Source: Erythrobacter sp. QSSC1-22B (GTDB lineage Bacteria > Pseudomonadota > Alphaproteobacteria > Sphingomonadales > Sphingomonadaceae). Taken from it: DNA of 64,000 bases. Shown here piece after piece: positions 1 to 64,000 of this stretch (the first letter of the stretch is position 1; every line of letters starts with the position of its first letter). The DNA is taken from assembly GCF_001678665.1 (NCBI RefSeq), contig NZ_LZRP01000007.1:124001-188000 (forward strand), written 5' to 3'. The position numbers and the translations under genes are program-made. The notes beneath the pieces were generated by a model. It worked only from the letters and a program-made list of their open reading frames with translations. It did not search any database and was not told the origin of the DNA.

Positions 1-35
1 AGCAACGGCGGCGCTCCCGCGCCGCGAGGCGGTGA
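1..35 (+). CDS. imuA: ImuA C-terminus (partial, cut by window edge)
   Basis: Only the last ten codons and a TGA stop at 33-35 lie in the window. The reading frame ends in an Arg-rich tail, and its stop overlaps the GTG start of imuB by four bases (GTGA). ImuA, the RecA/SulA-like partner, almost always precedes imuB in Alphaproteobacteria, so the identity is inferred from position; the few residues visible cannot prove it. Confidence 0.5.
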   Translation, partial: QRRRSRAARR

Positions 36-1609
36 GCGGCAGGCAGGGGCCGTCCTCGCCACCGCCCCGCCGCATTCTCTCGATCTGGCTGGGCGCGCTG
101 GCGATGGATCGCTGGCACTCGGCGCAGGAGCAGGTCGAGGACGGGCCGCTCGTACTGATCGCCGACACCGCGCACGGGCCCCGCATCGAGGCCGCCAATG
201 CCGCGGGTCGCGCGGCCGGCGCGCGGGCTGGCATGATGCTGGCCGATGCGCGCACGCTGTGCCCCGCGATACGCACCGCGCCCTCGGACCCCGCCGGCGA
301 TCGCGCGCTGCTCGAGAAGCTCGCCGAATGGGCGATACGCTGGGGGCCGTGGTCGGCGCTCGATCCCCCCGACGGCCTGCTGGTCGATGTCACCGCGGTG
401 GCGCATCTGTTCGGCGGGGAGCCGCAGCTGCTCGAGGATGTCGCCGCCGCTTTCGCGCGCCGTCATCTGACCATTCGCGCCGCGATCGCGCCGACCGCCG
501 GGGCCGCCTGGGCGCTGGCGCATTTCGGTGTCCAGCGCAGCATCCTTGCATCCGCTGAGCGGGATCAGGCGGATATGCCCGCGCTTCTCGCCGAACTCCC
601 GGTCGCGGCGCTGCGGCTGGATAGCGATGTACTAACCGTGCTGCGGCGGCTCGGGCTCAAGCGGCTGGGCGAGCTCACCACCATCGGCCGCGATGCGCTC
701 CAGCGGCGCTTCCGCAACCGCCGCTCGCCCGCCGCCAATCCGCTGGTCCGGCTCGACCAATTGCTCGGCCGCGTTCCCGAGCCGCTGCTGCCGGTGGTGC
801 CGCAGCAAATGCCGCTGGTGCAGCGCCGGTTGCTCGAACCGATCCGCCATCGCCCGCTGCTCGACCGGGTCTTGGAGGATCTGGGCGAAGACATGGCGCG
901 GGCGCTCGAGGGCAGGGCGCAGGGCGCGCGGCGACTGGAACTGGGGATGTGGCGCGTCGATGGCGAGGTGATGGTGCGCCGTCTCGAGCTCGCCGCCGCG
1001 ACCCGCGACCCGGCGCATATCTGTCGGCTGTTTGCAGCCAGGCTCAACGATGTCGATGCCGGTTTCGGGATCGAGATGCTGCGGCTGCGCGCCAGCTGGG
1101 CCGAACCGCTGGCGCTCGGGCAGCAGGATCTCGAAGCGGCGGCGGAGCAGCATGGTACTTCGCTTGCCGCGTGCATCGACCGGCTGTCGGTGCGGCTGGG
1201 CGAGGGCGCGGTAACCCGGCCGGTGCTCCATCCCAGCCATATCCCAGAACGCGCGCAGCGCTGGCAGCCGCCGCTCGCAGCCCAGGCGCCTGCGCAGGCC
1301 GAACTGGCTTTCCACCAGCGCCCGCTCAAGCTGCTCGACCGGCCCGAGCGGATCGCGGTGCTCTACGCCACCCCCGACGGCTATCCCCAGCGCTTCCGCT
1401 GGCGCGGGGGCGTCCACGATGTGGCGCGCGTCGAGGGGCCCGAGCGGATCGCGCCCGAATGGTGGCGCGAACGCGGCGCGGCACGGCTGCGCGATTATTA
1501 CCGCATCGAGGACCGCGAAGGGCGGCGTTACTGGATCTACCGCCAGGGCCTGGTCGGCGACGGCCGCGGCGGCTTGCCCGACTGGTATCTGCAGGGGTTG
1601 TGCGCTTGA
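32..1609 (+). CDS. imuB: ImuB, Y-family polymerase-like mutasome protein
   Basis: A 525-residue member of the DNA polymerase Y superfamily. The N-terminus (ILSIWLGALAMDRW) lacks the acidic metal ligands found in the equivalent strand of active Y-family polymerases, which is the hallmark of ImuB: a catalytically dead adaptor that links the beta clamp to DnaE2 during SOS translesion synthesis. A helix-hairpin-like segment (VLRRLGLKRLGEL, about residues 203-215) and a little-finger region follow. The GTG start at 32 overlaps the preceding stop. It heads an operon with a radical SAM protein, a UdgX fusion and dnaE2. Expected to be LexA-controlled, but the promoter lies outside the window. Confidence 0.93.
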   Translation: MSGRQGPSSPPPRRILSIWLGALAMDRWHSAQEQVEDGPLVLIADTAHGPRIEAANAAGRAAGARAGMMLADARTLCPAIRTAPSDPAGDRALLEKLAEWAIRWGPWSALDPPDGLLVDVTAVAHLFGGEPQLLEDVAAAFARRHLTIRAAIAPTAGAAWALAHFGVQRSILASAERDQADMPALLAELPVAALRLDSDVLTVLRRLGLKRLGELTTIGRDALQRRFRNRRSPAANPLVRLDQLLGRVPEPLLPVVPQQMPLVQRRLLEPIRHRPLLDRVLEDLGEDMARALEGRAQGARRLELGMWRVDGEVMVRRLELAAATRDPAHICRLFAARLNDVDAGFGIEMLRLRASWAEPLALGQQDLEAAAEQHGTSLAACIDRLSVRLGEGAVTRPVLHPSHIPERAQRWQPPLAAQAPAQAELAFHQRPLKLLDRPERIAVLYATPDGYPQRFRWRGGVHDVARVEGPERIAPEWWRERGAARLRDYYRIEDREGRRYWIYRQGLVGDGRGGLPDWYLQGLCA

Positions 1610-1658
1610 GCTGACGAAAGGGCTAGGCGAAACCACCAAGGGAACATATAAAGAACAG

Positions 1659-2903
1659 ATGGCGTCGCAAACCCCACTCGAGAAGCTCGCAATCCTGGCC
1701 GATGCGGCCAAATACGATGCCTCCTGCGCCTCGTCGGGGACGGCCAAGAAAGATTCGCTCGGCGGCAAGGGGCTTGGCTCGACCGAGAGGATGGGGATTT
1801 GCCACGCCTATGCTCCCGACGGGCGCTGCATCTCGCTGCTCAAGATCCTGCTCACCAACCACTGCATCTTCGACTGCCATTATTGCATCAACCGCAAGAG
1901 CAGCAATGTGCGGCGTGCGCGCTTCACCCCGCAGGAGGTGGTGGATCTGACGCTGGCCTTCTACCGACGCAATTACATCGAGGGGCTGTTCCTCTCCTCG
2001 GGCATCGTCAAAAGTTCGAACCACACCATGGAACAGATCGTAGAAGTCGCCCGCATCCTGCGGGTGGAACACGATTTTCGTGGCTATATCCATCTCAAGA
2101 CCATCCCCGAAGCCGATGCCGAGCTGGCGCATCAGGCGGGGCTCTATGCCGATCGGGTCTCGATCAATGTCGAACTGCCGACCGATGCCGGCCTCACCCG
2201 GCTGGCCCCCGACAAGAATGCGCGCCAGATCGAAGGTGCGATGGGCAAGGTAAAGGCCGACCTCGTCGAGGCGAAGGATGCCCGCAAGCGCTTCCGCCAC
2301 GCCCCGCGCTTTGCACCGGCGGGCCAGTCGACCCAGATGATCGTCGGTGCGGACAAGGCAAGCGATGCCGATATCGTCGCCAAGGCAAGCCGGTTGTATG
2401 ACAATTTCGGCCTGCGCCGGGTCTATTACTCGGCCTTCTCGCCGATCCCCGATGCCAGCGCGGTGCTCCCGCTCAGCCGTCCGCCGCTGATCCGCGAGCA
2501 TAGGCTCTACCAGTCCGACTGGCTGATGCGCTTCTATGGCTACAAGCCCGCCGAGGTGATGCAGGCGACCGATGCCGACGGCAATCTGCCGCTCGATATC
2601 GATCCCAAGCTGGCCTGGGCGCTGAAGTTCCGCGAGAATTTCCCGCTCGACGTCAACCGCGCGAGCCGCGAGCAATTGCTGCGCGTGCCCGGGCTGGGGG
2701 TCAAGGCGGTCAATCGGATCGTCGCGAGCCGCCGCCATCGCACGCTCAGGCTCGACGATGTGGCCAAGCTCACCGTCTCGATCGCCAAGGTGCGGCCCTT
2801 CATCTGCACGGTCGACTGGCGCCCGGTGACGCTGACCGACCGCGCCGATCTGCGCGCGCTGCTGGCGCCCAGGCGCGAGCAGCTCGAGCTGTTCGCGGCG
2901 TGA
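1659..2903 (+). CDS. Putative DNA modification/repair radical SAM protein
   Basis: A 414-residue protein of the TIGR03916 type. The radical SAM cluster motif CxxxCxxC is present as Cys69, Cys73 and Cys76 (CIFDCHYC), and a helix-hairpin-helix segment (LLRVPGLGVKAVNRIV) sits near the C-terminus, consistent with DNA binding. I chose ATG 1659 because the protein then starts MASQTPLEKL, as family members do; the frame is open further upstream, but there it overlaps imuB. The stop overlaps the next gene's GTG by four bases. In this family the gene is routinely paired with a UdgX/DUF4130 protein, as here. The substrate is unknown; a role in repairing or processing damaged bases is inferred from context. 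Confidence 0.85.
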   Translation: MASQTPLEKLAILADAAKYDASCASSGTAKKDSLGGKGLGSTERMGICHAYAPDGRCISLLKILLTNHCIFDCHYCINRKSSNVRRARFTPQEVVDLTLAFYRRNYIEGLFLSSGIVKSSNHTMEQIVEVARILRVEHDFRGYIHLKTIPEADAELAHQAGLYADRVSINVELPTDAGLTRLAPDKNARQIEGAMGKVKADLVEAKDARKRFRHAPRFAPAGQSTQMIVGADKASDADIVAKASRLYDNFGLRRVYYSAFSPIPDASAVLPLSRPPLIREHRLYQSDWLMRFYGYKPAEVMQATDADGNLPLDIDPKLAWALKFRENFPLDVNRASREQLLRVPGLGVKAVNRIVASRRHRTLRLDDVAKLTVSIAKVRPFICTVDWRPVTLTDRADLRALLAPRREQLELFAA

Positions 2904-4378
2904 CCGCGCTCCAGCATCTCGCCGTCGGCAGCCGCACTCTCGTCCAGCTCGCCGAGCCCGACGATTTCGAGGCCTGGCGCGAGCGGGCGCGGGTGCTGGT
3001 GCAGGGCGATGTTCCGCCCGAGCGGATCGCCTGGGTCGAGCCGGGCGGGAGCGGCGATCTGTTTGCATCCGCAGGCGGTGCGGGCCAGCAATGCCTCCCC
3101 GTAGCGCCTGCGGATGCGCCGCCGGTGCGCGCCAACCGCCGCTTCGTCCAGCTGGCCCGCAACGCGCTGCTGCACCGCGATCCGGAACGCTTTGCGTTGC
3201 TCTATCGCCTGCTGTGGCGGTTGCAGGCGACCCCGCGGATCATGGAGGACCGCGCCGATCCCGACATCCGGCGGGTCGAGGAGCTCGCCAAGGCGGTGCG
3301 CCGCGACAACCACAAGATGCACGCCTTCGTGCGCTTCCGGTTGGTCGAGAGCGGGGAGGGCGACGAGGCAGGAGAGGCGAGCGAGCATTACGTCGCGTGG
3401 TTTGAGCCCGAGCATCATATCCTGCGCGCCAATGCCGGTTTCTTCATGCGCCGCTTCGCCAATATGCGCTGGTCGATCCTCACCCCGGCGGGTTCGCTGC
3501 ATTGGGATGGCGCGGTCATGCACGAGGGGCCGCCTGCGCAGCGCGGCGACGCGCCGGCGGGCGATCCGATGGAGGATCTGTGGCGCACCTATTACGCCGC
3601 GATCTTCAACCCGGCGCGGCTCAAGGTCGGCGCGATGCTCAAGGAGATGCCGCGCAAATACTGGAAGAACATGCCCGAAGCCGCGCTCATCCCCGAGCTG
3701 ATCGCTGGCGCGCAGCGGCGCGAGGCGGCGATGGTCGATGCCGGTGCGCTGGAATTCGCCGAGCGGCCCGAGACTTTGGCGGCGATCGACACGGCGATCC
3801 ACGCCTGCCGCAAATGTCCGATCGGTGCGCTTGAGAACCATGCGGTGATGGGCGAGGGGCCGCAGGACGCCACGCAGGGGTTTTCGGGGCTGATGATCGT
3901 CGGCGAGCAGCCGGGCGATCAGGAGGATCTGGCCGGGCGCCCCTTCGTCGGGCCTGCGGGGCAGTTGCTCGACCGGCATCTGGAGAAGGCCGGGATCGAC
4001 CGGGGCGGCGCCTATGTCACCAATGCGGTCAAGCATTTCAAATACGTCCAGCGGGGCAAGAGCCGGCTGCACCAGAACCCCGGCGCCAAGGAGATCGACA
4101 CCTGCCGCTGGTGGCTCGAGGGCGAGCGCGCGGTGGTCCGCCCGCGGCTGGTGCTCGCCATGGGGGCGAGCGCGGCGCGCGCGTTGCTGGGCAAGACGGT
4201 GAGCATCTCCAAGGCGCGGGGCGCGCCGCTCGCGCTCGAGGACGGCAGCGAATTGTGGATCACCGCGCATCCGTCCTATTTGCTGCGGCTCGACGGCGAG
4301 GCGCGGACCACGCAGGCGGCGCTGTTCGACGCCGATCTGGCCGCGGTCAAGGCGCGGCTGACCGAGCTTTGCGCGTGA
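2900..4378 (+). CDS. DUF4130 - UdgX fusion, uracil-DNA cross-linking protein
   Basis: A 492-residue fusion. Residues about 1-270 match the DUF4130 (TIGR03915) partner of the radical SAM protein; residues about 295-490 are a uracil-DNA glycosylase fold of the UdgX type. The UDG motif GEQPGDQED is at 335-343 and HPSYLLR at 457-463. The UdgX-specific loop reads GKSRLH with His391, the residue that in UdgX forms a covalent bond with the abasic sugar after uracil release; the family consensus is KRRIH, so two positions differ. GTG start 2900 overlaps the upstream stop (GTGA). dnaE2 starts ten bases downstream, which places this enzyme in the mutasome operon. Confidence 0.88.
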   Translation: MTALQHLAVGSRTLVQLAEPDDFEAWRERARVLVQGDVPPERIAWVEPGGSGDLFASAGGAGQQCLPVAPADAPPVRANRRFVQLARNALLHRDPERFALLYRLLWRLQATPRIMEDRADPDIRRVEELAKAVRRDNHKMHAFVRFRLVESGEGDEAGEASEHYVAWFEPEHHILRANAGFFMRRFANMRWSILTPAGSLHWDGAVMHEGPPAQRGDAPAGDPMEDLWRTYYAAIFNPARLKVGAMLKEMPRKYWKNMPEAALIPELIAGAQRREAAMVDAGALEFAERPETLAAIDTAIHACRKCPIGALENHAVMGEGPQDATQGFSGLMIVGEQPGDQEDLAGRPFVGPAGQLLDRHLEKAGIDRGGAYVTNAVKHFKYVQRGKSRLHQNPGAKEIDTCRWWLEGERAVVRPRLVLAMGASAARALLGKTVSISKARGAPLALEDGSELWITAHPSYLLRLDGEARTTQAALFDADLAAVKARLTELCA

Positions 4379-4388
4379 GAGTGGCGCC

Positions 4389-7300
4389 ATGCCCGAACAG
4401 CCTCTCACCCCCGACAAGCGGCGGATCGAGCTCGATCCCGATCTGATCGACGCGCCGCCGCGCGCGCAGTTCGTCGAGCTTGGGATCACCAGCTGTTTCA
4501 GCTTCCTGCGCGGGGCGAGCGATGCGGTCGATCTGGTCACGACTGCCCGGGCGCTGGGCTATGACGCGCTCGGGATCGCCGATGCCAATTCGATGGCCGG
4601 GGTGGTGCGGCTGCACACCGAGGCAAAAACGCTCAAATTAAAGCCACTTATCGGCTGTCGCTTGGAAACCGTCGAGGGCTTGGCCTTCCTCGCCTATCCG
4701 ATGGATCGCGCCGCCTATGGCCGGCTGTGCGGGCTGATCAGCGCCGGGCGGATGAGCACGCTGGAAGGCGAATGGCAGGCCAAGGGAGCCTGCGAGATCG
4801 ATCTCGCGCTGCTGGCAGGACACTGCAAGGATGTGCAGCTGATCCTGCTACCGCCGGATGACCTGGACGCAGAGTTCACGATAGCGGTCGAGAGCAACGT
4901 CATCCCCCTCCCGCTTGCGGGAGGGGCTAGGCGTGGGCGCGAGCAAAGCGAGCTTCAGGACCGGCCCACCCCCGATCCCTCCCGCAGGCGGGAGGGGAGT
5001 TCGCTCACCGGCCCCTTCGCCGAATTGCTCCCGCAACTCGTCCACCTCCTCCCGACGCTCCGCCATATTGCCGCCGCCTATCTCTACCGCGGCGACGATA
5101 CCGCCCGCATCGCACGGCTCGATGCGCTGGCGCGCGCCAGTGGCCTGTCGATCCTCGCGACCAACGACGTCCATTACCACATGCCTGCACGGCGGCCGCT
5201 GCAGGATGTGATGACGGCGATCCGGCACAAGACCACGGTGGCGGCGGCGGGCCATTTGCTGGCCGCCAATGCCGAGCGCTATCTCAAGCCGCCTGCGACC
5301 ATGGTGCATCTGTTCGCGCGCTGGCCTCATGCCATCGCCGCGACCCGCGAAGTGGCGGATCGCTGCCGTTTCAGCCTCGACGAGCTCGCCTATGAATATC
5401 CCGAGGAGATCCATCCCGACGGCATGACGCCACAGGCGTTTCTCGAGGCCGAGACGTGGAAGGGCGCCGCCTGGCGCTACCCAGTGGACGAGATGGGGGC
5501 GGGCCTTCCCGATGCCGTCCGCGAGACACTGGAGCGCGAACTCGCACTGATCGGCAAGCTCGGCCTTGCCCGCTATTTCCTCACCATCAAGGACATCGTC
5601 GATTTCGCCCGCGCTCAGGATCCGCCGATCCTGTGCCAGGGGCGCGGCAGCGCCGCCAACTCTGCGGTCTGCTATTGCATCGGTATCACCAGCGTCGATC
5701 CGGCTAAGCACGCGCTGCTGTTCGACCGCTTCATCTCCGAGGAGCGCAAGGAGCCGCCCGATATCGATGTCGATTTCGAGCATGAGCGGCGCGAGGAGGT
5801 GATCCAGTACATCTATCGCAAATACGGCCGCCACCGCGCGGGGCTGTGCGCCACGGTGATCCACTACCGCCCGCGCATGGCGATCCGCGAGGTCGGCAAG
5901 GCGATGGGGCTGACCGAGGATGTCACCGCGGCGCTGGCCAAGACCGTCTGGGGCGGGTGGGGGCGCGAGATCAGCGAACGCCACGCGCAGGAAACCGGGA
6001 TGGATATCACCGATCCGCACCTCCGACGGGTTCTCAAGCTGACCGAGCAAATGATTGGCATGCCACGCCATTTGTCGCAGCATGTCGGCGGGTTCATCCT
6101 CACCGAAGGACCGCTGACCGAGACCGTCCCGATCGGCAATGGTGCGATGCCCGCGCGCAGCTTCATCGAATGGGACAAGGACGATATCGAGGCGCTGGGG
6201 ATCCTCAAGGTCGATGTGCTGGCGCTCGGCATGCTGACCTGTATCCGTAAATGCCTCGACCTGCTCGAGGATCACCACGGCCGTGCGCTGACGCTGGCCA
6301 CCGTCCCGCGCGAGGACCCCGAGACCTACGCGATGCTGCGCAAGGGCGATTCGCTGGGCGTGTTCCAGGTGGAAAGCCGCGCGCAGATGAACATGCTTCC
6401 CCGGCTGCGCCCGCGCGAGTTCTACGATCTCGTTATCCAGGTCGCGATCGTCCGCCCCGGGCCGATCCAGGGCGACATGGTCCACCCCTATCTCAAGCGC
6501 CGCCGCGGCGCCGAGCAGGTGGTGATCCCCGCGCCGTCGCCGCAGCATGGCCCACCCGACGAGCTCTCGAGCATTCTCGAGCGCACGCTGGGGGTGCCGA
6601 TCTTCCAGGAGCAGGCGATGAAGATCGCGCTGGATGCGGCGCGCTTCTCCGGCACGGAGGCCAACCGCCTGCGCAAGGCGATGGCGACCTTCCGCAGCCG
6701 CGGCATGGTCGACGAATTGCAGGATATGATGGTCGAGCGGATGGTGAACCGCGGCTACGACCGCGACTTCGCGCAGCGCTGCTTCAACCAGATCCGCGGC
6801 TTTGGCGAATACGGCTTTCCCGAAAGCCATGCCGCCAGTTTTGCGCATCTGGTATATGTCTCGAGCTGGCTCAAGTGCCACTTCCCCGCAGCCTTCGGTT
6901 GCGCGCTGCTGAACTCGCAACCGATGGGCTTCTACGCGCCCGCGCAGATCGTCCGCGACGCGCGCGACCACGGGGTTGAGGTGCTGCCGGCGGATGTGAA
7001 TTTCTCGCAGTGGGATTGCACGCTGGAGGAGGCCGGAGACCAAAAATCCCAAGATCGCCCGCTCGCCCTCCGCCTCGGCCTGCGCCAGGTCGATGGTCTG
7101 CCCGAGGCCGTGGCGGCAAGATTGATCGCGCAGCGTGACGTCAACGGGCCCTATGTCGATGTCCGCGCTCTGCGCGACCGGGCGCGGCTGTCGCCGGCGC
7201 ATGTCGAGCGGCTTGCCAGCGCCGATTGCTTCGGCTCGATGGCGCTTTCGCGGCGTCAGGCGCTGTGGGATGCGCGCAGCCTGGTGGGGGGCGAGGATCT

Positions 7301-8027
7301 GCCGCTGTTCGCCGCCGCCGCGGCGCGCGACGAGGGCGCCGAGCGCGTCGCCACGCAGCTCCCGCATATGCCGCTCTCCGAGGAGGTCGTCGCCGACTAC
7401 CAGACCACCCGGTTGAGCCTCAAGGCGCATCCGCTGGCCTTTCTGCGCGCCTCGCTGGGTGACCGCGGTTTCGTGCGCGCCTGCGACCTGCGCGCGCGCA
7501 AGTTTCGCAGCATGGTCCAGGTCGCAGGCGTGGTGCTGATCCGCCAGCGACCGGGATCGGCCAAGGGGGTGTGCTTCATCACGCTCGAGGACGAGACCGG
7601 GGTGATCAACCTCGTCGTCTGGCCCGATCTCAAGGAGAAGCAGCGCCGGGTGGTGATGGGCGCGCGGCTGATGGAGGTCCGCGGGCGGGTGGAGTATGAC
7701 GATGAGGTGATCCATGTCATCGCCCAGCACATGACCGATGCCAGCCACGACCTCTACCGCCTCTCGGACGATCTGCTCGACTCGCCGGTGGCGCGCGCGG
7801 ATCACGTATCCTCGCCACTGCCCGGAAGGCTGATCGCGCCCGGTACCGGGTCTGGTACGGGGCCAAATACCGGGGCGGAGCGCGAAGGCGGGGCGCCACC
7901 CTACACCCCCGTCGAACCATGGCAGGAGCCACCGCCCGGCAATCGCGGGTGTGGCTGGCACGATCCGCAATCGCCCGGTCATCCGCGCGATGTCAGGATC
8001 ATTCCCAAATCCCGCGACTTTCACTGA
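4389..8027 (+). CDS. dnaE2: Error-prone DNA polymerase III alpha subunit DnaE2
   Basis: A 1212-residue C-family polymerase. An N-terminal PHP domain (VELGITSCFSFLRGASDA onward) is followed by the palm with the catalytic motif PDIDVDF at about residues 457-463, fingers, a helix-hairpin-helix region and a C-terminal OB domain (about 1030-1110). It performs translesion synthesis with ImuA and ImuB after DNA damage. The protein is longer than typical DnaE2, partly because residues about 172-203 are encoded by a palindromic repeat inserted in frame into the PHP domain. The C-terminal 70 residues are Pro/Gly-rich and poorly conserved. The start ATG follows the udgX stop by ten bases. Confidence 0.95.
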   Translation: MPEQPLTPDKRRIELDPDLIDAPPRAQFVELGITSCFSFLRGASDAVDLVTTARALGYDALGIADANSMAGVVRLHTEAKTLKLKPLIGCRLETVEGLAFLAYPMDRAAYGRLCGLISAGRMSTLEGEWQAKGACEIDLALLAGHCKDVQLILLPPDDLDAEFTIAVESNVIPLPLAGGARRGREQSELQDRPTPDPSRRREGSSLTGPFAELLPQLVHLLPTLRHIAAAYLYRGDDTARIARLDALARASGLSILATNDVHYHMPARRPLQDVMTAIRHKTTVAAAGHLLAANAERYLKPPATMVHLFARWPHAIAATREVADRCRFSLDELAYEYPEEIHPDGMTPQAFLEAETWKGAAWRYPVDEMGAGLPDAVRETLERELALIGKLGLARYFLTIKDIVDFARAQDPPILCQGRGSAANSAVCYCIGITSVDPAKHALLFDRFISEERKEPPDIDVDFEHERREEVIQYIYRKYGRHRAGLCATVIHYRPRMAIREVGKAMGLTEDVTAALAKTVWGGWGREISERHAQETGMDITDPHLRRVLKLTEQMIGMPRHLSQHVGGFILTEGPLTETVPIGNGAMPARSFIEWDKDDIEALGILKVDVLALGMLTCIRKCLDLLEDHHGRALTLATVPREDPETYAMLRKGDSLGVFQVESRAQMNMLPRLRPREFYDLVIQVAIVRPGPIQGDMVHPYLKRRRGAEQVVIPAPSPQHGPPDELSSILERTLGVPIFQEQAMKIALDAARFSGTEANRLRKAMATFRSRGMVDELQDMMVERMVNRGYDRDFAQRCFNQIRGFGEYGFPESHAASFAHLVYVSSWLKCHFPAAFGCALLNSQPMGFYAPAQIVRDARDHGVEVLPADVNFSQWDCTLEEAGDQKSQDRPLALRLGLRQVDGLPEAVAARLIAQRDVNGPYVDVRALRDRARLSPAHVERLASADCFGSMALSRRQALWDARSLVGGEDLPLFAAAAARDEGAERVATQLPHMPLSEEVVADYQTTRLSLKAHPLAFLRASLGDRGFVRACDLRARKFRSMVQVAGVVLIRQRPGSAKGVCFITLEDETGVINLVVWPDLKEKQRRVVMGARLMEVRGRVEYDDEVIHVIAQHMTDASHDLYRLSDDLLDSPVARADHVSSPLPGRLIAPGTGSGTGPNTGAEREGGAPPYTPVEPWQEPPPGNRGCGWHDPQSPGHPRDVRIIPKSRDFH
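4904..4997. repeat. Palindromic repeat inserted in frame within dnaE2
   Basis: Two perfect short hairpins bracket about 94 bases: CCCCTCCCGC-TT-GCGGGAGGGG at 4905-4926 and CCCTCCCGC-AG-GCGGGAGGG at 4977-4996. The central part carries the weaker pair GTGGGC / GCCCAC. This resembles intergenic palindromic repeats common in sphingomonad genomes, but here it is translated as about 32 residues rich in Pro, Arg and Gly. The dnaE2 frame is kept, so the insertion is compatible with a full-length protein. Confidence 0.8.
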
Positions 8028-8029
8028 GC

Positions 8030-8776
8030 ATGACGAAAAAACCGTTTCGTATTTCCACGCGCGTAGGCAGGCTCACCGGCGACCGGCGGGTGATCGGCCT
8101 GCTGCTGCTCGTCGCCATTCTGGTCGGCGGGCGCGGCTGGCTGGCCGAAAACCCCCAGCACAGCCCCTGGGCACCGCTCGACCTCAACGATCCGCCGGGC
8201 ATGGCCACCGCGACCAAGCTCGCCGCGCTGCGCGACGATATCCCCGAATGCCGCGCGGTGCTCGAACGCTCCGAAATCGCGCACAGCGTCCTCGATGCCC
8301 AGGGCGAGGGCGAATGCGCGCGCCCCGACCGGACGCGGCTCGACGAATTCCCGCTCACTCCCAACCCGCCACCGACCACCTGCGGGGTCGCGATCGCGCT
8401 CGAACTGTGGCGCCGCAACGCCATCGAACCGCTCGCCGAGGAAATCTTCGACAGCGAAATCGAGCGGATCGAGCATCTTGGTGCCTTTTCCTGCCGTCGT
8501 CTCTACGGACGCGGCGAGGGCGACTGGAGCGAGCACGCCACTGGCAATGCGGTGGATATCGCGGGCTTCGTGCTGGCCGACGGGACGCGGATCAGCGTGC
8601 TGGGCGACTGGGACGATGAGGGCGAAGATGGGGGCGACAAGGGCGCCTTCCTGCGCCGGGTGCGCGACGGCGCCTGCGACAGCTTCGCCACCGTGCTCTC
8701 GCCAGACTACAACGCGGCGCATGCCGACCATTTCCATCTCGACATGTCGCCGCGATGGTCGGGATTGTGCCGTTAG
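8030..8776 (+). CDS. Extensin-like C-terminal domain protein
   Basis: A 248-residue protein with one N-terminal membrane segment (about residues 20-36, VIGLLLLVAILVGGRGW) followed by an Extensin_C (PF06904) domain. Family signatures are visible: CGVAIALELWRR, the HATGNAVDI-GF block and a C-terminal HADHFHLDM, with conserved Cys and His residues. It is probably anchored in the inner membrane and faces the periplasm. The biochemical role is not established; the His/Asp motif resembles zinc peptidases acting on peptidoglycan, which is only an inference. ATG 8030 follows the dnaE2 stop by two bases. Confidence 0.85.
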   Translation: MTKKPFRISTRVGRLTGDRRVIGLLLLVAILVGGRGWLAENPQHSPWAPLDLNDPPGMATATKLAALRDDIPECRAVLERSEIAHSVLDAQGEGECARPDRTRLDEFPLTPNPPPTTCGVAIALELWRRNAIEPLAEEIFDSEIERIEHLGAFSCRRLYGRGEGDWSEHATGNAVDIAGFVLADGTRISVLGDWDDEGEDGGDKGAFLRRVRDGACDSFATVLSPDYNAAHADHFHLDMSPRWSGLCR

Positions 8777-8794
8777 CGGCTCAGCTTTGGGCCG

Positions 8795-9484
8795 TCAGAC
8801 CGCCTCAAAGGCGTAGCCGGCCGAGCGGACGGTGCGCACGGGATCCTTGGAGCCCCGAACCTCGAGCGCCTTGCGCAGCCGCCGGATGTGCACATCGACG
8901 GTGCGCAATTCGATATCGCTGCCCGTACCCCAGACGCCGTCGAGCAGCTGGCTGCGGCTGAACACCCGGCCTGGGCTTTCCATGAAGAATTTGAGCAGCC
9001 GGTATTCGGTGGGACCGAGCTGGAGCGTCTGGCCTCGGCGCGAGACCTTGTGCGCCACCGGATCGAGCGTGATGTCGCCGACTTCGATCGTCTCGCCGGC
9101 GAGCGCGGGGCGGATCCGGCGCATCACCGCCGCGACGCGGGCGAGCAGTTCGCGCGGGCTGAAGGGCTTGGTGATGTAATCGTCGGCGCCGGTGTCGAGC
9201 CCGCGGATGCGGTCGTCCTCGGCCTCGCGCGCGGTCAGCATGATGATCGGGACATGGGCGGTCGCCTTGTCACGCCGCAGCCGGCGACAGACCTCAATCC
9301 CACTGGTGCCCTCGATCATCCAGTCGAGGATGACCAGATCCGGCGTTTCCTCGGAGGCAAGAATCAGCGCCTCGTCGCCATCGGCGGTGGTGCGAACCCG
9401 ATAGCCCTCGTTGTTGAAACGGTATTCGAGAAGTTCCAGCAATGCCGGATCGTCTTCGACCAGAAGGAGACTTGCCGCGTTCAC
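8795..9484 (-). CDS. phoB: PhoB phosphate regulon response regulator
   Basis: A 229-residue OmpR/PhoB-class regulator. The receiver domain (1-120) carries the acidic pair Asp11/Asp12, phosphoacceptor Asp54 (LVILDWM) and the K-P switch (ITKPFSP); the C-terminal winged helix ends in the typical RTVDVHIRRLRKAL recognition region. When phosphorylated by PhoR it activates phosphate starvation genes. The start is GTG. It is the last gene of the minus-strand phoR-pstSCAB-phoU-phoB cluster, 67 bases after phoU, and converges with the extensin-like gene. Confidence 0.97.
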   Translation of the reverse strand: MNAASLLLVEDDPALLELLEYRFNNEGYRVRTTADGDEALILASEETPDLVILDWMIEGTSGIEVCRRLRRDKATAHVPIIMLTAREAEDDRIRGLDTGADDYITKPFSPRELLARVAAVMRRIRPALAGETIEVGDITLDPVAHKVSRRGQTLQLGPTEYRLLKFFMESPGRVFSRSQLLDGVWGTGSDIELRTVDVHIRRLRKALEVRGSKDPVRTVRSAGYAFEAV

Positions 9485-9551
9485 ACCATGACCCTGACGT
9501 CGGTTGAAAGGTACTGGGATCGCGATATGACGCTCAAGCTACAGTAATGTG

Positions 9552-10226
9552 TCAGATGTCGATATCGGGCGCATAAACGCCGGTGGCGGCATAATGCACC
9601 ATTTCGGCAACATTGGTCGCATGGTCGCCGATCCGCTCGAGATTGCGCGCGACGAACAGCAATTGCGCCGCGCTGCTGATCGAGGACGGGTTCTCGACCA
9701 TGTGGCTGACCAGATTGCGGAAGATCGAATTGTAGAAGGCATCGACCTTGTCGTCGGCCGCGATCACTTCCTTGGCGAGCTCCGGGTCGCGCGCCGCATA
9801 GGCGGTCAGCACGTCGTGGACCATTTCCGAGGTCAGCTCGGCCATTGCCGGGAGCAGCGTCAGCGGTTCGTATTTCTTGCGATCGGGGCCGATCTCGCGG
9901 CTCGCCTTGGCGATGTTCTTGGAATAATCGCCGATCCGCTCGATCACTCCGGCGATCTTGAGCGCGGCGATGACTTCGCGCAGATCGTCCGCCATCGGCG
10001 CGCGCAGCGCAATGATCCGCACCGCCAGCTTGTCGACTTCGCTTTCCAGCTCATCGATCTTCCGATCGCCCTTGACCACGCGCATGGCCAGCTCGTCGTC
10101 GCCGCGCACCAGCGCTTCGATGGCGTCCTGGACGGCGACTTCCGCAAGTCCGCCCATCTCCGCGATCAGGCCACGCAGTCTGGTAATGTCTTCATCGAAG
10201 GCCTTGACGGTGTGTTGCATATTCAA
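9552..10226 (-). CDS. phoU: PhoU phosphate transport/signalling regulator
   Basis: A 224-residue all-helical protein made of two PhoU repeats, each with the metal-binding E/D-xxxD-type helix (ERIGDYSKNIA in the first, ERIGDHATNVAEM in the second). PhoU couples the PstSCAB transporter to PhoR, keeping the kinase inactive when phosphate is plentiful. It lies eight bases downstream of pstB in the operon. Full length for the family. Confidence 0.97.
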   Translation of the reverse strand: MNMQHTVKAFDEDITRLRGLIAEMGGLAEVAVQDAIEALVRGDDELAMRVVKGDRKIDELESEVDKLAVRIIALRAPMADDLREVIAALKIAGVIERIGDYSKNIAKASREIGPDRKKYEPLTLLPAMAELTSEMVHDVLTAYAARDPELAKEVIAADDKVDAFYNSIFRNLVSHMVENPSSISSAAQLLFVARNLERIGDHATNVAEMVHYAATGVYAPDIDI

Positions 10227-10234
10227 TGGCGGTC

Positions 10235-11023
10235 CTAGCCGTAGCGCCCGGTGATGTAATCCTTGGTGCGCTCTTCAAGGGGGTTGGTGAAAATGTCGGA
10301 TGTGCGGCCATACTCCACCACCTTGCCCAGATGGAAGAAAGCAGTCCTTTGCGAGACACGAGCGGCCTGCTGCATCGAGTGGGTAACGATGACGATAGCA
10401 TAACGACCCGCGAGATCGTCGATCAGTTCCTCGATTTTTGCGGTCGCAATCGGATCGAGCGCCGAACACGGCTCGTCCATGAGGATCACTTCGGGATCCA
10501 CCGCGATTGCGCGGGCGATGCACAATCGCTGCTGCTGGCCACCCGAAAGCGCGGTCCCGCTGTCGGCCAGGCGGTCCTTGACCTCGTTCCACAGTCCGGC
10601 GCGGACCAGCGAGCGCTCGACGATGGCATCGAGATCGTCCTTGTCCTCGGCGAAGCCATGGATCTTGGGGCCGTAGGCGATGTTGTCGTAGATCGACTTG
10701 GGGAACGGGTTGGGCTTCTGGAACACCATCCCGACGCGGGCGCGCAATTGCACCACGTCCATCCCCGATTTGTAGATGTCCTCGCCGTCGAGTTCGATGG
10801 TCCCCTCGACCCGCGCCGAGGCGATCGTGTCGTTCATCCGGTTGAGCGAACGCAGGAAGGTCGATTTGCCACAGCCCGAGGGACCGATGAAGGCAGTGAC
10901 GTATTTCTGCGGGATATCGATCGAGACCGAATCGATGGCTTGCTTGTCGCCATAATAGACGTTCACGTCGCGCGCGCGCATCTTGGCCTCGGTGGCCTCG
11001 AGGTTGTCGTGGATTACAGTCAC
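10235..11023 (-). CDS. pstB: Phosphate ABC transporter ATP-binding protein PstB
   Basis: A 262-residue ABC ATPase with Walker [10 protein letters not shown], signature LSGGQQQR, Walker B VILMDEP and the PstB-specific segment SLNRMND. It drives high-affinity phosphate import with PstA and PstC. The start codon overlaps the pstA stop (ATGA), indicating translational coupling. Confidence 0.98.
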
Positions 11024-12270
11024 CAGCTTTTCTCGAATTTGTTGCGCAGGTAAATAGCGAGGCCGTTCATCAGCAGGAGGAACAGCAATAGCACGATAAT
11101 GGCGGCGCTGGTGCGTTCAACGAAGCCAAGGTTGATTTCATCGGACCACAGGAAGATCTGCACCGGCAGGACGGTGGCAGGCGAGGTGAAGCCGTCGGGC
11201 GGGGTGGCGATGAAAGCGCGCATGCCGATCATCAGCAGCGGTGCAGTTTCGCCCAGCGCGCGCGCCATACCGATGATCGTGCCGGTGAGGATGCCCGGCA
11301 GCGCCAGCGGGAGGACGTGGTGGAACACGACCTGGACAGGCGAGGCGCCAATCGCCAGCGCGCCGTCGCGGATGCTGGGCGGGACTGCCTTGATCGCGTT
11401 GCGCCCGGCGATGACGATGACCGGCATGGTCATCAGTGCCAGTGTCATGCCGCCGATCAGCGGTGCAGAGCGCAGATTGGGAAATATCCACAGGAACACC
11501 GCCAGCCCGAGCAGGCCGAAGATGATCGAGGGTACCGCAGCCAGGTTGTTGATCGAGACCTCGATCACATCGGTCCAGCGATTGCGCGGTGCGTATTCCT
11601 CCAGATAGAGCGCCGAGAGGACGCCGATCGGGAAGGCCAGCGCGAGCGTGACCAGCATCGTCAGGATCGAACCCTTGAGCGCCCCCCAGATGCCGACTTG
11701 CTGGGGATTGGTGGCATCTGCGCGCAGCAGGAACCCGGGGTCGAAATTCTTGGCGAGCACCCCGCGTTCGCTCAGCTCAGCAGCCAGTTGGCGCATCTCT
11801 GGCGAGCCTTCGCCGGCATAGCCCGCGGCGAGGTTGGAGCTGGCCGGGAGTTCGAAGGTCGAAGTTCCTCGCAGAATGCTTTCATCCGCGACGATCGCTT
11901 CGGCCACTTCGCGCCAGGCATCGCTGTCTAGTTGCCCCGCGGCCTCTTCGCCGAGCGCTTCGCCGGCATAGAATTCGACCACCGACTGCAGGTCCTGTGC
12001 ACCCAGGCTCTGGATGGCAGCGCCTTCATCCGCGGGCAGCGAGCCGCCCGTGATTCCGGTCTCGGTAAAATCGATCGGGACCGCAAGCTCGGCGCGCTGG
12101 AATCCGCCGATCCCGTTGATCGTCATGGTCACCAGCAGAAAGGCCAGCACCAGCACCGAGAACAGGATGGCGCCCAGGCCCAAAGCCTTGAATCGCCGCT
12201 CCGAAGCATAGCGTTGCTTGAGCCGCTTTTCGAAAACCGCGGTCCGGGTGGGGAGGGTGCGATCAGTCAT
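11020..12270 (-). CDS. pstA: Phosphate ABC transporter permease PstA
   Basis: A 416-residue inner membrane permease. One N-terminal membrane helix (about 30-55) is followed by a periplasmic stretch of roughly 150 residues and then the conserved MetI-like core with the EAA loop ([19 protein letters not shown]). The long N-terminal form is usual in Alphaproteobacteria. I chose ATG 12270 ([10 protein letters not shown]); it overlaps the end of pstC by eight bases. The frame is open further upstream, but that part overlaps pstC. Confidence 0.95.
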
Positions 12271-13648
12271 AGGCTTCGCGGAACCTCTTGACGACGCGCA
12301 GCGCAATGAAATTGAGCGCCAGCGTAACCAGGAACAGGACGAAGCCGAGCGCAAAGGCGCTGAGCGTCGCGGGATGATCAAAACTGCCTTCGCCCGTCAG
12401 CATGGCGACGATCTGCACCGTCACGGTGGTCATTGCCTCGAGGGGGTTGGCGGAGAGATTGGCTGCGGTGGAAGCGGCCATAACGACGATCATGGTCTCG
12501 CCGATCGCCCGGCTGACAGCCAGCATCACACCCGCGACGATGCCGGGCAGGGCAGCAGGGACCAACACCTTGCGGATCGTTTCGGACTTCGTGGCACCCA
12601 TCGCCAGGCTGCCATCGCGCATCGCGCTGGGCACCGCGGCGATGCTGTCGTCGGCCATCGAGCTGACAAAGGGGATGATCATCACCCCCATCACCAGACC
12701 CGCCGCCAGCGCGCTTTCGCTGGAAGGATTGGAGGCGCCGAAAAACAGCGCGATGTCGCGGATCGAGGGCGCGATGGTGAGCGCGGCGAAATAGCCATAG
12801 ACGACCGTCGGCACGCCCGCGAGGATCTCGAGCGCGGGTTTCACCCAGCGGCGCATCGAGGGTGCGGCGTATTGGGTGAGATAGATCGCGCTCATCAGAC
12901 CCAGCGGTATCGCGACGATCATGGCGATGATCGCGCCGATGAAGATCGTGCCCCAGAACAGCGGCACCGCTCCGTAGCGCGAGGAATCCGGATTTTCGGC
13001 GCTGCTCATCGGATCCGGGCCCCAGTGAAGGCCGAACAGGAAATCGAGCGGATTGACCATCCCGAAGAAGCGGATGGTTTCGAACACCAGGCTGACCACG
13101 ATCCCGATCGTGGTGAGGACCGCGATCAGAGAAGCGAGCAACAGGATCGCCATCACGATCCGCTCGACCCGGGTGCGGGCGCGGAAATCGGGCTTGAGCT
13201 TGAGGAACGACCAGGCCCCGCCCAGGAAGGCAAGCACCAGGCTGACCGCAATGCCGATCCAGGCGTAGCGCGTCATGGCCTCGCGGAACGGTTCGACCAG
13301 CGCCTGCGCCTTGGGATTGAACACTGCGCTCGATGCGCCGCTGGCGACGTTGCGTGCCTCGGAGAGAATGGTGTCGCGCTGGAAGCCGAAGGCGGGCAGG
13401 CTTGCCGCCTCGGGACTGGCGAGCACGGCCTGGTTGACCAGATTTGGCGCCAGGATCGTCCAGAGCACTCCGAACAGCAGCATCGGCAGCGCGATCCACA
13501 GCGCGACATACCATGCGTGATAGGTCGGCCGCGCGGCCATCCGCACACCGGGCTCGGCGGTGCGAAAGCTCCACGCGCGGGCGCGGGCGGCCAGCCAGCC
13601 GGCCAGCGCGAGCCCTAGCGCGAGGAGGAAGAGAATGGCAGGCGACAT
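12263..13648 (-). CDS. pstC: Phosphate ABC transporter permease PstC
   Basis: A 461-residue permease with two extra N-terminal membrane segments and a periplasmic region before the MetI-like domain; the EAA loop is recognisable (DGSLAMGATKSETIRKVLVP). It forms the phosphate channel with PstA. It starts 14 bases after pstS ends. Confidence 0.95.
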   Translation of the reverse strand: MSPAILFLLALGLALAGWLAARARAWSFRTAEPGVRMAARPTYHAWYVALWIALPMLLFGVLWTILAPNLVNQAVLASPEAASLPAFGFQRDTILSEARNVASGASSAVFNPKAQALVEPFREAMTRYAWIGIAVSLVLAFLGGAWSFLKLKPDFRARTRVERIVMAILLLASLIAVLTTIGIVVSLVFETIRFFGMVNPLDFLFGLHWGPDPMSSAENPDSSRYGAVPLFWGTIFIGAIIAMIVAIPLGLMSAIYLTQYAAPSMRRWVKPALEILAGVPTVVYGYFAALTIAPSIRDIALFFGASNPSSESALAAGLVMGVMIIPFVSSMADDSIAAVPSAMRDGSLAMGATKSETIRKVLVPAALPGIVAGVMLAVSRAIGETMIVVMAASTAANLSANPLEAMTTVTVQIVAMLTGEGSFDHPATLSAFALGFVLFLVTLALNFIALRVVKRFREAYD

Positions 13649-13662
13649 GCGCTGGGTGCGAC

Positions 13663-14706
13663 CTATTCGAGCTCGGAGCCGTCGAGAGTGGTGTATTCGG
13701 TCGCCACGCGCAGACTCTGGGCCTTCACTTCATCGGGCGAGGGCACAAGGCCGATCCGCGCCAGTGCACCGTCCTTGTCCCAATTGCGCGTCCACTCGAG
13801 CAAATACTCCTTGAGCCCCGGGATGGCCGCGAGATGGGCCTTCTTTACGTAAATGAACATCGGGCGCGCGCCGGGATAGGCGAAGCTGGTGATGTTCTCA
13901 TAGGTCGGGGCAACCCCGTTGACCGGGAGACCCTGCACCTTGTTGGCGTTTTCCTCGAGATAGGAATAACCGAAGATGCCGATAGCGCGCGGATTGTTCT
14001 CGATCTTCTGGACGATCAGATTGTCCTGCTCGCCCTGGTCGACGTAAGCTCCGTCTGACCGCAGTTCGGTGCAGGTGCGGGAGTATGCCTCCTTGTCGCT
14101 GTCCTCGAGCGCTTCCATCGCCGGATCGGTCTTGCAACCGACCTCGAGGATCAGCTCCTTGAGCGCATCGCGGGTGCCCGAGGTCGAGGGTGGGCCATAG
14201 ACCAGAATAGGGACATCCGGGAGCGAGGGATCGATATCGGACCAGGTCTCGTTGGTCTGCTCTTCGCCATAGGGATTGGCGGCAATCGCTTCGTATACGA
14301 TCGCGGGGGTCAGATCCATCATGATGCCACCATTGGCCGAGCCGAATGCAATGCCGTCGAGCCCGACCTGCATCTCCATGATCTCGGTTACGCCATTGCT
14401 CTGGCAGCCGGCGAATTCACCCGGCTTCATGCGCCGCGAAGCATTGGCGACGTCGGGGGTGTCAGGGCCGACGCCCTGACAGAACAGTTGGATACCGCCA
14501 CCGGTGCCGGTCGATTCGATAATCGGCGACTTGATGCCCGAGTTGGAGCGCGCCAGCGATTCGGCCACCGTCTTGGCAAAGGGAAACACCGTCGAGGAAC
14601 CGACCGAACGCACCCAGTCGCGCGATCCGCCGCCCCCGGCATCGCCGCAAGAGGTCAGGGCCACGGCAAAAATCGTGGCGACTAAAGCTGCTTTGGTCTT
14701 ACGCAT
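13663..14706 (-). CDS. pstS: PstS phosphate-binding lipoprotein
   Basis: A 347-residue periplasmic phosphate receptor. The signal peptide ends in a lipobox with Cys20 (ALTSC). Ligand-binding segments typical of PstS are present (VGSSTVFPF near 35-43, ESTGTGGG near 64-71, and the STSGTRDA loop). A purine-rich GAAGGA about ten bases upstream is the likely ribosome binding site. A candidate Pho box lies about 60 bases upstream of the start. Confidence 0.96.
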   Translation of the reverse strand: MRKTKAALVATIFAVALTSCGDAGGGGSRDWVRSVGSSTVFPFAKTVAESLARSNSGIKSPIIESTGTGGGIQLFCQGVGPDTPDVANASRRMKPGEFAGCQSNGVTEIMEMQVGLDGIAFGSANGGIMMDLTPAIVYEAIAANPYGEEQTNETWSDIDPSLPDVPILVYGPPSTSGTRDALKELILEVGCKTDPAMEALEDSDKEAYSRTCTELRSDGAYVDQGEQDNLIVQKIENNPRAIGIFGYSYLEENANKVQGLPVNGVAPTYENITSFAYPGARPMFIYVKKAHLAAIPGLKEYLLEWTRNWDKDGALARIGLVPSPDEVKAQSLRVATEYTTLDGSELE

Positions 14707-14766
14707 CCCGGAATTTCCTTCAAACGGTGGTATGCCCGCGCGAAAGCGAGGAATTGTTACGTGTTC

Positions 14767-14784
14767 GCGACAAAAGCATGACTT
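14767..14784 (-). promoter_or_regulatory. Candidate Pho box upstream of pstS
   Basis: Read on the minus strand, AAGTCATGCTTTTGTCGC contains two half-sites, GTCAT and GTCGC, spaced eleven bases apart. This matches the layout of PhoB boxes (two TGTCA-type repeats, eleven-base period), though both half-sites deviate from consensus. The location, about 60 bases before pstS, fits a PhoB-activated promoter with no good -35 box. Confidence 0.4.
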
Positions 14785-14820
14785 GTCTTTTTTGTGCTCT
14801 CGAAGCCACCGATTCTGTCG

Positions 14821-14834
14821 GGCGCTCTAGCGCC
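14821..14834. terminator. Short hairpin between phoR and pstS
   Basis: GGCGCT-CT-AGCGCC forms a perfect six-base stem with a two-base loop, 37 bases after the phoR stop. No T-run follows it on either strand, so it is only a weak candidate for termination or transcript processing between phoR and the pst operon. Confidence 0.25.
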
Positions 14835-14871
14835 ATCAGGGCCGTAAAGCGAGCAGAGCGCGATTGTCCGT

Positions 14872-16074
14872 TCAATCCTCGTCTCGGCCCTCGCCCTTGT
14901 CGGAGCGCACGATAGGAAACCGGATCGTAACGGTGGTGCCTGAGCCCAGTTCGCTGGCGATATCGAGCTTGGCCATGTGGCGCTCGACGATGTGCTTGAC
15001 GATGGCGAGACCGAGCCCGGTGCCGCCAGAGGCTCGGCTGCGCCCGGGATCGGTGCGATAGAATCGCCGGGTGAGGTGCGGAATGTGTTCCGCCGCGATT
15101 CCTTCACCACGGTCGCGCACCACCAGCCGGACGCGGCGCTTGCCAGAGGGGTGAACCCTGACGGTCACCGGTTGCGCCGGATCGCCATATTTGAGCGCAT
15201 TGTCGACCAGGTTGCGCACCAGCTGTTCGAGTTGCGGCACATCGCCGAGGATGCGGAATTCGCCCTCGATCGCGAGGTCTAGCCGGTCGGCCCGGTCGGG
15301 GCCGGCGCCTTCGTGCGCGGCGCGCGCGACCAGCGGTCCGAAATCGACGATCTCGGTCGGACGATCGTGCTTTTCGGCCTCGATCCGCGACAGCGACATC
15401 AGATCGCTGACCAGATACTGGAGCCGCTGCGCCTCGCGGTGGATCGTATCGAGGAACTTGCGCGAGGTTGCGTGATCGAGCGCACTCGCGTCGTCCTGAA
15501 GGGTTTCGACATAGCCGATGATCGAGGCCAGCGGGGTACGCAGTTCGTGGCTGGCGTTGGCGACGAAATCGGTGTGCGCGCGGCTGATGTCGGCTTCGGC
15601 GGTCTTGTTGATGAACTCGTAGACGCCCATTCCGCCATCGAGCTGCTTGGTGTTGATCCGCCAGATATCCCGCACGCTGGTAAGTCCGCGAACCGTTACC
15701 GAACCGCTCTGGTCCGAATCGATGAGCTGAACGGCATCGGGGTAGCGCAACGAGATGCGAATATCCTGTTCGAGAATATGCGCGCCGAAGACATTGCGCG
15801 CGGCGCGGTTGGCGATGATCACGCGGTTGCGGCGGGTGACCAGCAACGGGGTGTCGGCACTTTCGAACAATTCCCCCATGCGGTCGGTGGTGAGCGCGGA
15901 AGGCGCGACCCTCTCGGCTGGCGGGGGCGGTGAACCGACGCTTAGCCAAAGCGTTCCGACCCAGATCAGGAACACCGACAGCGCCACCAGCGGCGCCACG
16001 CCCGTCAGCGGCAAGACCACGCAGCAGACGAATGCCAGCGTTAGACCGGGAAGGGGAAGAGAACGAGCGCTCAT
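14872..16074 (-). CDS. phoR: PhoR phosphate regulon sensor histidine kinase
   Basis: A 400-residue membrane sensor. Two N-terminal membrane helices (about 9-25 and 27-46) have almost no periplasmic loop, as in PhoR. A PAS domain (about 65-155) is followed by the HisKA box with His176 (ANASHELRTPLASI) and an ATPase domain with the N, G1 (DRGEGI) and G2 (GGTGLGLAIVKHI) boxes. It phosphorylates PhoB when PstSCAB-PhoU signals low phosphate. It is separated from pstS by 165 bases that appear to hold a second promoter. Confidence 0.96.
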   Translation of the reverse strand: MSARSLPLPGLTLAFVCCVVLPLTGVAPLVALSVFLIWVGTLWLSVGSPPPPAERVAPSALTTDRMGELFESADTPLLVTRRNRVIIANRAARNVFGAHILEQDIRISLRYPDAVQLIDSDQSGSVTVRGLTSVRDIWRINTKQLDGGMGVYEFINKTAEADISRAHTDFVANASHELRTPLASIIGYVETLQDDASALDHATSRKFLDTIHREAQRLQYLVSDLMSLSRIEAEKHDRPTEIVDFGPLVARAAHEGAGPDRADRLDLAIEGEFRILGDVPQLEQLVRNLVDNALKYGDPAQPVTVRVHPSGKRRVRLVVRDRGEGIAAEHIPHLTRRFYRTDPGRSRASGGTGLGLAIVKHIVERHMAKLDIASELGSGTTVTIRFPIVRSDKGEGRDED

Positions 16075-16152
16075 GGCGATGCGGGCCTTAGCCGCGGCGT
16101 GACCGACTTGCCAAGCCGGGCGGAGATCGTTTCCGGGAGCGCTGCAGGTGGT

Positions 16153-16227
16153 TGGTGACCCCTACGGGAATCGAACCCGTGTTTCAGCCGTGAGAGGGCC
16201 GCGTCCTAACCGCTAGACGAAGGGGCC
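16153..16227 (-). tRNA. tRNA-Glu (anticodon CTC)
   Basis: The minus strand folds as a complete tRNA: acceptor GGCCCCT pairs with AGGGGTC, and the T-loop GGTTCGATTCC is present. The anticodon loop CTCTCAC places CTC at positions 34-36, between stem arms CGGCC and GGCTG. The 3' CCA is encoded (16153-16155). It differs from its neighbour by the anticodon wobble base and one base fewer in the D-loop. Confidence 0.95.
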
Positions 16228-16282
16228 GTCCGACCGTCACCCCGGTCGTCGGGGTTCGGGTACCAAACGAGAAACGCCACCG

Positions 16283-16358
16283 TGGTGACCCCTACGGGAA
16301 TCGAACCCGTGTTTCAGCCGTGAAAGGGCCGCGTCCTAGACCGCTAGACGAAGGGGCC
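16283..16358 (-). tRNA. tRNA-Glu (anticodon TTC)
   Basis: Nearly identical to the tRNA 55 bases away, but the anticodon loop is CTTTCAC, giving anticodon TTC, and the D-loop has one extra base. CCA is encoded at 16283-16285. On the minus strand this copy comes first, so the two probably form one transcript that supplies both glutamate isoacceptors. Confidence 0.95.
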
Positions 16359-16448
16359 ACATCGGTGGCGTGGCGGGCCATCTACGGTCGTGCGGGCAAC
16401 CCGTCAAGTCCTGCGACTGCCTCAGACGGGCTGGGGCGGTGGCGTCGC

Positions 16449-18251
16449 TTAATCGGCCCAGGCGGCGTCCTCGAGATGCAGCTCGGCCTGGCGACGCGAA
16501 CCCCAATCGTCGATCTTGGCGCGGCCCGCCAGCCACAGCCGGCGCCCGTTCGCGCCGTGGAGCAGCGTCTGGCCCAGATCGCTTTCCGCCATGCGAAACC
16601 CGATCGCCTTGAAACTGCGCCCGTCGCCGCCCGAAGCGACGATCCGGACATGACCGGTGCCGACGACATCGCATTTGATCAGGCGGACCGGTCCGACTGC
16701 GATCCGGGGTCCCGGCCAGCCGACGCCATAAGGTCCGGCGATTTCGAGCGATTCGACCAGCTCGGGGGTCAGGCCCCCGGCGGCGACCGAGAGATCGAGC
16801 AGCGTCGTCTGGCTGGCGGTGGCGCGTGCGACCTGCGTCGACAAACGCTCGTCGAGCCAGGCGGCCAGATCCTCGATTCGGTCGGCGGCGACGGTCAACC
16901 CCGCCGCCATCGCATGACCGCCGCCCGCGATCAGCAAACCCTGCTGGCGCGCTTCGATGATCGCGGCGCCCAGATCGACCCCGCTGATCGAACGCCCCGA
17001 GCCCTTGCCGAGCCCGGTTGCCTCGTCGAGCGCGATCACCAGCGAGGGCTTGCCGCTCGCTTCCTTGATCCTTCCGGCGACGATGCCGATCACCCCGGGG
17101 TGCCAGCCCGCGCCCGCGATCACCGCCACCGCCCGGTTGTGCTGCCCGGCAAGCTGCGCTTCGGCTTCTTCCTGGACTGTGGCTTCGATCGTGCGGCGAT
17201 CCTCGTTGAGTTCGGAAAGCTGCGCGGCGATCGCCTGGGCCTCGGCGGGATTCTCGGTGGTGAGCAGGCGCACACCGAGCGTCGATTCGCCGACCCGCCC
17301 GCCGGCGTTGATCCTGGGGCCGAGCGCGAAGCCGAGATCGCTGCAGGCGGGCGCGCGCTTCAACCGGCTGGCGTCGATCAGTGCCGCCATGCCGATGTTC
17401 TGCCGCTTTGCCATCACCTTGAGCCCCTGTGCCACGAAGGCGCGGTTGAGCCCATGCAGCGCCGCGACGTCTGCGACCGTGCCCAGCGCCACCAGATCGA
17501 GCAGCGCGAACAGATCGGGTTCGGGACGGGTGGCGAAATAGTCGCGGGTCCGCAACACCCGCACCAGCGCGATGGCGAGCAGGAATGCGACGCCGACCGC
17601 GGCGAGATGGCCGTGCGAGGCGGCCTCGTCGTCCTCGTCGAGGCGGTTGGGATTGACCAGCGCCACGGTGCGCGGGAGATCGGGCGAGCATTTGTGGTGA
17701 TCGACGACGATGACATCGATCCCCGCGTCATGCGCCTGTTGCAGCGCTTCATGCGCCATGGCGCCACAATCGACGGTGACGATCAGGCTGCTCCCCGCCT
17801 CGCCCAGCCGGACCAGCGCCTCGCCAGAAGGGCCGTAGCCCTCGAGCAACCGGTCGGGGATATAGTAATCGGCGTGATGCCCGAGGTCGCGCAGCAACCG
17901 GATCAGCAGCGCCGAGCTGGTCGCGCCATCGACATCGTAATCGCCATAGACGGTGACCTTCTCGCCGCTCAGGACCGCCTGCGCTATGCGGTCGGCGGCG
18001 GCATCCATATCGTTGAAGCCGCTGGGATCGGGCAGGAAGGCGCGTAGGGTCGGATTGCGATGGCGTTCCAGATCGCTTTCCTCGACCCCGCGTGCCAGCA
18101 ACAATTGGGTGACGATGTCGCGATCGAGCGGGATCGCGCCCTCGGTCATCTCCATATTGCCGCGCCGCCAGCGCCAGCCGCGCCCCGAGAGCGAGTGCGA
18201 GACGCCGAAGACGTGATTTGCGGCAGGGGTGTTTGCGATGTTGCTGGCCAT
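16449..18251 (-). CDS. recJ: Single-stranded-DNA-specific exonuclease RecJ
   Basis: A 600-residue DHH-family 5'-3' exonuclease. Motif I YGDYDVDGATSSALL, the DHH motif VVDHHK and the DHHA1 motif (GGGHAMAAG) are all visible, followed by a C-terminal OB-like domain. It acts in recombination and mismatch repair by digesting single-stranded DNA. It starts at ATG 18251, divergent from the flavodoxin-like gene, with only 80 bases between the two starts. Confidence 0.96.
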   Translation of the reverse strand: MASNIANTPAANHVFGVSHSLSGRGWRWRRGNMEMTEGAIPLDRDIVTQLLLARGVEESDLERHRNPTLRAFLPDPSGFNDMDAAADRIAQAVLSGEKVTVYGDYDVDGATSSALLIRLLRDLGHHADYYIPDRLLEGYGPSGEALVRLGEAGSSLIVTVDCGAMAHEALQQAHDAGIDVIVVDHHKCSPDLPRTVALVNPNRLDEDDEAASHGHLAAVGVAFLLAIALVRVLRTRDYFATRPEPDLFALLDLVALGTVADVAALHGLNRAFVAQGLKVMAKRQNIGMAALIDASRLKRAPACSDLGFALGPRINAGGRVGESTLGVRLLTTENPAEAQAIAAQLSELNEDRRTIEATVQEEAEAQLAGQHNRAVAVIAGAGWHPGVIGIVAGRIKEASGKPSLVIALDEATGLGKGSGRSISGVDLGAAIIEARQQGLLIAGGGHAMAAGLTVAADRIEDLAAWLDERLSTQVARATASQTTLLDLSVAAGGLTPELVESLEIAGPYGVGWPGPRIAVGPVRLIKCDVVGTGHVRIVASGGDGRSFKAIGFRMAESDLGQTLLHGANGRRLWLAGRAKIDDWGSRRQAELHLEDAAWAD

Positions 18252-18331
18252 GGCATCATCCTATCCCGGCCCGAGCTTCAGGCAAAGCCGCGCGTGTTGA
18301 CAATTCGTTGGCGCAGGCGATGCTCGCGCCC

Positions 18332-18817
18332 ATGTCGACACCCGCGCTTCTCATCGTCTGGCACAGCCGGACCGGCACCAGCGAGGCGCTGGCGCAGGCT
18401 GCAAAGGAGGGGGCAGAGGACCGTGCGGTGCTGATGAAGGCGCACGAGGTCGAGCCAGAGCATCTGCTCGATGCGCAGGGTTATCTGTTTGTCTGTCCCG
18501 AGAACCTCGCCAGCATGAGCGGCGAGATGAAGGAAATGTTCGACCGCTGCTATTACCCCGTGCTCGGGCGGATCGAGGGGCGGCCCTTCGCCACGCTGAT
18601 CGCCGCCGGTTCCGACGGGGAGGGGGCGCAGCGCCAGCTCGACCGGATCGCGCAAGGCTGGCGCCTGAAGCGCGTTGCCGAGCCGGTGATCGTCAACACC
18701 GAAGCGCAGACTCCCGAGGAGATCCTCGCCCCCAAAACCGTCCCGCAAGCGCGGCTCGACGAAGCCCGCGAACTCGGCGCCGCGCTTGGCGAAGGGCTGG
18801 CGCAGGGTATCTTCTAG
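18332..18817 (+). CDS. Flavodoxin-like / NAD(P)H-dependent oxidoreductase family protein
   Basis: A 161-residue protein with a flavodoxin fold: the first strand and FMN phosphate loop read IVWHSRTGTSEALAQAA, and a second FMN-contact segment (CPENLASMSGEMKEMFDRCYY) resembles NADPH-dependent FMN reductases. It is cytosolic; substrate and partner are unknown. I placed the start at ATG 18332 so that the protein begins right before the first strand; ATG 18320 is an alternative. The 3' end overlaps the convergent nitronate monooxygenase gene by four bases. Confidence 0.75.
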   Translation: MSTPALLIVWHSRTGTSEALAQAAKEGAEDRAVLMKAHEVEPEHLLDAQGYLFVCPENLASMSGEMKEMFDRCYYPVLGRIEGRPFATLIAAGSDGEGAQRQLDRIAQGWRLKRVAEPVIVNTEAQTPEEILAPKTVPQARLDEARELGAALGEGLAQGIF

Positions 18818-19782
18818 GCGGTCGCCGCGGTCAGCGCGGTCTTGGCCGCCTCGTACTCACGTTCGAAGCGATCGACCATGTCGGCCACCGGACCCACCGA
18901 TTTGACCGAGCCGACTCCCTGGCCCGAACCCCAGATGTCCTTCCAGGCCTTGACCTTGGTGTTGCCACCGCTGCCGAAATTCATCTTGCTGGGATCGCTG
19001 GTCGGCAACGCCTCGGGGTCGAGCCCGGCGGCCTCGATGCTCGAACGCAGGTAATTGCCGTGAACCCCGGTGAACAGGTTGGTGTAGACGATGCCATCGG
19101 CATCGGCCTCGACGATGCCATCCTTGTAACCGGCATCAGCATTGGCTTCCTCGGTCGCGATCCAGGGCGAGCCGATATAGGCGAAATCCGCCCCCAGCGC
19201 CTGCGCCGCGAGGATCGAACGGCCATGCGCGATCGAGCCCGAGAGCGCGACCAGCCCGTCGAACCATTCGCGGATTTCCTGCATAAGCGCGAAGGGGCTG
19301 AGCGTGCCGGCATGGCCGCCGGCGCCCGCCGCCACCGGGATCAGCCCGGTCGCGCCCTTGTCGATCGCCTTGTGTGCGAAGCGGTTGTTGATGACATCGT
19401 GCATCGAGATCCCGCCCCAGCCCTTGACCGCGGAGAAGACCTCCTCGCGCGCGCCGAGCGAGGTGATCACCAGCGGCACCTGCCATTTGGCGCAGGTTGC
19501 CATATCGGCATCGAGCCGGTCGTTGGATTTGTGAACGATCTGGTTGACCGCATAGGGCGCGGCGGGGCGATCGGGATGGTCGCGATTGTGCGCCGCCAGC
19601 TCCTCGGTGATGCGGTGGAGCCATTCGTCGAGTTCGGACTGCGGCCTGGCGTTGAGCGCGGGGAAGCTGCCGATGATACCCGCCTTGCATTGCGCAATCA
19701 CCAACTCGGGACCCGAGACGATGAACAGCGGCGAGCCGATCACCGGGAGGCGCAATCTGTCGAAGGGGGCGGGCAGGGGCAT
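18814..19782 (-). CDS. Nitronate monooxygenase family flavoprotein
   Basis: A 322-residue TIM-barrel FMN enzyme of the 2-nitropropane dioxygenase/NMO family. Features include VIGSPLFIVSGPELVIAQ at the N-terminus, the FMN-binding AGAGGHAG loop and GADFAYIGSPWIATEEA. Members oxidise alkyl nitronates or act as FMN-dependent oxidoreductases; the true substrate here is unknown. The gene is monocistronic between the flavodoxin-like and amidohydrolase genes. Confidence 0.88.
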   Translation of the reverse strand: MPLPAPFDRLRLPVIGSPLFIVSGPELVIAQCKAGIIGSFPALNARPQSELDEWLHRITEELAAHNRDHPDRPAAPYAVNQIVHKSNDRLDADMATCAKWQVPLVITSLGAREEVFSAVKGWGGISMHDVINNRFAHKAIDKGATGLIPVAAGAGGHAGTLSPFALMQEIREWFDGLVALSGSIAHGRSILAAQALGADFAYIGSPWIATEEANADAGYKDGIVEADADGIVYTNLFTGVHGNYLRSSIEAAGLDPEALPTSDPSKMNFGSGGNTKVKAWKDIWGSGQGVGSVKSVGPVADMVDRFEREYEAAKTALTAATA

Positions 19783-19868
19783 GGGTGTTCCTCTCGTCTT
19801 GTGACGTTTTCGAAGGTGGGCTTACGAAGCGAGCCGCACGCTGTCGAGATTGACGTTACGGAAGGGAG

Positions 19869-20918
19869 TCAGGCGGTGGGGAGCACGTGTTCGATATCGT
19901 AGATCCGGGCGGCAGTGCCCGCGAACAGCGCGTGCTTCTCGGTGTCGGAGGCGCCGTTGGCCAGCCGCTTGAAGGCGTTCCACAGCACCGCATAGCTCGC
20001 ACCCCAGCGATCGACCGGGTAATTGCTCTCGAACATTGCGCGGTCGGGGCCGAAAGCTTCGATGCAGGTGGTGATGTAGGGATCCCATTGCTGCGCCAGC
20101 TCTTCGGAGCCGCAGCCGCGGTCGGGCCCCTCTTCGGGCATGCCGCAGAAGGCCATCGCCAGCCCGCCCAGCTTGACCGCGACATTGGGACATTCGGCGA
20201 GGTCGTGGATGCTTTGCTGCCAGCGGTCGAAATTCTCGGGCAGTGTGCCGCGATAGCAGGCGATGTTGAGCGGGGTGCCGCAATGGTCGAGCACGATTTG
20301 CTGCTCGGGGAAGGCGCGCGCCAGATCGAGCAAATCGCCCAGTTGCGGCTCGAGCAGCCAGGCGTCGAAGGTGAGGCCGTATTCGGCATAGGCGGCGAAA
20401 CCGGCGCGGAAATCGTCGGCGCCGTAAAGTCCCTGCGGTGCGTGAAACGGCGGGCCGAGCACTTCGGGATCGGCATCCCAGGCACCGGCATGGCGGATAC
20501 CCTTGAAGCGGCCGTTGCCCGCCGCGATCAGCGCCTCGACCACCGGCTTGACCGCATCGCCCAGCGTCAGATCGGCATGGCCGACGATCCCGGCGCAGGG
20601 GCGGTAGTCGCCATAGAGCCCGCTCGCGCCCTGCGCCGCGACGCCATTGACGAATTCGACCTCGCCGACCGGCTTCATCGCCTCGCCGCGCGCCGGATCG
20701 TAGAATGCGCCGCATTCCATGAACACCGTGGCGATCACATTATGACCGCTGTGGGTGTCGGCGTGGAGCTGGTCGAAGGTGTAGTAAGCCGCCCCGGCAA
20801 TCGCCTCGATGAAGGCATGGCGCGGCTCGGGAAAGACCGGCACCAGCGCGCGCAAATCCCACAGATGATGATGCGGATCGACGATCGGCAGATCGGGTTC
20901 GATTATGGCTTCGGTCAC
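19869..20918 (-). CDS. Amidohydrolase 2 family metal-dependent hydrolase
   Basis: A 349-residue TIM-barrel protein of PF04909. The N-terminal VDPHHHLWD supplies the HxH metal ligands, VLDHCGTPL the barrel His, and the C-terminal FESNYPVDRWGASY is typical of the family. Homologs act on lactones or decarboxylate aromatic acids; the substrate cannot be told from sequence. It is transcribed in the same direction as leuA, 69 bases downstream of it, but has no evident link to leucine synthesis. Confidence 0.85.
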   Translation of the reverse strand: MTEAIIEPDLPIVDPHHHLWDLRALVPVFPEPRHAFIEAIAGAAYYTFDQLHADTHSGHNVIATVFMECGAFYDPARGEAMKPVGEVEFVNGVAAQGASGLYGDYRPCAGIVGHADLTLGDAVKPVVEALIAAGNGRFKGIRHAGAWDADPEVLGPPFHAPQGLYGADDFRAGFAAYAEYGLTFDAWLLEPQLGDLLDLARAFPEQQIVLDHCGTPLNIACYRGTLPENFDRWQQSIHDLAECPNVAVKLGGLAMAFCGMPEEGPDRGCGSEELAQQWDPYITTCIEAFGPDRAMFESNYPVDRWGASYAVLWNAFKRLANGASDTEKHALFAGTAARIYDIEHVLPTA

Positions 20919-20987
20919 GGTGTTCCTCTCCCAAGGACTGCTGTTTGTGCCGAGCCTATCAAAGCCGGTCCCCGCGCGACAGGCGGA

Positions 20988-22667
20988 TTATCCCGAGCGC
21001 GCCGAATTCGCCGCGCTCAGCACCGCGCGGACGCTGGCCGTGGCGACGTCCTCGTCGATCCCGACGCCCCAGATGATCGCGCCCCCTGGGGTCCTGCATT
21101 CCAGATAGGCGGCCGCGCGCGCATCGCGCCCGGTGCCCAGCGCGTGCTCGGTGTAGTCGACGACCTCGAGGCTGAGCCCGAAGGCCTGCTCTATCGTCGT
21201 CAGCACCGAGGAGATTAACCCGTTGCCGCGTCCGCTGACGGTTTGCTCCTCGCCATCGACCGAGATCGTGCCGGTGAAGAGGCGGGTGCCATCGGCGGCG
21301 CGGCGTTCTTCGTAATCGACCAGCTGGAAGTGCTTGTCGGCGGTCTGGACGTGATAAGCGTCGCGGAAAGCCTCCCAGATATCCGCAGCGGTCAGTTCGC
21401 GCCCGAGGCGGTCGGCCATGCGCTGGACATAAGGGCTGAAATGCGCCTGCATCCGCTTGGGCAGCTTGAGCCCCTGATCCTGTTCGAGCACCCAGGCGAA
21501 CCCGCCCTTGCCGCTCTGCGAATTGACCCGGATCACCGCCTCGTAGCTGCGGCCCAGATCGGCGGGATCGATCGGCAGATAGGGCACCCGCCAGCGCTCG
21601 TCGTTCTGGCGCTCGGCGGCGGCAAAACCCTTCTTGATCGCGTCCTGATGGCTGCCAGAGAACGCCGTGAACACCAGCTCGCCGCCATAGGGGTGGCGCT
21701 CGTGGACCGGGATCTGGTTGCAATATTCCACCGTCTCGATGACCCGGTCGATATCGGAGAAGTCGAGCGCGGGGTCGATCCCTTGCGTGTAGAGATTGAG
21801 CGCCATCGTCACCAGGCAGCAATTGCCGGTGCGCTCGCCATTGCCGAACAGGCAGCCCTCGACCCGGTCCGCGCCCGCCATCAGCGCCAGCTCGGCCGCC
21901 GCGACCCCGGTGCCGCGGTCGTTATGCGTGTGCAGGCTGATCACCGCGCTGTCGCGATTGGGCAGGTTGCGGATGAAATATTCGACCTGGTCGGCATAGA
22001 TGTTGGGTGTCGATGCCTCGACCGTGGCGGGCAGGTTGAGGATGATCGGATGATCGGGGGTCGGCGCCAGCACCGCCATCACCGCCTCGCAGACTTCGAG
22101 GCTGAAATCGAGCTCGGCGGTCGAGAAGGTCTCGGGCGAATATTCGAAATGCCACTGGGTGCCCGGCTGCTTGCCCGCCTCGTCGCGCATCACCTTGGCC
22201 CCCGCCACCGCGATGTCGCGCACCTGTTCGCGGCTCATCCCGAACACGATTTCGCGCCATGCGGGGCTGACCGCATTGTAGAGATGGACGATCGCTGCAT
22301 GCGCGCCCTCCAGGCTGGCGAAGCTGGTGCGGATCAAATCCTCGCGGCTCTGGGTCAGCACCTGGACCAGCACGTCGTCCTGCACCCGCCCCGAGCGCAC
22401 CAGTCCGGCGATGAAATCGAACTCGGTCTTCCCGGCGCTCGGGAAGCCGACCTCGATTTCCTTGACCCCGATCTCGCACAGCAGGTCGAAGAAGCGGTTC
22501 TTCTTGTGCGCGTCCATCGGGTCGACAATCGCCTGATTGCCGTCGCGCAGATCGGTCGAGAGCCAGCGCGGCGGGGCGGTGATGGTGCGGGTCGGCCACT
22601 GCCGGTCGGGCAGGGGCACTTGCGGGAAAGACGCGTATTTGCGGCCGGGATCGCTCAGCATGGGCAT
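20988..22667 (-). CDS. leuA: 2-isopropylmalate synthase
   Basis: A 559-residue enzyme that condenses 2-ketoisovalerate with acetyl-CoA, the first committed step of leucine synthesis. The start WLSTDLRDGNQAI is the HMGL-like catalytic motif, HTHNDRGTG supplies metal ligands, and the C-terminal LeuA dimer domain binds feedback leucine. The length and N-terminus match the longer fungal/actinobacterial-type LeuA (TIGR00970) rather than the E. coli type. It starts at ATG 22667. A short leucine-rich leader and a long stem lie just upstream, indicating attenuation. Confidence 0.96.
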   Translation of the reverse strand: MPMLSDPGRKYASFPQVPLPDRQWPTRTITAPPRWLSTDLRDGNQAIVDPMDAHKKNRFFDLLCEIGVKEIEVGFPSAGKTEFDFIAGLVRSGRVQDDVLVQVLTQSREDLIRTSFASLEGAHAAIVHLYNAVSPAWREIVFGMSREQVRDIAVAGAKVMRDEAGKQPGTQWHFEYSPETFSTAELDFSLEVCEAVMAVLAPTPDHPIILNLPATVEASTPNIYADQVEYFIRNLPNRDSAVISLHTHNDRGTGVAAAELALMAGADRVEGCLFGNGERTGNCCLVTMALNLYTQGIDPALDFSDIDRVIETVEYCNQIPVHERHPYGGELVFTAFSGSHQDAIKKGFAAAERQNDERWRVPYLPIDPADLGRSYEAVIRVNSQSGKGGFAWVLEQDQGLKLPKRMQAHFSPYVQRMADRLGRELTAADIWEAFRDAYHVQTADKHFQLVDYEERRAADGTRLFTGTISVDGEEQTVSGRGNGLISSVLTTIEQAFGLSLEVVDYTEHALGTGRDARAAAYLECRTPGGAIIWGVGIDEDVATASVRAVLSAANSARSG

Positions 22668-22718
22668 GGGACGGACTCTGAAATGGCGAAGATGGGGAGA
22701 CGGTCGATGGCGGTCCCT

Positions 22719-22765
22719 TGGGCGTTCAGCGCACCGTAGTGGGCACGCGAACTGTCACGCCCAAG
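22719..22765 (-). promoter_or_regulatory. Candidate leuA attenuator stem
   Basis: On the minus strand CCCTTGGGCGT (overlapping the end of the leader frame) can pair perfectly with ACGCCCAAGGG about 25 bases later, and CGCCCTTGGGCG can also fold on itself. Mutually exclusive pairings that overlap the leader stop codon are what an attenuator needs. No T-run follows, so whether the long stem is terminator or antiterminator is open. Confidence 0.5.
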
Positions 22766-22805
22766 GGCGCGTAAGTCGTAGCAGCAGGCCGGTCTCGCTT
22801 CGCAT
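22755..22805 (-). CDS. Putative leu attenuator leader peptide
   Basis: A 16-codon frame ending 87 bases before leuA: MRSETGLLLRLTRPWA. It has three consecutive Leu codons (CTG CTG CTA), an Arg, then a fourth Leu codon (CTT); CTA and CTT are rare in this GC-rich sequence. Its stop lies inside one arm of an 11-base stem. This matches the design of leucine-responsive leader peptides predicted upstream of leuA in many Proteobacteria. No strong Shine-Dalgarno sequence is visible (GGA about eleven bases upstream). Confidence 0.6.
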   Translation of the reverse strand: MRSETGLLLRLTRPWA

Positions 22806-22921
22806 GCTTCGGTCCATGCAGCGGCGCGGCAGGCTTGTAAAGCCAAAGCCCACGCGGCATGGCAGGAAATATTCTTTCGTCTGCTCTCATATCATCGTCC
22901 AGCCAGCAACCAGGGGAAACC

Positions 22922-23344
22922 ATGGCCGAACATCACACGCTCTACGAAACCATGGGGCTGATCCGCGTCGTCTCGATGGATCCCGAAGGCCGTGCCACGC
23001 TCGAATACGAGGCCAAAGAGGAGCAGTGTCATTCGGGCGGAGTGGTGCAGGGCGGCTTCATCACCGGCTGGATCGACGCGGCGATGGCACACGCGGCGAT
23101 GGCGAAGAACGGCATGGCTATCGTCCCGATGTCGCTCGAGCTCAAGATCAGCTTCTTCGCGCCGGCACGCCCGGGCAAGGTGATCGCCGAGGGCTGGGTC
23201 GAGCGCCACGGGCGGCGCACCAGCTTCTACGAAGGTCATCTGAAAGACGAGCACGGCACGGTGCTGGCCAAGGGCACCAGCACGATCTTGCTGGCGGACA
23301 AAAGCCGGGTGGAAGCTTCCGCGCAGGCGGCGCGGGGGGCCTGA
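22922..23344 (+). CDS. PaaI-type hotdog-fold thioesterase
   Basis: A 140-residue protein with the hotdog helix and active-site segment HSGGVVQGGFITGWIDAAMAHAA, typical of the PaaI/YbgC-like 4HBT acyl-CoA thioesterases. It probably hydrolyses an acyl- or aryl-CoA in the cytosol; the substrate is unknown. ATG 22922 is preferred over ATG 22859 because AGGGGA lies about five bases upstream. It is divergent from leuA and convergent with the hydroxy acid oxidase. Confidence 0.88.
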   Translation: MAEHHTLYETMGLIRVVSMDPEGRATLEYEAKEEQCHSGGVVQGGFITGWIDAAMAHAAMAKNGMAIVPMSLELKISFFAPARPGKVIAEGWVERHGRRTSFYEGHLKDEHGTVLAKGTSTILLADKSRVEASAQAARGA

Positions 23345-23350
23345 CGCCCG

Positions 23351-24499
23351 CTAGCGCCAGCGCAACCGCTCCGGGGTGAGTTGCGAAACGCCGGTCACCC
23401 CCATAAGCCGCATCCCGCGCTCGATTTCGTCCTGCAGGATGGCGAGCGCGCGCTCGACCCCGTCCTGTCCCGCCGCGGCGAGCGCGTAGAGATAGAGCCG
23501 CCCGCCCGAGGCTGCGGTTGCACCGGCGCACAGGCTCTTGAGCACATGCGTGCCGCGGCGCACCCCGCCGTCGCAGATGATCTCGATTTCGCCGCCGACC
23601 GCATCGACGATCTCGCGCAACTGGTCGAAGGGCGCGCGGCTGCCGTCGAGCTGGCGGCCGCCGTGGTTGGAGACCATGATCGCATCGGCGCCGATCTCGA
23701 CCGCGCGGCGCGCATCGCCCGCGCTCATGATGCCCTTGAGGCAGAAGGTCCCGCCCCAGTCCTGCCGGATTCGCGCCGCGGTGTCCCAGTCCATCCCGGT
23801 GTCGAGCATGGTGTTGAAATAGTCCTGGATGCTGACCGGCTTGCCCGTTCCCTCGACCACATGGCCATCGAGGTTGGGGAGCCGGAATTTCGGACTGAAG
23901 ACATAGCCCGCGGTCCAGCGCGGGCGGGTGGCATAGCTCCACAGCGACGATGCCGAAAAGCGCGGCGGGGTGGTGAAACCCGACCGCAGGCAGCGCTCGC
24001 GCTTGCCCGACACGATGGTGTCCACTGTCAGCGCCAGCGCATCGAAACCGCTGGCCTGACAGCGCTGGATCATCGCTGCGTTGAGCCCCTTGTCCTTGTG
24101 GACATAGAGCTGGAACAGCTTGGGCCCCGTAGTCAGCGAGGCCACCTCCTCGATCGAATGCGTCGCCAGGCTGGAGATCCCGAACCACACCCCGAACCTG
24201 TCCGCCGCCTTCGCCACCGCGCGCTCGCCATCGCGGTGGAAGGCGCGCTGGAGCGCGGTCGGGCTGAGCATCAGCGGCAGTGCGCTCCGGCGCCCCATGA
24301 TCGTGTAGGAGGTGTCGATGGTGCCGACGCCCGCGAGAACATCGGGCACCAGATCGACATCGTCGAAGGCGCTCGTATTGCGCGCCTTGGTCAGTTCGTC
24401 ATCGGCGGCACCGTCGATATAGTCGAACACCGGCCAGGGCAGGCGCTTTTTCGCCAGCCGCCGGAAATCGCCGATATTGTGGCAATCGGTCAGACGCAT
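23351..24499 (-). CDS. FMN-dependent alpha-hydroxy acid dehydrogenase (LldD-like)
   Basis: A 382-residue member of the FMN-dependent alpha-hydroxy acid dehydrogenase family. It has the N-terminal FDYIDGAADDE segment, the TVDT barrel strand, the catalytic His motif SNHGGRQLDG and the phosphate-binding DGGVRRGTHVLKSL. The enzyme oxidises L-lactate or a related 2-hydroxy acid, passing electrons to the respiratory chain or to oxygen. No lactate permease or regulator is adjacent, so lactate is only the default substrate. Confidence 0.9.
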   Translation of the reverse strand: MRLTDCHNIGDFRRLAKKRLPWPVFDYIDGAADDELTKARNTSAFDDVDLVPDVLAGVGTIDTSYTIMGRRSALPLMLSPTALQRAFHRDGERAVAKAADRFGVWFGISSLATHSIEEVASLTTGPKLFQLYVHKDKGLNAAMIQRCQASGFDALALTVDTIVSGKRERCLRSGFTTPPRFSASSLWSYATRPRWTAGYVFSPKFRLPNLDGHVVEGTGKPVSIQDYFNTMLDTGMDWDTAARIRQDWGGTFCLKGIMSAGDARRAVEIGADAIMVSNHGGRQLDGSRAPFDQLREIVDAVGGEIEIICDGGVRRGTHVLKSLCAGATAASGGRLYLYALAAAGQDGVERALAILQDEIERGMRLMGVTGVSQLTPERLRWR

Positions 24500-24552
24500 T
24501 GCGCGGACGGCCCCCTCAAGATGTCAGGCCGCAACCCGCACTGATCCTCGCC

Positions 24553-25197
24553 TTACTGTTTTTCAAACGCGACGCTGATCTTGAGGTCGACCGCATCCGA
24601 GACCATCGGGATCGCGTAGCCGATCCCCCAGTTCGAGCGGTCGATCGTGGTGGTCGCGGTGAAGCCGACGGTTTCCGCCTCGCTCATCGGGTTGGCGCCC
24701 GCACCGCTGAACTCGGTCAGCAGCACGACGGGACCCGTCTGGCCATTCATGGTCAGATCGCCCGCGATCAGCGCACGGGTCGCGCCGAGCTTGGTGACCT
24801 CGGTCGAAACGAAGCGCGCCATTCCCGGCTCTGCGCCGAAGAAGTCGGGATCGCCGCCATCCGAGCCGGGACGCAGCAGGTGCTCGCGCAGGCCTGCGCT
24901 GGGCACCGCGACCGAGGCGATGGGTATCTGCACATCGACCGTGGCGTTCTCGATCGCCGCAGGATCGAGCGTCAGCGTGCCCGCGACATCACCGAAGATG
25001 CCGAAATAGGGATTGAAGCCGAAATGATCGACGCTCCACTGGACCAGCGTATGCGCCGGATCGGTGGTGTAGGTTCCTGCGGTGACGCGCGAGACATCCA
25101 TCGTGCCGGGCATCGGCGCATCCTGCGCGGTGAGCCCGGTCATGGCGAGCGTGGCCAGGCCGGTAGCGGCGGCGGCGGTGAGGATCGTCTTGCGCAT
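24553..25197 (-). CDS. YceI family periplasmic lipid-binding protein
   Basis: A 214-residue protein with a signal peptide (MRKTILTAAAATGLATLAM, probable cleavage after residue 24) and the lipocalin-like YceI beta-barrel (PAHTLVQWSVDHFGFNPYFG, LRPGSDGGDPDFF, NWGIGYAIP). YceI proteins bind isoprenoid or other lipids in the periplasm. I chose ATG 25197 because the signal peptide starts there; an upstream in-frame start would add 21 residues with no signal character. Confidence 0.9.
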   Translation of the reverse strand: MRKTILTAAAATGLATLAMTGLTAQDAPMPGTMDVSRVTAGTYTTDPAHTLVQWSVDHFGFNPYFGIFGDVAGTLTLDPAAIENATVDVQIPIASVAVPSAGLREHLLRPGSDGGDPDFFGAEPGMARFVSTEVTKLGATRALIAGDLTMNGQTGPVVLLTEFSGAGANPMSEAETVGFTATTTIDRSNWGIGYAIPMVSDAVDLKISVAFEKQ

Positions 25198-25366
25198 GTC
25201 GGGATCTCCGGGTTGAGTCGCTTGGAGCTGCCATTGCGTGGTCGCAGCGTTGCGGCGCACTCTGGCTTGGGTGCGAGGGGTTGTCCACCCGATGGAGGCA
25301 TTCGTCGGGATCTCTTATAGGATCACGCTGTCGTGGGTTCGGAAGCAGATCCGCACGCGGCAGCTC

Positions 25367-27088
25367 TCATCTCGCCTTTTGTGCAAAGGCCTGTCGAAGT
25401 TCGGCTACTTCTTTGAAATCGCCGTCGCGGGGGAAGAAAACCACCCTGTTCCGGCCCGCTTGCTTGGCAGCGTAGAGCGCACGATCCGCTCGGCCGTAGA
25501 GTTCTCGAAACGGCCCATCGGCCATTCCATCGGCCACACCGATGCTGACAGTCACCCGGCGACGCTCCGTGACCGCGCCGAGTTCGCAATCGGCCAACCC
25601 CTCGCGGACGGTCTCGGCAAGCTGGCGGAGCGCGGCTGGCTCAAGACCGCTCACTCCCAGAACAAACTCTTCACCGCCTAGCCGGCCTGCTCGACAAGCA
25701 TAGCGTTTCTCGAACGATTTGAGCCTGGCGCCGAAAGTGACCAGCACCTTGTCACCGGCTTCGTGCCCGAAACTGTCATTGACCGTTTTGAAATGATCGA
25801 CATCGATTAACAGTAGCCCGAACGGGCTTGTTTTCCGGTCGCCGAACGCCTGCGCGCATCTGGCGATGAAGCCCCTCCGGTTTAACAATCCGGTTAGCGG
25901 ATCGCGATCGGCCAGTTCGGCAAGCGTATTGCTGGCCTCGACCGCCGAATCCCGTTGAACGCGCAGAGCGCTCAATCGTGCAGTCGCCAGCGCGGACAAG
26001 CAGACGGTCTGGAACGCAGACCCGAACAACATGGTAATCTGGGCACCACCGCCCCAAAATACCGTATCCAGATCGATCAGCAGCGTCGCCGCGAGCGTGA
26101 CCATCGGCAAGGCCCAACTGATTGCCAGATCGCGCCCTTCGACATGGCCGCGCCGCCACGCGGTGGTGATCGAGGCTCCGACCACCGCGAGCGTCAACAA
26201 AGTTCCGATTGCCAACAAAACGCCAAACACGACGATATCCGCACCCGGAATGCCAGCGCCGATGCCCAGCGCCGCCACCACGAGGCCAAGCCCCATAATC
26301 GATCGCCTGACGGTTTGGGGCAGGGCAGATCGAAGTGCGGAAGCGGCAGAAAACGCGGCAAACATTATTGCGAGACAAGCCAGGGCCGTCGCAATTCGGT
26401 TCGACACCGTGCCCGCTGCCTCGGGAAAGATAGGCAGCGCGACTTGCGACCAGACAATGCCCCACAACAGCACCGATGCCGCCCAGCAACCGTGCCATAG
26501 AAAAAATCTGCGACGCAGGACCCCGGCGAGGCCGAGATTGTAGAGCGCGGCGATCCCCAGCAAGGCGAGCGCTGCTCCGATTGCGAAAGCAGACAGCTCG
26601 AACTGCCGTGAAGCCGCTTCACCCGCGACGAAGCGCACTCGCAGCAGATTGTGATCTTCAAGCTTTTCGAACCGGATCCATGCTGCACTCACGGGAGTGC
26701 CCTCGCGGGATGGAAAGGCGATCTGGCCACCGATCCGCCAGTGATGCTGATACACCCCCTGGCTCACGGTCCGGGCGTCGCCAAATCCATCGGAGTATTC
26801 GAACATCGCGGTCATCCGCTCGAATCGGGTCGTATTCACGACGAGCGATCCGCCATTTTCAGAGACCGCCGCCGATATCGGCAGCCGCAACCACAAGACC
26901 CCGTCCTGGTAACCCGCCGGCGCTTCCGAGCATTGCATTTTGGAGGGGGCGGGTGCGACTTCGGATTGCGACACGACGTAGCAGGTCCCGGCCGGAGGTG
27001 TGGCCAACAGCGGAGATCCTGCCGAAATTGTGAGCAACAGCAACATGCCAGTAAGCTGCCGCCGCCATTTGATCAGAAAGTCGATCAT
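25367..27088 (-). CDS. Membrane diguanylate cyclase (GGDEF) with 7TM-type sensor region
   Basis: A 573-residue protein. A signal-like N-terminal helix precedes an extracytoplasmic beta-rich region (about 35-170), then about seven hydrophobic helices (about 180-380), and a GGDEF domain from about 410. The active site is intact (RLGGEEF) with DPLTGLLNRRGF before it. The inhibitory RxxD site expected five residues upstream of GGEEF reads RYAC, so product inhibition is probably absent. The architecture is like 7TMR-DISM cyclases. It makes c-di-GMP at the inner membrane. ATG 27088 is divergent from the histidine kinase gene. Confidence 0.88.
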   Translation of the reverse strand: MIDFLIKWRRQLTGMLLLLTISAGSPLLATPPAGTCYVVSQSEVAPAPSKMQCSEAPAGYQDGVLWLRLPISAAVSENGGSLVVNTTRFERMTAMFEYSDGFGDARTVSQGVYQHHWRIGGQIAFPSREGTPVSAAWIRFEKLEDHNLLRVRFVAGEAASRQFELSAFAIGAALALLGIAALYNLGLAGVLRRRFFLWHGCWAASVLLWGIVWSQVALPIFPEAAGTVSNRIATALACLAIMFAAFSAASALRSALPQTVRRSIMGLGLVVAALGIGAGIPGADIVVFGVLLAIGTLLTLAVVGASITTAWRRGHVEGRDLAISWALPMVTLAATLLIDLDTVFWGGGAQITMLFGSAFQTVCLSALATARLSALRVQRDSAVEASNTLAELADRDPLTGLLNRRGFIARCAQAFGDRKTSPFGLLLIDVDHFKTVNDSFGHEAGDKVLVTFGARLKSFEKRYACRAGRLGGEEFVLGVSGLEPAALRQLAETVREGLADCELGAVTERRRVTVSIGVADGMADGPFRELYGRADRALYAAKQAGRNRVVFFPRDGDFKEVAELRQAFAQKAR

Positions 27089-27459
27089 ATCACTCCGACG
27101 GGGAATTATCGAACACGGTAAACGACGGCTGCCTGCCCTACCAAGCACGTCGCAGCGCTACAGGCAAATATCTACCAATTCGATACCTGGCATTGCCTAC
27201 CGGGCGATTTATCAGCGATTTCGCTTCAATGGACGTTAACCGGAAGCGGATTGGCTGCTTAAGGCGGTTCCATGCCAAAAGCCGACTGGCAGGAAGCGAC
27301 CCAACAGCAGACGTCCGGAACCTTCCTGCCGAATGCCACTTTTCCCGCGAAGTGGCCGAGTGGAATTCGACAAGGCGGATTCTTCAACTACGATGTTGAT
27401 GCACGGCACTTTTGTGCCAAAGGGCGTATAGTCAGCCTCTGGTGGCGTGGCGTTGGGAA
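27089..27459. other. Intergenic region between divergent GGDEF and kinase genes
   Basis: These 371 bases separate two divergent signalling genes and must hold both promoters. I see an inverted repeat GGCAC-TTTT-GTGCC at 27405-27418 and a -10-like TATAGT at 27427-27432, about 28 bases before the kinase start; no convincing -35 box fits it. Base composition is less GC-rich than neighbouring genes. No further gene is evident. Confidence 0.4.
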
Positions 27460-28551
27460 ATGACCATGGAAAACGCGTCGGAGGCCGAAAAGGTCGAGCA
27501 GCTTCTGGCTGCACCTGAACTAGCAGGTGCTCTGGAGAGCGATCGTTTCAAACAGTTTTTGGATCATGTCCCGATCGCGATCGCCGTGGCGGAGCTCAAG
27601 CCACCCGAAACGATCACCTATTGCAACTTCGAGTTTGAGCGGCTGACTGGGCAAGCGGCTGCGGACATTCAGAACCGGCCGTGGAAATCACTTCCTGGCG
27701 TCGCAGCGTCGCAAAATGAAAGCACCTCGCTCGGGGAGGCTATCGTGGGTGACGATGAACATCTTGGGACCTTCACCATCGATACCGGAGACGAGTCTCA
27801 TGAGGTGGACGCTTGGTCGAACGTGATCGAGAATGACGAAGGAACCCCGCTTTTCCGATTGGTGGCGCTTGCCGCGACCGAAGGACGGGTCCGCATCGCC
27901 GGTGAACAGGATCGGCAACTGCTGCGCGACAAAGATGTGCTGCTTCGCGAGTTGCAGCATCGTGTAAAGAACAACCTCCAAATGGTTACCGCCCTAATCA
28001 GGTTGGAGGCCCGCAACCTGCCTGAAGGAGAAATCGGAGAGCGATTCGACCGCCTGGCCGGTCGCATCAACTCGCTCGCTCTCCTGTATGACCTGCTCTC
28101 TGGTGAGGGCGTCGTCGAGGGCATCGATCTCGGCATCTATCTCAGCAAAATCGCTTCCTCGGTAATGGAGGCGCACGGCGTAGAGGGTGTTCGCCTGGAA
28201 CTGAAGGTCGATGCATGGCCCGTGTCCATCAATGTTGCCATGCCGACAGGGTTGGTCGTCAACGAGCTCATGACCAATGCGCTGAAGCATGCCTTTGTTG
28301 GCAGGGACGGCGGTGTCATCACTCTCTCAAGCCTCGTCGATGAATCCGGTTGCCGCGTGATGGTTTCGGACAACGGCATCGGGCTTCCAGACGGTATAAC
28401 ATGGCCGCACCCCGGCAAGCTGGGCGCCTTGATCACTCAGTCATTAAGAGAGAACGCAAAAGCCTGCGTTGACGTGCATTCCGTAGCCAATCAGGGTCTA
28501 AGGGTAACGATCTCCTTTGCGCGCGATGCAGCCAAAGCGACTAAAGCCTGA
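27460..28551 (+). CDS. PAS-containing HisKA_2-type sensor histidine kinase
   Basis: A 363-residue soluble kinase. A PAS domain (about 28-140) is followed by the HisKA_2 dimerisation box with phospho-accepting His167 (LLRELQHRVKNNLQMVTALI) and an ATPase domain (NELMTNALKHAF, DNGIGLPDG). Kinases of this class often feed the alphaproteobacterial general stress response, but no PhyR or EcfG gene is in the window. ATG 27460 lies just after GTTGGGA, a possible ribosome binding site. No partner response regulator is adjacent. Confidence 0.88.
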   Translation: MTMENASEAEKVEQLLAAPELAGALESDRFKQFLDHVPIAIAVAELKPPETITYCNFEFERLTGQAAADIQNRPWKSLPGVAASQNESTSLGEAIVGDDEHLGTFTIDTGDESHEVDAWSNVIENDEGTPLFRLVALAATEGRVRIAGEQDRQLLRDKDVLLRELQHRVKNNLQMVTALIRLEARNLPEGEIGERFDRLAGRINSLALLYDLLSGEGVVEGIDLGIYLSKIASSVMEAHGVEGVRLELKVDAWPVSINVAMPTGLVVNELMTNALKHAFVGRDGGVITLSSLVDESGCRVMVSDNGIGLPDGITWPHPGKLGALITQSLRENAKACVDVHSVANQGLRVTISFARDAAKATKA

Positions 28552-28718
28552 CGTTCGCTGGTTGGCGACGGCAAGGCGACCCGAACCCCGCTTGATGCCA
28601 ACTTCAACGGTCAGAGCCTTTGGATTGCGTTACCGGGCCGGCCTTTGACAGCGGATCGTCAGCTTACCACCCCAACCTCGGACATGATGCACCCGCGCTG
28701 ACTGCGTCGAAAGCGGAC

Positions 28719-28737
28719 CCTCGACAATAAGTCGAGG
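28719..28737. terminator. Hairpin between the kinase gene and ilvC
   Basis: CCTCGAC-AATAA-GTCGAGG is a perfect seven-base stem with a five-base loop, in the 249-base gap between the convergent kinase gene and ilvC. It lacks a T-run. It could help end either transcript; the rest of the gap shows nothing I can identify. Confidence 0.3.
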
Positions 28738-28800
28738 CTCAGTGCTGTCGCGGGGTCCTCGGGTCCGGTCGCGCCTGCCAGGCCGCCCCGTCTGCGACCC

Positions 28801-29928
<1,128 letters not shown>

Positions 29929-30447
29929 CTAATCCTGCTGGGCTCCGCGCATCATTCCCACGATGCCCGAGCGGCCGACCTCGACCAGCCCGAGTTCGCG
30001 CATCAGCGTGATGAAGCTGTCGAGCTTGGCGGGCGAGCCGGTCAGCTCGAAGACGAAGCTCGATGTCGTGGTGTCGACGACATTGGCGCGGAACAGCTCG
30101 GCGATCCGCAGCGCCTCGACCCGTGGCTCGCCCTTGCCGGCAACCTTGACCAGCGCCAGCTCGCGCTCGACATGCGCGCCGTGCTCGGTGAGGTCGATGA
30201 CCTTGTGGACCGGGACCAGCCGTTCAAGCTGGGCGCGGATCTGGTCGATCACCGGCTCGGGGCCGCGGGTGACGATGGTGATCCGGCTGACCGCGTGGTC
30301 CTCCGAAATATCCGCCACCGTCAGACTGTCGATATTGTACCCGCGCGCGGTGAACAACCCGGCGATCTTGGCGAGGATGCCCGCCTCGTTGTCGACGATG
30401 ACATTGAGGACGTGGCGTTCGGAAGCGGATTGGTCGTGCGGGCTCAT
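29929..30447 (-). CDS. ilvH: Acetolactate synthase small subunit
   Basis: A 172-residue regulatory subunit with an N-terminal ACT domain (VDNEAGILAKIAGLFTARGYNIDSL) that binds valine for feedback control and a C-terminal ALS_ss domain. It activates the IlvB catalytic subunit. The ATG at 30447 shares one base with the ilvB stop (TGATG), so translation is coupled. Confidence 0.97.
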   Translation of the reverse strand: MSPHDQSASERHVLNVIVDNEAGILAKIAGLFTARGYNIDSLTVADISEDHAVSRITIVTRGPEPVIDQIRAQLERLVPVHKVIDLTEHGAHVERELALVKVAGKGEPRVEALRIAELFRANVVDTTTSSFVFELTGSPAKLDSFITLMRELGLVEVGRSGIVGMMRGAQQD

Positions 30448-32219
30448 CACACCAGCGCCTTGGCTTTGTCGTCCATCGTACCGCCGACCTTGTCGCCATA
30501 CATCAGCATCTCGGTGTGCGCCGCGCCCGAGGGGATCATGGGGAAGCAATTGGCGTCGGGCGATACCCGGCAATCGACCATCACCGGGCCGTCATGCGCG
30601 AGCATCGCCTCGATACCGGAGTCCAGTTCGGATTCGTCGGTGATGCGGATGCCCTTCCAGCCATAGGCTTCGGCCAGCGCAACGAAATCGGGCAGGCTGT
30701 CGGAATAGGAATTGGAATAACGGCTTTCGTAGGTCAGCTCCTGCCATTGGCGGACCATGCCCATGTATTCATTGTTGAGGATGAAGACCTTGACCGGCAG
30801 ACGATACTGGCTCGCGGTGCCCAGTTCCTGGATGTTCATCTGGATCGAGGCCTCGCCGGCGATGTCGATCACCAGCGCGTCGGGATTGCCCAATTGCGCG
30901 CCGATCGCTGCGGGCAGGCCATAGCCCATCGTCCCCAGGCCCCCGCTGGTCAGCCAGCGGTTGGGGGAGAAGAACCCGAAATATTGCGCCGCCCACATCT
31001 GGTGCTGGCCGACTTCGGTGGTGATGATCGGGTCGCGATCACGGGTCAGCGCGAACAATCGCTCGATCGATTTCTGCGGCATGATGGAGTCGGTACGGTC
31101 GGGATAGGCGAGGCACTCGCGCGCCTTCCAGCCCGCGATCCGCGCCTTCCATTCGCTCATGTCCCGCGCGGCGCGAGAGCCCCAGGCCTCGAGCAATTGT
31201 TCGAGCACCTGCGCGCAATCGCCGACCACGCCGAGATCGACGCGGACGACCTTGTTGATGTTGGCCCGGTCGATATCGATGTGGATTTTCTTGGCCTGCG
31301 GCGCAAACGCATCCAGACGTCCGGTCACCCGATCGTCGAACCGCGCGCCGACCGCGACGATCAGATCGGCGCGGTTCATGGTCATATTGGCCTCGTAGGT
31401 GCCATGCATACCCAGCATGCCGAGCCAGTCGGGATGCTCGGCGGGGAAGGCGCCCAGACCCATCAGCGTGCTGGTGACCGGCGCGCCGGTAGCCTGCTGG
31501 AGCTGGCGCAGCAGTTCCGAAGCGCGCGGCCCGGCGTTGATGACCCCGCCGCCGGTGTAGAACACCGGACGCTCCGCTGCCGCCAGCATGGCGACCGCTT
31601 CTGCGATTTCATCGGGTTCGGCGCGGGTGCGCGGCTGATAACGGGCGGAGGGCAGTGGTGCCTCGCCGTGTTCGGGTGTGTCCACCATGGCGATCTGGAC
31701 GTCCTTGGGGATATCGATCAGCACCGGGCCGGGGCGCCCGGTGGTGGCGATGCGGAAGGCTTCCTCGATCGTCGCGGCGAGCCGTGACGGGTCCTTCACG
31801 AGATAATTGTGCTTGGTGCAATGCCGCGTGATGCCGACCGTGTCGGCTTCCTGGAAGGCGTCGGTGCCGATCAGCCCCGTGGGAACCTGGCCGGTGATCA
31901 CCACCATCGGGATCGAATCCATCCAGGCATCGGCGATCCCGGTAACCGCGTTGGTCGCGCCCGGGCCACTGGTCACCAGCACCACGCCGGGCTTGCCGGT
32001 CGAGCGGGCATAGCCTTCTGCCGCATGCGCCGCGCCCGCTTCGTGGCGGACGAGGATATGGCGCAGGCGCCCCCCGCTCTCGGCATCGGCGAACAGCTCG
32101 TCATAGATCGGCAGCACCGCGCCGCCGGGATAGCCGAACACGAATTCGACCTCCTGCGCAGCGAGGCAATCGATCAATATCTGCGCACCGTTGCGCTGGG
32201 CAGTCACAGGTCTCTCCAT
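30447..32219 (-). CDS. ilvB: Acetolactate synthase large subunit
   Basis: A 590-residue thiamine-diphosphate enzyme. It shows the N-terminal ThDP glutamate in [15 protein letters not shown] / [15 protein letters not shown], an FAD-binding middle domain and the C-terminal ThDP motif ([15 protein letters not shown] through [12 protein letters not shown]). It makes acetolactate and acetohydroxybutyrate. I chose ATG 32219 because [17 protein letters not shown] matches family N-termini. The leader upstream holds a good -35 box and a 12-base tandem repeat. Confidence 0.97.
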
Positions 32220-32232
32220 TGGTTGCACGCCC

Positions 32233-32257
32233 TTGTGGCAATATATTGTGGCAATAT
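32233..32257. repeat. Tandem 12-base direct repeat in the ilvB leader
   Basis: TTGTGGCAATAT occurs twice, at 32233-32244 and 32246-32257, with one base between copies (13-base period). On the minus strand the pair reads ATATTGCCACAA twice and ends about 14 bases before the ilvB start codon, so it overlaps the region where a ribosome or a regulator would bind. Function unknown. Confidence 0.6.
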
Positions 32258-32317
32258 GCCGACTGGCAGGCGCAGATCGGCCCAGCGCAGGGGTGACGCG
32301 CCGGACCGACGCCAACC

Positions 32318-32346
32318 GCTATGCAATCCGAAAAGTGCGCTGTCAA
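32318..32346 (-). promoter_or_regulatory. Candidate ilvB promoter
   Basis: A perfect -35 box TTGACA (32346-32341) is followed by a 17-base spacer and a weak -10 CATAGC (32323-32318). The -35 box overlaps the miaA stop codon region, so the ilv operon would start inside the end of miaA and carry a leader of roughly 90 bases. Confidence 0.45.
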
Positions 32347-33308
32347 CGCGTGCTTTGAAACAAAGAAACAAAAATACTGCGGGCCGGACAATCAGCGCTA
32401 TCCTGTCGCGGCCAATGGGGCGGGGGTTGGTTGCGGAACCAGGTGTACTGCCGTTTGGCATATTGACGCGTCGCGGTCTGGCCAGCGGCGATGGCCTCCT
32501 CGCGGGTCAGGTCGCCCTTGATCAGCGCCGCTATCTCCGGAACGCCGATGGCGCGCATGACTGGGAGCGCGGGATCGAGGTCCCGTTCCAGCAGTGCCGC
32601 CACCTCGTGCTGGGCGCCACGCTCGAGCATCTCGGCAAAGCGCCGGTCGCAGCGGGCGAACAGCCACTCGCGTTCGGGGAGCAGGATCAGCGGATGCAGC
32701 TCGATCTCCTCGCCGATCCCGCCGGTCTTGCGCGCCTGCCAGTGACGCTGGGTGTGGCCGGTCGCGCGGACGATCTCGAGCGCCCGGGTGGTGCGCGAAC
32801 GGTCGGCGGGAGCGAGGCGGGCCGCGGCTTCGGGGTCCTCGTGTTCGAGCGCGGCGCGCGCATCCTGCGGCGAAAGCGCGCGAACTGCCGATCGCGTGGC
32901 TGGATCGATATCCGGAACCGGTGCAATCCCGTCGATCAGCGTGCGCATATAGAGCCCCGTTCCGCCGCACAGCACCGGCACCGCCGCCGCCGCATGCAGT
33001 TGGGCGATCTCGCGCTTTGCAGCCGCGGCCCAATCCGCAGCGGAGCAGGGCACCGCGCCGTCCCAGGTGCCGAACAGCCGGTGCTCGATCCCGCCCATCT
33101 CGGCCGGTGTGGGCCGCGCGGAGAGTACGCCGAGATCGGCATAGACCTGGGCGCTGTCGCAATTGATCACCACCGCACGCCTGCCGTCGGCCTCGATCTC
33201 CTGCGCGAGACGCACCGCCAGATCGCTCTTGCCGCTGGCGGTTGGCCCTGCAATGAGCGCCACCGGCGGGTTCGACGGTTGTTTTTCAGGAGTTTTGCGC
33301 GTGCTCAT
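32343..33308 (-). CDS. miaA: tRNA dimethylallyltransferase
   Basis: A 321-residue enzyme that adds the dimethylallyl group to A37 of tRNAs reading UNN codons. The P-loop [13 protein letters not shown], the substrate segment [20 protein letters not shown] and [14 protein letters not shown] are intact. ATG 33308 gives [10 protein letters not shown]; a GTG about 40 bases downstream, right before [12 protein letters not shown], is possible. With ATG 33308 the gene's 5' end overlaps the divergent serB start by eight bases. Confidence 0.95.
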
Positions 33309-34185
33309 TGTCCGGATGATAGCAGACCAGAGCGGCCTCGAAACCCGCCTCGACGCTGCCATGACAGCGCTGGACGAGGCGGGGATGCCGGTGGCGATGG
33401 CAGGGATGCTCGAGTTCTGCGGCGATGTGCTCCAGCTTTCCTTTCCCCATGCGGAACTGGGACCGGTGCGGACGATCCTCGACGCACATTTCGGAACCTG
33501 CGACATGCTTGCAGCCGATCACCTGATCGAACTGCCGCGATTGCTCGTCTCGGATATGGATTCCACCATGATCGGACAGGAATGCATCGACGAGCTGGCC
33601 GATTACGCGGGCATCAAGGATCAAGTCTCTGCCATCACCGAACGCGCGATGCGCGGCGAGCTCGATTTCGGTCAAGCACTGACGGAGCGGGTAGGGCTGC
33701 TAGAAGGTCTCGGCGAAGACGCGATCGCGCGTTGCCTCGCCGAGCGGATCGCGCCGGTGCAGGGGGCGCGCACCTTGGTGGCGACGCTCAAGTCGCGCGG
33801 GTGCCGTGCAGTGCTCGTGACTGGCGGATTCCACCACTTCGCCGATGCGGTTGGCGAGCAGCTCGGTTTCGACCGGGTGGTCGGCAATCGCCTCGCGGTA
33901 GCGCAAGAAAAGCTGACCGGTAAACTTGCCGGTCCGATCAGCGATGCCACGACCAAACGCGCCACCTTGGCAGATGAGCGGGGGCAATTGGGCGAGGGCG
34001 CGCGCGTGCTCGCAATGGGCGACGGCGCCAACGACATTCCGATGTTGCAGGCGGCGGATTACGGGATCGCCTATTGCGCCAAGCCAAAGGCGCGCGACGC
34101 CGCCAACGGGCGCCTCGAAAGCGGCGATATTTCTGCGGTACTCAAGCTCTTCGACATTCCGGAAAACGAATGGGTCGCGCGATAG
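33301..34185 (+). CDS. serB: Phosphoserine phosphatase
   Basis: A 294-residue SerB with an N-terminal ACT-like region (1-75) and a HAD phosphatase domain: motif I DMDSTMI, motif II VTGGF, motif [14 protein letters not shown]. It performs the last step of serine synthesis. The start is set by AGGAG at 33288-33292, eight bases before GTG 33301; the product then begins LIVRMIADQ, as SerB homologs do. ATG 33316 is the only other candidate. The gene is divergent from miaA with overlapping starts. Confidence 0.95.
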
Positions 34186-34213
34186 CTTTACCTTCGGTCG
34201 GCGATGGGTCTAT

Positions 34214-34231
34214 ATTGACATTACTGTCAGT
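34214..34231. promoter_or_regulatory. Candidate operator/promoter before the Coq4-family gene
   Basis: TGACA-TTAC-TGTCA (34216-34229) is an inverted repeat 14 bases before the start codon of the next gene, and TTGACA at its left edge looks like a -35 box. A repressor of the TetR or GntR type could bind such a site, but no regulator gene is adjacent. Confidence 0.3.
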
Positions 34232-34243
34232 AGAGGCCCGCCG

Positions 34244-35080
34244 ATGACCCACCAGAACCGCATCCAGTCCACCATCGAACGTGCCCGCGACGGGACGCCG
34301 TTGCGCGATCCGCGCCGCGTCGAACCGAAATATTCGCTCCCCCGGGCCTATGGCCATTTCCGTGACCTGCTCAAGGATAAGGAAGAGACCAGCCACGTCT
34401 TCAAAATTTTCGAAGCGCTTCCGTCCAGGAGCTTCATGCCTCGCGTCCGCGCGCTCACGCTCAGCGAACAGGGCGAGCAGCTGCGCGCCGATGAACCCTT
34501 CCTGCCGCCGATCCTCGACGATCACGAGGCATTGCGCCGCCTTCCCAAAGGATCGGTCGCGCAAGCCTATTGCGATTTCATGGAGCGCGAAGGCCTTTCC
34601 GCCGCTGGTCTGGTCGCCGAGGCGGACAAGCTGGGGCGTCCCAAATATGGCGATCTGGTCGAATGGTTCGGCTACCGCTCGCGCGACACGCATGATTTGA
34701 TGCATATTCTCACCGGCTACGGGCGCGACGGGCTTGGCGAACAATGCGTGCTGCTGTTCACCCATGGCCAGTCACCCAGCCACGGCCATCTGCTGATCGG
34801 TTACGCCGGTGCGCTCAACATCAAGCAATCGGTCAAGAGCAAGGCGCCGGTCTACCGTGCCTGTCGCCAGGCGCAGCGAACCGGCGCTGCCTGCCCGCCG
34901 CTGGTGGGGATTTCGATACGCGAGTTGCTCGCAAAAGGTCTGGAGCAGGTCCGCGCGGAGCTCAACATTCCCGAGCCGCACTGGTACCGCGAATGCCACC
35001 GCATCTGGCGCGAGGAGGGGATCGATCCCTACGATTTGCTGGCCAAGGACCAAGAACCGAATCAGGCCAAGGCTGCCTGA
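34244..35080 (+). CDS. Coq4 family protein
   Basis: A 278-residue protein resembling COQ4, the ubiquinone-biosynthesis scaffold and C1 decarboxylase. The metal motif HDxxHx11E is visible in DTHDLMHILTGYGRDGLGE, followed by a helical region. In Alphaproteobacteria several Coq4-like paralogs exist, and their link to ubiquinone is not always tested, so I leave the symbol blank. ATG 34244 is the first in-frame start after serB; an inverted repeat lies just upstream. Confidence 0.82.
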   Translation: MTHQNRIQSTIERARDGTPLRDPRRVEPKYSLPRAYGHFRDLLKDKEETSHVFKIFEALPSRSFMPRVRALTLSEQGEQLRADEPFLPPILDDHEALRRLPKGSVAQAYCDFMEREGLSAAGLVAEADKLGRPKYGDLVEWFGYRSRDTHDLMHILTGYGRDGLGEQCVLLFTHGQSPSHGHLLIGYAGALNIKQSVKSKAPVYRACRQAQRTGAACPPLVGISIRELLAKGLEQVRAELNIPEPHWYRECHRIWREEGIDPYDLLAKDQEPNQAKAA

Positions 35081-35101
35081 GCGCGCACCACGGCGAGGCT
35101 C

Positions 35102-35503
35102 TCAGCGAAGTTCCTTGCGGATCACCAGCTTGATGCTGTTCCAGGCCGGATCGACTGCGGCCTCCTTGGTGTCGACAAAGCCCAGCGGCTTAGCCGCGGC
35201 ACGCAATCTGTCGGCGTCGATATCGCTTGGCGTTCCCGAAGAAGCTTCGGGCCAGCTGACCCAGAGCTGGCCATCGGGCGCGATCTGCTGGCGCAGCGTC
35301 GTCAGCTTGGCGGCCAAATCAGCGAGTTCGGTTACGAAGATATGCGCCGCATCGACGCCCTCGGAGGGGTCGGCTACGAACGTGAGTTCGAGCGCGTATT
35401 CGTCGATTTCATCGATCACCGTTTCGGGCATGGCATCGAACCAGACCCGCTGTCCGTCGCGCAGGTCGAGCGTCCGCACCAGCGGTGTGTCCCATCGATT
35501 CAC
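35102..35503 (-). CDS. DUF3052 family protein
   Basis: A 133-residue protein of unknown function. The family-like features are a central strand ending in [12 protein letters not shown], the segment [15 protein letters not shown], and the C-terminal [23 protein letters not shown]. The fold looks like a trimmed Rossmann/methyltransferase-type domain without a SAM motif. GTG 35503 overlaps the purL stop (GTGA), so it is translated with purL. The start is inferred from that overlap; family proteins are about this long. Confidence 0.75.
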
Positions 35504-37701
35504 ACTTCCATCCAGTCGCGGAAAAAGCTCGCATGCGCCTCGCGCAGATCGGCGAGCGAAACCGCGCTGCCGTTGAGCACCAGCGCATCGCCGCCGGTGC
35601 GTCCGATATCGGTGAAAGGCACATCCTCGGGGTCGAGCTCGGTGCCATCGCGATAGGTGACGACGTAAAGCGCCTGCGTCTCGCTGAAGGCGAAATCGCT
35701 GGTCATTTCCTTCAGTTCCGCTCCAATGCCGCTCGCCAGCGCCATCTCGGCCAGCGCGACCGCGAGTCCGCCATCGCTGACATCGTGGACCGCGGTGACC
35801 TTGCCTTGCTCGATCAGCCGGCGGATTATCGTGCCGCACAGCCGCTCGTCCCCGAGATCGACCATCGGGCTCTCGCCATCCTCGCGACCATGGATTTCAC
35901 GCAGCCACAGCGACTGGCCGATCGCCTCGTGATGGAAGCCGATGGTGGCGATCCGCTCGCCCTCAGCCTTGAAGGGCATGGTCATCATCTTGGCGTAGTC
36001 ATCGAGGATACCCACCCCGCCGATCGCCGGCGTGGGGAGGATCGCGCTACCACCGCCGGTCGCCTTGCTTTCGTTGTAGAGGCTGACATTGCCGCTGACG
36101 ATCGGGAAGTAGAGCGCCCGGCACGCATCGCCCATGCCTTCGAGCGCGTGGACGAACTGGCTCATGATCTCGGGCCGCTGCGGGTTGCCGAAATTGAGGC
36201 AGTTGGTCACCGCCAGAGGGCGCGAGCCGACTGCGCACAGATTGCGATAGGCCTCGGCGATCGCCTGCTTGCCGCCTTCGTAGGGATCGGCATAGACATA
36301 GCGCGGGGTGCAATCGGTGGTGATCGCCAGCGCCTTCTTCGTACCGTGGACGCGGACCACGCCGGCATCGCCGCCGGTCTGCAGCGTGTCGGCGCCGACC
36401 TGGCTGTCGTATTGCTCGGCGATCCAGCGGCGCGAGGCGAGTGCGGGGCTCGCCATCATCTTCAGCAGGTCAGCTCCGATGTCTTGGCTTTGCGGCACCT
36501 CGCCCAGCGGCGCGACCTTGGCCCAGGCCTGGTATTCCTCCTTGGAGAGATAGGGTCGATCGTATTCGGGTGCATCGGCGGCGAGCGGGCCGAGCGGGAT
36601 GTCGCAAACGACCTCGCCGTCGAATTCGAGCACCATGTGGCGGGTATCGGTCACCTCGCCGATGACGGCGAAATCGAGCTCCCACTTGGCGAAAATCGCC
36701 TCGGCTTCGGCCTCGCGTCCCGGCTTCAGAACCATGAGCATGCGCTCTTGGCTCTCGCTGAGCATCATCTCATAGGGGGTCATTCCCTCTTCGCGGCAGG
36801 GGACCTGGTTCATGTCGAGGCGGATGCCCGCCTTGCCATTGGTCGCCATCTCGACGCTGGAGGAGGTCAGCCCCGCTGCGCCCATGTCCTGGATCGCGAC
36901 GATGGCATCGGTCGCCATCAGTTCGAGACAAGCCTCGATCAGCAGCTTCTCGGTGAAGGGATCGCCGACCTGCACGGTGGGGCGCTTGGCGTCCGAATCC
37001 TCGCCGAAATCTGCCGAAGCCATCGTCGCGCCGTGGATCCCGTCGCGACCGGTTTTCGAACCGACATAGACGATCGGATTGCCCAGACCGGTGGCGGCGG
37101 AATAGAAGATCCTGTCGGCATCGGCGACCCCGACGGTCATTGCGTTGACGAGGATGTTGCCGTCGTAGGCGGCGTGGAAATTGGTCTCGCCCGCGACGGT
37201 TGGCACGCCGACGCAATTGCCATAACCGCCGATGCCCGCGACCACGCCCTGCACCAGATGTTTCATTTTGGGATGCTCGGGCCGCCCGAAGCGCAGGGCA
37301 TTGGCATTGGCCACCGGTCGCGCGCCCATGGTGAAAACATCGCGCAAAATGCCGCCGACCCCGGTCGCGGCGCCTTGGTAGGGTTCGATATAGCTGGGGT
37401 GGTTGTGGCTCTCCATCTTGAAGATGGCCGCCTGGTTGTCACCGATATCGATGACGCCCGCGTTCTCGCCCGGACCGCAGATCACCCAGGGTGCCTCGGT
37501 CGGCAGCTTCTTCAGATGCAGCCGCGAGCTCTTGTAGGAGCAATGCTCGGACCACATCACCGAGAAGATGCCGAGCTCGACCATATTGGGCTCGCGCCCT
37601 AGCGCGTGCAGGACGCGCTCGTATTCCTCGGGGCTGAGACCATGCTGTTCGACGGTCTCGGCGGTGATTGGGGGGGTGATCGCGGACGGGGTGTTTGCCA
37701 T
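35500..37701 (-). CDS. purL: Phosphoribosylformylglycinamidine synthase subunit PurL
   Basis: A 733-residue small-type PurL (no fused glutaminase), which needs PurQ and PurS encoded elsewhere. Key segments are [12 protein letters not shown] near the N-terminus, the ATP site [17 protein letters not shown] and [14 protein letters not shown], plus [18 protein letters not shown]. It converts FGAR to FGAM in purine synthesis. The stop overlaps the start of the DUF3052 gene. Confidence 0.98.
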
Positions 37702-37711
37702 GCGCGCGCGC

Positions 37712-38392
37712 TTAGCGCCGCACGCTCGCCACCGCTAGCCCCACGTGGCGCTTGTGCCACCGCGTCCGCCCGACCCAGAACGCCAGCGCGGTGACAATTG
37801 CAAAGGCGAAGATCATGGTCAGCACCATTGCCACGGGCGATCCTTGCGGCTCGGGGCCGAACCAGCTGAAGGCCTGGAGCGCGAGCATCACCGCGATCAG
37901 GATCAGCGGCGGCCCCAAAGGACCCTTGGTGGCGCGGAGGTACCAGATGAACGCGCCAAGCGTGAGTGCCAGCTCGAGCGGAATGGCGATTCCGGGATAG
38001 TCCCACAGTCCCCAGCCGAGCTTCTCGTCTCCGCCAGCCAGCGTGAGATCCGGGCGGTGGACCAGAAGATCAAGCAGCCAGTGGCTGAGCACCACCACCG
38101 CGGCCCATGTCCCGGCAACCGCATTGCGCAGCCCGACGCCGATCGCCACGCCGAACACCAGAGCGAAAACTGCGGTTCCCAGCAGGCTGTGCGACAGCGG
38201 CATGTGGTAGAGGTCGAGCGGGTTCATTGCGGTGATGCCGGGGACCAGGCGCAGATTTTCGAACCCGCCGAGAACGAAGAGCGCGAACGCCCAGTCGACC
38301 AGCTGCGCGGCGATGAACAGCGTGCCCAACCGCGGGCTTTCGGGGGCGACGGCTGCGGCGGCGAAGGCAGGGGCCCAATGTCCGATGAACAT
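37712..38392 (-). CDS. Polytopic inner membrane protein (metal-dependent hydrolase-like)
   Basis: A 226-residue protein with about six or seven membrane helices. His/Asp residues at membrane edges ([34 protein letters not shown]) recall YdjM/DUF457-type membrane-bound metal-dependent hydrolases. No function is known. ATG 38392 is chosen because the first helix follows at once; the upstream extension is Arg/Ser-rich and unlikely. It lies ten bases upstream of purL on the same strand. Confidence 0.7.
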
Positions 38393-38528
38393 CGCTCTAC
38401 TCCGGGATGGTCGGCTTGACCGGTGCAAGGCCACCGGCGGCACGGATAGCGACAATCCACTTCATTAAGCATTCCCCCTGGGTTGGTTACTTGACCCCGT
38501 GGAGCCGCGCGGTCAATGCTCCTGACCC

Positions 38529-38795
38529 ATGGATACCGGACAGGCAGGAGGGGGCGCTGCGGATATCGCCCCGATGAATTTCGAGGATGCGCTGAAAGCG
38601 CTCGAAGAGGTCGTGCGTCGGCTCGAAAGCGGCGATGTGCCGCTCGATGAAAGCATCTCGCTCTACGAGCGCGGTGCGGAATTGCGCAAACATTGCCAGG
38701 CGCGGCTCGATGCTGCCCAGGCGCGGATCGAAAAGATCGTCACCGATGGCGCGGGCAAGCCGTCGGGCACGGAACCCTTCGACGCCGAAGGATGA
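38529..38795 (+). CDS. xseB: Exodeoxyribonuclease VII small subunit
   Basis: An 88-residue helical protein. The core MNFEDALKALEEVVRRLESG followed by LDESISLYERGAEL is the XseB signature. It joins several copies to one XseA (not in this window) to degrade single-stranded DNA. The stop overlaps the ispA start (ATGA), the conserved xseB-ispA arrangement. Confidence 0.96.
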   Translation: MDTGQAGGGAADIAPMNFEDALKALEEVVRRLESGDVPLDESISLYERGAELRKHCQARLDAAQARIEKIVTDGAGKPSGTEPFDAEG

Positions 38796-39706
38796 GCGTG
38801 ACCGCAGTCCCGAATTCGCACGCCGAGCTCAAATCGGCGCTGGAGCGGATCCAGACCGACATCGATGCCGCTTTCGATGCCTATCTGCCGGTCCCCAACG
38901 ACACCAGCGCGCGACTGGTCGAGGCGATGCGCTATGCCACCATCGGCGGCGGCAAACGGGTCCGCCCGCTGCTGCTGGCAGCGGTCGCCGAGCTTTATGG
39001 CGTCGACCGGACCGCCGCCATCCACGCGGGCTGCGCGGTGGAAGCGATCCACGCCTATTCGCTGATTCACGACGATCTGCCCTGCATGGACGACGACGAT
39101 CTGCGCCACGGCAAGCCCACCGTCCACCGTGCCTTCGACGAGGCGACTGCGGTGCTGGCGGGCGATGCCCTCCACGCGCTCGCCTTCGACATTCTGGTCC
39201 GCCCCGAGATCACCGGCGATCCCTTCGTCCGCGCCGAACTGGTGGCCGCGCTGGCGCGCGCCAGCGGGCACGAGGGGATGGCGGGTGGCCAGATGATGGA
39301 CATGGCTTCCGACGGGCAGGATTACGATCTGCGGCAGGTCACCCGGCTGCAGCAGCTAAAGACCGGCGCATTGCTGGCGGCGAGCGTCGAGATGGGCGCG
39401 ATCCTCGGCCGGGTGGCTCCCGAGGGACGCGTTCACTGGCGCGCCTATGCCCGCGATATCGGGCTGGCTTTCCAGATCGCCGACGATCTGCTCGATGTCG
39501 AGGGCGACCCCGACAAGGCCGGCAAGGCGCTGCGCAAGGACGAGGGGCAGGGCAAGGCGACCTTCGTTACGCTGATGGGGGTCGAGCCGGCGCGCGCGCA
39601 GGCCAGGATGCTCACCGAACAGGCGATCGCGCGGCTTGCATCGCATGGCGAGGACGCCAGTCTGCTGAAGGCGCTGGCGCGCTACATCGTCGAAAGAGAC
39701 AGGTAA
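38792..39706 (+). CDS. ispA: Farnesyl diphosphate synthase (polyprenyl synthetase)
   Basis: A 304-residue trans-prenyltransferase. The first aspartate-rich motif DDLPCMDDDDLRHGKPTVH and the second, DDLLD, are intact, as is GGGKRVRPLL. Two residues sit between the Asp pairs in motif I, fitting short-chain (C15/C20) bacterial FPP/GGPP synthases. It supplies farnesyl diphosphate for quinones, carotenoids and undecaprenol. Translation is coupled to xseB. Confidence 0.93.
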   Translation: MSVTAVPNSHAELKSALERIQTDIDAAFDAYLPVPNDTSARLVEAMRYATIGGGKRVRPLLLAAVAELYGVDRTAAIHAGCAVEAIHAYSLIHDDLPCMDDDDLRHGKPTVHRAFDEATAVLAGDALHALAFDILVRPEITGDPFVRAELVAALARASGHEGMAGGQMMDMASDGQDYDLRQVTRLQQLKTGALLAASVEMGAILGRVAPEGRVHWRAYARDIGLAFQIADDLLDVEGDPDKAGKALRKDEGQGKATFVTLMGVEPARAQARMLTEQAIARLASHGEDASLLKALARYIVERDR

Positions 39707-39711
39707 TATCT

Positions 39712-40224
39712 ATGAGCAAGCGCATCGGCATCTATCCCGGCACCTTCGATCCCATCACCCTCGGCCATGCCGACATATTGCGGCGTGGCAGCAAGCTGGT
39801 CGACTGGCTGATCGTCGGGGTGACCACCAACCCGTCCAAGAACCCGATGTTCGACACCGCGGAGCGCCTCGCCATGGTCGAGCGCGAAGTTGCGACTTTG
39901 GGTCTGGGCAATGTCGAAGTGGTGAGTTTCAATGCGTTGCTGATGAAATTTGCCAAGATGCAAGGGGCTAGCGTCATCGTTCGCGGGCTGCGCGCGGTCG
40001 CGGACTTCGAATACGAGTACCAGATGGCGGGGATGAACCAGCAGATCGACGACGATATCGAGACGGTGTTCCTGATGGCCGATGTCTCGCTCCAGCCGAT
40101 CGCCTCGCGGCTCGTGAAGGAGATCGCGCTCTATGGCGGCGATATCTCGCCATTCGTCAGCACCCAGGTGCGCGACGACGTGGTGGCCCGGGTCGACGAG
40201 ATCGGGCGCAAGGGCGACTACTGA
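39712..40224 (+). CDS. coaD: Phosphopantetheine adenylyltransferase
   Basis: A 170-residue enzyme of coenzyme A synthesis. The nucleotidyltransferase motif TLGH is in GTFDPITLGHADIL, and the ISPFVSTQVR segment near the C-terminus corresponds to ISSTxVR. It adenylates 4'-phosphopantetheine. The start is five bases after the ispA stop. Confidence 0.97.
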   Translation: MSKRIGIYPGTFDPITLGHADILRRGSKLVDWLIVGVTTNPSKNPMFDTAERLAMVEREVATLGLGNVEVVSFNALLMKFAKMQGASVIVRGLRAVADFEYEYQMAGMNQQIDDDIETVFLMADVSLQPIASRLVKEIALYGGDISPFVSTQVRDDVVARVDEIGRKGDY

Positions 40225-40315
40225 ACCATTCATTGAACCGACAGCGGGTCGGGGCTAGACCGCGCTCCGATCTCAGATTTCATCAGACGCCCATATTCCA
40301 ACCGACGGATATTCC

Positions 40316-41050
40316 ATGTTGAAGCTTTCGCCTGCACTTGTCGCGCTCGCAGCGCTGGTCGCCACGCCGATGGCGGGACTTTCCACGATGGCTCAGGCCC
40401 AGGAGACTCCGGCCCAGGAAGCTCCGTCCGAGGAGGCTGAGGTCGAAGCTGCAGCGGATGAAGCCGCGCCGGTCTATGCGCCGATCAACTACAGCATGGA
40501 GGAAGATCGCGAGAACATTCTGCTGCTCGATCTCTCCAACGGCGAGCGGGTTGCAATCCGCCTGATGCCGAGCTGGGCGCCCAGCCATGTCGAGCGGATC
40601 AAGACGCTGACCCGCGAGGGGTTCTACGACGGCGTGATCTTCCACCGCGTGATCGACGGCTTCATGGCGCAGACCGGCGATCCGACGGGAACCGGGCAGG
40701 GCGGCTCGTCGCTTCCCGACCTGACGGCCGAGTTCAACCCGATGCCGCATGTGCGCGGCACGCTGTCGATGGCGCGCGCGCAGGGCGAGGACAGCGCAAA
40801 CAGCCAGTTCTTCATCGTTTTCTACCCCCGCTTCAGCCTCGACAAGCGCTACACCAATCTCGGCCGGGTTATTTCCAACATGGCGGCGGTCGATGTCATC
40901 AACCGGGGCGAGCCGCCCGCCGATCCGACCCGGGTCGTCCAGGCTTCGCTTGCGAGCGACAATCGGCCGGTTCCTCCGCCGCAGGCGCCGCAACCGGTTC
41001 CGACGGCCGAGATCACCGCCGACGATCTCAACGCGCCGATCGCGGAGTAA
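40316..41050 (+). CDS. Periplasmic peptidyl-prolyl cis-trans isomerase (cyclophilin)
   Basis: A 244-residue cyclophilin with a signal peptide (cleavage probably after AQA near residue 28), then an Ala/Glu/Pro-rich linker (about 30-55). The isomerase domain has [22 protein letters not shown] and [17 protein letters not shown]. It helps fold exported proteins. A 90-base gap separates it from coaD, so it may have its own promoter. Confidence 0.93.
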
Positions 41051-41093
41051 CTCTCGCGAGCGGCTTGCCCGAGTTGCCGGGACGGGTTGTGCC

Positions 41094-42128
41094 ATGAATA
41101 TCGACCTTTTCGATTTTGCGCTTCCACCCGAGCGGATCGCGCTGCGCCCCGCGCGTCCGCGCGATGCGGCGCGGATGCTCGTGGTGCGCGGCACTGGAAC
41201 AAGGCCCTTCGAGGATCGCGGTGTCGGCGACCTGCCGCAATTGCTGCGCGCCGGCGACGTGCTGGTGTTCAACGATACGAGGGTGATCCCCGCCCAGCTC
41301 GAAGGCCGCCGGGGCGAGGCGAAGATCGGCGCAACGCTGCACAAGCGTATAGATCTGCGCCGCTGGCAGGCTTTCATCCGCAACGCCAAGCGGCTGAAGG
41401 AGGGCGATCTCATCACATTCGGTGGCGGGGTGAGCGCGCAGGCCGAGACCCGCCACGAGGATGGCAGCTTCACGCTGTGTTTTGGCGGCGACGAACCGGT
41501 CGAGCTCCTGCTCGAGCGCGCCGGGACGATGCCGCTGCCGCCTTATATTGCCGGTAAACGCGGCACCGATGCGCAGGACCGCGAGGACTACCAGACGATG
41601 TTCGCGCGCGAAGATGGCGCGGTCGCGGCGCCGACGGCCTCGCTGCATTTCACCGACGCGCTGGTTGCGGCGCTCGACGAGGCCGGGATCGGGCGCGAGA
41701 TGCTGACGCTGCATGTCGGGGCGGGGACCTTCCTGCCGGTCAAGGCGCAGGACACCGCCGACCACAAGATGCACAGCGAGTGGGGCCGGATCGAACCCGC
41801 GGTTGCGGACCGGCTCAACGCGGCACGGGCTGCGGGCGGGCGGATCATCGCGGTGGGCACCACCTCGCTGCGACTGCTCGAAAGCGCCACCGGCGAGGAC
41901 GGTGTAATCGCACCCTTCGCCGGGGACACCGACATCTTCATCACGCCGGGCTACGCGTTTCGCGCGGTCGATGGCTTGATGACCAATTTCCACCTGCCGA
42001 AATCGACGCTGTTCATGCTGGTCTCGGCGATGATGGGCCGCGAGCGGATGCAGGACGCCTACGCCCATGCAATCGCAGCGGAATATCGCTTCTACAGCTA
42101 TGGCGATTCGAGCCTGCTGCTGCCCTGA
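41094..42128 (+). CDS. queA: S-adenosylmethionine:tRNA ribosyltransferase-isomerase
   Basis: A 344-residue QueA that builds epoxyqueuosine on tRNA from SAM. Conserved segments are [55 protein letters not shown] and [22 protein letters not shown] 41094 gives [11 protein letters not shown]. It acts after Tgt, whose gene is 2.8 kb downstream on the same strand. Confidence 0.97.
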
Positions 42129-42198
42129 TCCGCGTTTCCGCTCCGCTGCATTTGCTTCGCCGCTTGCATTCCCGCCGCGTCGGGCACAACTGCACCCG

Positions 42199-43170
42199 AT
42201 GCCAGAACCAATTCTCGAACTCGCCGGCCTGACCAAGGTCTATCCCGGCGGGCTCAGAGCGCTCGACAATGTCGATCTCACCATCCGCAAGGGCGAAATC
42301 TTCGCGCTGCTCGGGCCCAACGGGGCGGGCAAGACGACGCTGATCGGCGCGGTCTGCGGGCTGGTGACACCGTCGTCCGGATCGATCCGTGCATTCGGCC
42401 ACGATCTTTCGGGCGATTGGCGCCAGGCGCGCAAGCGCATCGGGCTGGTGCCGCAGGAACTCGCGACCGACATGTTCGAACCGGTGCGGCGCGCGGTCGC
42501 CTTTTCGCGCGGCCTGTTCGGCCTGCCGCCGAACCCGGCGCGGATCGAGGAGATCCTCCGCTCGCTCAGCCTGTGGGACAAGCGCGACGAGCGGATCATG
42601 GCGCTGTCGGGCGGGATGAAGCGCCGGGTGCTGATTGCCAAGGCACTCGCGCACGAGCCCGACCTGCTGTTCCTCGACGAGCCAACCGCGGGCGTCGATG
42701 TCGAACTGCGCAAGGGCATGTGGCAGCTGATCGACCAGATGCGCGCGCGCGGCGTAACCGTAATTCTGACCACCCATTACATCGAGGAAGCCGAAGAGAT
42801 GGCCGATCGCGTCGGGGTGATCCGCAACGGCCGTCTGTTGATGGTCGACGAGAAGAGCGCGATGATGGCGCGGCTCGGACGGACCGAAGCGCATATCACA
42901 TTGGCCGAGCCCCTGGCCGCCATCCCGCCCGCGCTGGCGCAGTTCCCGATCGAGATCGAGCAGGGTGGGCTGGGCCTGTGCTATCGCGGCGGCGACGGCA
43001 CCGGGAAGGGCAAGGAAGAGGTGGCAGCGCTGACCAAGGCGCTCACCTTCGCGGGGATCGACTACACGGGAATCGACGTGCGCGAGAGCAGCCTCGAGGA
43101 TATCTTCGTCTCGGTGCTCGGCGAGGACGCCGTACCCCACGAGACGACCAGCGAAAGTGAGCCCGTCTGA
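42199..43170 (+). CDS. ABC-2 type transporter ATP-binding protein
   Basis: A 323-residue ATPase with Walker [10 protein letters not shown], signature LSGGMKRR, Walker B LLFLDEP and the H-loop TTHYIEEAE. The C-terminal extension (about 230-323) is typical of drug/polysaccharide ABC-2 exporters of the DrrA/YadG type. It shares one base with the next gene's start (TGATG), forming a two-gene exporter. Substrate unknown. Confidence 0.9.
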
Positions 43171-43937
43171 TGCATTTCAGTGTCCGTTCTGCCTGGTCGA
43201 TCTTCATCCGCGAGATCATGCGCGCCCTGCGCACGGTCTTCCAGTCGATCATCGCCCCGGTACTCACGACTTCGCTCTATTTCATCGTCTTCGGCGCTGC
43301 GATCGGCGCGCGGATGCCCGATCTCGGCGGGGTCGATTACGGCGCATTCATCATCCCCGGACTGCTGATGCTGACGCTGCTTGGGGAGACGACCAGCAAC
43401 GCCAGCTTCGGTATCTATATGCCGCGCTTCACGGGTACCATTTACGAACTGCTGTCAGCACCTGTGGGAGTTGGCGAGACGTTGGCGGGCTTCGTCGGCG
43501 CAGCGGCGGTCAAGAGCCTGATCCTCGCGGCGATCATCCTTCTGACCGCGCGATTGTTCGTCGACTATTCGATCGCCCATCCGGTGCTGGCGGTAATCTA
43601 TATCGTTCTCGTGGCGGCCAGCTTCAGCCTGTTCGGTTTCATCCTCGGCGTCTGGGCGGACAATTTCGAAAAGCTGGGGATTATCCCGCTGCTGTTCCTC
43701 ACCCCACTGACCTTCCTCGGCGGGACTTTCTATTCGATCGACATGCTGCCCGAGCCCTGGGACACGATCGCGCTCTTCAATCCGATCGTCTATCTGGTCA
43801 GCGGATTGCGCTGGACCTTTTACGGCAGCGCCGATGTCGACATCTGGATCAGCTTTGCGATTACGCTGGGCTTCCTCGCGACCTGCATCGCGATCATCGC
43901 CACCATCTTCAAGACGGGCTGGCGACTGCGCGCCTGA
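43170..43937 (+). CDS. ABC-2 type transporter permease
   Basis: A 255-residue membrane protein with six predicted helices and the ABC-2 signature in the second half ([41 protein letters not shown] region). It partners the ATPase just upstream. It resembles YadH/NodJ-type permeases that export lipids or polysaccharides; substrate unknown. Confidence 0.9.
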
Positions 43938-43956
43938 TTGGCTATCGGCGCTGGCG

Positions 43957-44913
43957 ATGATCCTGCACGCCCGCCATTCGCTACTCGCTGCCGCACTTCT
44001 CACTTGCTGGGCCACGCCCGCCCATGCCGAGCTACCCGAAGGCGTGCGCGCAATGATCGAGGCTGCACGCGAAACCGGCGACGCTGCGAAAGTTGCCACG
44101 GCCTTTGAACTGGCTCGCACCGCCTACCCTGACGAGGCTGAAGACATCGCCGCGATCGAGGCGGAGTGGACCGCTGCAAAGGCCGAGCGCGATGCGCTTG
44201 CGGCTGTAGAGCAGGAAGAGACCTTGCGCCGCGCCGGACCGCTCGACCTTTGGAGCGGCGAAGGCGAACTGGGTGGCTTCCTGTCGAGCGGCAACAGCGA
44301 CACCGCCGGGCTGGCAGCTTCGCTCTCGCTCCTGCGTCAGGGTATCGACTGGACCCACCGGGTGCGCGCCCGCGTGGATTACCAGCGTCAGAACGGGGTC
44401 ACGAGCCGCGAGAGCTTCGTCTTCGCCTACGAGCCGCGCTGGCAGTTCGACGAGGACATGTTTATCTACGGCCTGGCACAATACGAGCGCGACAGGGTGC
44501 AGGGCTTTACCGGGCGCTACGCCGTCTCGGGCGGGCTGGGCTACAATCTCGTCCAGTCCTCGGACGTGTCGCTTTCGCTCAAGGCTGGCCCTGCCTTCCG
44601 CATCACCGAATTCGTCGACGGACGCAGCGAGAGCAGGCTCGGTGGCCTCATTGGTCTCGACTTCGACTGGCGCATCATCGACCAGCTGACATTGACCCAG
44701 GATGCCAACGCGCTGGCGGAAACCGGAGGCCAGGCGGTGGTGGTGTTCGACAGCGCCAACACCACGCTCAATCTCGTCACCGGGCTCGATTTCGCGGTCA
44801 CCCCGCGCCTGCGGACACGTCTTTCCTATCAGGTGGATTACGACAGCAACCCGCCCGCCGGCGCGGTGACTACCGACACGCTGACCCGCGCCACCATCAT
44901 CTACGGGTTCTGA
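43957..44913 (+). CDS. DUF481 outer-membrane beta-barrel protein
   Basis: A 318-residue secreted protein. A signal peptide ends at AHA near residue 24, a helical charged stretch (about 25-85) follows, and the rest is DUF481: [12 protein letters not shown], alternating aromatic strands ([31 protein letters not shown]) and a C-terminal Phe. It is probably an outer-membrane barrel of salt-induced YdiY type. Function unknown. The stop is two bases before tgt. Confidence 0.8.
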
Positions 44914-44915
44914 TC

Positions 44916-46043
44916 ATGGCCGAACGGTTTGACTTCCGGATCGATGCCATCGACGGCAAGGCGCGCACCGGGCGCATTGCGATGCTCCGCGGCGAGACCC
45001 GCACCCCCGCCTTCATGCCCGTGGGGACAGCGGCGACAGTCAAGGCGATGAAGCCCGAGGCGGTGCACAAGACCGGCGCCGATATCATCCTGGGGAACAC
45101 CTACCATCTGATGCTGCGGCCCGGCGCCGAGCGGATGGCGCGGTTGGGCGGGCTCCATTCCTTTATGAACTGGTCGCGCCCGATCCTGACCGATAGCGGC
45201 GGCTATCAGGTGATGAGCCTGTCGGATCTCAACAAGCTGACCGAGGAAGGGGTCGAGTTCCGCAGCCATCTCGACGGCTCCAAGCACATGCTGACCCCCG
45301 AACGCTCGATGGAAATCCAGCGGCTGCTGGGGTCGGACATCGTCATGGCCTTCGATGAATGCCCGCGCGCCGACCGGCCCTTCGCCGAGATCGAGGCAAG
45401 CATGGCAATGTCGATGCGGTGGGCGAAGCGCAGCCGCGACGCCTTCGATGCGGGTGGCGAGCACGCGCAGCGCGCGGCGCTGTTCGGCATCCAGCAGGGC
45501 GCACTCGACGAAGGCTTAAGAGGTCGCTCCGCAGCTGCGCTGCGCGAAATCGGCTTCGATGGCTATGCGATCGGCGGGCTGGCGGTTGGCGAGGGGCAGG
45601 AGGCGATGTTCGCGACGCTCGACTTCGCGCCCGACCAACTGCCCGAGGACGCACCGCGCTATCTGATGGGGGTGGGCAAGCCCGACGATCTGGTCGGCGC
45701 GGTCGAACGCGGCATCGACATGTTCGACTGCGTGCTGCCGAGCCGCTCGGGCCGCAATGGCCAGGCCTTCACCTGGACCGGCCCGATCAACCTGCGCAAC
45801 GCGCGTTTCGCCGAGGATCTCGAGCCACTCGACCCGCGCTGCGCCTGCGATACCTGCGCCACTTATAGCCGCGCCTATGTCCACCACCTGATCAAGGCCG
45901 GCGAAATCCTCGGCGCGATGCTGATGACCGAGCACAATATCGCCTTCTACCAACAGCTGATGCAGGCGATGCGCGATGCGATCGCGGCCGGCCAGTTCGC
46001 CCGTTTCGCCAGCGATTTCAGGCGGGATTACCTCAAGACCTGA
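44916..46043 (+). CDS. tgt: Queuine tRNA-ribosyltransferase
   Basis: A 375-residue bacterial TGT that swaps guanine 34 for preQ1 in GUN-anticodon tRNAs. The catalytic region [12 protein letters not shown], the nucleophile segment [18 protein letters not shown] and the zinc site (CACDTC with a downstream His in [13 protein letters not shown]) are intact. It ends the plus-strand run and is followed by a terminator. Confidence 0.97.
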
Positions 46044-46074
46044 CTGCCGACCCTGTCGCGCGCCTGCCACAAAC

Positions 46075-46103
46075 AAAAAAGGCGGCCCCGAAGGACCGCC
46101 TTT
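46075..46103. terminator. Terminator between convergent tgt and rpsD
   Basis: On the minus strand AAAGGCGGTCC-TTCG-GGGCCGCCTTT followed by more T residues forms a ten-to-eleven-base stem with a stable TTCG tetraloop and a T-run, a classic Rho-independent terminator for rpsD. On the plus strand the same hairpin ends in TTT and could also stop tgt transcripts. Confidence 0.9.
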
Positions 46104-46127
46104 CGTGTCTGGTTGGGAGATTCCCGA

Positions 46128-46742
46128 TCAGCGCGAGTAGAACTCGACGACCAGATTGGGTTCCATCGTGACCGGGTAGGGCACTTCGTCGAGCTTGGGC
46201 ACGCGGGTGAAGGTCACCTTTTCGATGCCGTCGGGTGCGACATAGTCGGGAATGTCGCGCTCGGGCAGGCTCTGCGCTTCGATGATCAGCGCCATGTCCT
46301 TGGCCTTGTTGCCCAGGCTGATGACATCGCCGACGTCGCAGCGACGCGAGGGGATGTTGCACTTCACGCCGTTCACATAGATGTGACCGTGGTTGACGAT
46401 CTGGCGGGCGGAGAAGACCGTCGGTGCGAATTTGGCGCGATAGACGATCATGTCCAGGCGGCGCTCGAGCAGGCCGATCAGGTTCTGGCCGGCATCGCCC
46501 TTCATCCGCGTGGCATCGGCATAGGTGCGCTTGAACTGCTTCTCGGTGACGTCGCCGTAATAGCCCTTGAGCTTCTGCTTGGCGCGCAGCTGCAGGCCGA
46601 AGTCGCTGACCTTGCTCTTACGACGCTGGCCGTGCTGGCCGGGGCCGTAGGAGCGCTTGTTGACCGGGGAATTCGGGCGACCCCAGATGTTTTCACCCAT
46701 CCGGCGGTCGAGCTTGTACTTGGCGCTTTTGCGCTTCGACAT
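46128..46742 (-). CDS. rpsD: 30S ribosomal protein S4
   Basis: A 204-residue S4. It starts [21 protein letters not shown], carries the N-terminal domain with [12 protein letters not shown] and the S4 RNA-binding domain ([38 protein letters not shown]). It is a primary 16S rRNA-binding protein. It is monocistronic here with its own strong terminator. ATG 46742 follows GGACTTTT. Confidence 0.98.
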
Positions 46743-46949
46743 AAAAAGTCCTTCGATTTGCCATCGCCACCCCAATGGTGGCGCTTTAACCCGGTATCGC
46801 ACCGCTGGAGCTGTTCTCCAGCGCGGCCGCCGCTTCACCGGGGTGCGGAGCCAATTCGCGAAGCGCGCGCCATAGCAGGGATGGGCCACGGGTCAAGATC
46901 GCAGATCGGCGCTCGACAAATGCGGGCGAGGGCGGCAGTGCGCCTCGCC

Positions 46950-47264
46950 ATGACCAGCGACATCAAACCACCCGAGGATTGCTCCGATATGCGCGAGGTG
47001 CGCATCGGTGTCGATGCCACCGATCGCGCGCTGATGGAATTGCTCGACCGCCGCTACGGCTACATGCGCGCCGCCGCGCGGATCAAGCAGGACCGCGGCG
47101 CGGTGCGCGACGAGGGACGCAAGTCTGCAGTGATCGACAATGCGCGCGTCGATGCCGAAGCGCGGGGGCTTCCGGCGGAAGAATTGGCGGCAATCTGGGA
47201 TCGGCTGGTGGAAAGCTCGATCGCCTATGAGATGGTCGAATGGGATCGGATCAGGAGCAGCTGA
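46950..47264 (+). CDS. Chorismate mutase (AroQ type)
   Basis: A 104-residue helical protein of the CM_2 domain. The first helix (VDATDRALMELLDRRYGYMRAAARIKQ) holds Arg and Lys residues that bind chorismate; later conserved residues are in RKSAVIDNARVDAEARGL and the C-terminal helix. It converts chorismate to prephenate for Phe/Tyr synthesis. It is stand-alone, without prephenate dehydratase. ATG 46950 is preferred; 46989 is also possible. Confidence 0.85.
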   Translation: MTSDIKPPEDCSDMREVRIGVDATDRALMELLDRRYGYMRAAARIKQDRGAVRDEGRKSAVIDNARVDAEARGLPAEELAAIWDRLVESSIAYEMVEWDRIRSS

Positions 47265-47279
47265 CCGAAGACTGGTAGG

Positions 47280-47996
47280 CTAATCGCGCCGTGCGCGCGC
47301 GAGCGTCGACAGCACCCCGCGCAAGGTCCGGATCTCGAGGTGGTTCCAGCCCGGCTTGGTCAGCACGTTGCGCAGCGTCGTGCGCGTCACCTCGTCGCGG
47401 ATTGCGGGCATGAAATACCCCTTGGGTTCCAGCATCGCTTCCAGATGGCCAATCAGGCCGTCGAGTTCCTCCTGCGGCGCGGGCGGCAGGATTTCCTCCT
47501 GCGTCGGCTGCGAGAGCTCGCGGGTCTTGGACCATTCATAGGCGCACAGGATCACCGCCTGTGCCAGATTGAGCGAGCCGAATTCCGGGTTGATCGGCAC
47601 GGTGATGATTGCGCGTGCAAAACCGACGTCCTGAATATCGAGACCCGAACGTTCCGGGCCGAACAGCAGCGCGGACTTGCCCTGAGCCGTATCGATCTCC
47701 CGGGCCGCCTCCTCGGGTGTGACCACAGGCTTGGTCACCCCGCGCTTGCGCACCGTGGTGGCGTAGATATGTGAACAATCGGCGACCGCTTCGCCCACCG
47801 TGTCGAACACCTGCGCCTCGGCCAGCACCCGGTCTGCGCCTGCAGCGGCGGGACCGGCACTGGGGTTGGGCCAGCCATCGCGCGGCGCCACGAGCCGCAT
47901 CTCGGTGAGCCCGAAATTGAGCATCGCCCGCGCCGCCTTGCCGATGTTCTCGCCAAGCTGCGGGCGCACCAGGACGATAGCCGGGGCCTCAGCCAC
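47280..47996 (-). CDS. trmJ: TrmJ-like tRNA 2'-O-methyltransferase (SPOUT)
   Basis: A 238-residue TrmH-family methyltransferase. The knot motifs are [31 protein letters not shown] and [23 protein letters not shown]. TrmJ methylates the ribose at position 32 of tRNAs. GTG 47996 starts eight bases inside the end of nrdR, so the two are translationally coupled; frame upstream of it overlaps nrdR. Confidence 0.9.
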
Positions 47997-48492
47997 TGGG
48001 GTTGCCGCCGTTGCTCTCGGCCTGTGCGGCTTCCTGCACGGTGCTGGCGAATTCCTCGAAATCGCGCGCCTCGCTGAAATCGCGATAGACGCTGGCGAAG
48101 CGGATATAGGCAACGCTGTCGATCTGGCGCAGGCCGTCCATCACCATTTCGCCGATGCGGCTCGAGGGGATCTCCGCTTCGCCGGCGGTTTCTACCTGGC
48201 GCTGGATGCCCGAGACGAGCTGGTCGATCCGCTCGGGGGCGACATCGCGCTTGCGGCAGGCGAGGCTGATCGACTGTTCGAGCTTGCGCCGCTCGAAGGG
48301 TTCGCGCCGCGCCGCCTCGCCATCGCCGCCGGACTTGACCACCGTCACTTCGCGCAATTGCACGCGTTCGAAGGTGGTGAAGCGGGCGCCGCAACGCGCA
48401 CACTGCCGCCGTCGCCGAATAGCGGCATTGTCCTCGGTCGGACGCGAATCCTTTACCTGGCTCTCGTCATGGGCACAAAAAGGGCAGCGCAT
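47989..48492 (-). CDS. nrdR: Transcriptional repressor NrdR
   Basis: A 167-residue regulator of ribonucleotide reductase genes. An N-terminal zinc ribbon (CPFC and [14 protein letters not shown]) is followed by an ATP-cone domain ([23 protein letters not shown]). It lies between a small membrane protein gene and trmJ; nrdR next to glyA is a conserved alphaproteobacterial arrangement. Confidence 0.97.
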
Positions 48493-48500
48493 TCAGGAGT

Positions 48501-48719
48501 TTACTTTTTGATCCTGTTGTAGAATGCGAAGCCGGCACCCGCGATCAGACCGAGCGGCAGGCTCACCACAGGCAGCAGCGCGCCGGCCAGCGCGCCGATC
48601 GCGGCCCCCGCCAGCACCGGCTTGGTCGAAGGATGGCTCATGCCGTCCTTGGCCATGCCGGAAATCTCGGTCTTTGCGTCTTCGACCCAGTTGGGATCGT
48701 TCGGATTGTCTTCGTTCAT
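48501..48719 (-). CDS. Small glycine-zipper membrane protein
   Basis: A 72-residue protein of unknown function. The acidic N-terminus (MNEDNPNDPNWVEDAKTE) is followed by a hydrophobic segment rich in small residues (AGAAIGALAGALLPVVSLPL then GLIAGAGFAFY), a glycine-zipper pattern that usually packs membrane helices. It fits snugly in the operon, four bases from glyA and eight from nrdR, which supports it being a real gene. Confidence 0.75.
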   Translation of the reverse strand: MNEDNPNDPNWVEDAKTEISGMAKDGMSHPSTKPVLAGAAIGALAGALLPVVSLPLGLIAGAGFAFYNRIKK

Positions 48720-48723
48720 CGCG

Positions 48724-50040
48724 TTACATCCCTGGATAGACGGGGAAGGCCTTGCACAGCTCGCTCACCCGGCTGCGCACGCTTTCCTCGATCCGCTCAT
48801 CGCCCTCGGGGCCGCTGCTGGCAAGTCCGTCGACGACTTCGGCGATCAATTTGCCGATAGTGCGGAACTCGTCGGTCCCGAACCCGCGCGTCGTCCCCGC
48901 AGGCGTACCGAGACGGACGCCGCTGGTGACGAAGGGGCTGCGGGTGTCGAACGGGATGCCGTTCTTGTTGCAGGTCAGCCAGGCGCGGTCGAGACCGGTC
49001 TCGGCGGCCTTGCCGGTGACATCCTTGGCGCTGAGATCGACCAGCATCGAGTGATTGTCGGTCCCGCCCGAGACCACGCGCAGACCGTGCTGCTCGAGGC
49101 TGGCCGCCAGCGCGCGGGCGTTGTCGACCACACGCTGGGCATAATCGGCGAATTCGGGCCGCAGCGCTTCCCGGAAAGCGACCGCCTTGGCGGCGACGAC
49201 ATGCATCAGCGGGCCGCCCTGCATGCCGGGGAACACCGCCATGTTGATCGGCTTGGTCAGCGTCTCATCGTTCCACAGGATCACGCCAGAGCGCGGCCCG
49301 CGCAAGGACTTGTGGGTCGTGGTCGTGACGACATGCGCATGGGGCACCGGGTTGGGGTGCGCGCCACCCGCGACCAGCCCGGAAATGTGGCTCATATCGA
49401 CCAGCAGATAGGCGCCGACCTCATCGGCGATCTCGCGGAACCGCTGCCAGTCCCAGACGCGCGAATAGGCGGTGCCGCCGGCGATGATCAGCTTGGGGCG
49501 ATGCTCGCGCGCGGTCGCGGCAACCGCATCCATATCGATCAGCTCGTCTTCCTGGCGCACCCCGTAGGAGACCGGATTGAACCACTTGCCGCTCATGTTG
49601 ACCGGGGAACCGTGGGTCAGGTGCCCGCCGGAATTGAGATCGAGCCCCATGAAGGTGTCGCCCGGCTCGAGCAGCGCGAGGAAGACCGCCTGGTTCATCT
49701 GGCTGCCGCTGTTGGGCTGGACGTTGGCGAAATTGCAGCCGAACAGTTCCTTGGCGCGGTCGATCGCCAGCGTTTCGATAACATCGGCATAGTCGCAGCC
49801 GCCGTAATAGCGCTTGCCGGGATAGCCTTCGGCGTATTTGTTGGTGAAGACGCTCCCGGTCGCCTCGAGCACCGCGCGGCTGGCGATGTTCTCGCTGGCG
49901 ATCAGCTCGATCTTGTCCTGCTGGCGTGCCAGTTCGTTGCGGATCGCCTCGTGGATCTGCGGATCCGCCTCGGCAAGGGTATCGTGCCAGAAGCCGTCCA
50001 TCGGCGAATCAGCGGGAGCGGCGGCGGGCTGGGTGCTCAT
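48724..50040 (-). CDS. glyA: Serine hydroxymethyltransferase
   Basis: A 438-residue PLP enzyme that interconverts serine and glycine with tetrahydrofolate. The PLP lysine is in [41 protein letters not shown] and [12 protein letters not shown] are also intact. ATG 50040 overlaps the rpiB stop (ATGA). It supplies one-carbon units to purine synthesis. Confidence 0.98.
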
Positions 50041-50486
50041 GAACGGTCCTCGATCTGGGGGTCGGAAAGCTTGTCGACGCGGCGCTGATGGCGACCGGCG
50101 GCGAATTCTGTTGCGAGAAAAGCGGCAACGCAGGCCTTGGCCATGTCGGTTCCCGTGAGCCGGGCACCGATCGCGAGGCAATTCGCGTCGTTGTGTTCGC
50201 GCGCGAGACGGGCTGAGAGAGGCTCCGACACCAGCGCGCAACGCAGTGCCGGGTGGCGATTGACCGACATCGATATCCCGAGCCCGGATCCGCACAGCGC
50301 AATTCCGCGCTGCGCCGTGCCGTCCGCGATGACATTCGCCAGGCGATAACCGAAATCGGGATAATCCACGCTGTCGGGGGTGTCGGGACCGAGGTCGGCG
50401 ACCTCATGCCCTTCTTCCATCAGCCAGTCGCGCAATTCGGCCTTGAGTTCGAACGCGGCATGGTCGGAGGCAATAGCGATACGCAT
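50037..50486 (-). CDS. rpiB: Ribose 5-phosphate isomerase B
   Basis: A 149-residue RpiB/LacA-type isomerase. It starts [15 protein letters not shown], with the catalytic Cys in [17 protein letters not shown] and [13 protein letters not shown]. It interconverts ribose 5-phosphate and ribulose 5-phosphate. It leads the rpiB-glyA-nrdR operon. Confidence 0.96.
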
Positions 50487-50539
50487 GCCGGCACCTTTAG
50501 GTCAGCCGGGCGGTTTTCTCCACCCCGTAAAGCGGGTTT

Positions 50540-50917
50540 TCAGCCCAGAAGCGCGCTTGCCGGACCAAGCCGTGCTCGGGCCATTGCCGACTTGATCTGC
50601 TCGTGGGTGTAAGGCTTGGAAACGGTGGGGGTTTTGGCGAACTCAGGTGGGTGCGACGTGTCGCCGTAACCGGTGGCGAAGACGAACGGGATATCGAGTG
50701 ATTGTAATTTGGCGCCGATGCCATAGCTCTTCTCCCCATGCACGTTGACGTCGAGAACGGCAGAGCCGATCCCGCCCTCGTGGATCAGGGCCTCGGCTTC
50801 TTCGAGAGAGGCCGCCATGATGACATTCGCGCCATCCGCGACGAGCATGTCTTCGAGTGCAAAGGCGATGATCGCCTCGTCCTCGAGCAAGAGAATGGAG
50901 CTGTCAGTTTCGATCAA
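50540..50917 (-). CDS. Single-domain response regulator
   Basis: A 125-residue receiver domain without an output domain. Acidic residues Glu12/Asp13, phosphoacceptor Asp56 (AVLDVNVHG), the Thr of FATGYG and the switch Lys in VSKPY are all present. The likely start is TTG 50917, which overlaps the stop of the kinase gene upstream (TTGA). Such stand-alone receivers usually pass phosphate from HWE kinases to another protein. Confidence 0.85.
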   Translation of the reverse strand: MIETDSSILLLEDEAIIAFALEDMLVADGANVIMAASLEEAEALIHEGGIGSAVLDVNVHGEKSYGIGAKLQSLDIPFVFATGYGDTSHPPEFAKTPTVSKPYTHEQIKSAMARARLGPASALLG

Positions 50918-52398
50918 ATCTCTCCCTTGATGCTGCAATGCAGCCCACCTCGATTGTAGTCGAGCGACACCGCCCCCTTGCGTCCGCCCAATCCGCTGTG
51001 GATCAGCCGACTGCCGAAACCTTTGCCCTGCGGCGGTGCGACCGGCGGGCCGCCCGCTTCCGACCAGTCCAGCGCAATCGACACTGTGCCGTCCTCGTTT
51101 TCGGCGCTCCACTGGATCGTGACCCGGCCTTCGGGAACCGACAATGCGCCATATTTCAGAGCATTGGTGGCCAATTCATGAACGATCATCGCCAGCGCGA
51201 CCGCCTGCTGGGGGCGCAGCACCAGCTCGGGGCCCTCGAGAACGCAGCGTTCGGCGGTACTCCCCAGCGCCGCGTCGAGCGATCCACCAATAAGACTGCG
51301 CACCTCTGCGGATTCCCAATTGCATGAGGTCAGCAGATTGTGCGCCACGGACAGGGCAGCGAGCCGGGCAGCAAAGGCGTCGCGGTTGGCCCTGTTGCTC
51401 TCGTCGAGGCCGAAGGACTGCTGTGCGAGCCCCTGAACAATGGCCAGCGTGTTCTTAACCCGGTGGTTGAGCTCGTGGATCAGCAGGTTCTGGCGCTCGG
51501 CTGCCTCCACCTCTTCGGTCACATCGTGGCCCTGGATGAAGACCCCTGTGACCTGCCGCTCGTTATCCAGGATCGGCTGGTAGACGAATTCGAGATAGAC
51601 CTGCTCGGGCTGCGCGCCGGGCTGCATCTGGAGGAACAACTGCTCCTGCCGCCCGAAATAGGGCTCGCCGGTGCGGCAAACCTCTTCGAGAATGGCAACG
51701 AAGCCCTGATCGATCACTTCGGGCAGGGCTTCTTCGATGGTCAGCCCCACCAGGGGACGGTTGCCGGTCAGCCGCCGATAGGCAGCGTTTGCCATTGCGA
51801 AACGCAATTCGGAGCCCGACAGCACTGCGGTGAAGCCCGGTGTGTTCTCGAGCAGATTGCGCAATTTGCGGGTCTCTTCGGAGAGATCGCGGTTGCGGGT
51901 CTCGACCAGCTGGGCGCGTTCGAACACCCGCATCTGCTCGCGCATCCCGCGCAACTCGTGAAGCTCGCTGATATCGACCGTGTGCTGGAGGATATGGGTG
52001 ACGGCGCCGGTCTTACCCTTGAAGGGCGTGTGGGTTGCGCTCCAGTATCGCTCCGCCATCGTGCCGTCGGGCTGTTCGATATCATAGCGGATATGCGCAA
52101 TTTCGTCGGCTTCGCCGCTGTTCAAAACCCGGTCGAAGGATGACAGCAACTGGCGGAAGCTCTCCGATTTCGGATCGCTCGGAAAGGCCTCGAACATCGG
52201 GCGTCCAATGATCTCCGGACGCGTCCTACCCGTTACCTGCAGATAGGCATCGTTCATCCAGACGATCACGAGATCGCGATCGAGCACCACATAGGCATTG
52301 GGCGACCGCTCGAACAACGCCGCGAAATCGACACCCGGATGTGCGGCCGCATGGTGGCTAACGGGATTCAGACATGGTCTCCGCCCGGAGGTCTGCAC
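50914..52398 (-). CDS. HWE-family PAS sensor histidine kinase
   Basis: A 494-residue soluble kinase with two PAS domains (about 25-145 and 178-300), the second followed by a PAC region, then the HWE kinase core with phospho-accepting His312 (LLIHELNHRVKNTLAIVQGL) and an ATPase domain (MIVHELATNALKYGAL, GFGSRLI). No membrane helices are seen, and neither PAS has the LOV cysteine motif. The start is uncertain: GTG 52398 has no clear Shine-Dalgarno sequence. It is coupled to a single-domain regulator. Confidence 0.87.
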   Translation of the reverse strand: MQTSGRRPCLNPVSHHAAAHPGVDFAALFERSPNAYVVLDRDLVIVWMNDAYLQVTGRTRPEIIGRPMFEAFPSDPKSESFRQLLSSFDRVLNSGEADEIAHIRYDIEQPDGTMAERYWSATHTPFKGKTGAVTHILQHTVDISELHELRGMREQMRVFERAQLVETRNRDLSEETRKLRNLLENTPGFTAVLSGSELRFAMANAAYRRLTGNRPLVGLTIEEALPEVIDQGFVAILEEVCRTGEPYFGRQEQLFLQMQPGAQPEQVYLEFVYQPILDNERQVTGVFIQGHDVTEEVEAAERQNLLIHELNHRVKNTLAIVQGLAQQSFGLDESNRANRDAFAARLAALSVAHNLLTSCNWESAEVRSLIGGSLDAALGSTAERCVLEGPELVLRPQQAVALAMIVHELATNALKYGALSVPEGRVTIQWSAENEDGTVSIALDWSEAGGPPVAPPQGKGFGSRLIHSGLGGRKGAVSLDYNRGGLHCSIKGEI

Positions 52399-52426
52399 CG
52401 AAAAAGTTTCCGCTGCGCTGCAAAGC

Positions 52427-54454
<2,028 letters not shown>

Positions 54455-54464
54455 AAGTGTCGCG

Positions 54465-56351
54465 TCAGTCCGTTTTATGGGCCGCGTCCGCCAGATCGGC
54501 GGAGCGGCTGTCTGATTCCTGCCGGGCCCTGCTGGCCCGCTTGCTTGCCATTTGCCCGAGTCGCGCCTCGAATTCCAGCTTGCGCCTGAGCAGGCGTTGC
54601 TGCTCGGCGAAAGCGCCTTCGGGATCACTTTCGAAACGCGCCGTGGCATCTGCCAGGGCGGCTTCGAGCGCGGGTCTCTCGACCAGCAACGACACGGCTT
54701 CGGCCAGCTCCTCGCGCGCATCAACCGGGTCTGTGCCTTCATCGAGAAAGGCGAAACGAGATGTTTCCGGTGGGGCAGGCAGGCCTTGGATAGGCGATAT
54801 GGGCGATCCACCGGACAAATCAAGCGCTTCGGCGGTTTCGAGCAGCAAATCGATCGCCGGACCGATATTTTGGTCACGCATGGCGAGGTCGCTCAGCCCC
54901 TCCTCGTGGCGGACGATCTGGTCGGGAAAGCGCGCCAGTCCGGCGATCACCGCCACCGCCAGCGCATCGCGCCCACCGCCTGAAATCACGTGGCGCAGCT
55001 TGGCGGCGGCTTCGGGTGTGAGGGTCGGGGCGGGGCGGGGCGGCCCACCTTTTTTCCACGAACCACGCGGCGTCCACTCGCGCTTTGGGAAGGCGAAAGC
55101 GGAAAATCGCTCGGTGAGTTCGCGGCGGTAAAGCGCGCGGATATCGGGATCCGCAATCGAGTCGGCATGGTCGAGAAGGCGCTGCTTGAGGCCGGCCTTG
55201 TCCTCGGGTGAGGCGAGAGGCGACGATTCGCGTTCGACCTGCCACAGCATATCGAGCAGGCTGCTCGCACTCGCCAGCAGGTTTTCGAGCGCCTGGCGGC
55301 CCTCCTGTCGCAGCAGATCATCCGGATCGAGCCCCGAGGGGAGTTGGACGATCGCCAGCGAATGCGAAGGACGCAGCAGCGGCAGCGCGCGCTCGATCGC
55401 CCGCATCGCCGCGCGCCGTCCCGCGGCATCGCCGTCGAAACACAGGATCGGGCGTTCGACATGGCGCCACAGCAGTTCGAGCTGCTGTTCGGTCAGCGCG
55501 GTGCCCATCGGTGCCACCGCCTCGCCGATGCCCGCCTCGGCCAGGGCGATCACATCCATATAGCCCTCTACCACGATCATCCGCCCCGACTGGCGCGCGG
55601 CGGGCGCGGCGCGGTGGAGGTTGTAGAGCGTGCGGCCCTTGTCGAACAAAGGGGTGTCGGGGCTGTTGAGATATTTGGGCGCCTTGGGGTTGCTCTCGGC
55701 ATCCAGAATGCGGCCACCGAATGCGATCACCCGCCCGCGTGCGTCCTGGATCGGCAGCATCAGCCGGTCGCGGAAGCGGTCGTAAGGATCACGCTCCTCG
55801 ACCGAAATCCGCATCCCCGCCTCGACCAGCATCGGCTCCTCGAAACGCGCCAGCGCCCGGCCCAGCGCCTGGCGGCCTTCGGGCGCATAGCCGAAGCCGA
55901 ATTCGCGCATAGTCGCCGAAGAAAAACCGCGCTTGGCAAGATAGCCGCGCGCCGCTGTGCCTTCAGCCGATCCCAGATTGGCGACGAACCACTCCTGCGC
56001 CGCTGCCGTGACATCCTGCAGTCCGGCGCGCTCCTCGGCGCGGCGGGCGGACTGTGGATCGGGGGCCGGAACCTCCATACCCGCTTCCACCGCCAGTTCC
56101 TTGACGGCATCCATGAAGGCGAGCCCGCGCTGGTCGGTCATCCAGCGGATCGCATCGCCATGCGCGCCGCAGCCGAAGCAGTGGTAAAAGCCTTTGGCGT
56201 CATTGATGGTGAAGCTGGGGGACTTCTCGTCGTGGAACGGGCAACAGGCCTTGAACTCGCGTCCCGCCTTCTGCAGCCGGACATGGCGCCCGATCACCGT
56301 GCTGAGCGTGATCCGCGCGCGCAATTCGTCCAGCCATTGGGGGCTCAGCAT
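54465..56351 (-). CDS. dnaG: DNA primase
   Basis: A 628-residue primase. The zinc-binding domain has [12 protein letters not shown] and [13 protein letters not shown]; the TOPRIM core shows [11 protein letters not shown] and [12 protein letters not shown]; a C-terminal helicase-binding region follows. ATG 56351 ([10 protein letters not shown]) matches primase N-termini. Its first seven bases overlap the end of the GIY-YIG gene, and no good ribosome binding site is visible, so translation may be coupled to that gene. Confidence 0.97.
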
Positions 56352-56698
56352 GGGGGGCTGCCGGCGCTTGTAGTGGCAAACCCTATCCCGTTCGTGTCGA
56401 GCGAAGTCGAGACACGCTCGCCCGGCGGACGCGCAAAATGCGAAACTCGCTGCCAATCCCCGGCTGCCAGCGCCTCCTTCTTGGCTCGCGACCACTTTTT
56501 CACGCGCAACTCGCTTTCAAGGGCCTCGGCCCGGGTGGTAAATTCCTGACACCACACAAAGGTGACCGGGAGCCGCCGCGAGGTGAAATCGCAATATCCG
56601 CCGTATTGATGCTGGGCGATGCGCCGTTCGAGATCGTCGGTGTGGCCCGTGTAATATTTCCCGTCGGCGCATTTCAGCATGTAGCACCAGAAGGGCAT
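56345..56698 (-). CDS. GIY-YIG nuclease family protein (UPF0213) in a repeat-bounded cassette
   Basis: A 117-residue single-domain GIY-YIG protein. The two-part motif reads CYM...YYTG, with catalytic Arg in LERR and the likely metal-binding Glu in ALESELRVKKW. The domain ends near residue 92; residues 94-104 (ERVSTSLDTNG) are encoded by the left inverted repeat and the rest by adjoining DNA up to the dnaG start. ATG 56698 is chosen because the domain starts there; an in-frame ATG at 56740 lies in the right repeat. It interrupts the conserved yqeY-dnaG-rpoD order, which suggests recent insertion. Confidence 0.88.
   Translation of the reverse strand: MPFWCYMLKCADGKYYTGHTDDLERRIAQHQYGGYCDFTSRRLPVTFVWCQEFTTRAEALESELRVKKWSRAKKEALAAGDWQRVSHFARPPGERVSTSLDTNGIGFATTSAGSPPC
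56388..56418. repeat. Left 31-bp inverted repeat of the GIY-YIG cassette
   Basis: This 31-base segment begins CCGTTCGTGTCGAGC and ends GTCGAGACACGCT. It is the exact reverse complement of 56716-56746, 297 bases away. It lies within the 3' part of the GIY-YIG frame. Each copy can itself fold imperfectly (GTGTC / GACAC). Confidence 0.92.
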
Positions 56699-56715
56699 TG
56701 CGGTTCCTCCCTGCC

Positions 56716-56746
56716 AGCGTGTCTCGACTTCGCTCGACACGAACGG
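56716..56746. repeat. Right 31-bp inverted repeat of the GIY-YIG cassette
   Basis: A perfect 31-of-31 inverted match to 56388-56418, with the core TCTCGACTTCGCTCGA. It sits 18-48 bases upstream of the GIY-YIG start codon, so it would also lie in that gene's leader. Confidence 0.92.
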
Positions 56747-56795
56747 ATGGGTGCTCGGATTGGACGGGTCGTAGCCCTGCCCGATTTTGCCGTTT

Positions 56796-56820
56796 GCCTC
56801 GAGCGAAGTCGAGAGGCGCT
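56796..56820. repeat. Partial third copy of the cassette repeat
   Basis: The core TCGAGCGAAGTCGAGA, in the same orientation as the left repeat, occurs here with different flanks (CTCGAGCGAAGTCGAGAGGCGCT). It lies eight bases after the lipoprotein gene stop, outside the 31-base pair. Confidence 0.75.
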
Positions 56821-56828
56821 GATGCCGA

Positions 56829-57539
56829 TTATTCCACAGGCATTTCGGCAGGCGGGAAGGGCGCGGTGGCGGTGGCGGTCATGCCGCCCGTCTCCAGCTC
56901 CCAGGCCTCGGACGGACCTTCGGGGGGCAGGGTGGACTGCCACCAGAAGGTGATCGTCGCGCCCGGGGACCAGCCTTCTCCCGAGATCACGCGCCAGATC
57001 AGTTGGCCCTCGTCGGAGGTGACGCCGATCGCTTCACCGTCGCCCAGCGCGGTCTCGGCCTGTTCGCGCGCATAGCCGATTGAGCCGTTGAAACCGGTGG
57101 CGCGGCGCGTGGTGCGAAACAGCGTGGCGTAGGATTCGCCGCTGGCGCCATCATCGGCCGCGGACGCGGTTTCGTCAGTCGCTTCCTCCGCAGCCAGGGT
57201 TACTTGGTGGACATAGGTGTAAACCGTGCCCTCGGGCATCGCGGCGGGGTCGCAGGTCGCGGTCTCGCGCGGGCAGGCGACAAAGCTCACGATGCTGCCG
57301 ATCTCGCGCCCTTCCGCCATCAGCGGAGCCTCGACTTCGGTGCCCTGAGGGCCCTCGATCCTCGCCCCGAGCATCGCCTCGTCGTAATCGGCGGCAATCA
57401 GCGTGCGCGGCGCGGCAACGGTGGCCGTCGGGGTGGGCTCGGCCACCGCTTCGTCATCCGAGCCATCGCCGCAGGCGATCAGCGCCAGCGGGGCCAGTGC
57501 TACCGCGCCTAAGCGCAGCATCGTTCGGGACGCAATCAC
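56829..57539 (-). CDS. Predicted lipoprotein of unknown function
   Basis: A 236-residue protein with a lipoprotein signal peptide ending in lipobox LIAC (Cys23), then an Ala/Pro/Thr/Glu-rich spacer. I recognise no domain. The central part has a Cys pair (CPRETATC), and the C-terminus is Pro-rich with WWQSTLPPEGPSEAWELE. GTG 57539 overlaps the yqeY stop (GTGA); ATG 57521 would give a more typical signal peptide start. Coupling to yqeY supports real expression. Confidence 0.7.
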   Translation of the reverse strand: MIASRTMLRLGAVALAPLALIACGDGSDDEAVAEPTPTATVAAPRTLIAADYDEAMLGARIEGPQGTEVEAPLMAEGREIGSIVSFVACPRETATCDPAAMPEGTVYTYVHQVTLAAEEATDETASAADDGASGESYATLFRTTRRATGFNGSIGYAREQAETALGDGEAIGVTSDEGQLIWRVISGEGWSPGATITFWWQSTLPPEGPSEAWELETGGMTATATAPFPPAEMPVE

Positions 57540-57988
57540 GCCAGGCTCTCCTTGACCATCGCGCTGGCCTTGGCGCCATCGAGCACCGCGCCGTGGCGTG
57601 CTTTCAGCTCAGCCATGACCTTCCCCATGTCCTTCATGCCTTCCGCCCCGGTTGCCGCCTTGGCCTCGTCGATCGCGGCGCGCATCTCGTCATCGTTCAT
57701 CATCTGCGGCAGGAATTCGCCGATCACCGCCAGCTCGTCGCGCTCCTTGGCGGCCAGTTCCTCGCGCCCGCCGTCCTCGTACATCTGGATCGATTCGCGG
57801 CGCTGCTTGGCCATCTTCTGCAGGACCTCGATCACCAGCGTATCGTCCTCGGGCTGTTTGGCGGCGGTGCGCAACTCGATATCGCGATCCTTGATCTTGG
57901 CCGCGATCATTCGCAGCGTGGCGGTGCGATCCTTGGTTCCGGCCTTCATCGAGGTGGTGGTCGCGGTCTTGATGGTGTCGCGGATCAT
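57536..57988 (-). CDS. GatB/YqeY domain protein
   Basis: A 150-residue protein of the YqeY family, helical throughout: a basic N-terminal half (MKAGTKDRTATLRMIAAKIKDRDIE) and the C-terminal MGKVMAELKARHG seen in the GatB tail domain. It may help charge or bind tRNA, but its role is not settled. In Alphaproteobacteria it normally sits directly upstream of dnaG-rpoD, divergent from carA, as here apart from two intervening genes. Confidence 0.92.
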   Translation of the reverse strand: MIRDTIKTATTTSMKAGTKDRTATLRMIAAKIKDRDIELRTAAKQPEDDTLVIEVLQKMAKQRRESIQMYEDGGREELAAKERDELAVIGEFLPQMMNDDEMRAAIDEAKAATGAEGMKDMGKVMAELKARHGAVLDGAKASAMVKESLA

Positions 57989-58138
57989 GGAAAAAGCCGT
58001 TCGTAAGTGTGGATGGATTGGCGCGGACATAGAACAGCGCGCCGTAAAGCCAAGCGTTCCTGTTGACGAAATGCCCGTCTCGCTCTAGCCGCTGGGCCTT
58101 AGCACACATTGCCGACAACCCCTGATACCGGAGCGCCC

Positions 58139-59317
58139 ATGGCCCGTCCCGCACCTTCGCACGCGCAACCGCAAGGGGCCACCGGAGTCGTCGTCTTCGC
58201 CGACGGGACCTGCGTCTGGGGCAAGGGCTTTGGCGCGACCGGCAGCGCGGTCGGCGAAATCTGCTTCAACACCGCGATGACCGGCTATCAGGAGGTGATG
58301 ACCGATCCCTCCTACGACAGCCAGATCGTCACCTTCACCTTCCCGCACATCGGCAACACCGGCGCCAACGAGGAAGACCACGAGAGCCGAGGCCTGGGGG
58401 CAGTCGGCTGCATCGTCCGGCAGGAGGTGACCCCGCATTCCAGCTTCCGCGCACAACAGGAATTCGCCGACTGGATGGTCGCGCATGGCAAGATCGGGCT
58501 GTCGGGCGTAGATACCCGCGCGCTGACCCGCCGCATCCGCACCGGGGGCGCGCCCAACGCGGTGATCGCGCACCATCCGAAGGGCAATTTCGACATCGCC
58601 GCACTGCAGGCGCAGGCGGCGGAGTGGTCGGGGCTCGAAGGCCTCGACCTGGTCCCGCGCGTCACCCGCGAAGGCACCCAAGACTGGACCGGCGGGAGCT
58701 GGCAGCTTGGCCATGGCTATGCCGCGGGCGAGGGCGACCGCCCGCATGTCGTCGCGCTGGACTACGGCGCCAAGGACAACACTTTCCGCTATCTGGTCAA
58801 GGCCGGCGCGAAGGTCACCGTGGTCCCGGCGCGCAGCACGCTCGAGGAAATCCTCGCGCTGAAACCCGCCGGCGTGTTCCTCTCCAACGGCCCGGGCGAT
58901 CCGGCGGCGACGGGCGAATATGCGGTGCCGGTGATCAGGGAATTGCTGGAGCGCGACGTGCCGCTGTTCGGCATCTGCCTCGGCCACCAGCTGCTCGGCC
59001 TCGCGGCGGGAGCGAAAACCGCCAAGATGTTCCAGGGCCACCGCGGCGCCAACCATCCGGTCCAGCGCGTCGGCGGGGGCTGGGGGGCGAGCGAGGGCCT
59101 CGTCGAGATCACCAGCATGAACCACGGCTTCGCGGTCGATGGCGACAGCCTGCCCGCAGGCGTGGAGCAGACCCATGTCTCGCTGTTCGACGGCACCAAT
59201 TGCGGCATCGCGATCACCGGCAAGCGAGCCTTCGGGGTGCAATACCATCCCGAGGCGAGCCCGGGCCCGCAGGACAGTTTCTACCTGTTCGAGAAGTTCG
59301 TGGGGATGTTGGGGTAA
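58139..59317 (+). CDS. carA: Carbamoyl-phosphate synthase small subunit
   Basis: A 392-residue glutaminase subunit. The class I amidotransferase nucleophile is in FGICLGHQLLG, with the His/Glu pair in QYHPEASPGP. It hands ammonia to CarB for carbamoyl phosphate, used in pyrimidine and arginine synthesis. ATG 58139 is chosen because GGAG lies about five bases upstream; a TTG at 58109 would add ten residues. A 150-base divergent region separates it from yqeY. Confidence 0.97.
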   Translation: MARPAPSHAQPQGATGVVVFADGTCVWGKGFGATGSAVGEICFNTAMTGYQEVMTDPSYDSQIVTFTFPHIGNTGANEEDHESRGLGAVGCIVRQEVTPHSSFRAQQEFADWMVAHGKIGLSGVDTRALTRRIRTGGAPNAVIAHHPKGNFDIAALQAQAAEWSGLEGLDLVPRVTREGTQDWTGGSWQLGHGYAAGEGDRPHVVALDYGAKDNTFRYLVKAGAKVTVVPARSTLEEILALKPAGVFLSNGPGDPAATGEYAVPVIRELLERDVPLFGICLGHQLLGLAAGAKTAKMFQGHRGANHPVQRVGGGWGASEGLVEITSMNHGFAVDGDSLPAGVEQTHVSLFDGTNCGIAITGKRAFGVQYHPEASPGPQDSFYLFEKFVGMLG

Positions 59318-59321
59318 AGCC

Positions 59322-59930
59322 ATGATTAGTCAGAAAAAAATCAATCTGGCTGTGCTTTATAAGGTTTATCAAATCTGTGAAGCGCGAGATCAAAGTCCCA
59401 CCCACGACCAGATTAGGGGCGCTTTCAATGGCTTCATTCTGTCATTGAGACGCGTCGAAGTCGCGACTGAAAAATTGCAGAACGAGGGCTTGCTGGACTC
59501 CTGGGGTAGTTACGATACGGGACATACCTACTGCTCAATATCCGGCGAGGGCCTAGACGTCGTGGATAGGGCCCTTCGAATGCCTTCGTCGTTCATTGGG
59601 CGCATCGCGGCTCAAGGCGATGCGTGGTTGAATAGCGACGAAGCCGAGAAAGCAATTTTGGGTAAGAGATCGCGCCTGCAAGGCGATGATTTGGCTAATC
59701 TGGCTGATGTCGTTCACCCCGCCACCTCACGGGAAGCATCGCATGCGCCCGTGACGATCAACAACAACTTTGCGCCCTCGAATTTCAATGAGCAATCGGT
59801 GGAAAGCAAGCAGGAGGTTCAAAACTCTCCAGAGCCTTCCGCTACTCCGCAATGGATATCTATCCTCATCGCGCTACTCATCGGAGTAGCGGCAATCATT
59901 GCTACGCTTTACGCTGGCGGGAAGCTCTAA
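59322..59930 (+). CDS. Unknown tail-anchored, probably winged-helix protein between carA and carB
   Basis: A 202-residue protein I cannot name. The N-terminal 90 residues look like a winged-helix fold (LAVLYKVYQICEARDQSPTH, then LRRVEVATEKLQNEGLLDSW, then a hairpin TGHTYCSISGEGLDVVDRAL). A polar Asn/Ser/Glu-rich linker (about 140-175) leads to one C-terminal membrane helix (ISILIALLIGVAAIIATLYA). Base composition is far lower in GC than its surroundings (first 120 bases about 43% by my count). It starts four bases after carA, and carB begins directly after its stop. Confidence 0.75.
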   Translation: MISQKKINLAVLYKVYQICEARDQSPTHDQIRGAFNGFILSLRRVEVATEKLQNEGLLDSWGSYDTGHTYCSISGEGLDVVDRALRMPSSFIGRIAAQGDAWLNSDEAEKAILGKRSRLQGDDLANLADVVHPATSREASHAPVTINNNFAPSNFNEQSVESKQEVQNSPEPSATPQWISILIALLIGVAAIIATLYAGGKL

Positions 59931-63266
<3,336 letters not shown>

Positions 63267-63369
63267 CTGACAATTATCCTTCCGGACATTCCACGCTGAT
63301 CGAACCGCTCCCCGAGCGGCGCAGCCGCGAATTGCCGGAATCGACAGAACAGGAAGGACACTGGTCCGA

Positions 63370-63837
63370 ATGGAAAAGGTACCGATGCTCGCCGAGGGTT
63401 ATGAGAAGCTCATGACCGATCTCAGGGCTTTGCGCGAAGAGCGCCCGCGCGTGGTCGATGCGATCGAGGAAGCGCGCGCGCATGGCGATCTGTCGGAAAA
63501 CGCGGAATATCACGCCGCGAAGGAACGCCAGGGCCAGATCGAGATGAATATCGCGGACATCGAGGACAAGGTGACCCGCGCACAGATCATCGATCCGACG
63601 ACGCTGTCGGGCGATCATATCCAGTTCGGCGCAACCGTCACCTTGCTCGACGAGAACGACAAGCCGGTGAAATACCAGATCGTCGGCGTGGTCGAGGCCG
63701 ATGCGAACAATGGCCGCATTTCCTACAACTCGCCCATCGGTCGCGCCCTGATCGGCAAGAGCCTGAAAGACGAAGTCGAGGTGACTGTGCCCTCGGGCGA
63801 CAAGTTCTACCTGGTCGAGAAAATCGAGTTCATCTGA
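63370..63837 (+). CDS. greA: Transcription elongation factor GreA
   Basis: A 155-residue GreA. The N-terminal coiled coil ([20 protein letters not shown] through [16 protein letters not shown]) carries the acidic tip residues that stimulate transcript cleavage by RNA polymerase, and the C-terminal FKBP-like domain ends [29 protein letters not shown] about twelve bases upstream of ATG 63370 is a rather distant ribosome binding site. Downstream of carB by 103 bases, a conserved order, and followed by a terminator. Confidence 0.97.
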
Positions 63838-63880
63838 ACGGTCGAGTTTCGAAGCAGACTTTGAAACTGGTTTTTCCGAT

Positions 63881-63913
63881 AGCCGGGGCTCCGCTTGCGG
63901 ACCCCGGCTTTTT
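63881..63913 (+). terminator. Rho-independent terminator after greA
   Basis: AGCCGGGG...CCCCGGCT forms an outer eight-base stem and TCCGC-TT-GCGGA an inner stem, with a single bulged C between them. A T-run (TTTTT) follows. It lies 44 bases after the greA stop and should end the car-greA transcripts. Confidence 0.92.
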
Positions 63914-63942
63914 CGTCAGAGGCTGGTCTCGTCAGAGGCCGG
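63914..63942. repeat. Short imperfect tandem repeat after the greA terminator
   Basis: CGTCAGAGGCTGG (63914-63926) recurs as CGTCAGAGGCCGG (63930-63942), 12 of 13 bases matching with a 16-base period. Probably a minor local duplication. Confidence 0.4.
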
Positions 63943-63947
63943 GTTTG

Positions 63948-64000
63948 TCAGACGCTCGGGTCCAGCAGTTTGTGCAGGTGGACCACAACATATTTCATTT
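63948..64000 (-). CDS. C-terminal end of an unidentified gene (cut by window edge)
   Basis: A minus-strand frame with its stop at 63948-63950 reads MKYVVVHLHKLLDPSV before the stop and stays open to the window edge. The regular hydrophobic pattern and its position facing greA across a terminator suggest the end of a convergent gene. Too little is visible to name it. Confidence 0.4.
   Translation of the reverse strand, partial: MKYVVVHLHKLLDPSV

Follow-up and report, generated by a model that had tools for sequence, protein, structure and literature searches.

What is a small nuclease gene doing between two perfectly inverted copies of a 31-nt repeat, directly ahead of a primase gene? A locus of Erythrobacter sp. 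QSSC1-22B raises this question, and we addressed it starting from a window of 64,000 nt, the whole stretch of DNA described, in which the following features are involved.

54465-56351, minus strand: dnaG primase gene; its ATG (56351-56349) is overlapped over 7 nt by the nuclease gene
56698-56345, minus strand: small GIY-YIG nuclease gene, 117 aa, UPF0213-related, with the motif KKWSRAKKEAL
56388-56418, no strand: REP arm of 31 nt in the 3' coding end of the nuclease gene, a perfect inverted copy, read as RVSTSLDTNG
56716-56746, no strand: REP arm of 31 nt in the gene leader, tag outward
56790-56820, no strand: third REP copy, upstream of the leader, 84% identical over 31 nt, with an exact core at 56799-56814
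56829-57539, minus strand: ORF for a lipoprotein-like protein of 236 aa between yqeY and the nuclease gene, in some relatives only
57536-58030, minus strand: yqeY, the conserved upstream neighbour

We take the primase gene to be dnaG from its sequence and from its label in a preliminary description of this DNA; the name yqeY is likewise assumed from that label.

The preliminary description had spoken of a 117-codon gene for a single GIY-YIG domain, and both the ORF and Pfam agree. Taken from a longer start at 56740 (131 aa), the ORF matched the GIY-YIG family PF01541 with an E value of 3.5e-17, and Pfam found no second domain in this 131-aa form. By sequence profile, the protein also matched the UPF0213 structures 1zg2 and 1ywl (E values of 1.7e-19 and 2.1e-17, about 78 positions), and is thus a single GIY-YIG domain akin to solved members of UPF0213. 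Its group is presumably COG2827. An AlphaFold model based on 18 sequences gave pLDDT values of 80-91 over the domain blocks in residues 1-80 and below 50 over residues 90-117, a region that takes in the REP-encoded part. The C-terminal tail, ending in VSTSLDTNG, is encoded in frame by the 3' REP arm, and a similar tail was seen in most orthologues read, L042 being one exception.

The perfect 31-nt inverted pair described earlier, with one arm in the leader and the other in the 3' coding end, is present at 56716-56746 and 56388-56418. The leader arm ends 17 nt ahead of the nuclease start codon. The third copy at 56790-56820 had been overlooked. The arm pair scored 31, compared with a best value of 20 among 1640 random segments of the same length from the same loci. 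With flank regions chosen after inspection of the loci, flanking inverted repeats of at least 14 were found at 49 of 82 GIY-YIG gene loci and at 5 of the 1640 random segments. Two loci, L053 and L054, scored only 0 and 10 because their ORF continues into a methyltransferase; in a separate inspection of flank arms, covering 41 chosen loci and the window, they scored 24 and 15. An Rfam search of 56000-57200 returned one match, far under its cut-off, and a known RNA family was rejected on this ground. At L053, L054, L124, L125 and L126, a second GIY-YIG paralogue runs in frame through an at least partly REP-encoded linker into an RNA-methyltransferase-like protein, which we take to resemble TrmJ/SpoU; an RNA methyltransferase is annotated as the next gene at L274.

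We then asked how the gene came to lie at this place. The preliminary description had correctly reported a 7-base overlap with the dnaG start, since the nuclease reading frame terminates (stop codon at 56347-56345) shortly beyond the dnaG ATG. It had also proposed that the gene is an insertion breaking the yqeY-dnaG order, a claim that our results do not support. The order yqeY-GIY-YIG-dnaG is found in 29 of 31 close relatives (L022-L052); of the two exceptions, L042 ends at a contig end, and L044, whose contig starts just before the GIY-YIG gene, is without dnaG within 5 kb. In a second set, which shares several loci with the first, dnaG and yqeY adjoin the gene in 26 of 30 loci (not in L121 and L124-L126). 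The conserved place spans records named Sphingopyxis, Novosphingobium, Sphingobium, Erythrobacter and others. Across 29 loci with all three genes, divergence of the GIY-YIG gene correlates with that of dnaG (Mantel r=0.753) about as dnaG does with yqeY (0.775), and the window genome has one match of the gene family at E<=1e-10. Upstream of the GIY-YIG gene in three of these relatives (L023, L024, L030), the 236-aa ORF is matched by two diverged tandem copies.

The preliminary description had considered a small mobile element; as a recent insertion, the locus would be a small transposon whose terminal inverted repeats are the 31-bp arms. The perfect terminal arms are consistent with this, as is the variation within the genus of the window: gene and REPs are present in the window genome (G000) and in G239, and both are missing at the dnaG place in G078, G146 and G198, three genomes in which no exact REP core was found genome-wide. 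In G078 and G146, alignment reveals the absence of the gene and its REPs as a whole unit. Some other genomes also hold several gene-family matches, up to 7 in G168, in a plain count of matches. Multiple copies at unrelated sites, as expected of an insertion sequence, were not seen in the window genome, and in the relatives the locus is fixed. The conserved place and the divergence in step with dnaG led us to reject a recent insertion at dnaG; together with the single genomic match, they largely refute the transposon reading, which we now hold to be very improbable. The gene is a resident, vertically inherited one that was not itself seen moving. As evidence against mobility, the preliminary description had named the occurrence of gene and repeats at one place across related genera, combined with a lack of further repeats beside GIY-YIG genes elsewhere. 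The former is what we observed. The latter is not, as repeats lie elsewhere and other GIY-YIG genes have REPs.

The repeat belongs to a dispersed family. Of 298 genomes of the family, 95 contain its exact core, TCGAGCGAAGTCGAGA, in up to 117 copies, and the reversed control was found in none. A search of the window genome, as had been suggested, gave 5 exact cores in all, 3 of them at the nuclease gene and the others at two more places (reversed control, 0). In G108, G165, G129 and G239, most of the copies that were read form inverted doublets whose CCGTTCG tags point outward; the layout is CCGTTCG-REP, then 0 to about 25 nt of spacer, then REP-CGAACGG. This is the same arrangement as that around the gene. 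The doublet folds clearly better than shuffled sequences (z of -5.6), whereas single REPs of types 1-3 fold little better than shuffles (z of -0.2 to -0.9); the window REP forms a 6-bp stem with a 12-nt loop. The 31-mer is a REP. Doublets in G108 (L187-L194) often combine two different stems, with the same pairing in at least 5 of 8 stretches.

To relate REPs to the gene, we defined a strong gene as a match with E<=1e-20 against the clade A1 profile; 108 of the 298 genomes have one, with up to 17 first-look candidates scored per genome, so that some genes may be missed. At least 5 exact cores were found in 40 of the 108 genomes with a strong gene and in 14 of the 190 without (Fisher p=4.5e-10, uncorrected for phylogeny). 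A within-genus comparison was made to reduce the effect of kinship: among 40 genera with both states, gene-bearers have more REPs in 22, fewer in 5 and equal numbers in 13 (permutation p=2e-4). Counts of two additional stem types were obtained for 36 selected genomes. Of the 26 genomes that have the gene at dnaG, 22 were resolvable, and in 20 of these 22 the gene is accompanied by the stem type that is most frequent elsewhere in the genome (permutation p=1e-5), the discordant ones being G027 and G110. REP abundance follows the gene, with 14 exceptions among 54 REP-rich genomes, and gene and REP type co-vary, as they do for RAYTs.

If the REPs were only RNA terminators or stabilisers, their match to the gene would be a by-product of shared ancestry. 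Such a role would suit the G239 doublets, most of which lie between long open frames, and labels and phylogeny are partly confounded. The within-genus contrast argues against it, as does the occurrence in the window genome of two GIY-YIG genes, each with a REP class of its own, and we see very little chance that this is the explanation.

The exceptions deserve a closer look. Among the 14 REP-rich genomes without a strong gene, G224 has 95 cores, G122 57, G079 52, G108 50 and G165 39; for these five (39-95 cores), gene loss is our guess. In 12 of the 14 genomes, 30 GIY-YIG loci were read, out of 45 candidate places, and none carries the window REP core. The full doublet was recognised by eye in 8 of 8 stretches in G108 and in 5 of 8 in G165. 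Four genomes (G051, G057, G071 and G202) have the highest-scoring class of gene yet 0 exact type-1 cores; type-2 cores number 33 in G057, 2 in G051 and none in G071, with G202 outside the count. The 14 exceptions could mean that the REPs are spread by a RAYT or by some other, unknown enzyme, those beside the nuclease being hitchhikers. A Y1 protein is indeed present in 6 of 20 chosen genomes searched for PF01797 (the Y1/RAYT family), including G091 with 105 cores. However, the family is missing in the remaining 14, among them the window genome and genomes with 117, 111, 108 and 95 cores, and RAYT-driven spread was rejected on this basis. The concentration of 3 of the 5 exact cores of the window genome at the nuclease gene, and the existence of other GIY-YIG clades with REP classes of their own, further argue against hitchhiking, which we regard as improbable.

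Whether doublets come and go was addressed with 8 doublets of G239, whose flanks were joined without the doublet and then searched in four sister genomes. All 25 sister sites that were aligned, out of 32 site-by-genome cases, are without a REP core; of the remaining 7 cases, 1 matched across the junction and 6 have flanks split by other sequence. No target duplication is evident at the 8 doublets, where flanks have diverged, and about 7-16 extra bases lie beside the doublet on each side at several sites. These are dispersed inverted doublets whose presence differs among related genomes, as in REPINs. Clean empty REPIN sites were also sought on Sphingobium megaplasmids, and the site with 8 aligned strains gave none. 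This gap between dhmA and a regulator gene on the Tom megaplasmids holds one REPIN class in 5 strains, a CCTGAGCTTGTCGAAGG-core class in 2 and a mixture in 1 (L185, L207-L213); it shows turnover, not clean insertion. With a nuclease between its own palindromes, and repeats that are dispersed and variable, the parallel to REP-associated transposases drawn in the preliminary description is well founded.

Does this association extend to other small GIY-YIG genes? In 12 genomes with REPs and without a strong gene, 21 of 26 such genes are flanked by an inverted repeat of at least 14; no such repeat was found at any of 239 random segments or at 4 uvrC genes, UvrC being likewise a GIY-YIG protein. 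A CGTC or TGTC tag lies near an end of 16 of the 21 flanking arms. In tag, stem and loop, these REPs fit the CGTC-1 and CGTC-2 classes of CGTC REPs (Di Nocera 2013, PMC3733652; papers are cited here from excerpts of their text). The excerpts of that 2013 survey indicate that CGTC REPs seem to lack a dedicated transposase, that their superfamily includes the Neisseria dRS3 and Rickettsia RPE repeats, and that Caulobacter crescentus is among the species carrying them (PMC3733652); C. crescentus is reported to have three small COG2827 genes (PMC1839093). By contrast, the window REPs have another tag and a longer loop, departing from the CGTC tag, 8-9 bp stem and 4-5 nt loop of that class. The second small GIY-YIG gene of the window genome, L015 (G000:C2:156165-156380), has ATTGCGAG-type repeats on both sides; they carry a CGTC tag and score 13, just under the threshold of 14.

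REP classes are strongly clustered on a tree built from 137 GIY-YIG domains, with 29 label changes compared with a shuffled mean of 66.4 (0 of 200 shuffles as low); the REP labels were chosen after inspection of the loci, the tree has 88 columns, 43 of its 137 rows have no label on both sides, a record is entered twice in at least 5 rows, and REP class is confounded with kinship and host phylum. Outside Sphingomonadales, flanking repeats are less regular, many of L055-L101 scoring below 14. Of the plasmid records, 10 of 47 were examined; flanking repeats accompany 3 of the 5 genes bearing the K-W-R motif and none of the 5 YhbQ-like genes (controls, 2 of 86). All 47 matching plasmid records are below 60% identity, and a close plasmid relative of the nuclease was rejected. 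One plasmid relative from Sphingomonas paeninsulae, at L275:1201-1467, is interrupted by an in-frame stop, and no repeat was found on its flanks. That small GIY-YIG nucleases with the K-W-R motif form a second REP-mobilising class across phyla, unrelated to RAYTs and including the missing enzyme of CGTC REPs, is a proposal on which we are evenly divided.

We propose that the gene encodes the cognate nuclease of the REP family and is the GIY-YIG counterpart of a RAYT-REPIN system, in which the protein would cut and mobilise the repeats; we put the probability of this at roughly two in three. The protein would recognise the nearly constant core (GAGCGNAGTCGA). Cleavage might occur at or near the border of tag and stem, probably on an extruded or single-stranded doublet, and repair or replication would then place a copy of the doublet at another intergenic position. 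The enzyme would find its own target in the two REPs flanking its gene, and these may also act as an operator.

Alternatively, the nuclease may recognise REPs without spreading them, as a domesticated enzyme processing hairpins or cruciforms or as a REP-binding autoregulator, and be kept because REP-rich genomes need it. Its vertical inheritance at one place is consistent with this, and REP arms in the leader and inside the coding sequence suit autoregulation. The E. coli relative YhbQ is named a DNA damage response exodeoxyribonuclease in the match annotation, and one Caulobacter COG2827 gene is reported with an SOS box (PMC1839093, excerpts). However, stem-type matching, within-genus association and differences in doublet presence are marks of the kind from which RAYT mobilisation has been argued (PMC2817692, excerpts), and none of the YhbQ-like plasmid genes is flanked. 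We therefore judge a non-spreading nuclease to be unlikely.

Many bacterial genomes contain REPs in high copy number, and the nuclease gene offers a specific enzyme to consider, being a good candidate for the one that spreads such palindromes. An orphan nuclease family thereby gains a link to a genome-wide target, and the results suggest that two unrelated enzyme classes share the same REP-doublet lifestyle.

A connection between GIY-YIG proteins and REPs was not found in the PMC papers searched, among the matches listed and judged mostly by title and word counts. Several of these contain strings of both words; in the excerpts of one, RayT and a GIY-YIG endonuclease are given as separate, unconnected clade-specific genes (PMC9465073). 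Several known systems resemble the present one in part. GIY-YIG nucleases serve mobile DNA in homing endonucleases and Penelope-type elements (PMC1564403, excerpts), as proposed here, but the window ORF has no second Pfam domain and its putative targets are the element's own palindromes. With UPF0213 proteins (1zg2, 1ywl; YhbQ, YazA) it shares the domain over about 78 positions, whereas the K-W-R motif and the REP-encoded tail set it apart, and the five YhbQ-like members of the plasmid set are un-flanked. E. coli YhbQ and B. subtilis YazA are grouped in a review with the structure-selective nuclease Slx1 (PMC7017083), a grouping that by analogy suits a hairpin target. The nearest likeness is to the IS200/IS605-like RAYT-REP/REPIN systems, as characterised in excerpts of the papers from which our points of comparison were drawn (PMC2817692, PMC3116915). 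In both, two inverted REPs flank the enzyme gene, the number of REPs goes with the presence of the gene, REP type and gene co-vary, and REPs form inverted doublets. By contrast with RAYTs, the window protein is a GIY-YIG protein (PF01541) and not an HUH/Y1 transposase, no PF01797 match exists in the window genome, and the tag is CCGTTCG instead of GTAG.
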